Virus record (IMG/VR): IMGVR_UViG_3300047557_000323
Coordinates: 1 to 22,276 of that record
Strand: one strand, 5' to 3'
DNA from: a virus
Length of the DNA stretch: 22,276 bases
Part shown: positions 1-22,276 of the stretch, piece by piece
How the letters are laid out: every line of letters begins with the position of its first letter
Numbering within the stretch: the first letter of the stretch is position 1
Made by a program: the position numbers and the translations under genes
Notes under the pieces: model-generated
Told to the model about the DNA's origin: nothing
Database searches by the model: none
Seen by the model: only the letters and a program-made list of their open reading frames with translations

Positions 1-252
1 ATCCATCCCAATGGCACGCAGATCCGAGACAATCTGCGCCTCCTCGTTCTGGCCTCGACGGAACACCCGCAGGATGCGTCCAGGAAACTTCTCAATGACC
101 GCCCATCTGAACGACAGCCACAGCCAACGGTCGCATGGGTGGCCTAGTTGTGAGGCTCCGAGGTGTGGACGAGGTGGGTCAACCTCACGCAGTCGCTCAT
201 GGTGTTGGTCAATCAGCGCCTGAATGCTATGCTTGGCCTCGGGTATTTCCAT
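1..252 (-). CDS. Cas4/RecB-like PD-(D/E)XK nuclease, N-terminal part (cut by window edge)
   Basis: Reading the minus strand from an ATG at 252 gives 84 codons open to the window edge. A GGAGAG ribosome site lies just upstream. The protein carries the motif GASQLGHPCDRWLWLSFRW (residues 32-50) followed by GRILRVFRRGQNEE (58-71). This pairing is typical of phage PD-(D/E)XK exonucleases of the Cas4/RecB type, where the RGxxxE segment contributes to the active site and the early cysteine (C40) can be the first iron-sulfur ligand. The catalytic D, E and K lie beyond the edge and are not seen. It is the last gene visible of the leftward operon with DUF669 and Sak4, so it probably resects DNA ends for phage recombination. 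The family call is by recognition of the N-terminal motifs only. Confidence 0.72.
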   Translation of the reverse strand, partial: MEIPEAKHSIQALIDQHHERLREVDPPRPHLGASQLGHPCDRWLWLSFRWAVIEKFPGRILRVFRRGQNEEAQIVSDLRAIGMD

Positions 253-282
253 GCCTCTCTCCTTGTCTGGAAAAAGCGACTT

Positions 283-311
283 GCCCAGGCGCAATGCCTG
301 GGCGTTTTTTT
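283..311 (+). terminator. Hairpin with T-tract between two minus-strand genes
   Basis: A perfect 8-bp stem GCCCAGGC / GCCTGGGC (283-290 and 296-303) encloses a 5-nt loop and is followed on the plus strand by G and seven T. That is the shape of an intrinsic terminator for rightward transcription, yet both neighbouring genes are leftward. Read leftward, the stem is followed only by a weaker T5 run some 7 nt later (plus-strand AAAAA at 271-275). It may block antisense read-through, or act weakly in both directions and lower expression of the nuclease gene. Confidence 0.6.
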
Positions 312-316
312 GCTGA

Positions 317-808
317 TTACTTCTTAGCCCACGGCGGCGCACTGCCACGGCCACCAGAAGCCGCTGGTGCGGTCTTGGCAGGCATCGGTGCAGCAGAAGC
401 ACCTCCGACCGCCTTGAATCCTTTGACCTCGTTCTGAGCGCCGTACTGCTCAGTCGCAGGCCGGATGTCGAGCTTGATGGACAAGCTGCCACCAAGCAAC
501 TGGTCGGTGTCGGACACACGAGCCAGGCCCAACGCACGCATGATCTCGCCCAACTGCTGCCGCCCAATCTCCTCTGCCTTGGGCGAGGCGTTCTTGATGT
601 TCAGATTGCCAAACACAACCCGCCCCTGGTGCGTCGGGCCAGTGATGTCGTACCGCACCTTAATGTACTCACCCGTACCGCTGGCGGTCTGGCGAACCTC
701 AGCCGAGGCGATGGTTGCGTTGTACCAGCCAGCAGGCAGCGGATCGTATCCACCACCAGTGGATTGCGGCAGGCTTTCTGCCTCAAAGGTTTGTCCGAGT
801 GCTGCCAT
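317..808 (-). CDS. DUF669 family protein, probable phage ssDNA-binding protein
   Basis: This 163-aa protein begins MAALGQTFEAESLP and contains PLPAGWYNATI (24-34), a run of beta-strand sequence with EYIKVRYDITGP, then GRVVFGNLNI. These are hallmarks of the DUF669 family (PF05037), found beside phage annealing proteins and thought to bind single-stranded DNA. The C-terminus is a low-complexity Ala/Pro/Gly linker ending PPWAKK, like the tails of other DUF669 proteins. An AAGGAG ribosome site sits inside the end of the upstream gene, 4 bp away, so the two are translated together. It lies between Sak4-type and nuclease genes, which supports a role in recombination. The ssDNA-binding function is inferred from family and context. 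Confidence 0.85.
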   Translation of the reverse strand: MAALGQTFEAESLPQSTGGGYDPLPAGWYNATIASAEVRQTASGTGEYIKVRYDITGPTHQGRVVFGNLNIKNASPKAEEIGRQQLGEIMRALGLARVSDTDQLLGGSLSIKLDIRPATEQYGAQNEVKGFKAVGGASAAPMPAKTAPAASGGRGSAPPWAKK

Positions 809-812
809 GTTC

Positions 813-1202
813 TTACTCCTTGTCGATCAGTTTGAATGATGGACGGCCAGCCTTGGCCGTGATTGCACCGGCCAATGGCCGAGTGATTGATTCGTCTGCC
901 TTGCTCCATGCAGACATGTTGATTTCAGGCGTCCAGCGAAAAAGCGTAGACAGATGCTCAGTCAGTCCATGCTCTGCCGCCAGTTCCTGCACCTTGTCCG
1001 AATCAACCTTGCGGTCGATCCTGCCAACAATCTTCATCACAAAGGCATCAGCCTCGAGCGACTCTGTGCCGTCCAGATTCTCTGGGATGGATGCCAGTTT
1101 GCGGATGTCATCCTCAATGCGCCTGCGTTCTGCCTTGGCAACCTCCTCAACATCCTTGTTGACTCGCCACTCCTGACACAGCGCCAGCAACTGAGCGTTC
1201 AT
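813..1202 (-). CDS. Conserved phage protein of the recombination operon, function unknown
   Basis: The 129-aa product starts with MNAQLLALCQEWRVNKDVEEVAKAERRRIED, an amphipathic helical stretch (about residues 1-40) that may form a coiled coil. It then has a charged mixed region and ends TRPLAGAITAKAGRPSFKLI. I recognise this layout from unnamed proteins encoded next to Sak4-like or ERF-like genes in other phages, but no activity is known to me. Its ATG overlaps the stop of the Sak4-type gene by 4 bp (ATGA), so it is translationally coupled to it. A role as accessory to recombination is inferred only from this position. No catalytic motif or membrane segment is visible. Confidence 0.75.
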   Translation of the reverse strand: MNAQLLALCQEWRVNKDVEEVAKAERRRIEDDIRKLASIPENLDGTESLEADAFVMKIVGRIDRKVDSDKVQELAAEHGLTEHLSTLFRWTPEINMSAWSKADESITRPLAGAITAKAGRPSFKLIDKE

Positions 1203-1876
1203 GCAACGCCTCCGATCTTCCTGATCAGCAGACCCAAGTCAGGAGCCTCCCACTGTGCCAACCGCCCTGAGCGATCCTTGGCCGTCCACAGGCCGTCTGA
1301 ATCACACATCAGGGCACGCTGACTGTTGCCATCAGCATCCTTCTCCACACGCAGGGCGAGCACCTCATCAAAGAAATAAGGCAACTGCTGGCCGGTTTTA
1401 TTGCCAGGCATGGAAGGCGCATAGAGCATCCGTCCCATTTCGTCCTGACTCTTTTCGAGCTTTGCACTCATGTAAACATTCTTGCCTGGCAGGTCACGAA
1501 ACGACCTGATCAGATCTGCCATCTGCTCCTGCATCGCACCGTAGGCTTGCCGAGGATCTTTCGTCGCCTTCTTCTCTGCGTTCAGCACGACCTCAGCGAT
1601 CTCACTGATCGAGTCCAGCGCAACCGACTCGAACTGTTTCGCCTCCGCAGACTCTGTAAGCCATGCGTAAGCCTCATGCAGATCGGCCATGCCAGTGATT
1701 TCGATGAATGGCAGGTCGGCGTCCTGAATCGACAGCAGGCCAGCCTCAGCAGACAGGATGACAGGTGAAGGCAAGGTCTTGATCAGGCTAGTCTTGCCTG
1801 CGCCTGCCTGACCGTAGACCAGCAAATCAATGCCGCCTCCAGTCAGATTGCCGGTTCTTTGAAGTTTGGTTGACAC
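1199..1876 (-). CDS. Sak4-type RecA-like ATPase (phage recombination/annealing)
   Basis: The 225-aa protein has a Walker A motif GQAGAGKTS at residues 22-30, a hydrophobic strand with a Walker B-like acid in SVALDSISE (84-92), and a late DRSGRL motif (201-206). It matches the single-domain RecA-like core of phage Sak4 proteins (AAA_24-like P-loop family), which support single-strand annealing together with an SSB. The GTG start at 1876 is chosen because a GGAG site precedes it by 5 nt; that site overlaps the stop of the 41-aa gene upstream. The neighbouring DUF669 protein would be its ssDNA-binding partner and the nuclease further on its end-resecting partner. The family call is firm; the exact recombination activity is inferred. 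Confidence 0.85.
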   Translation of the reverse strand: MSTKLQRTGNLTGGGIDLLVYGQAGAGKTSLIKTLPSPVILSAEAGLLSIQDADLPFIEITGMADLHEAYAWLTESAEAKQFESVALDSISEIAEVVLNAEKKATKDPRQAYGAMQEQMADLIRSFRDLPGKNVYMSAKLEKSQDEMGRMLYAPSMPGNKTGQQLPYFFDEVLALRVEKDADGNSQRALMCDSDGLWTAKDRSGRLAQWEAPDLGLLIRKIGGVA

Positions 1877-1885
1877 TATTTCTCC

Positions 1886-2011
1886 TTAAATGAAGGCGGT
1901 CAGAATGAAGCCGAGTGCGCATCCGATGACGATGCACAGAATCCACTCAAGCACAGGATGAGACTCCTCGTTGTCTTTCAGGTGCTTGAGCATGTGGTTG
2001 TCTTGGCGCAT
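1886..2011 (-). CDS. 41-aa single-span membrane protein
   Basis: A short leftward frame from ATG 2011 to TAA 1886 encodes 41 residues. The first half is polar and charged (MRQDNHMLKHLKDNEESHP) and the second half, VLEWILCIVIGCALGFILTAFI, is one hydrophobic helix running almost to the C-terminus. This is a tail-anchored layout with the N-terminus probably in the cytoplasm. A GGAG site lies about 7 nt before the ATG, and the stop codon merges with the ribosome site of the Sak4-type gene, which argues that it is a real member of the operon. Function unknown; tiny phage membrane proteins in early operons can alter host physiology or exclusion, but nothing in the sequence shows this. Confidence 0.6.
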   Translation of the reverse strand: MRQDNHMLKHLKDNEESHPVLEWILCIVIGCALGFILTAFI

Positions 2012-2027
2012 GTGAGTCTCCAGAAAT

Positions 2028-2045
2028 GCCCCGGATGACCGGGGC
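2028..2045. other. Short GC-rich hairpin between two small leftward genes
   Basis: A perfect 7-bp stem GCCCCGG / CCGGGGC with a 4-nt loop lies in the 42-bp gap between the 59-aa and 41-aa genes. There is no real T-tract on either side (only ATTT leftward). It may attenuate transcription or stabilise the mRNA; it is not a convincing terminator. Confidence 0.4.
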
Positions 2046-2053
2046 TGTTGGTG

Positions 2054-2233
2054 TCAGATCACTTCGACCCGGAAGCCTTCTGCTTCCAATTGATCAACGA
2101 AGTCTGGCGCTGCCGACTTCATCACGTTGACAGACACGCCGCCATAAATCCGGGCTTTGGCAGCCGCCGTCATAGCCAGAATCTTGACCTCGGTAGAGGC
2201 AAAGTCGAAGGGAAGAACTTGGAAGTCAGCCAT
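2054..2233 (-). CDS. 59-aa early protein, first gene of the leftward operon
   Basis: The frame from ATG 2233 to TGA 2054 encodes 59 residues, beginning MADFQVLPFDFASTEVKILAM and ending VDQLEAEGFRVEVI. A strong AGGAGG site lies 5 nt upstream and a sigma70-like promoter about 50 bp upstream, so it is the first translated gene of the recombination operon. It is predicted to be a soluble small alpha/beta protein; there is no signal peptide, membrane span or cysteine. I do not recognise the family. Its place directly under the Cro-controlled promoter suggests an early role. Confidence 0.62.
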   Translation of the reverse strand: MADFQVLPFDFASTEVKILAMTAAAKARIYGGVSVNVMKSAAPDFVDQLEAEGFRVEVI

Positions 2234-2285
2234 TTTGGCCTCCTGGGGTTTGCGCCTTCAGACAGTCTGTTCGCGCAGTGGCTGA

Positions 2286-2315
2286 ATCTTACGCCGGTTC
2301 CGGTTAAGATGTCAA
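2286..2315 (-). promoter_or_regulatory. Leftward early promoter
   Basis: On the minus strand a perfect -35 TTGACA (plus 2310-2315) is followed after 18 bp by TAAGAT (plus 2286-2291), matching four of six bases of the -10 consensus. Transcription would start near 2279, giving a leader of about 45 nt before the 59-aa gene. Two CCGGTT boxes sit inside the spacer, so a bound repressor would cover the promoter. Confidence 0.65.
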
Positions 2316-2339
2316 CAAGTTTTTTCAAGGAAACCGGAA
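2294..2339. promoter_or_regulatory. Cro operator cluster: three CCGGTT boxes
   Basis: Two head-to-tail CCGGTT boxes abut at 2294-2299 and 2300-2305. A third, inverted box AACCGG is at 2332-2337. The outer sites extend to an 8-bp inverted pair TTCCGGTT (2298-2305) and AACCGGAA (2332-2339), 34 bp apart. The first two lie within the leftward promoter spacer; the third lies between the AAGGA ribosome site and the ATG of the Cro-like gene. This arrangement fits repression of both directions by the encoded Cro. Binding is inferred from placement, not shown. Confidence 0.5.
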
Positions 2340-2515
2340 TGACCACACAGGAAGCGATCCAGCACTACGGCGGGATCAGGAAATTGGCCGAGGAACTCAA
2401 GGTCTGGCCGCAGGTCATCTACGCTTGGGGCGACCGCCCACCGATGGGCCGTCAGTACGAACTGGAGGTCAAGACAGAAGGCGCACTCAAGGCTGACCGC
2501 GATGACGAAATCTGA
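2339..2515 (+). CDS. cro: P22 Cro-like repressor
   Basis: A 58-aa protein with the sequence pattern TQEAIQHYGGIRKLAEELKVWPQVIYAWGD is a short helix-turn-helix of the P22 Cro/YdaS type: the first helix and GG turn, the LAEEL helix, and the recognition helix around WPQVIYAWG. The end GALKADR is also characteristic. The ATG at 2339 is preferred over an in-frame ATG at 2309 because AAGGA lies 7 nt before it. It overlaps the primase start by 14 bp. It should bind the CCGGTT boxes just upstream and control both the leftward recombination operon and its own replication operon. No opposing CI gene is present beside it, which is unusual for a lambdoid-style switch. Confidence 0.8.
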   Translation: MTTQEAIQHYGGIRKLAEELKVWPQVIYAWGDRPPMGRQYELEVKTEGALKADRDDEI

Positions 2516-4385
2516 AGCAGCATTGATGTATGCCTCATGGGGATGGCACGTTCTGCCAGTCGTCCCCAATGGCAAGGTGCCTGCCACGCAACATGGCGTC
2601 AAAGACGCAACCACCAACGCAGAACAGATCGCCAGGTGGTGGATACAGAATCCTGACTTCAATATTGGCATCGCAGCAGGCGAACGCTCAGGCATCGTTG
2701 TCTTTGACGTTGATCCACGCAACGGAGGCGACTCCTCCTGGGCCAAATGGATTGACATGAACGGCACCGTACCAGACGGGCCAATGCAAATGACCGCAGG
2801 CGGTGGCGAGCATCACATTGCCATGTATGACCCTGAGATCCGCTCTTGCAAACTCTCAGAAGGCGTTGATCTTCTTGCCGATGGAAGGTACTTCGTCGCC
2901 TTCCCATCGACCATCGAAGGTCGGCAATACCAGTGGGAAGCATCCTCTGATCCATTCGATGGCATCGCACCATTCCCTATCCCTGCCGATTGGATGCAGT
3001 CTTACAGGGCCATGCGCAAGCCAGAAAATCGGCAAGCCTCTACAGGCGGCGGGCTGATCCAAGGCAGTCGCAACAACGGCCTTACAGCAATCGGTGGTGC
3101 CATGCGGCGCTACGGCATGACAGAAGCTGAAATCATGGCCGCTCTGTCCATTGCCAATGAGACTCGATGCGAGATTCCTCTGCCATCTTCTGAGTTAGCT
3201 CAGATCGTCAAGTCTGTCTCACGCTACGAACCAGAGTTCGACATAGGCGCAGATGTTGCCCTTGGCAGCGATGCCGCTGAAGCGATCCTCGAGGCCACTC
3301 GCGCAGAAACACAAGATTACTTCTTCACCCGCGCAACGTCCTACCTCAGCCAACCAGCACCTCTGCGCTGGATCATCAAGGGATGGATTCCTGACAGCGG
3401 CGTGAGCATGGTCTACGGAGAATCAGGCTCAGGCAAAACCTTTATCACCCTAGACATGGCTTGCCACATTGCAGCAGGCATGCCCTGGCACAACCACAAA
3501 ACTCAGTCTGGCCTCGTCATCTACATGGCCGGTGAAGGTAACTACGGTCTGCGGCAACGGGTCGCCTCCTGGTGCAAAGTTCACAACGTCAACAGTCTTG
3601 ACAACCTTCTGATCTCGAACAAAGCCATCGACATCGACAGCCCAGCCGCAGCAGCACAAATCATCAATGCCGTTCGAGAAGTCACGGCAGAAGATGCAAC
3701 AGCAATCTTCATTGATACCGTCAACAATCACATGGCAGGCGACGAAAACAGCGCCAAAGACACTCGCCACATGCTCAACGCCTGCAACATCGTTGCCAGA
3801 GCATTGAACTCCAGCGTTTGCCTCAACCATCACACAGGACACTCCATCGACGCCAAGCAACGGGCCAGAGGATCAAGCGCCTGGAAAGCATCCCTAGATT
3901 CCTCAATTTTGGTTTCCAAGAAAGACGACAGCATTGAAATCTCATGCACAAAAATGAAGGATGCAGAGCCACCACATCCTTTTTTCGGAAAACTTGAATC
4001 CGTGCCGCTGGGATGGATTGATGAAGATGGCGATGAAATAAAAGGCGCGGTCTTTATGATTGACGATAATCCGCCAGAACAAAACGACACAAAAGAATCA
4101 GACAATCAGCGCGATATTCGCAAATTCACAAACGCATGGTGGAACTCAGGCGCGGAAGATCGTCACGGCCAGCCTTATCTGTCACGCAGCGCATTGATTG
4201 ATTATTTGATTTCAAACGAAGGATTGACAGAATCAACGGCCAAAACATACGCACAGGAAAGCAAAAAGGGAAGGCTGATTTATAACCTGCTGAACGCCGA
4301 AATCATTACCGCATCAGAGCGCGGATGGGTCGTCTCGAACGACGTCACGGCCTCCGCAATGATGCTCAGACGTCGATCATCGTAG
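2502..4385 (+). CDS. Prim-pol primase fused to RepA-like replicative helicase
   Basis: This 627-aa protein should prime and unwind DNA at the phage origin. Residues 4-165 form a bifunctional primase-polymerase domain (PF09250 type): WHVLPVVPNGKVP, the metal-binding FDVD at 68-71, and GGGEHHIAMYD (100-110) with the catalytic-type histidine. A small helical linker (180-245) follows. Residues 285-500 form a RepA-like (AAA_25) hexameric helicase: Walker A GESGSGKT (306-313), AGEG (343-346), Walker B IFIDT (402-406) and NHHTGH (442-447). The C-terminal 100 residues resemble a winged-helix DNA-binding tail. It begins inside cro, with weak own ribosome signal, so it is probably translated by coupling. 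The GGACA-repeat patch right after its stop is a candidate binding site. Confidence 0.88.
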   Translation: MTKSEAALMYASWGWHVLPVVPNGKVPATQHGVKDATTNAEQIARWWIQNPDFNIGIAAGERSGIVVFDVDPRNGGDSSWAKWIDMNGTVPDGPMQMTAGGGEHHIAMYDPEIRSCKLSEGVDLLADGRYFVAFPSTIEGRQYQWEASSDPFDGIAPFPIPADWMQSYRAMRKPENRQASTGGGLIQGSRNNGLTAIGGAMRRYGMTEAEIMAALSIANETRCEIPLPSSELAQIVKSVSRYEPEFDIGADVALGSDAAEAILEATRAETQDYFFTRATSYLSQPAPLRWIIKGWIPDSGVSMVYGESGSGKTFITLDMACHIAAGMPWHNHKTQSGLVIYMAGEGNYGLRQRVASWCKVHNVNSLDNLLISNKAIDIDSPAAAAQIINAVREVTAEDATAIFIDTVNNHMAGDENSAKDTRHMLNACNIVARALNSSVCLNHHTGHSIDAKQRARGSSAWKASLDSSILVSKKDDSIEISCTKMKDAEPPHPFFGKLESVPLGWIDEDGDEIKGAVFMIDDNPPEQNDTKESDNQRDIRKFTNAWWNSGAEDRHGQPYLSRSALIDYLISNEGLTESTAKTYAQESKKGRLIYNLLNAEIITASERGWVVSNDVTASAMMLRRRSS

Positions 4386-4389
4386 GGTG

Positions 4390-4470
4390 GGACAATTGGG
4401 ACAGGACAGGACAAATTGGGACAAATGTCCTGGGGCAAGACAGCAGGACAATTGGGACAGGACAGGGACA
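4390..4470 (+). repeat. GGACA iterons with a 21-bp direct repeat
   Basis: Nine GGACA units lie in the same direction at 4390, 4399, 4404, 4409, 4419, 4446, 4455, 4460 and 4466. A perfect 21-bp repeat, built as GGACAATT plus GGGACAGGACAGG, occurs at 4390-4410 and 4446-4466. A third, diverged copy (GGACAAATTGGGACAAA) starts at 4409 and forms a short hairpin with TGTCC at 4426-4430. The short spacings of 5, 6, 9 and 10 bp are those of clustered protein-binding sites such as origin iterons. No gene overlaps them. Confidence 0.8.
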
Positions 4471-4503
4471 CCCCCTTTAGGGAAGGGGTGTCCTGTCTGT
4501 CCC
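4454..4503. other. Long imperfect hairpin, candidate replication origin structure
   Basis: The left arm 4454-4474 pairs with 4485-4503 over 19 bp, with two single-base bulges on the left arm. The loop (4475-4484) can pair further as CCC/GGG around TTTA. The arms are built of GGACA/TGTCC units, so the structure joins the iterons. There is no T-tract after it, so it is not a standard terminator. Together with the iterons, and lying just after the prim-pol/helicase gene, it is the best candidate for the phage origin of replication; an RNA-level role in the operon transcript is the alternative. Confidence 0.5.
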
Positions 4504-4517
4504 AGTACTGATGCGGG

Positions 4518-4546
4518 TTGCGTTCCTCGGTGTCTTGTGTTCAAAT
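4518..4546 (+). promoter_or_regulatory. Weak possible promoter ahead of the 110-aa gene
   Basis: TTGCGT (4518-4523) and TCAAAT (4541-4546) are spaced by 17 bp and match the sigma70 hexamers at three and four positions. It lies after the hairpin and 30 bp before the next gene. The match is poor and may be chance. Confidence 0.2.
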
Positions 4547-4575
4547 CCCCATAGGGTTTAGAAAAAGGATAAAAC

Positions 4576-4908
4576 GTGACAAAAATCAAGACTTACGCAG
4601 GGAATCCTGACTTGTTGTTTGAGTCAGATGAGTGGAGGCACTGCGGCGCGTGGGTTGACAAGGACAATGGCAGCATTGAATGGTTTGTTTTTTTCAAGCC
4701 TCAAGCCCACAATCATGAGTGGAGGACATATAAAGTTGTTGCTAATGGCAGAGTTCCAAACAAAGCAAATTATTGGTTTGCTAGGAATGAAAAAACAGGC
4801 CAGCTTGGTTTTGCAAGAGATTTGGCTTCAATGTCTGATCACAGACCAAATCTTTACAAAAACACTATGCGCATCATTTCAGACACGGAAGATTGTGCTC
4901 CAACGTGA
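4576..4908 (+). CDS. 110-aa AT-rich unknown protein
   Basis: A GTG start at 4576 follows an AGGA site by 6 nt and gives a 110-residue protein. It begins MTKIKTYAGNPDLLFESDEW and contains many aromatic residues (EWFVFFKP, HEWRTYKVV, NYWFARNE), suggesting a small beta-rich soluble domain. No signal peptide or membrane span is seen. I do not recognise the family. The coding sequence is visibly more AT-rich than the genes around it, with different codon choice, and it sits directly after the repeat patch. This looks like a separately acquired (moron-type) gene placed between the replication gene and the DUF3310/methyltransferase pair. Confidence 0.65.
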   Translation: MTKIKTYAGNPDLLFESDEWRHCGAWVDKDNGSIEWFVFFKPQAHNHEWRTYKVVANGRVPNKANYWFARNEKTGQLGFARDLASMSDHRPNLYKNTMRIISDTEDCAPT

Positions 4909-4919
4909 TTGAGGACAAT

Positions 4920-5138
4920 ATGACCACAGCCAACACAACCCAGGTCGGCGGCAGTCACTACAAGGACAAAGGAATACAGCCTTGGGACTATATTGCTGCC
5001 AATGATCTAGGATACTTCGAAGGCAATATAGTGAAGTATGTCAGTCGTTGGAAAGACAAAGGCGGTGTCGAGGATCTGAAAAAAGCTCGGCATTATCTGG
5101 ATAAACTGATCGAAATTCAGACGGATGATTTGAAATGA
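4920..5138 (+). CDS. DUF3310 family protein
   Basis: The 72-aa product contains the family signature VGGSHYKDKGIQPWDYI, then GYFEGNIVKYVSRW, then GGVEDLKKARHYLDKLIE. This is the DUF3310 domain (PF11753 type), common in phages and often loosely labelled as a nucleotide kinase, though its activity is not established. The ATG at 4920 is preferred to an in-frame upstream start at 4893 because GAGGA lies 4 nt before it and conservation begins right after. Its last four bases ATGA are shared with the start of the methyltransferase gene. The invariant His, Trp and Tyr residues suggest ligand binding. Position between replication and DNA modification genes hints at nucleotide metabolism. Confidence 0.85.
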   Translation: MTTANTTQVGGSHYKDKGIQPWDYIAANDLGYFEGNIVKYVSRWKDKGGVEDLKKARHYLDKLIEIQTDDLK

Positions 5139-6421
5139 CAAAAGGCCAAAACAAAACAAATCCAGCAGATAAGGTAGAGCAATGGCCCATTGAGAAACTG
5201 GTGCCATACGCAAAAAACTCTCGCACTCATAGCGATGCTCAAGTCGCTCAAATCGCTGCGTCAATTAAAGAATGGGGATTTACTACCGCTGTCCTGGTGG
5301 ACGAATCAGGAAGCATCATTGCAGGCCACGGTCGCGTCATGGCGGCTCGCAAGCTCGGCATGACATCTCTGCCAGTCATGGTCGCTTCAGGCTGGACGGA
5401 TGCACAGAAGCGCGCCTACGTCATTGCCGACAACAAGCTGGCGCTGAACGCCGGATGGGACAACGAACTGCTGTCTCTTGAACTTGGCGAGCTTGGCGAT
5501 TTAGGATTCGACCTCGAGTTGACCGGATTCACGGATGAGGAAATCAAGGCGCTGATGCCGGTGGAAGTGACCGAAGGACTGACCGACCCGGACGCTGCTC
5601 CTGCCGTGCAGGAAAACCCGGTCACGGTGCCTGGTGACGTCTGGATCATGGGCAAGCACCGGCTGATGTGCGGCGACAGCACCAGCATTTCAGCCGTCGA
5701 GATGCTGATGGCTGGCGAAAAAGCAGACATGGTGTTTACCGACCCACCGTATGGCGTCTCGTATGAAGATTCAAAAGGCAGGAAAATCCAGAACGATGAA
5801 TTGGTCGATGACAAGCTGCAGGAGTTCGTGACTGAGGCATTTTCATGTGGAGTCGCAATCTGCAAAGATGGAGCCGCATGGTTTGTCTGGCACGCATCTC
5901 GATTCCAACGTGAATTTGAGAACGCCTTAAACAAGGCTGGCTTGAAAGTACGCCAGCAGATCATCTGGGTAAAAGGACAAGGAGTTGATGGCACTGCTCA
6001 AGTCCAAGCACCAGCCATTGGCAGAAGCCATTTCAGATGGCTGCACGAGCCGTGTTTTTATGCCAGCAAGACTCAGCCATTCAACGCTGGAGACAGAAAG
6101 ACAACGACCGTCTGGACAGTGACACGACAGACGACAGGCACAGTACACCCGACTCAGAAGCCAGTTGCATTGATTGAGATTGCACTTGAGAACAGCAGCA
6201 AGAGCGAGGACGTTGTGCTTGATCTGTTTGGCGGCAGCGGCAGCACACTGATTGCCTGCGAAAAGACAGGACGCATCAATCGCAGCATGGAACTGGACCC
6301 ACGCTACTGCGACGTCATCGTCAAGCGGTGGCAGGACTTCACCGGCAAGCAGGCAATTCACGCAGAAACTGGCAAACCTTTCGCGGAGGTTAAAAATGGC
6401 AACGAAGACGTTAAAAACTGA
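5135..6421 (+). CDS. ParB-like domain fused to DNA methyltransferase (beta-class, DPPY)
   Basis: The 428-aa protein has an N-terminal ParB/sulfiredoxin-like domain (about 10-110): NSRTHSDAQVAQIAASI, then IAGHGRVMAARKLG. The second half is an N6-adenine or N4-cytosine methyltransferase: catalytic DPPY at 203-206, HPTQKP at 338-343 and the AdoMet-binding LDLFGGSGST at 362-371, with ELDPRYCDVI after it. The order DPPY before the AdoMet site is that of beta-class enzymes. Such fusions are frequent in phages and probably methylate phage DNA to escape host restriction. No partner endonuclease gene is adjacent. It overlaps DUF3310 by ATGA at its start and overlaps the small terminase gene by 26 bp at its end. 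Confidence 0.9.
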   Translation: MTKGQNKTNPADKVEQWPIEKLVPYAKNSRTHSDAQVAQIAASIKEWGFTTAVLVDESGSIIAGHGRVMAARKLGMTSLPVMVASGWTDAQKRAYVIADNKLALNAGWDNELLSLELGELGDLGFDLELTGFTDEEIKALMPVEVTEGLTDPDAAPAVQENPVTVPGDVWIMGKHRLMCGDSTSISAVEMLMAGEKADMVFTDPPYGVSYEDSKGRKIQNDELVDDKLQEFVTEAFSCGVAICKDGAAWFVWHASRFQREFENALNKAGLKVRQQIIWVKGQGVDGTAQVQAPAIGRSHFRWLHEPCFYASKTQPFNAGDRKTTTVWTVTRQTTGTVHPTQKPVALIEIALENSSKSEDVVLDLFGGSGSTLIACEKTGRINRSMELDPRYCDVIVKRWQDFTGKQAIHAETGKPFAEVKNGNEDVKN

Positions 6422-6818
6422 AAAATCGGTTGTAAAAAAGGTCGGACAGAACGGCGGCGCTCGAGAAGGCGCTGGCCGACCAGCCTTCGAACCGACCGAC
6501 GCAGAGCGAAAACAGGTCGAGGCCATGTCAGGCTACGGCCTGCCGATTGAGCAGATTGCAGTCCTGGTGCGCCACGGAATCGACACCGACACGCTGCGCA
6601 AGCATTTCGCCCAGGAACTGATTGCAGGCAAAGCCAAGGCCAACTCAGGCGTTGGCCGCACGCTGTTCCAGAAGGCGATGGGGGGCGATACCGCAGCCAT
6701 GATCTGGTGGTCAAAGACGCAGATGCGCTGGAAGGAAGTCCAGCAGCATGAACTGACTGGCGTTGATGGAGCACCAATTGAGTTCGCAAAAATCGAGCGC
6801 GTGGTGATTAAGAAGTGA
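6396..6818 (+). CDS. terS: Small terminase subunit
   Basis: The ATG at 6396 follows a strong GGAGGT site by 5 nt, both inside the end of the methyltransferase gene. The 140-aa product starts with a Lys-rich tail and GGAREGAGRP (20-29), an arm common in phage small terminases, then a helix-turn-helix region (about 43-72: YGLPIEQIAVLVRHGIDTDTLRKHF) that would recognise the pac or cos site. It continues with a helical stretch containing GGDTAAMIWWSKTQMRW, a pattern shared by small terminases of this kind. It is followed by the large terminase with a GTGA overlap. Its role is to select phage DNA and regulate the motor. The call rests on the motif pattern and the neighbour. Confidence 0.85.
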   Translation: MATKTLKTEKSVVKKVGQNGGAREGAGRPAFEPTDAERKQVEAMSGYGLPIEQIAVLVRHGIDTDTLRKHFAQELIAGKAKANSGVGRTLFQKAMGGDTAAMIWWSKTQMRWKEVQQHELTGVDGAPIEFAKIERVVIKK

Positions 6819-8038
6819 AAACACTTCGCATCGAAACCCCAGAATGGGCGCTGCCGCTTCTTGAGCCTGCGCGATACAAGGGTGCTTACGGCGGGCGAGG
6901 AAGCGGCAAAAGCCATTTCTTTGCCGAGATGATGGTGGAGGCTCACCTGATCGACCAAAAGCGCCGTAGCGTCTGCGTGCGTGAGATCCAGAAGTCTCTG
7001 AATCAGTCGGTTAAGCGCCTGCTTGAACTGAAGATCGAGCAACTGAACGCTGGCACTTACTTCGAGGTGCAGGAAGCCGTCATCAAATGCAAGAAGGGCG
7101 ACGGTCTGATCATCTTCCAAGGCATGCAGAACCACACAGCCGATTCCATCAAGTCGCTAGAAGGCTACGATTGCGCCTGGGTCGAAGAAGCTCAAAGTCT
7201 GAGCCAGCGCAGTCTTGACCTGCTGCGTCCGACCATCCGCAAGCCTGGCTCAGAACTGTGGTTCACATGGAACCCGAGTCAGGCCAGTGATCCGGTCGAT
7301 CACTTGCTGCGAGGCGATGCGCAACCGCCAGGCTCGGCTGTGATTGAGGTCAACTGGAACCAGAATCCTTGGTTTCCTGACGTCTTGCGTGCTGAAATGG
7401 AGTACGACCGCAGGCGAGATCCGGACAAGTTCGCCCATGTCTGGCAAGGAGCGTACCTGCGCAACACCGAGGCGCGAGTGTTCAAAAACTGGCGAGTTGA
7501 GGAGTTTGAGGCTCCTGCGGACGCCATCCACAGGCTCGGCGCTGACTGGGGATTTGCCACTGATCCGACCGTTCTTGTGCGCTGCCACATCATTGGCCGC
7601 ACGCTGTACATCGACTATGAGGCGTACATGGTCGGCTGCGAGATTGTCAACACGCCTGATCTGTTCATGACTGTCCCTCAGTCAGAGAAATGGCCGCTGG
7701 TGGCCGACTCCTCGAGGCCAGAGACGATCAGCCACATGCGAAAGCATGGCTTTCCAAAGATCATGGGCGCGGTCAAAGGCCCGAAATCCGTGCAGGAAGG
7801 CGTCGAGTGGCTCAAGTCCTACGACATCGTGGTGCATCCGCGCTGCCAGCACACAATTGACGAATTGACGGCCTACAGTTACAAGATCGACAGCCTGACC
7901 GGACAGGTGCTGCCGGTCTTGCAAGATGAAAAAAACCATGTTATTGACGCTTTAAGGTATGCTTGCGAGGGTATTCGTCGGGCGGCTCCAAGAAATCCTG
8001 TGGAGTTCAAACCGATTCCGACCGTCAATCGGTGGTGA
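6815..8038 (+). CDS. terL: Large terminase subunit (PBSX/Terminase_3 type)
   Basis: The 407-aa motor protein starts at GTG 6815, which overlaps the small-subunit stop. The ATPase half carries Walker A YGGRGSGKS (25-33), Walker B CAWVEEA (120-126) and the coupling motif ELWFTWNP (147-154). The nuclease half has RNase H-like acids in GADWGF (D244), VADSS (D298) and HVIDALRYA (D378). Order and spacing fit the Terminase_3/Terminase_3C families. It cuts concatemeric DNA and pumps it into the prohead through the portal encoded next. All catalytic residues expected are present, so it should be functional. The lysine-poor C-terminus NPVEFKPIPTVNRW is probably the portal-docking tail. Confidence 0.93.
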   Translation: MKTLRIETPEWALPLLEPARYKGAYGGRGSGKSHFFAEMMVEAHLIDQKRRSVCVREIQKSLNQSVKRLLELKIEQLNAGTYFEVQEAVIKCKKGDGLIIFQGMQNHTADSIKSLEGYDCAWVEEAQSLSQRSLDLLRPTIRKPGSELWFTWNPSQASDPVDHLLRGDAQPPGSAVIEVNWNQNPWFPDVLRAEMEYDRRRDPDKFAHVWQGAYLRNTEARVFKNWRVEEFEAPADAIHRLGADWGFATDPTVLVRCHIIGRTLYIDYEAYMVGCEIVNTPDLFMTVPQSEKWPLVADSSRPETISHMRKHGFPKIMGAVKGPKSVQEGVEWLKSYDIVVHPRCQHTIDELTAYSYKIDSLTGQVLPVLQDEKNHVIDALRYACEGIRRAAPRNPVEFKPIPTVNRW

Positions 8039-8040
8039 CA

Positions 8041-10425
8041 ATGGCACGAATCTCAAACGAACAGCGACTGGCTGGACTGCACGCAGAAGCACTCTCGGAC
8101 TTCGACAAGATCCAGTCCGCACTGCGTGACGAACGCCTCCAGTGCCTGCAAGACCGCCGGTTCTATTCTCTGGCAGGCGCTCAATGGGAAGGACCGCTGT
8201 GGGATCAGTACGAAAACCGCCCCAAGTTTGAGGTCAACAAGATCCACATGGCGGTCATTCGGATCATCAACGAATACCGCAACAACCGCATCTCTGTCGA
8301 TTTCGTCAGCAAGGACGGCAAGACAGACGACAAGATGGCTGAGACTCTTGACGGCCTGTATCGTGCTGATGAGCAGGATTCTGTTGCGTCAGAGGCTTAC
8401 GACAACGCCTTCGAGGAGGCGGTCGGCGGTGGATTTGGTGCTTGGCGTCTGCGCACTGAATACGAGGACGACGAGGACGACGAGAACGAAAAGCAGCGCA
8501 TCCGCATTGAGCCAATCTTTGATGCCGATTCGTCCGTTTACTTCGACTTGCAGTCCAAGCGCCAGGACAAGTCTGACTCGCGGTATTGCTTCGTTGTGAC
8601 GGCCATGACGCGAGACGCCTACAAGGAAACGTATGGCGATGACCCGACGACCTGGCCGAAAGTCGTGCATCAGTACGAGTTCGACTGGTGTACGCCTGAC
8701 GTTGTTTTTGTGGCCGAATACTACAAAGTCGAGGAAACGACTGAGTTAGTTCGCATCTTCAGGACGATTGACGGTCAGGAAGAACGCTACCGCAAATCTG
8801 ACTTTGAGGCTGACGAAACGCTGGAAGAAACGCTCGCCGCGATTGGCACCATCGAGGTCAGGCAAAAGCGGGTCAAGCGGCGGCGCGTGCGTAAGTACAT
8901 CATGTCTGGCGGGCGGGTGTTGGAGGATCTGGGCTACATCGCAGGTAAGTGCATCCCGGTCGTGCCGGTCTACGGCAAGCGTTGGTTTGTGGATAACGTT
9001 GAGCGTTGCATGGGTCACGTTCGACTGGCTAAGGATGCGCAGCGCCTGCGCAACATGCAACTTTCCAAGCTCGGCGAGATTGCTGCGCTGTCCAGCGTTG
9101 AAAAGCCCATCCTGACGCCTGAGCAGGTTGCAGGGCATCAACTGATGTGGGCTGAGGACAACATCAAAGACTATCCGTACCTGCTGATCAATCCGATCAT
9201 GGCAGCGGACGGCAGCACGCAGGTAGCAGGCCCGGTTGCGTACACCAAGAGTGCGGCAGTGCCTCCTGCACTGGCAGGCATCATTCAGGTGACAGAGCAG
9301 GACATGCGCGATGTCTTGGGCAACCAAGAGCAGGCAGATAAGGTCGTCAGCAACATCTCAGGCAAGGCTGTGGAGATGATCCAGCAGCGCTTGGACATGC
9401 AGACCTTCATCTATATGTCCAACTTTGCCAAGGCGATGAAACGCTGCGGGGAGATTTGGCTTTCGATGGCGCAGGATGTCTACGTCGAAGAAGGCCGCAC
9501 CATGAAAACGATCAATGCCAATGGAGATGTTGGCATGATCGAGATGATGAAGCCTGCCATCAACGAAAACGGCGAGATGTATGCCGAGAACGATCTGTCG
9601 CAGGCCAGGTTTGATGTTGATGTGGAAGTCGGCCCGACCAGTCAGAGTCGGCGTGCAGCAACCGTTCGCGCACTGACTGGCATGCTTTCCATCACGCAAG
9701 ACCCTGAGACGCAGCAAGTCTTGCAGGCGATGGCGATGATGAACATGGAAGGAGAGGGCATCGCTGATGTGCGCGACTTCTTCCGCAAGCGCCTGCTGAA
9801 ACTTGGCGTCATCAAGCCCACCGACGAAGAAGCGCAGGAGTTGATGCTTGAGATTCAGGGCCAGCCTGCTGACCCGAATACGATCTTCTTGCAGGCAGCG
9901 GCTGAGGAGGCAGTGGCAAAGGCTGCCAAGGCTCGCGCTGATACCGTCCTGACGGTGGCAAAGGCTGAGGAAACGCAAGCCAAAACGATTGAGACGCTTG
10001 CCAAGGTGCAGGGCGAAGGCATGCCTCAAGTCAGCATTGAGGCATCGCCTGCTGCGCCTCAGCCTGTTCAGGCTCAACCAATGAAGCCAGACAACTCAGA
10101 CCTCGAGCGTGCAAAACTTGAGATTGAAGTCGAGAACATGCGGGTTGAGACGGCGATGAAGCTGATCAAACTGGCAGAGGCCGACAACAAGATCAAGACG
10201 CTGCAAGAGGAAAAAGAGCAGTCCAGTCAGGTGCTGAGTGAGACGGTGAAAGATGTGCAGGAAGTGGTGCAGGGTCTGGTCGAAAGTTTTAAGAACTTTG
10301 AGGATTCTGTGAAAATGCTCTCTGACAGCAGCAAGGAAGCGTCCGAGAAGGCTATCGAGGCAATCAAGCGTCCGAAACGGGTCATCCGTGAGAACGGCAA
10401 GATCGTCGGCATCGAAACCCAATAG
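8041..10425 (+). CDS. P22-like portal protein
   Basis: A 794-aa protein beginning MARISNEQRL, with a start 2 nt after the terminase stop. Residues 15-130 show the P22 portal pattern: the helical DRRFYSLAGAQWEG segment, the strand and helix with NKIHMAVIRIINEYRNNRISV, and then the GGGFGAWRLRTEYEDDEDDEN acidic stretch. The stem and crown segments follow. P22 gp1 is 725 aa; this one is longer, mostly through a C-terminal helical tail (about 690-794) rich in Glu and Lys that suits the long coiled-coil barrel of P22-type portals. Twelve copies would form the DNA entry/exit ring. The MARISNE start is chosen over an upstream in-frame start because homologues begin there and it follows the terminase stop directly. 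Confidence 0.92.
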   Translation: MARISNEQRLAGLHAEALSDFDKIQSALRDERLQCLQDRRFYSLAGAQWEGPLWDQYENRPKFEVNKIHMAVIRIINEYRNNRISVDFVSKDGKTDDKMAETLDGLYRADEQDSVASEAYDNAFEEAVGGGFGAWRLRTEYEDDEDDENEKQRIRIEPIFDADSSVYFDLQSKRQDKSDSRYCFVVTAMTRDAYKETYGDDPTTWPKVVHQYEFDWCTPDVVFVAEYYKVEETTELVRIFRTIDGQEERYRKSDFEADETLEETLAAIGTIEVRQKRVKRRRVRKYIMSGGRVLEDLGYIAGKCIPVVPVYGKRWFVDNVERCMGHVRLAKDAQRLRNMQLSKLGEIAALSSVEKPILTPEQVAGHQLMWAEDNIKDYPYLLINPIMAADGSTQVAGPVAYTKSAAVPPALAGIIQVTEQDMRDVLGNQEQADKVVSNISGKAVEMIQQRLDMQTFIYMSNFAKAMKRCGEIWLSMAQDVYVEEGRTMKTINANGDVGMIEMMKPAINENGEMYAENDLSQARFDVDVEVGPTSQSRRAATVRALTGMLSITQDPETQQVLQAMAMMNMEGEGIADVRDFFRKRLLKLGVIKPTDEEAQELMLEIQGQPADPNTIFLQAAAEEAVAKAAKARADTVLTVAKAEETQAKTIETLAKVQGEGMPQVSIEASPAAPQPVQAQPMKPDNSDLERAKLEIEVENMRVETAMKLIKLAEADNKIKTLQEEKEQSSQVLSETVKDVQEVVQGLVESFKNFEDSVKMLSDSSKEASEKAIEAIKRPKRVIRENGKIVGIETQ

Positions 10426-10435
10426 GTGAGTCAAC

Positions 10436-10834
10436 ATGGCAAATGCCATTTATCCCAAGTACAAGCAGGCGTTGCTCGATGCGTCAGCAGACGTTGATCT
10501 GAACGATGGCACCGTTAAGGTCGCGCTTAGTACCGCTGCGTACAACTCGGCGCATGACTTCTACGATGATGTCAGCGCATCGACGGTTGGCACGCCTCAA
10601 ACGATTGCCAACACAACAGTGACTGATGGCCTGTTTGATGGTGACAACGTGACCTACACCGCTGTGCCTAGTGGCAGCACGGTGACTGCGCTGATCATCT
10701 ACATCGACACCGGCACGCCTGGCACATCAAGGCTTGTGGCGTTTATCGACACTGGTGTGACAGGGTTCCCGTTGTCCACCAACGGCGGTGATGTGACTGT
10801 CTCCTGGAACGCCAGCGGGATCTTCCAACTGTGA
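10436..10834 (+). CDS. 132-aa beta-rich phage structural protein, unknown role
   Basis: An AGGTGAG site precedes ATG 10436. The product starts MANAIYPKYKQALLDASADVDLNDGTVKVALS and then is almost wholly Ser/Thr/Gly/Val-rich beta sequence, ending GGDVTVSWNASGIFQL. I recognise this pattern from small virion-associated proteins that many tailed phages encode in head or tail modules; no activity is known. The position straight after the portal and before the beta-helix and scaffold genes suggests a head-decorating or head-completion protein. Its stop overlaps the next GTG start (GTGA). There is no signal peptide or membrane segment. Confidence 0.8.
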   Translation: MANAIYPKYKQALLDASADVDLNDGTVKVALSTAAYNSAHDFYDDVSASTVGTPQTIANTTVTDGLFDGDNVTYTAVPSGSTVTALIIYIDTGTPGTSRLVAFIDTGVTGFPLSTNGGDVTVSWNASGIFQL

Positions 10835-11049
10835 ACCAGATCGTTTCTGCGTCATACGTTATCGACAGCCACGAGCAACAGGACGGCTCCCGGTGGGTCA
10901 AGGAGTCTTATGTGGACTCCAATGGCGCAACACAAACGTGCCTTTACAAGTTGCCTGCTGGGCAGGGCGATGCCCAGGCTCAAGCAAACATGGATGCGCG
11001 AGTCATTGAGATCAATCGACAGATTGCGGGGCTGACCACAGATGGCTGA
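10831..11049 (+). CDS. 72-aa small unknown protein
   Basis: Starts at GTG 10831, coupled to the preceding gene by a GTGA overlap, and ends 8 bp inside the following gene. The 72 residues include a beta-like first half (VSASYVIDSHEQQDGSRWVKESYVDSNG) and a helical second half with AQAQANMDARVIEINRQIAGL. I do not recognise a family. The double overlap with both neighbours and consistent base composition argue that it is real. It may be a chaperone or connector for the larger beta-helix protein that follows, but that is only positional inference. Confidence 0.65.
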   Translation: MNQIVSASYVIDSHEQQDGSRWVKESYVDSNGATQTCLYKLPAGQGDAQAQANMDARVIEINRQIAGLTTDG

Positions 11050-12406
11050 CATTTTCGTTGACAGCGCAGCCACGGGTACGGGCACTGGCACGAACTGGGC
11101 CAATGCGTACACCACGCTTGCTGCTGCGATTACTGCTTCAACCAACGCAGACACAATCTACGTTGCCAACACGCACAACGCCTCGCAGACAACCGCCAAA
11201 ACCTTCACCTGCCCGACCTCTCCGGGCTTACGGGTTCTTGTTGTCACTCCTTCTGGGGCGTCTGGTAATAGTGGATTGGCTACGGGCGCGATTGAGGCAA
11301 TTGGCGCTGGCAGTGCGACGTTTACGATCAACGGGTTTGCCTATTTTTATGGGCTGTCAATTTACGGAGCAACAACTAATAACCCAGCATCTTTGATTTC
11401 TCTTGCTGTGGCGAATGGCGCATCTGCTGCACTGTACTTTGAAAATTGCGTTTTTCAACTGCGTACAGCATCAACAACGGCTGGTGTTGGATATAACCTC
11501 GGATCAGTTAGAGCCAGTACAAGCCAAGATAACTTGCTGGATTTCAAAGACACTTCATTCAGGTTTGGGTCCACAAGTCAGGGGTTTATTTGTGGCAATG
11601 CCAGAGTGCGAGCGCAAAACATTTCTTTTGACTCTGCTGGATCTGCGCCAACAACCCTGATTCAAAATCGTCCGGGGTCAGGCAATTTTTTTATCGAAGC
11701 GAGCGATTTGTCGGGTGAGTCTTGGTCGAATCTTGTCAGTGTCGCCTGGCTGTCGATCTATGACATTTTGCTGAGGAACTGCAAACTGCCATCCGGCACC
11801 GCGCTGACGACTGGCACTTATTCCGGCCCAGGTGGTGTTTCCATTCGGATGGAAAACTGCGACGCTGGAGATACGCAATACAACGTGGCGCTCGGTTCGT
11901 ACACTGGCACGGTTGTCGATGAGACGACTATTGTCAGGACTGGTGGAGGCGCGACTGCGCTGCGGCTGGATACGAGCGCGAACACCAAGTTTCCATATTC
12001 AACGTTGACTGTTGAGGGTGCTCGGTACAACAGCGTTGTGGGCACATCGCAGACGCTGACGATTGAGTTTATCCACGATACAAGCACGGCAGCCGGACAA
12101 GGGTCAGGCACCAGTTTTGCCTACACCAATGCTGAGTTGTGGGTCGAGTTGCAGTATCAGGGCACGAGCGGTTTTCCGCTGGCCTTGATCGACCTTGATG
12201 ACCGCGCTGCAAACGTCCTGAGCACGCCTGCCGATCAACCATCATCATCTGCAACGTGGACGACGACCGGCATGACGACGCCTGTGAAGGGCAAGATGGA
12301 ATGTACATTCACGGCGCAAGAGGCTGGGTATCTGCTATTTAAGGTCTGTTTTGCTGCACCGTCAAAGGTGGTCTATGTTGACCTTCTGGGTGTGACGGTC
12401 GCCTGA
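11042..12406 (+). CDS. Probable right-handed beta-helix (pectin lyase-like) virion protein
   Basis: The 454-aa protein begins ADIFVDSAATGTGTGTNWANAYTTLAAAI and then ADTIYVA, which is the typical entrance of phage and bacterial pectin lyase-like beta-helices (a FVD/YVD strand, a GTGT-NWANAY loop and a DTIYV strand). Repeating short strands and Asn/Ser/Gly turns fill residues 60-310. The last 110 residues read like a beta-sandwich cap (SQTLTIEFIHD, LWVELQYQG, LLFKVCFA). Such proteins bind or cleave surface sugars, or decorate capsids. It sits between portal and scaffold rather than among tail genes, so a head fibre is an alternative to a receptor-binding spike. Positions 11330-11700 are more AT-rich than the flanks. 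Confidence 0.7.
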   Translation: MADIFVDSAATGTGTGTNWANAYTTLAAAITASTNADTIYVANTHNASQTTAKTFTCPTSPGLRVLVVTPSGASGNSGLATGAIEAIGAGSATFTINGFAYFYGLSIYGATTNNPASLISLAVANGASAALYFENCVFQLRTASTTAGVGYNLGSVRASTSQDNLLDFKDTSFRFGSTSQGFICGNARVRAQNISFDSAGSAPTTLIQNRPGSGNFFIEASDLSGESWSNLVSVAWLSIYDILLRNCKLPSGTALTTGTYSGPGGVSIRMENCDAGDTQYNVALGSYTGTVVDETTIVRTGGGATALRLDTSANTKFPYSTLTVEGARYNSVVGTSQTLTIEFIHDTSTAAGQGSGTSFAYTNAELWVELQYQGTSGFPLALIDLDDRAANVLSTPADQPSSSATWTTTGMTTPVKGKMECTFTAQEAGYLLFKVCFAAPSKVVYVDLLGVTVA

Positions 12407-12407
12407 T

Positions 12408-13259
12408 ATGGCTACAGGCCGTCTGATTCCCGGGTATGGGTTTGTCGTTGAGACAACGACAACCGGGCGTCTGGTTCCGGGTTACGGATTTGTCGTTGAG
12501 ACAGAATCGACTGGGCAGACGCTCACACCAGGTCTGTACACCAACAATCAGACCTTTTACGGGCCGACTGTCACCTCAACGGTCACACTTAGCCCGTCGC
12601 TGTATACCAATACTCAGACGTTCTACGGGCCGACCGTTACGCTCGGGCCTGCGCCTCAGACTTTATCTCCGAGTCTGTACACGAACCAGCAGACGTTTTA
12701 CGGCCCGACTGTCATCAGGCAGCAGTTTCTTGAGCCTGGGCTGTACACAAATCAGCAAATCTTCTACGGCCCAATCGTCACTCAGGTTGCGCCGCAGACC
12801 GTTTTCCCGGATCTGTTCGTCAATCAGAACCAGTTCTTTGGGGTCACAATCCTCGGCGCTGGTGGTGGAGCGACAGCAAAAGGCGGCTGGGCCACAGAGC
12901 GCCGCAGGCTTGAACTGTCGATTCAGCAGCGCCAGGCTCAACAGACGCTGGCTCAGTCCAGGGACAAAGTTGCCAAGAAGATCGCAAAACGCATTGAGCG
13001 TTTTGTGGAGGCAGACTTCCAGGACGAGATTGACGAAATCGTTGCGCTGCAAAAAGAGTTTGCAAAACTCGAAGCGCGGTACAATAATTCGCAACAGTTG
13101 TCCACAGACCTTCGTGATGCCACGAAGGTGCTACAAGAATTTATCCAGGATGAGCAGGACGCAATTGACCTGTTGATGCTGGTGCAGGAATTTGACGCGA
13201 GATGCGTCATTGAGGCAACCGCCAGCCCTAATGTGGCGAGTTTGATGGGATCAGCATGA
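12408..13259 (+). CDS. Tandem-repeat protein with coiled-coil tail
   Basis: A 283-aa protein starting 1 nt after the beta-helix stop. Residues 3-16 and 19-32 are two near-identical TGRL(I/V)PGYGFVVET units. Residues 39-148 hold five units of the pattern LxPxLYTNxQTFYGPTV, the last one degenerate. After a Gly/Ala hinge (149-160) the rest is helical and highly charged (about 162-255: ERRRLELSIQQRQAQQTLAQ, then KKIAKRIERFVEADFQDEIDEIV), probably a coiled coil. Similar LYTN/FYGPTV repeats appear in other phage virion proteins. Layout suggests an extended fibre-like head or a linker attached through the coil. It overlaps the scaffold gene by ATGA. Function is unknown. Confidence 0.72.
   Translation: MATGRLIPGYGFVVETTTTGRLVPGYGFVVETESTGQTLTPGLYTNNQTFYGPTVTSTVTLSPSLYTNTQTFYGPTVTLGPAPQTLSPSLYTNQQTFYGPTVIRQQFLEPGLYTNQQIFYGPIVTQVAPQTVFPDLFVNQNQFFGVTILGAGGGATAKGGWATERRRLELSIQQRQAQQTLAQSRDKVAKKIAKRIERFVEADFQDEIDEIVALQKEFAKLEARYNNSQQLSTDLRDATKVLQEFIQDEQDAIDLLMLVQEFDARCVIEATASPNVASLMGSA
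12414..12503 (+). repeat. Two tandem TGRLxPGYGFVVET coding repeats
   Basis: Two 14-residue units, 16 codons apart, differ at one residue (I to V) at the protein level. They occupy the N-terminal end of the tandem-repeat protein, before the LYTN units. Confidence 0.8.
12522..12854 (+). repeat. Five LxPxLYTNxQTFYGPTV coding repeats
   Basis: Units lie at residues 39-55, 61-77, 86-102, 108-124 and 132-148. Period varies (22, 25, 22, 24 residues) because of linkers with Thr, Ala and Pro. Units 1-4 keep LYTN and FYGP; unit 5 is worn to LFVN and FFGV. DNA copies diverge at third positions, so the array is old rather than newly amplified. Confidence 0.85.
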
Positions 13260-14104
13260 GCGAAACGGCAGATATTGAGGAAATCGTCACGGAAGAACCG
13301 CAGGAGCAGCAAGAGGTTGAGCAGGTGCTTGAGCAGGATGAGCAAGAACCTGAGCAACAGCAAGATGAGCCTGATGAGTCTGAAGTGGTTGTTTCCATTG
13401 GTGAGGAGTCGCCACCTCAAGAGGAAACGCGGGCACCTGATTGGGTGCGCGAGTTGCGGAAATCACACCGCGAGTTGCAGCGCAAGAACCGTGAGCTTGA
13501 AGCCAAACTGACAACCCAAGCGCCTGTAGTGCAGCCGCTGGGTAAGAAGCCGACGCTTGAGGATCACGACTACGACGCCGAGAAGTTTGAGACTTCGTTG
13601 GCAGAGTGGTACGAGCGCAAGCGAAAAGCGGATGAAGTGGCAGCGCAGGCCAGACTCGCTGAGGAGCAACAGCAGCGGCAATGGCAGGCAAAGCTGGATT
13701 CCTACGGCAAGGCGAAAGCCTCGCTCAAGGTGCGCGATTTTGATGATGCTGAAGAAGTCACTCAGCAAGCATTGGACATCACGCAGCAGGGAATCGTGCT
13801 TCAGGGTGCAGAAAATCCTGCCCTGTTGGTGTACGCACTTGGCAAGAACCCAAAGAAGGCCGCAGAACTCGGCTCAATCAAAGATCCTGTGAAATTCGCT
13901 TTTGCGGTAGCGAAACTGGAGAAAGACTTGAAGGTTACGCAACGCAAAGCGGCACCGCCGCCCGAGAAAGTCGTGCAAGGTAACGCAGGCGTTTCTGGCG
14001 CGGTTGATTCAACACTCGACCGGCTGCGTGCTGAAGCTGAGAAGTCCGGTGACTACACCAAGGTCTTTAAGTACAAGCAGCAGCAGAAAGTCAAACAGAA
14101 ATGA
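13256..14104 (+). CDS. Scaffolding protein (P22 gp8-like)
   Basis: The 282-aa product has a very acidic Glu/Gln-rich start (residues 1-57), the motif APDWVRELRKSHRELQRKN (59-77), and long helical charged stretches through the middle. It ends with a basic tail KVFKYKQQQKVKQK. This fits internal scaffolds of P22-like phages, where the basic C-terminus docks on the coat protein and the rest forms an elongated coil that leaves the shell before DNA enters. It is placed directly before the coat gene, as in P22, and length is close to P22 gp8 (303 aa). It overlaps the repeat protein by ATGA at its start. Sequence similarity of scaffolds is low, so context carries much of the call. Confidence 0.85.
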   Translation: MSETADIEEIVTEEPQEQQEVEQVLEQDEQEPEQQQDEPDESEVVVSIGEESPPQEETRAPDWVRELRKSHRELQRKNRELEAKLTTQAPVVQPLGKKPTLEDHDYDAEKFETSLAEWYERKRKADEVAAQARLAEEQQQRQWQAKLDSYGKAKASLKVRDFDDAEEVTQQALDITQQGIVLQGAENPALLVYALGKNPKKAAELGSIKDPVKFAFAVAKLEKDLKVTQRKAAPPPEKVVQGNAGVSGAVDSTLDRLRAEAEKSGDYTKVFKYKQQQKVKQK

Positions 14105-14112
14105 GGTAAATC

Positions 14113-15387
14113 ATGGCAAACGCATTTAATAAAGAAGAACGCGTCGCGTTCGAGAACATTCTGGAAGGCTTCCAGGACGCTCTGGTGCTGTCGCGCAACG
14201 TTTCGGTGTACAACACCGACCAGACGATGATGGAGCGCACCAACAACGTCATCTGGCGTCCGCAGCCCTACATCGCTGAGTCGATCACTGCCGCCCCTGG
14301 CACTGACATCTCCTCGTCCTACAAGGACATGACTCAGTTGGCTGTGCCTGCGACCATTGGTTTCAGCAAGTCTGTGCCTTGGACGCTGAACGCGCTGGAA
14401 CTGCGTGATGCGCTGCAAGAGGGTCGCCTGGGCGATGCCGCCAAGCAGAAGCTGGCCTCGGACATCAACGTTGCCATCATGAACGTTGCTGCCACCCAGG
14501 GCACGCTGGTTGTGAAGCGTACCGCTGCCGCCTCAGGCTTTGATGATGTCGCGCAATGCGACGCCATCATGAACGAGCAGGGCGTGCCGTCTTATGACCG
14601 CTATCTGGCTCTGAGCACCCGCGACTACAACGGCATGGCGAACAACCTGTCGGCTCTGTCGCGTTCGTTTGGCAACCAGAAGTCGGATTCGGCCTACGAG
14701 CGTGCCTATGTCGGCATGGTCGCTTCGTTCGACACCTTCAAGCTGGACTACGCCAACCGCAAGGCCGCCGCTGCTGGCTCGGGCATCACCATTGATACCC
14801 GTACCGCTGCGAACAACTACTACCAGCCCAAAGCGACCAGCACCGCGGTCGGTGGTCAGATCAACGTTGACAACCGCTATCAGACCGTGACTGTCTCCTC
14901 GACCACCAACGTGGCCGCTGGCGACTGCTTCACGATCTCTGGCGTCAACGCCTGCCACCACATCACCAAGGGTGACACTGGCGTGCTGAAAACCTTCCGG
15001 GTGATCAGCGTGACCAACTCCACCACGATGGTGATTTCGCCTCCGATCATCTCCGATCAAGGCGCGACCGATGCTGAGGCTCAGTATCAGAACGTGATCG
15101 TTACGCCTGCTGCTACGGCTAACATCGTGTTCCTGAACACCGCCTCGGCTTACCTCAACCCGTTCTGGCAGAAAGACTCGCTTGAGATCCTGCCGGGTCG
15201 GTATGCGGTGCCTGCCGATGCTGGCGTTGCTGTGATGCGTGCTGCCACTGACCAGGGCGTTGAACTGGTGATGCAGAAGTTCTACGACATCAACACCATG
15301 AAAACCAAGTATCGTCTCGATACCTTGTTTGGTGTGGTGAACAAGCAGCCGGAAATGTCCGGTGTGATCTTGTTCTCGCAGACCTGA
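14113..15387 (+). CDS. Major capsid (coat) protein, P22 gp5-like
   Basis: A 424-aa protein, close to the 430 aa of P22 coat, with a GAGGT site before its ATG. The N-arm (residues 1-50) includes ENILEGFQDALVLSRNV and RTNNVIWRPQPYIAES, a pattern of P22-family coats of the HK97 fold. Residues about 225-345, rich in beta strands (YQTVTVSSTTNVAAGDCFTI, FRVISVTNSTTMVI), occupy the place of the P22 insertion (I) domain, which helps fold and size the shell. The C-terminal part (LDTLFGVVNKQPEMSGVILFSQ) ends as in homologues. Codons look optimised for high expression. A strong terminator follows 14 bp after the stop. Confidence 0.93.
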   Translation: MANAFNKEERVAFENILEGFQDALVLSRNVSVYNTDQTMMERTNNVIWRPQPYIAESITAAPGTDISSSYKDMTQLAVPATIGFSKSVPWTLNALELRDALQEGRLGDAAKQKLASDINVAIMNVAATQGTLVVKRTAAASGFDDVAQCDAIMNEQGVPSYDRYLALSTRDYNGMANNLSALSRSFGNQKSDSAYERAYVGMVASFDTFKLDYANRKAAAAGSGITIDTRTAANNYYQPKATSTAVGGQINVDNRYQTVTVSSTTNVAAGDCFTISGVNACHHITKGDTGVLKTFRVISVTNSTTMVISPPIISDQGATDAEAQYQNVIVTPAATANIVFLNTASAYLNPFWQKDSLEILPGRYAVPADAGVAVMRAATDQGVELVMQKFYDINTMKTKYRLDTLFGVVNKQPEMSGVILFSQT

Positions 15388-15401
15388 TCGTAGACTGACA
15401 G

Positions 15402-15430
15402 GGCAGGGGCTTCGGCCCCTGTCTTGTTTT
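15402..15430 (+). terminator. Intrinsic terminator after the coat gene
   Basis: The stem GGCAGGGGC (15402-15410) and GCCCCTGTC (15415-15423), nine pairs with one G-T wobble, closes on a stable TTCG loop and runs into TTGTTTT. This is a textbook rho-independent terminator. It would end most head-module transcripts here, favouring coat over the tail genes that follow. Confidence 0.88.
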
Positions 15431-15441
15431 AGGAGTGCGGT

Positions 15442-15606
15442 ATGCCGCTGAAAAAAGGTTATTCGCAGAAGTCCATTTCGTCCAACATCTCGAAAGAGAT
15501 GAAGGCTGGCAAGCCGCAGAAGCAAGCGGTGGCGATTGCTCTGAGTACGGCACGCACTGCCGCCATGAAAGCAGGAAAGCCTAGCAAAGCGCCGAGGAAG
15601 AAATGA
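15442..15606 (+). CDS. 54-aa basic protein (PLKKG...QAVAIALS family)
   Basis: From ATG 15442, 6 nt after AGGAG, this frame encodes 54 residues with the pattern MPLKKGYSQKSISSNISKEM, then GKPQKQAVAIALSTAR, and a basic tail. I recognise it as a tiny protein widely found in phage structural modules, with no known function. It is strongly positive (many Lys and Arg), soluble and helical, so it could bind DNA or an acidic virion surface. It ends in an ATGA overlap with the next small gene. First gene after the coat terminator. Confidence 0.75.
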   Translation: MPLKKGYSQKSISSNISKEMKAGKPQKQAVAIALSTARTAAMKAGKPSKAPRKK

Positions 15607-15758
15607 AAGCCAAACCTCCTGGCCTCTATGCCAACATTGCCGCTAAACGCGAGCGCATCGAGGCTGGCAGTAAGGAGCGTATGCGTAAGCCTGGGAGCAA
15701 AGGCGCTCCGACTGCTGCTGCGTTTCGTGCCGCTGCCAAGACTGCAAAGAAAAAATGA
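15603..15758 (+). CDS. 51-aa basic protein (GLYANIAAKRERIEAGS family)
   Basis: A 51-residue frame between two ATGA overlaps. Its sequence GLYANIAAKRERIEAGSKER, then MRKPGSKGAPTAAAF, is a recognisable small phage protein found in many podovirus-like genomes, with unknown function. It is rich in Lys/Arg/Ala and lacks any membrane span. It pairs with the 54-aa gene before it; both are basic and of similar size, which suggests a joint role, for example in DNA compaction or as minor virion parts. No catalytic residues are evident. Confidence 0.75.
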   Translation: MKAKPPGLYANIAAKRERIEAGSKERMRKPGSKGAPTAAAFRAAAKTAKKK

Positions 15759-16060
15759 CCGAATTTCCGACGCTTGTTTACCGATCCCCAGGCCCGCATC
15801 ACGGCCCAGGCTCAACGACCTATGACTATCGTGGCGTTAAGACTGAAGATGAGTTGACGCTGCGACAGATCGAGGGCTGGACGTTGAGTCTTGACGAGGC
15901 GATCAACGGTAAGCCAGTAGCGCCTGAGCCTGTGGACAACTCGCCGCCGACTCGGGCTGAGATGGAGCAGAAGGCGCGGGAACTGAAGATCAAGTTTGAC
16001 GGTCGCACGACGGATCGGAAACTGTTAGGATTGATCGAGTCCGCAATGGGGTCGGTATGA
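15755..16060 (+). CDS. 101-aa protein with SAP/HeH-like C-terminus
   Basis: The first half (TLVYRSPGPHHGPGSTTYDYRGVKTEDELTLRQIEGW) is a short beta-rich region of a type common in phage structural modules. The second half, PTRAEMEQKARELKIKFDGRTTDRKLLGLIESAM (about 65-98), is the helix-extended-loop-helix (SAP/HeH-like) motif with the FDGRT loop, seen at the ends of many phage head proteins and thought to touch DNA or help assembly. ATGA overlaps join it to both neighbours. Placed between coat and the gp4-like tail accessory gene, it may help head completion. Function not established. Confidence 0.78.
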   Translation: MTEFPTLVYRSPGPHHGPGSTTYDYRGVKTEDELTLRQIEGWTLSLDEAINGKPVAPEPVDNSPPTRAEMEQKARELKIKFDGRTTDRKLLGLIESAMGSV

Positions 16061-16539
16061 GTTACACAAAACGCCAGTTTGTCGAGGCCGCCTTCGAGGA
16101 AATCGGACTGGCGGCGTATGTGTTTGATCTGTCCCCTCAGCAGATGGAGTCTGCGGTGCGCCGTCTGGATACCATGATGGCCGAGTGGAACGCCAAGGGT
16201 ATCCGTCTGGCATATCCGCTGCCGTCCAGTCCGCAGGACAGTGACATTGACGCTGAAACGACGGTGCCTGACAGCGCCAACGAAGCAATCATCTGCAATC
16301 TTGGTATCAGACTGGCTCCGTCCTATGGTAAGCAAGTGATGCCTGAGACGAAGGTGACGGCAAAGATGGCTTACAACACGCTGCTGGCGCGTGCGACAAT
16401 GCCGATGGAGCAGCAATTCCCTGCTGCAATGCCTTCTGGTGCTGGCAACAAGCCTTGGCGCGTCTACGACGATCCATATCTGCGTCCGCCGTACTTCCCG
16501 GTGGACTCTGGGCCTGAAGGCCCGCTGGAGTACAACTGA
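16057..16539 (+). CDS. P22 gp4-like head-to-tail accessory protein
   Basis: The 160-aa protein (P22 gp4 is 166 aa) starts MSYTKRQFVEAAFEEIGLAAYVFDLSPQQMESAVRRLDTMMAEWNAKGIRLAYPL, a pattern diagnostic of P22-type tail accessory factors. It then has the conserved IICNLGIRLAPSYGKQV helix and a Pro-rich C-terminal arm. In P22 it binds the underside of the portal after packaging and stops DNA leaking out, and is also a cell-wall hydrolase in that phage. The ATG is coupled to the preceding gene by ATGA. Helices and the C-terminal arm match homologues; the call is strong. Confidence 0.9.
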   Translation: MSYTKRQFVEAAFEEIGLAAYVFDLSPQQMESAVRRLDTMMAEWNAKGIRLAYPLPSSPQDSDIDAETTVPDSANEAIICNLGIRLAPSYGKQVMPETKVTAKMAYNTLLARATMPMEQQFPAAMPSGAGNKPWRVYDDPYLRPPYFPVDSGPEGPLEYN

Positions 16540-16991
16540 TGCCTACGATCAATCAACTGCCGACTCTGGCGACGGTTTCATCCGGCGATCAGTTGCCGGT
16601 CTACACGCCTAGCAACGGCGATGCTCGCAAGATGAGCATCGGTTCACTGCTGACGTTCTTCCAGTCATCGTTCGCCTCGCCTACGATGTCGGTGCAGTAT
16701 GCGACGCCTGGGACTGGCTTCAACGTCACTGTGGCGACCAACAGCACGCAGGCATGGTTGCTGATTCAGCCTGCTGGAACGCTGGCAACTGGCACTGTGA
16801 CGCTGCCGCTGAACACCAGCGTTGCTGATGGTCAGGAGGTGCTGGTGACGACGACGCAGCAGATTACATCGTTCACGCTCGGCCTGAACGGTGCTGCGGC
16901 TGCGTTTGGTGATCCGACGACGCTGGCGGCTGAGGACTTCTTCCGTATGCGTTACTACGGGCCTACAAATTCTTGGTACAGGATTGCTTGA
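16539..16991 (+). CDS. 150-aa structural protein, INQLPT family
   Basis: The N-terminus PTINQLPTLATVSSGDQLPVYTPSNGDARKMSIGSLLTFF is a repeatedly seen start of phage proteins, sometimes fused to tailspike or fibre modules as an attachment domain. The rest (VQYATPGTGFNVTVATNST and onward to FFRMRYYGPTNSWYRIA) is beta-rich and likely a small beta-sandwich or a trimeric cap. It starts at TGATG, sharing one base with the stop before it. By position among gp4-like and gp10-like genes it is a tail or head-tail protein. No enzyme motif is visible. Confidence 0.75.
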   Translation: MPTINQLPTLATVSSGDQLPVYTPSNGDARKMSIGSLLTFFQSSFASPTMSVQYATPGTGFNVTVATNSTQAWLLIQPAGTLATGTVTLPLNTSVADGQEVLVTTTQQITSFTLGLNGAAAAFGDPTTLAAEDFFRMRYYGPTNSWYRIA

Positions 16992-16993
16992 TC

Positions 16994-17293
16994 ATGACCA
17001 TTCGCGCACCGTTTCAGCCTCAACGTGGGGCAAACCAAGTCGTGACACCTGGCGCTGCATCGGCGTCTGCGACCATTGCTCTCGGGCCTAAGTCTGTCCG
17101 TCTGGTCAACAGCGGCGCAAACATCTGCCACGTTCGCATTGGTCAGGGCACTCAGACTGCGACGACGGCTGACATGCCGATTCGTGCAGGCAGCGAGATC
17201 ATTGTGCAGCGCCAAGAGGATGAGGTGACTGTGGCTTACATCAGCGCCTCGGGCACGACGCTGCACATTCAGACCGGCGAAGGCGGCTACTGA
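16994..17293 (+). CDS. 99-aa beta-rich virion protein
   Basis: ATG 16994, 2 nt after the previous stop. The protein begins MTIRAPFQPQRGANQVVTPGAASASATIALGPKSVRLVNSGANICHVRIG and continues as short strands to the end. This is the pattern of small all-beta phage structural proteins (possibly forming rings or caps) common in podoviral tail regions. There is one cysteine and no membrane span. An in-frame upstream start at 16973 is rejected because it would lie inside the preceding gene without a ribosome site. Confidence 0.7.
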   Translation: MTIRAPFQPQRGANQVVTPGAASASATIALGPKSVRLVNSGANICHVRIGQGTQTATTADMPIRAGSEIIVQRQEDEVTVAYISASGTTLHIQTGEGGY

Positions 17294-17294
17294 G

Positions 17295-17576
17295 ATGGCG
17301 AAAGATCCTCGACTCGAAAGGGCCGGGGTCAGCGGCTACAACAAGCCCAAGCGCACGCCTGGACATCCGACCAAGAGTCATGTGGTCGTTGCCAAAACTG
17401 GCGATCAGGTCAAGACGATCCGATTCGGCCAGCAGGGTGTGTCAGGCTCACCAAAGAAAGAAGGTGAGTCAGAGTCCAGCCGCAAGCGCCGCGAGTCATT
17501 CAAGGCCAGACATGCCGAGAACATTGCCAAGGGCAAGATGAGTGCGGCATATTGGGCTGACAAAGTGAAGTGGTGA
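17295..17576 (+). CDS. 93-aa basic protein (DUF6321-like)
   Basis: The sequence has three recognisable blocks: GVSGYNKPKRTPGHPTKSHVV, KTIRFGQQGVSG, and ESFKARHAENIAKGKMSAAYWADKVKW. I know this from small phage proteins of unknown function, probably the DUF6321 group, though the DUF number is from memory. It is very basic and the last block keeps an invariant Trp and Lys. The protein lies between the 99-aa and gp10-like genes, separated from each by single bases (TGAGATG junctions). It may bind DNA or RNA. Function is unknown. Confidence 0.78.
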   Translation: MAKDPRLERAGVSGYNKPKRTPGHPTKSHVVVAKTGDQVKTIRFGQQGVSGSPKKEGESESSRKRRESFKARHAENIAKGKMSAAYWADKVKW

Positions 17577-17577
17577 G

Positions 17578-18999
17578 ATGGCTCAAATCCCGATCATCAG
17601 CGGAATCTATACGGACAACGGCCCGGACTTCCGGCAGTCCTATCCGGTCAACATGGAGCCTGTGCCTGTTGCCAACGGCATCAGCGGCGGCTATCTGCGT
17701 CCGTCTGATGGTCTGATCGCCCAGGGCACTGGGCCTGGCATTGATCGAGGCGGGATCAACTGGAACGGTGTGCTGTATCGAGTGATGGGCACGAAACTTG
17801 TGTCTATCAGCAGCACGAATGTCGTCACCATTTTGGGTGATGTCGGTGGATCGACGGATCTAGTCATCATGGACTATTCGTTTGACCACCTCGGCATCGT
17901 CTCTGGCGGCAACATTTATTTCTGGAATGGCACGACGCTGACCATTGGCAACTATCCGCTGCCAATCGTCACTGTCGGTCCAATCATTGATTTTTGTTTC
18001 ATCGACGGTCGGTTCATGCTGACCGATGGTGTGCGGCTGTACGTCACGGATGTTGGTGATCCGTTTACGATTGGCGCGTTTGCGTATCAGGAACCAGTCG
18101 CAGATCCTGACCCTGTATCATCACTGTTGCGTTTGCGCAACGAGGTGTATGCAATCAATCGCAACACTATTGAGGTGTATGAGTCGATTGGAGGATCTGC
18201 GCCGTTCCCGTTCAGCGTGATTGACGGTGCGCAGATCCAGAAGGGTGCGATTGGCGTTCAGGGTTCATGCGTTTTTTCCGAGATGATTGCCTTCATTGGC
18301 AGCGGTCGCAATGAAGCGCCTGCGGTCTATCTCGGCTCTGCGGCTGTGGCAACCAAGATCAGCACGCAAGAGATTGACGAGATTCTGGCAACGTACACTG
18401 AGCAGCAGTTGTCTCTGGTGAAACTTGAGCCTCGCAACGACAAGTCGCAGCAGTTCCTGTATCTGCATCTGCCAGACCGTACGCTGGTCTACGATGCTGC
18501 TGCGTCTGCCGCGATGGAGCAACAGGTGTGGACTGTTTTGGTCAGCACGACTGACGGTTTTGCACAGTACCGCGCACGCAACTTCGTCTGGATTTACGAC
18601 AAATGGACCTGCGGTGATCCTCAGTCCAGTACCTTTGGATACATGAGCGACACCACCTCAAATCATTGGGGTCAGATTGTGCGTTGGGAGTTTGGCACCG
18701 CCATTGTGTACAACGAGAGCAAGGGTGCAATCTTCCATCAACTCGAACTGGTTGCTCTGACTGGTCGCGTGGCCTTGGGTCAGAATCCTTGGATCAGTAC
18801 CAGTTACTCATACGACGGTCAGACCTGGGGTCAGGACAGAGCGATTCAGGTCGGATCTGTTGGTCAGACGCAAAAGCGCCTGGTGTGGTTCCAGCAGGGT
18901 CACATGCGCAACTGGCGTGTGCAGCGGTTCCGTGGCGACAGTCAGGCGCATCTATCGTTTGCGAGGCTTGAGGCTCAGTTAGAGCCTCTGGCGTACTGA
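17578..18999 (+). CDS. P22 gp10-like packaged DNA stabilisation protein
   Basis: The 473-aa product (P22 gp10 is 472 aa) begins with the characteristic PIISGIYTDNGPDFRQSYPVNMEPVP and contains repeats of Asp/Gly-bounded strands typical of the beta-propeller-like tail hub, with FIDGRFMLTDGVRLYV and DRTLVYDAAA. It ends with a sequence like LVWFQQGHMRNWRVQRFRGDSQAHLSF. In P22 six copies form the tail hub that binds gp4, spikes and the needle. Its length, position after gp4-like and before the fibre/needle-like gene match that system. Stop and next ATG share one base. Confidence 0.92.
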   Translation: MAQIPIISGIYTDNGPDFRQSYPVNMEPVPVANGISGGYLRPSDGLIAQGTGPGIDRGGINWNGVLYRVMGTKLVSISSTNVVTILGDVGGSTDLVIMDYSFDHLGIVSGGNIYFWNGTTLTIGNYPLPIVTVGPIIDFCFIDGRFMLTDGVRLYVTDVGDPFTIGAFAYQEPVADPDPVSSLLRLRNEVYAINRNTIEVYESIGGSAPFPFSVIDGAQIQKGAIGVQGSCVFSEMIAFIGSGRNEAPAVYLGSAAVATKISTQEIDEILATYTEQQLSLVKLEPRNDKSQQFLYLHLPDRTLVYDAAASAAMEQQVWTVLVSTTDGFAQYRARNFVWIYDKWTCGDPQSSTFGYMSDTTSNHWGQIVRWEFGTAIVYNESKGAIFHQLELVALTGRVALGQNPWISTSYSYDGQTWGQDRAIQVGSVGQTQKRLVWFQQGHMRNWRVQRFRGDSQAHLSFARLEAQLEPLAY

Positions 19000-19784
19000 T
19001 GGCAACGTCCAACAGGCTCAACCTGACGCGAGATGAGCTTGCGTCATTCCTGAAGAATCACCATCAGATTCGTCAGTTCGAGCGCCTGTTTGCTGACGTT
19101 GAGCAACTTGAGCCTACGACGCTTGATGATCTGGCTCTGGTTGGTGATAACGCAGCGCAGAAGGCTGTGCAGGCCATTGATGGGCTTGAGGCTCAGAAGC
19201 AGGAGCTTGAGGTTACGGTGGCTGCGCTTGAGGCCAAGGTCAATCAGGCTGTCAGCGCGTTGTCTACCATCAATGACCAGTTGTCGATGCTGATGCAGGC
19301 TCCGCCTCCTCGTGAGTTCAAGCGGTCGCGTTATGGGTCGTTCTACGACACGACGACGCAAACGGCGGCGGCGATCAACACGGCTACGGCTATCACGTTC
19401 AACACCACTGATCTGAGTCATGGCGTTAGCATTGGGACGACGACATCTCATGTGATCGTGGATACGCCTGGAATTTATAATTTCCAGACATCTATCCAGT
19501 TGGATAGCACTGTCTCTACATCAGAACAATTCTATTTGTGGTTCCGAGTCAACGGAGTTGACGTAACCAATTCAGCGTCACAAGTCAGGATTCAGGGCAA
19601 CAATGCGGAGATTTTTGTTGCTTTGAATTTCTTTTTCGACCTGAAGGCCGACGACTACGTTGAACTGATGTATTCAGTCAGTAGCACTGCGGTGCAATTG
19701 CTGGCCTCTGGCGCGGTGGCACCGCATCCTGGCATCCCGTCTGTCATTCTGACGGTTGCAAACAATATTCAAGGGGTTCAATAA
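18999..19784 (+). CDS. Fibre/needle-like tail protein with C1q-like C-terminus
   Basis: A 261-aa protein. Residues 1-40 (NLTRDELASFLKNHHQIRQFERLFADVEQL) form a helix found at the start of many phage fibres and may attach to the hub. Residues 50-98 read as a heptad-rich coiled coil (DGLEAQKQELEVTVAALEAK). Residues 110-261 fit a C1q/TNF-like jelly-roll: SRYGSFYDTTTQTA, LWFRVNGVDVTNS, LKADDYVELMYSVSSTAVQLL, and IPSVILTVANN at the end. It follows gp10-like directly, where P22 has its tail needle gp26; some needles end in a TNF-like knob. Needle or side fibre both fit; the C-terminal head is probably for binding or penetration. Confidence 0.78.
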   Translation: MATSNRLNLTRDELASFLKNHHQIRQFERLFADVEQLEPTTLDDLALVGDNAAQKAVQAIDGLEAQKQELEVTVAALEAKVNQAVSALSTINDQLSMLMQAPPPREFKRSRYGSFYDTTTQTAAAINTATAITFNTTDLSHGVSIGTTTSHVIVDTPGIYNFQTSIQLDSTVSTSEQFYLWFRVNGVDVTNSASQVRIQGNNAEIFVALNFFFDLKADDYVELMYSVSSTAVQLLASGAVAPHPGIPSVILTVANNIQGVQ

Positions 19785-20119
19785 TGGCAGTCATCGCAAA
19801 GGTTCTGGTCCCTCCGTTGCAGTTGGCAACGGGTGCGACCACTCAGTACACAGCCACAAACGTCAAGGCAATCATTGACAAGGCGACTGTGACCAACACT
19901 GACACGGTGAATCGTTCGTTCAACGTGCATCTTGTCACTAGCGGCGGGTCTGCCAATAACGCCAACCTTGTCATCGACACCAAGACAGTGGTGCCGAATG
20001 AGACTTATCTGTGCCCTGAGTTGGTTGGTCAGGTGCTGGATTCTGGCGACTTCATCAGCACGACGGCCAGCGCGGGCAGTGCGCTGACTCTGCGTATCTC
20101 TGGAAGGGAGATTGCATAA
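19784..20119 (+). CDS. 111-aa beta-rich structural protein
   Basis: TAATG coupling with the previous gene and an AAGGGG ribosome site lead to a 111-residue protein. It begins AVIAKVLVPPLQLATGATTQYTATNVKAIIDKATVTNTDTVNRSFNVHLV, a recurring type of small all-beta phage protein, and ends DFISTTASAGSALTLRISGREI. It is likely a beta-sandwich that assembles on the tail or capsid. No membrane span. It lies between the fibre-like and Cys-cluster genes; function unknown. Confidence 0.75.
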   Translation: MAVIAKVLVPPLQLATGATTQYTATNVKAIIDKATVTNTDTVNRSFNVHLVTSGGSANNANLVIDTKTVVPNETYLCPELVGQVLDSGDFISTTASAGSALTLRISGREIA

Positions 20120-20526
20120 TGGAAGGCGCAAAGATGCCGATGATGGTTCTCGGCGGGTTCAACGGCCTTGAGGTTGAAGAACCGTTCATTACAGCCGCAG
20201 AGAACAAGAAGAATACCCAGGTCGTCATCAACAACTGGATGCTTGGGCCTGAGAAGCCGTCCAGTGAGCCTGGTGCGAATAAACCGTATTGGGTTGCTTT
20301 GGGCAAGGCGATGCAGGTTGATGAGGATGAGGCTCGGCGTCGGCGCTGCTCGAACTGCGAGTATTACGACAACTCGACCAAGACGCAGGCCAAGATGGAG
20401 CGCATCCCACGCAACGCTTGGGACACTGGTGCCGGGTATCGTGGCTACTGCGACAAGTTTGAATTTGTCTGCCATGACATGCGAGCGTGTCAGGCGTGGG
20501 AAGAGCGCGAGTTCGAGGAAGATTGA
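20119..20526 (+). CDS. 135-aa protein with a five-cysteine cluster
   Basis: The protein carries CSNC (C77, C80), then GYCDKFEFVCHDMRACQAW (C111, C118, C124), a CxxC-x30-C-x6-C-x5-C arrangement with nearby His and Trp that suggests a bound metal or iron-sulfur centre. The first 70 residues (PMMVLGGFNGLEVEEPF, then PYWVALGKAMQVDEDEA) look like a separate arm. The same cysteine pattern occurs in other phage proteins I know only as hypothetical. It is coupled by TAATG to the gene before. Metal binding is inferred; the cofactor cannot be named from sequence. Confidence 0.75.
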   Translation: MEGAKMPMMVLGGFNGLEVEEPFITAAENKKNTQVVINNWMLGPEKPSSEPGANKPYWVALGKAMQVDEDEARRRRCSNCEYYDNSTKTQAKMERIPRNAWDTGAGYRGYCDKFEFVCHDMRACQAWEEREFEED

Positions 20527-20529
20527 CGT

Positions 20530-20598
20530 ATGGCGCGATTGTGCGAGAATGGCGGCACTGAGTCGCCAGCGCCCGCCAGTAGCGCATCCGTCCACTAG
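20530..20598 (+). CDS. Possible 22-aa leader peptide
   Basis: In the 81-bp gap, an ATG at 20530 four bases after a stop opens a 22-codon frame (MARLCENGGTESPAPASSAS...), ending TAG 20598. The stop lies 9 nt before the next start and includes its ribosome site. It could be translated by reinitiation, or be chance; no family is recognised. Confidence 0.2.
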   Translation: MARLCENGGTESPAPASSASVH

Positions 20599-20607
20599 GA
20601 TAGCGCC

Positions 20608-21057
20608 GTGACACCTGAAGATTGGCTCAGACGAAATCTCAAAGAGGTTTTCGAGTTACCCGTTGAGGCGGTCGATTGGCTGCTGATGCTTTGGGGTGCC
20701 ATTCAGGTCTTTGATGATGTGGCTGACGGGGATACTGTGACCCGTCCTGACCTTGATGCTGCGATCTGGAACACGCTGGTCGCAATGCCTCGTAATCCCT
20801 TCTTTGTTGTTCATGCGGCTACGCTTGCGCCGATTGTTGCAGCCATGATTCTGAAATGGCAGGCCAGTGATCGTGTAGAAATTGCAGGCGCACCTACGGC
20901 CATGTCCTATGCTTGGCGAGCAGGATATTACGATGTCGTGCTGATGGTGGTGCAGTGCTGCAAGGGTGTGGATTTTGCGACCAAGAACGCACATCATGTG
21001 ATGTCACTGTACGGCGAGCAGTTTGAAGATTATTTGAAGGAATTTGAGCATGCCTAA
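20608..21057 (+). CDS. 149-aa helical protein with Asp-rich motif DDVADGD
   Basis: GTG 20608 lies 7 nt after AGGAT. The product is predicted almost all helical, with LLMLWGAIQVFDDVADGD (25-42), an Asp-rich stretch of the DDxxD type, PRNPFFVVHAATLAPIVAAMILKW (61-84), and VLMVVQCCKGVD (111-122). Similar small phage proteins keep this DDxxDGD and RNPFF pattern but have no known function. The motif resembles the metal-binding Asp-rich region of isoprenoid synthases, but the protein is half their size and lacks a visible second Asp-rich motif, so an enzyme role is unproven. Its helices may be amphipathic rather than membrane-crossing. It overlaps the ejection protein gene by 8 bp. Confidence 0.75.
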   Translation: MTPEDWLRRNLKEVFELPVEAVDWLLMLWGAIQVFDDVADGDTVTRPDLDAAIWNTLVAMPRNPFFVVHAATLAPIVAAMILKWQASDRVEIAGAPTAMSYAWRAGYYDVVLMVVQCCKGVDFATKNAHHVMSLYGEQFEDYLKEFEHA

Positions 21058-21766
21058 TCCAGTCGTTGCGCTTGTTGCTGGTGGCAGCGCCATTCTCAGT
21101 TCGTCTGCACAGCGTAGTGCTGCCAAGTCTGCTGCTGGAGCGCAGACGCAAGCCGCCCAGATGGGCATTGATGAGCAGCGCCGTCAGTTTGATGTGATGC
21201 AGGAGTTGCTGTCTCCTTATGTGAGCGGCGGCACGCAGGCATTTCAGGCGCAGCAGCGTCTGCTTGGGTTGGGCACTCCTGAAGAACAGCAGCAGGCTAT
21301 TTCTGCGCTGGAGCAAAGTCCGCTCTACCAGGCTCAAGTGCGTCAGGGCGAGCAAGCCCTGATTCAGAACGCCGCTGCCACCGGGCAACTCCGGGGTGGC
21401 AACCTTGCTGCCGCACTGGCTCAGTTCCGTCCTGCCATGCTGCAACAGCAAATTCAGCAACAGTTCGCCAACCTTGGTGGACTGGCTCAGTATGGTCAGG
21501 CGTCTGCGGCTCGGGTAGGTGCTGGCGCTCAAGCCTCTGGCACAAACATCGCCAACCTGCTGGCTCAACAGGGTGCTGCGCAGGCTGGTGGCGAGTTGGC
21601 GGCAGGGCGTGCGACTTCTCAGATGCTGGGGTTGCCTGCGCAGATCGGCGGGTATGCTGCTGGCAATCCTGCGTTTGCTGCTCAACTTGGCAACTTGTTT
21701 GGTGGGACTCAACCGGCTGCCACTACCCCTGGTTTCAGTGAAGCCATGTACGGCGGGATGCTCTAA
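21050..21766 (+). CDS. DNA ejection protein, P22 gp7-like
   Basis: The 238-aa protein (P22 gp7 is 229 aa) starts MPNPVVALVAGGSAILSSSAQRSAAKSAAGAQTQAAQMGIDEQRRQF, a hydrophobic Gly/Ala/Ser-rich segment then helix, followed by DVMQELLSPYVSGGTQAFQAQQRLLGLG. This is the pattern of phage DNA-transfer proteins. The middle is rich in Ala/Gln (LALAQFRP-like segments, QQQIQQQFANLGGLAQYG) and the end flexible Gly/Pro. It would be carried in the capsid and ejected ahead of DNA to form a channel in the cell envelope. ATG 21050 is preferred to TTG 21044 because AAGGA precedes it by 7 nt. Confidence 0.85.
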   Translation: MPNPVVALVAGGSAILSSSAQRSAAKSAAGAQTQAAQMGIDEQRRQFDVMQELLSPYVSGGTQAFQAQQRLLGLGTPEEQQQAISALEQSPLYQAQVRQGEQALIQNAAATGQLRGGNLAAALAQFRPAMLQQQIQQQFANLGGLAQYGQASAARVGAGAQASGTNIANLLAQQGAAQAGGELAAGRATSQMLGLPAQIGGYAAGNPAFAAQLGNLFGGTQPAATTPGFSEAMYGGML

Positions 21767-21775
21767 GGATCAATC

Positions 21776-22276
21776 ATGGTCGCACCGTTTAACTATGCCA
21801 TTGATGTTGCAAGTCCGATTGAGCAGGCCGTCAGCGGTCTGAAACTTGGTGTCGGCGTTGCTGAGTTGCAGGCAAAGCAGCAAGAGATGGCGCGTGCTGC
21901 CCAGCAGCGCCAACAGGCCGCTTTGGAGCAGCAGCGATTCTTTGAGAATCCCAACCCAACGATTCAGGATGTGATGCGCTACAGCGCCTTCTTGCCTCCT
22001 GAGCAGGCGAAGGTGTTGTCTGATCAGTTTGGAACACTGGACAAAGGTCGTCAGCAGGGCATGTTGCAGTTTGGCGGTCAGGTGCTGTCATCCGTTGCTG
22101 CTGGCAAGCCTGAGATTGCAGTGCAACTGCTGCGTGATCGTTCTGCCGCAGAGCGTGATCCTCAGCAGGCCAAAGGCTATGCAGACCTTGCGACAATGGT
22201 TGAGTCATCGCCGAGCGAGGCGCTGAAGATTCTTGGCCCGACTTTGGCAGCACTGCCAGGCGGCAAGGATCTGATT
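21776..22276 (+). CDS. Second ejection/internal virion protein, N-terminal part (cut by window edge)
   Basis: AAGGA at 21765-21769, inside and after the previous stop, precedes ATG 21776. The frame stays open for 167 codons to the edge. It begins MVAPFNYAIDVASPIEQAVSGLKLGVGVAELQAKQQEMARAAQQRQQAALEQQR, an N-terminal segment with amphipathic coil, and continues Gln/Ala-rich and helical with no catalytic motif. Position after the gp7-like gene and composition fit the P22 gp20/gp16 class of ejection proteins. Which one cannot be told from this part, and a C-terminal enzymatic domain may lie beyond the window. Confidence 0.75.
   Translation, partial: MVAPFNYAIDVASPIEQAVSGLKLGVGVAELQAKQQEMARAAQQRQQAALEQQRFFENPNPTIQDVMRYSAFLPPEQAKVLSDQFGTLDKGRQQGMLQFGGQVLSSVAAGKPEIAVQLLRDRSAAERDPQQAKGYADLATMVESSPSEALKILGPTLAALPGGKDLI

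Follow-up and report, generated by a model that had tools for sequence, protein, structure and literature searches.

The stretch 4386-4510 of this viral DNA is very probably the replication origin of the phage, recognised by the product of the replicase gene that precedes it. This reading was reached by comparison of sequences, and it is favoured because an array of the same architecture stands behind the stop codon in almost all relatives, because the sequence of the repeat unit changes with the winged helix of the replicase, and because the palindrome within the array is kept via compensatory changes. Origins are unknown for most environmental phages; here, a candidate origin can be located from the replicase gene, and the residues proposed to read the repeats can in turn be traced from the repeats themselves. 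The window, i.e. the whole stretch of 22,276 nucleotides that was analysed, is a virus record, and a 36.9-kb contig carries the same replicase with 100% identity.

The repeat array and the replicase gene

Nine direct GGACA units on the + strand (4390, 4399, 4404, 4409, 4419, 4446, 4455, 4460 and 4466) and three inverted TGTCC units (4426, 4489 and 4498) were counted in the window, and this is the number that an earlier note, made from the letters of this DNA, had given for a patch of 114 bp. The maximum in 200 Markov shuffles of the whole window was 5 units per 114 bp, compared with 12 observed at 4390-4502. The spacing of 5-10 bp described in the same note holds inside each of the two clusters, but not between them, where the step is 27 bp. 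Cluster A (4390-4423, + strand) consists of the direct iterons at 4390, 4399, 4409 and 4419 in steps of 9-10 bp, the unit at 4404 being a non-conserved extra, and is closed by the inverted unit GGGACAAATGTCC (4426-4430, - strand; unit count and array alignment). The spacer at 4431-4445 (+ strand) is, according to the array alignment, the site of the otherwise conserved GACAAGGCG motif, for which the window reads GGGCAAGACAGC. Cluster B (4446-4470, + strand; unit count and direct-repeat search) contains the units at 4446, 4455, 4460 and 4466, and the perfect 21-bp repeat that had been proposed was found again as 4390-4410 and 4446-4466. The palindrome GGACACCCC-CTTTAGGGAA-GGGGTGTCC (4466-4493, no strand assigned) was placed from the fold and from the conservation of its stem in relatives, and the inverted units at 4489 and 4498 (4489-4502, - strand; unit count and array alignment) mirror cluster B. 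The tightly packed units at 4404 and 4460 are not kept in all relatives, and both the spacer and the right end of the window array are of a less common variant among the aligned arrays.

When 4386-4510 was folded as single-stranded DNA, a free energy of -29.3 kcal/mol was obtained (z = -4.96 against shuffles), and the long bulged stem described in the earlier note was present. The patch had also been called free of genes, and indeed no credible gene was recognised in the array stretch by ORF reading, nor was a tRNA or an Rfam family match found there. The absence of a T-tract was likewise borne out, none being present after the stem in the window.

The array begins a few bases past the stop codon of the replicase gene (2502-4385, + strand), the first unit starting at 4390, so that its placement just after a prim-pol/RepA-like helicase was correct. 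The replicase (627 residues) combines a Prim-Pol domain, PriCT_1, an AAA_25 helicase (RepA-like, RecA fold) and a C-terminal winged helix, with Pfam matches to PF09250 (E=6.9e-32), PF08708 (1.1e-12) and PF13481 (5.2e-36); no Toprim or SF3/D5 match was obtained in Pfam. The winged-helix domain, which is proposed to read the repeats, comprises residues 534-627 (4101-4382, + strand; AlphaFold2 and Foldseek). A small Cro-like HTH gene of 58 aa (2339-2515, + strand), recognised by ORF reading and by its counterpart in MW202867, annotated as 'DNA-binding transcriptional regulator cro', extends into the 5' end of the replicase gene. The opposite strand encodes a Sak4-like annealing ATPase as well as a single-strand-binding-like protein. 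Downstream genes encode a methyltransferase, terminase, portal and major head protein, the terminase genes lying approximately 1.8 kb beyond the array. The predicted DNA methyltransferase of the window (5135-6421, + strand) has an N-terminal ParB_N-like segment that scored below the cut-off.

Arrays and winged-helix domains in relatives

Two scans of viral contigs yielded more than 80 loci encoding the same protein, and a repeat array was present 3' of the stop codon in nearly all of the loci having a 3' flank. No closely identical isolate turned up; phages of Idiomarinaceae, Alteromonas and Salicola, for which cultured hosts exist, are 38-41% identical in the helicase part. Repeats were also counted automatically, as the commonest 6-mer on both strands within 150 bp with a threshold of at least 5. 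This threshold was reached in 57 of 60 distinct homologues; among the remaining ORF ends of these loci, which served as controls, 1 of 522 reached it. One of the homologues missed (L033) has the unit ACCCCC and was lost because this unit was dropped by the low-complexity filter, and in another (L081) the array is present, shifted by approximately 70 bp. Inspection by eye left a distant relative (L186) as the sole true absence of an array of this kind among the 60 homologues. The clusters that the earlier note had expected at the same place in related phages were seen in 57 homologues by count and in two more by eye, and the assignment of the array to the preceding replicase gene is supported as well. 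In each of ten near-complete genomes a single cluster of its own unit was found, always 3' of the replicase. These sequence comparisons indicate that the array is a real, selected element. A literature search for GGGACA repeats in phages returned nothing relevant. As a separate observation, the distant relative without an array (L186, MW202475) carries instead, after its repA-like gene, a perfect GGCTATAATC / GATTATAGCC inverted repeat, which is perhaps a stem-loop origin of the pRN1 kind.

The aligned arrays have a common order of direct units, an inverted unit, a spacer, two to three direct units, the palindrome, two inverted units and ACGATGTG. The spacer GACAAGGCG is largely kept across relatives, even where the unit differs, and the loop of the palindrome is TTTA- or TATA-like. 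GGGACA units are mostly spaced by 9-10 or 20 bp, which corresponds to one or two helical turns. In the palindrome stem 98% of the cells were paired and two-sided changes were found in four of five pairs, compared with 20-56% pairing in slid controls; the eleven stems of this set were chosen by eye, a choice that favours pairing, not particular compensations. No conserved AT-rich unwinding element was found.

The earlier note had considered the helicase C-terminus to be of a DNA-binding type, and this was upheld by the prediction of a winged helix whose sequence predicts the repeat unit. An AlphaFold2 model from 27 aligned C-termini reached a pLDDT of 90, with the order helix, strand, helix, helix, helix, strand, strand, helix. 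A first model, built for the full-length replicase, had a poor pLDDT of 52 and was left out. The Foldseek matches in the PDB were mostly winged-helix regulators (CRP family, CadC, GntR and TubR) and were weak (E>=0.2). RepA_N (PF06970), the DNA-binding domain of iteron-binding plasmid initiators, matched 7 of the 27 members weakly and without significance (best E=0.016). Sequence searches of the PDB returned nothing relevant for the winged helix and nothing for the full-length replicase.

The units in the close family are GGGACA, GGGGACA, GGTAACA, GAACA, ACGATACA and AACCCCC, and those in cultured marine phages are GGTACA and GGTTCA. Among 39 representatives, unit similarity followed the identity of the winged helix when the primase-helicase core was controlled for (partial Mantel 0.713, p=0.0005) and did not follow the core when the winged helix was controlled for (-0.07, p=0.71), with the reservation that this and the other Mantel p-values given here are optimistic, the relatives being clustered. 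The same pattern is visible in single pairs: the replicases of L094 and L098 are 85% identical in the core and 54% in the winged helix, and their units are GGGACA and GGTAACA, whereas between L094 and the window identity is only 61% in the core and rises to 73% in the winged helix, and both have the GGGACA unit.

A single residue may take part in this specificity. Residue 585, encoded in the window by the Gln codon at 4254-4256 (+ strand), is Gln in 41 of 41 proteins with GGGACA arrays in which G is never the main base before the unit; where the unit is GGGGACA, it is Lys in 5 of 5 proteins. The association of Gln or Lys at 585 with TGGGACA or GGGGACA arrays gave a Fisher p=7e-7, which is again optimistic on account of the clustering. 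A new close member (L359), found by starting from GGGGACA arrays, also has Lys at this position. On the core tree the exchange needs two well-supported switches, four in all, and for this reason a tree-based sign test was without power. With so few independent switches, the residue-base rule at 585 is suggestive rather than established.

Proposed initiation and alternative readings

If the array is the origin, initiation would take place at the array itself. The winged-helix domains of several replicase monomers would bind the direct units of cluster A, which, being one helical turn apart, would lie on one face of the DNA, and this binding would nucleate a helicase ring. The mirrored units round the palindrome could seat a second, oppositely oriented set of replicases, and the palindrome would melt or be extruded to give single-stranded DNA. 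The ring would then load, and the Prim-Pol domain would prime on the single strands of the palindrome. With two oppositely oriented sets and an opened palindrome, it is proposed that forks could leave both ways.

The GC-skew minimum, which the earlier note had offered as a check, speaks neither for nor against an origin at the array. In the 36.9-kb contig carrying the same sequence, it is 377 bp away from the array; it is less than 400 bp away in two of ten genomes, this contig being one of them, and elsewhere in the other eight. In the window the minimum is near a switch of gene direction. In 20 of 60 relatives (e.g. L009, L069 and L058), a perfect DnaA-box-like TGTGGATAA was found approximately 120-165 bp past the replicase stop codon. 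In many of them it coincides in part with the GTG start codon of a small gene rich in cysteine codons, and in others it is non-coding; no DnaA boxes were found near the array in the window. A dependence on DnaA was rejected, the boxes occurring in a third of the relatives, overlapping start codons and being missing near the window array.

It is unlikely that the array is bound by the replicase or another protein for regulation only, as an autoregulatory operator or as a barrier to transcription where the replication operon ends, while replication starts at another site. The coupling of winged helix and unit speaks for recognition, not for function, and the array stands directly behind the replicase gene. 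However, the array is downstream of the gene and not at a promoter, a second cluster that could be the origin was absent in all ten near-complete genomes, and in staphylococcal pathogenicity islands (SaPI) and pRN1 the element in this position either serves as the origin or is needed for replication (PMC7581432, PMC4234260).

That the palindrome acts as RNA, whether in terminating or processing the replicase mRNA or in priming replication, is decidedly improbable. Compensatory stem changes are explained equally well by single-stranded DNA and by RNA, and the fold is strong; yet the stem has no T-tract behind it in the window, an Rfam match was not obtained, and folding as RNA explains neither the presence of direct units nor why they vary with the winged helix. 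Transcription termination as such was rejected on the missing T-tract.

An array serving the Cro-like protein as its operator has very little probability, although the size of the repeat would suit an HTH protein and the Cro-like gene overlaps the replicase start. With a usable Cro-like ORF in only 22 of the 60 homologues, 17 representatives could be compared. After control for winged helix and core, unit similarity did not track the Cro-like protein (-0.17, p=0.85), and the partial Mantel for the winged helix was still 0.588 (p=0.001) when the Cro-like protein was also controlled for. A packaging (pac/cos) or partition site, which the terminase genes approximately 1.8 kb further on might suggest, is highly improbable in view of the coupling to the replicase winged helix and of the like arrays that a pattern search found behind unrelated replicases.

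Known systems and similar arrays elsewhere

By analogy with SaPI, pRN1 and P4 as precedents, the layout of the proposed origin is known in kind. What appears to be new is an iteron-plus-palindrome origin of the RecA-type helicase branch, re-specified jointly with its reader domain. Among the closest known systems are SaPI Rep/ori and SCCmec Cch2/ori, which have an iteron array directly 3' of the replicase gene, the place taken here by the short direct repeats. SaPI Rep is described in a passage of PMC7581432 (citing Ubeda 2007) as a self-loading helicase whose C-terminal domain recognises iterons directly downstream of its own gene. In the phage, the domain that would be specific for the repeats is a predicted winged helix, which co-varies with the unit. 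The helicases differ: SaPI Rep and Cch2, from islands of Gram-positive bacteria, fall into the DUF927 and D5-like groups, whereas the phage protein joins a Prim-Pol to a RecA-type AAA_25 helicase. In addition, the phage array holds a covarying palindrome inside mirrored units. In pRN1, the Prim-Pol/SF3/winged-helix protein ORF904 is accompanied by a 3' stem-loop needed for replication, at most approximately 170 bp past the stop codon, and a similar proposal was made for Bordetella phage BIP-1 (PMC4234260). The likeness extends to the domain set of primase, helicase and C-terminal winged helix, to a small regulator gene in front and to a long stem-loop soon after the stop codon; the helicase of pRN1 is of the SF3 type, and its lack of iterons is emphasised by the authors (PMC4234260), while AAA_25 takes the place of SF3 here and iterons and hairpin are combined.

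The earlier note had spoken of a P4-type system. Phage P4 needs two separate sites, ori and crr, and the helicase of its alpha protein is of the SF3 type. In contrast, each of the ten near-complete genomes holds a single cluster, and neither a Toprim primase, an SF3/D5 helicase nor two distant iteron sites were found, the replicase having Prim-Pol (PF09250, versus Toprim in alpha), PriCT_1 and AAA_25. In function the comparison stands: according to a passage of PMC4234260, alpha unites primase, helicase and winged helix in one protein that reads origin repeats, and the phage replicase would do the same with its predicted winged helix. Membership fails for both P4 and pRN1 because the type of helicase differs, and for P4 because the type of primase differs too.

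RSF1010, as treated in part of PMC4234260, has a RepA-type helicase, oriV iterons and ssi hairpins where the primase starts. It resembles the present case in helicase, iterons and hairpins, but its RepA, RepB' and RepC are three separate proteins, compared with one fused protein here, for which a primase start at the palindrome is only proposed. The domain order is also that of the PrimPol-PV1 supergroup (PrimQH and related proteins), described in sections of PMC5862659 as primase, PriCT, an exchangeable helicase (RepA, DnaB, VirE, DUF927 or DUF3987) and winged helix. Origin recognition by this winged helix was predicted there, and the origins themselves are not identified in those sections; the array is a candidate for the origin so predicted.

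Similar arrays were sought beyond this replicase family by a scan for the repeat pattern without a protein query. In 33 of 45 loci, an ORF of 350 residues or more had its 3' end no further than 200 bp from the array, some of the 33 belonging to the replicase family itself; in 1 of 45, the array was near the 5' end of an ORF. A similar scan with GGGGACA gave a weaker contrast, with 3' ends in 7 and 5' ends in 2 of 18 loci. Outside the family, most of the ORFs tested beside arrays encode VapE, DUF5906, DUF927, DUF3987 or AAA_25 proteins, and some of these domains are among the exchangeable helicases listed for mobile-element primases in a section of PMC5862659. These sequences suggest a general origin layout across such replicases. 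Arrays of mirrored GGGACA units were observed directly behind VapE, DUF927, DUF3987 and other AAA_25 replicases (L226, L229, L233, L252, L270, L272, L277 and others). The C-termini of these replicases are unrelated, and the GGGACA units behind them are perhaps convergent.

Tentatively, these origins and initiators might form a natural set of mutually orthogonal pairs, in which winged helix and iterons are re-specified together, Gln585 goes with T, C or A and Lys585 with G before GGGACA, and the same 3'-adjacent layout recurs in several unrelated helicase types. If this were true, related phages could share a cell without using each other's origins, which would offer a testable explanation for the way in which replication is kept private among related phages and satellites. 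Through the joint change of repeat spelling and DNA-reading domain, what had been a plausible guess becomes a lock-and-key pair open to testing, with natural variants at hand for working out the recognition code. It also provides a rule for locating origins beside Prim-Pol/AAA_25 replicases and apparently beside VapE, DUF927 and DUF3987 replicases.

In bacterial genomes, mostly enterobacterial ones, distantly related AAA_25 genes often have repeat clusters behind them as well. The units there are different, e.g. GTGGGGGA, TGCGGCA and GTGAGGA, and six of these clusters were above a conservative null. In the GTDB loci L107, L136, L153, L157, L168 and others, the AAA_25 genes belong to enterobacterial prophages or islands and have GTGGGGGA, GTGAGGA or TGCGGCA units on their 3' side. 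A Helicobacteraceae MAG (L129) has, 3' of its AAA_25 gene, mirrored units round a CCCCTATAAGGGG palindrome, the unit (CGTAGC) being quite different. Eighteen GGGACA units in approximately 180 bp, with a 42-bp period, precede a 725-residue ORF without a Pfam match in a further locus (L267:995-1177).
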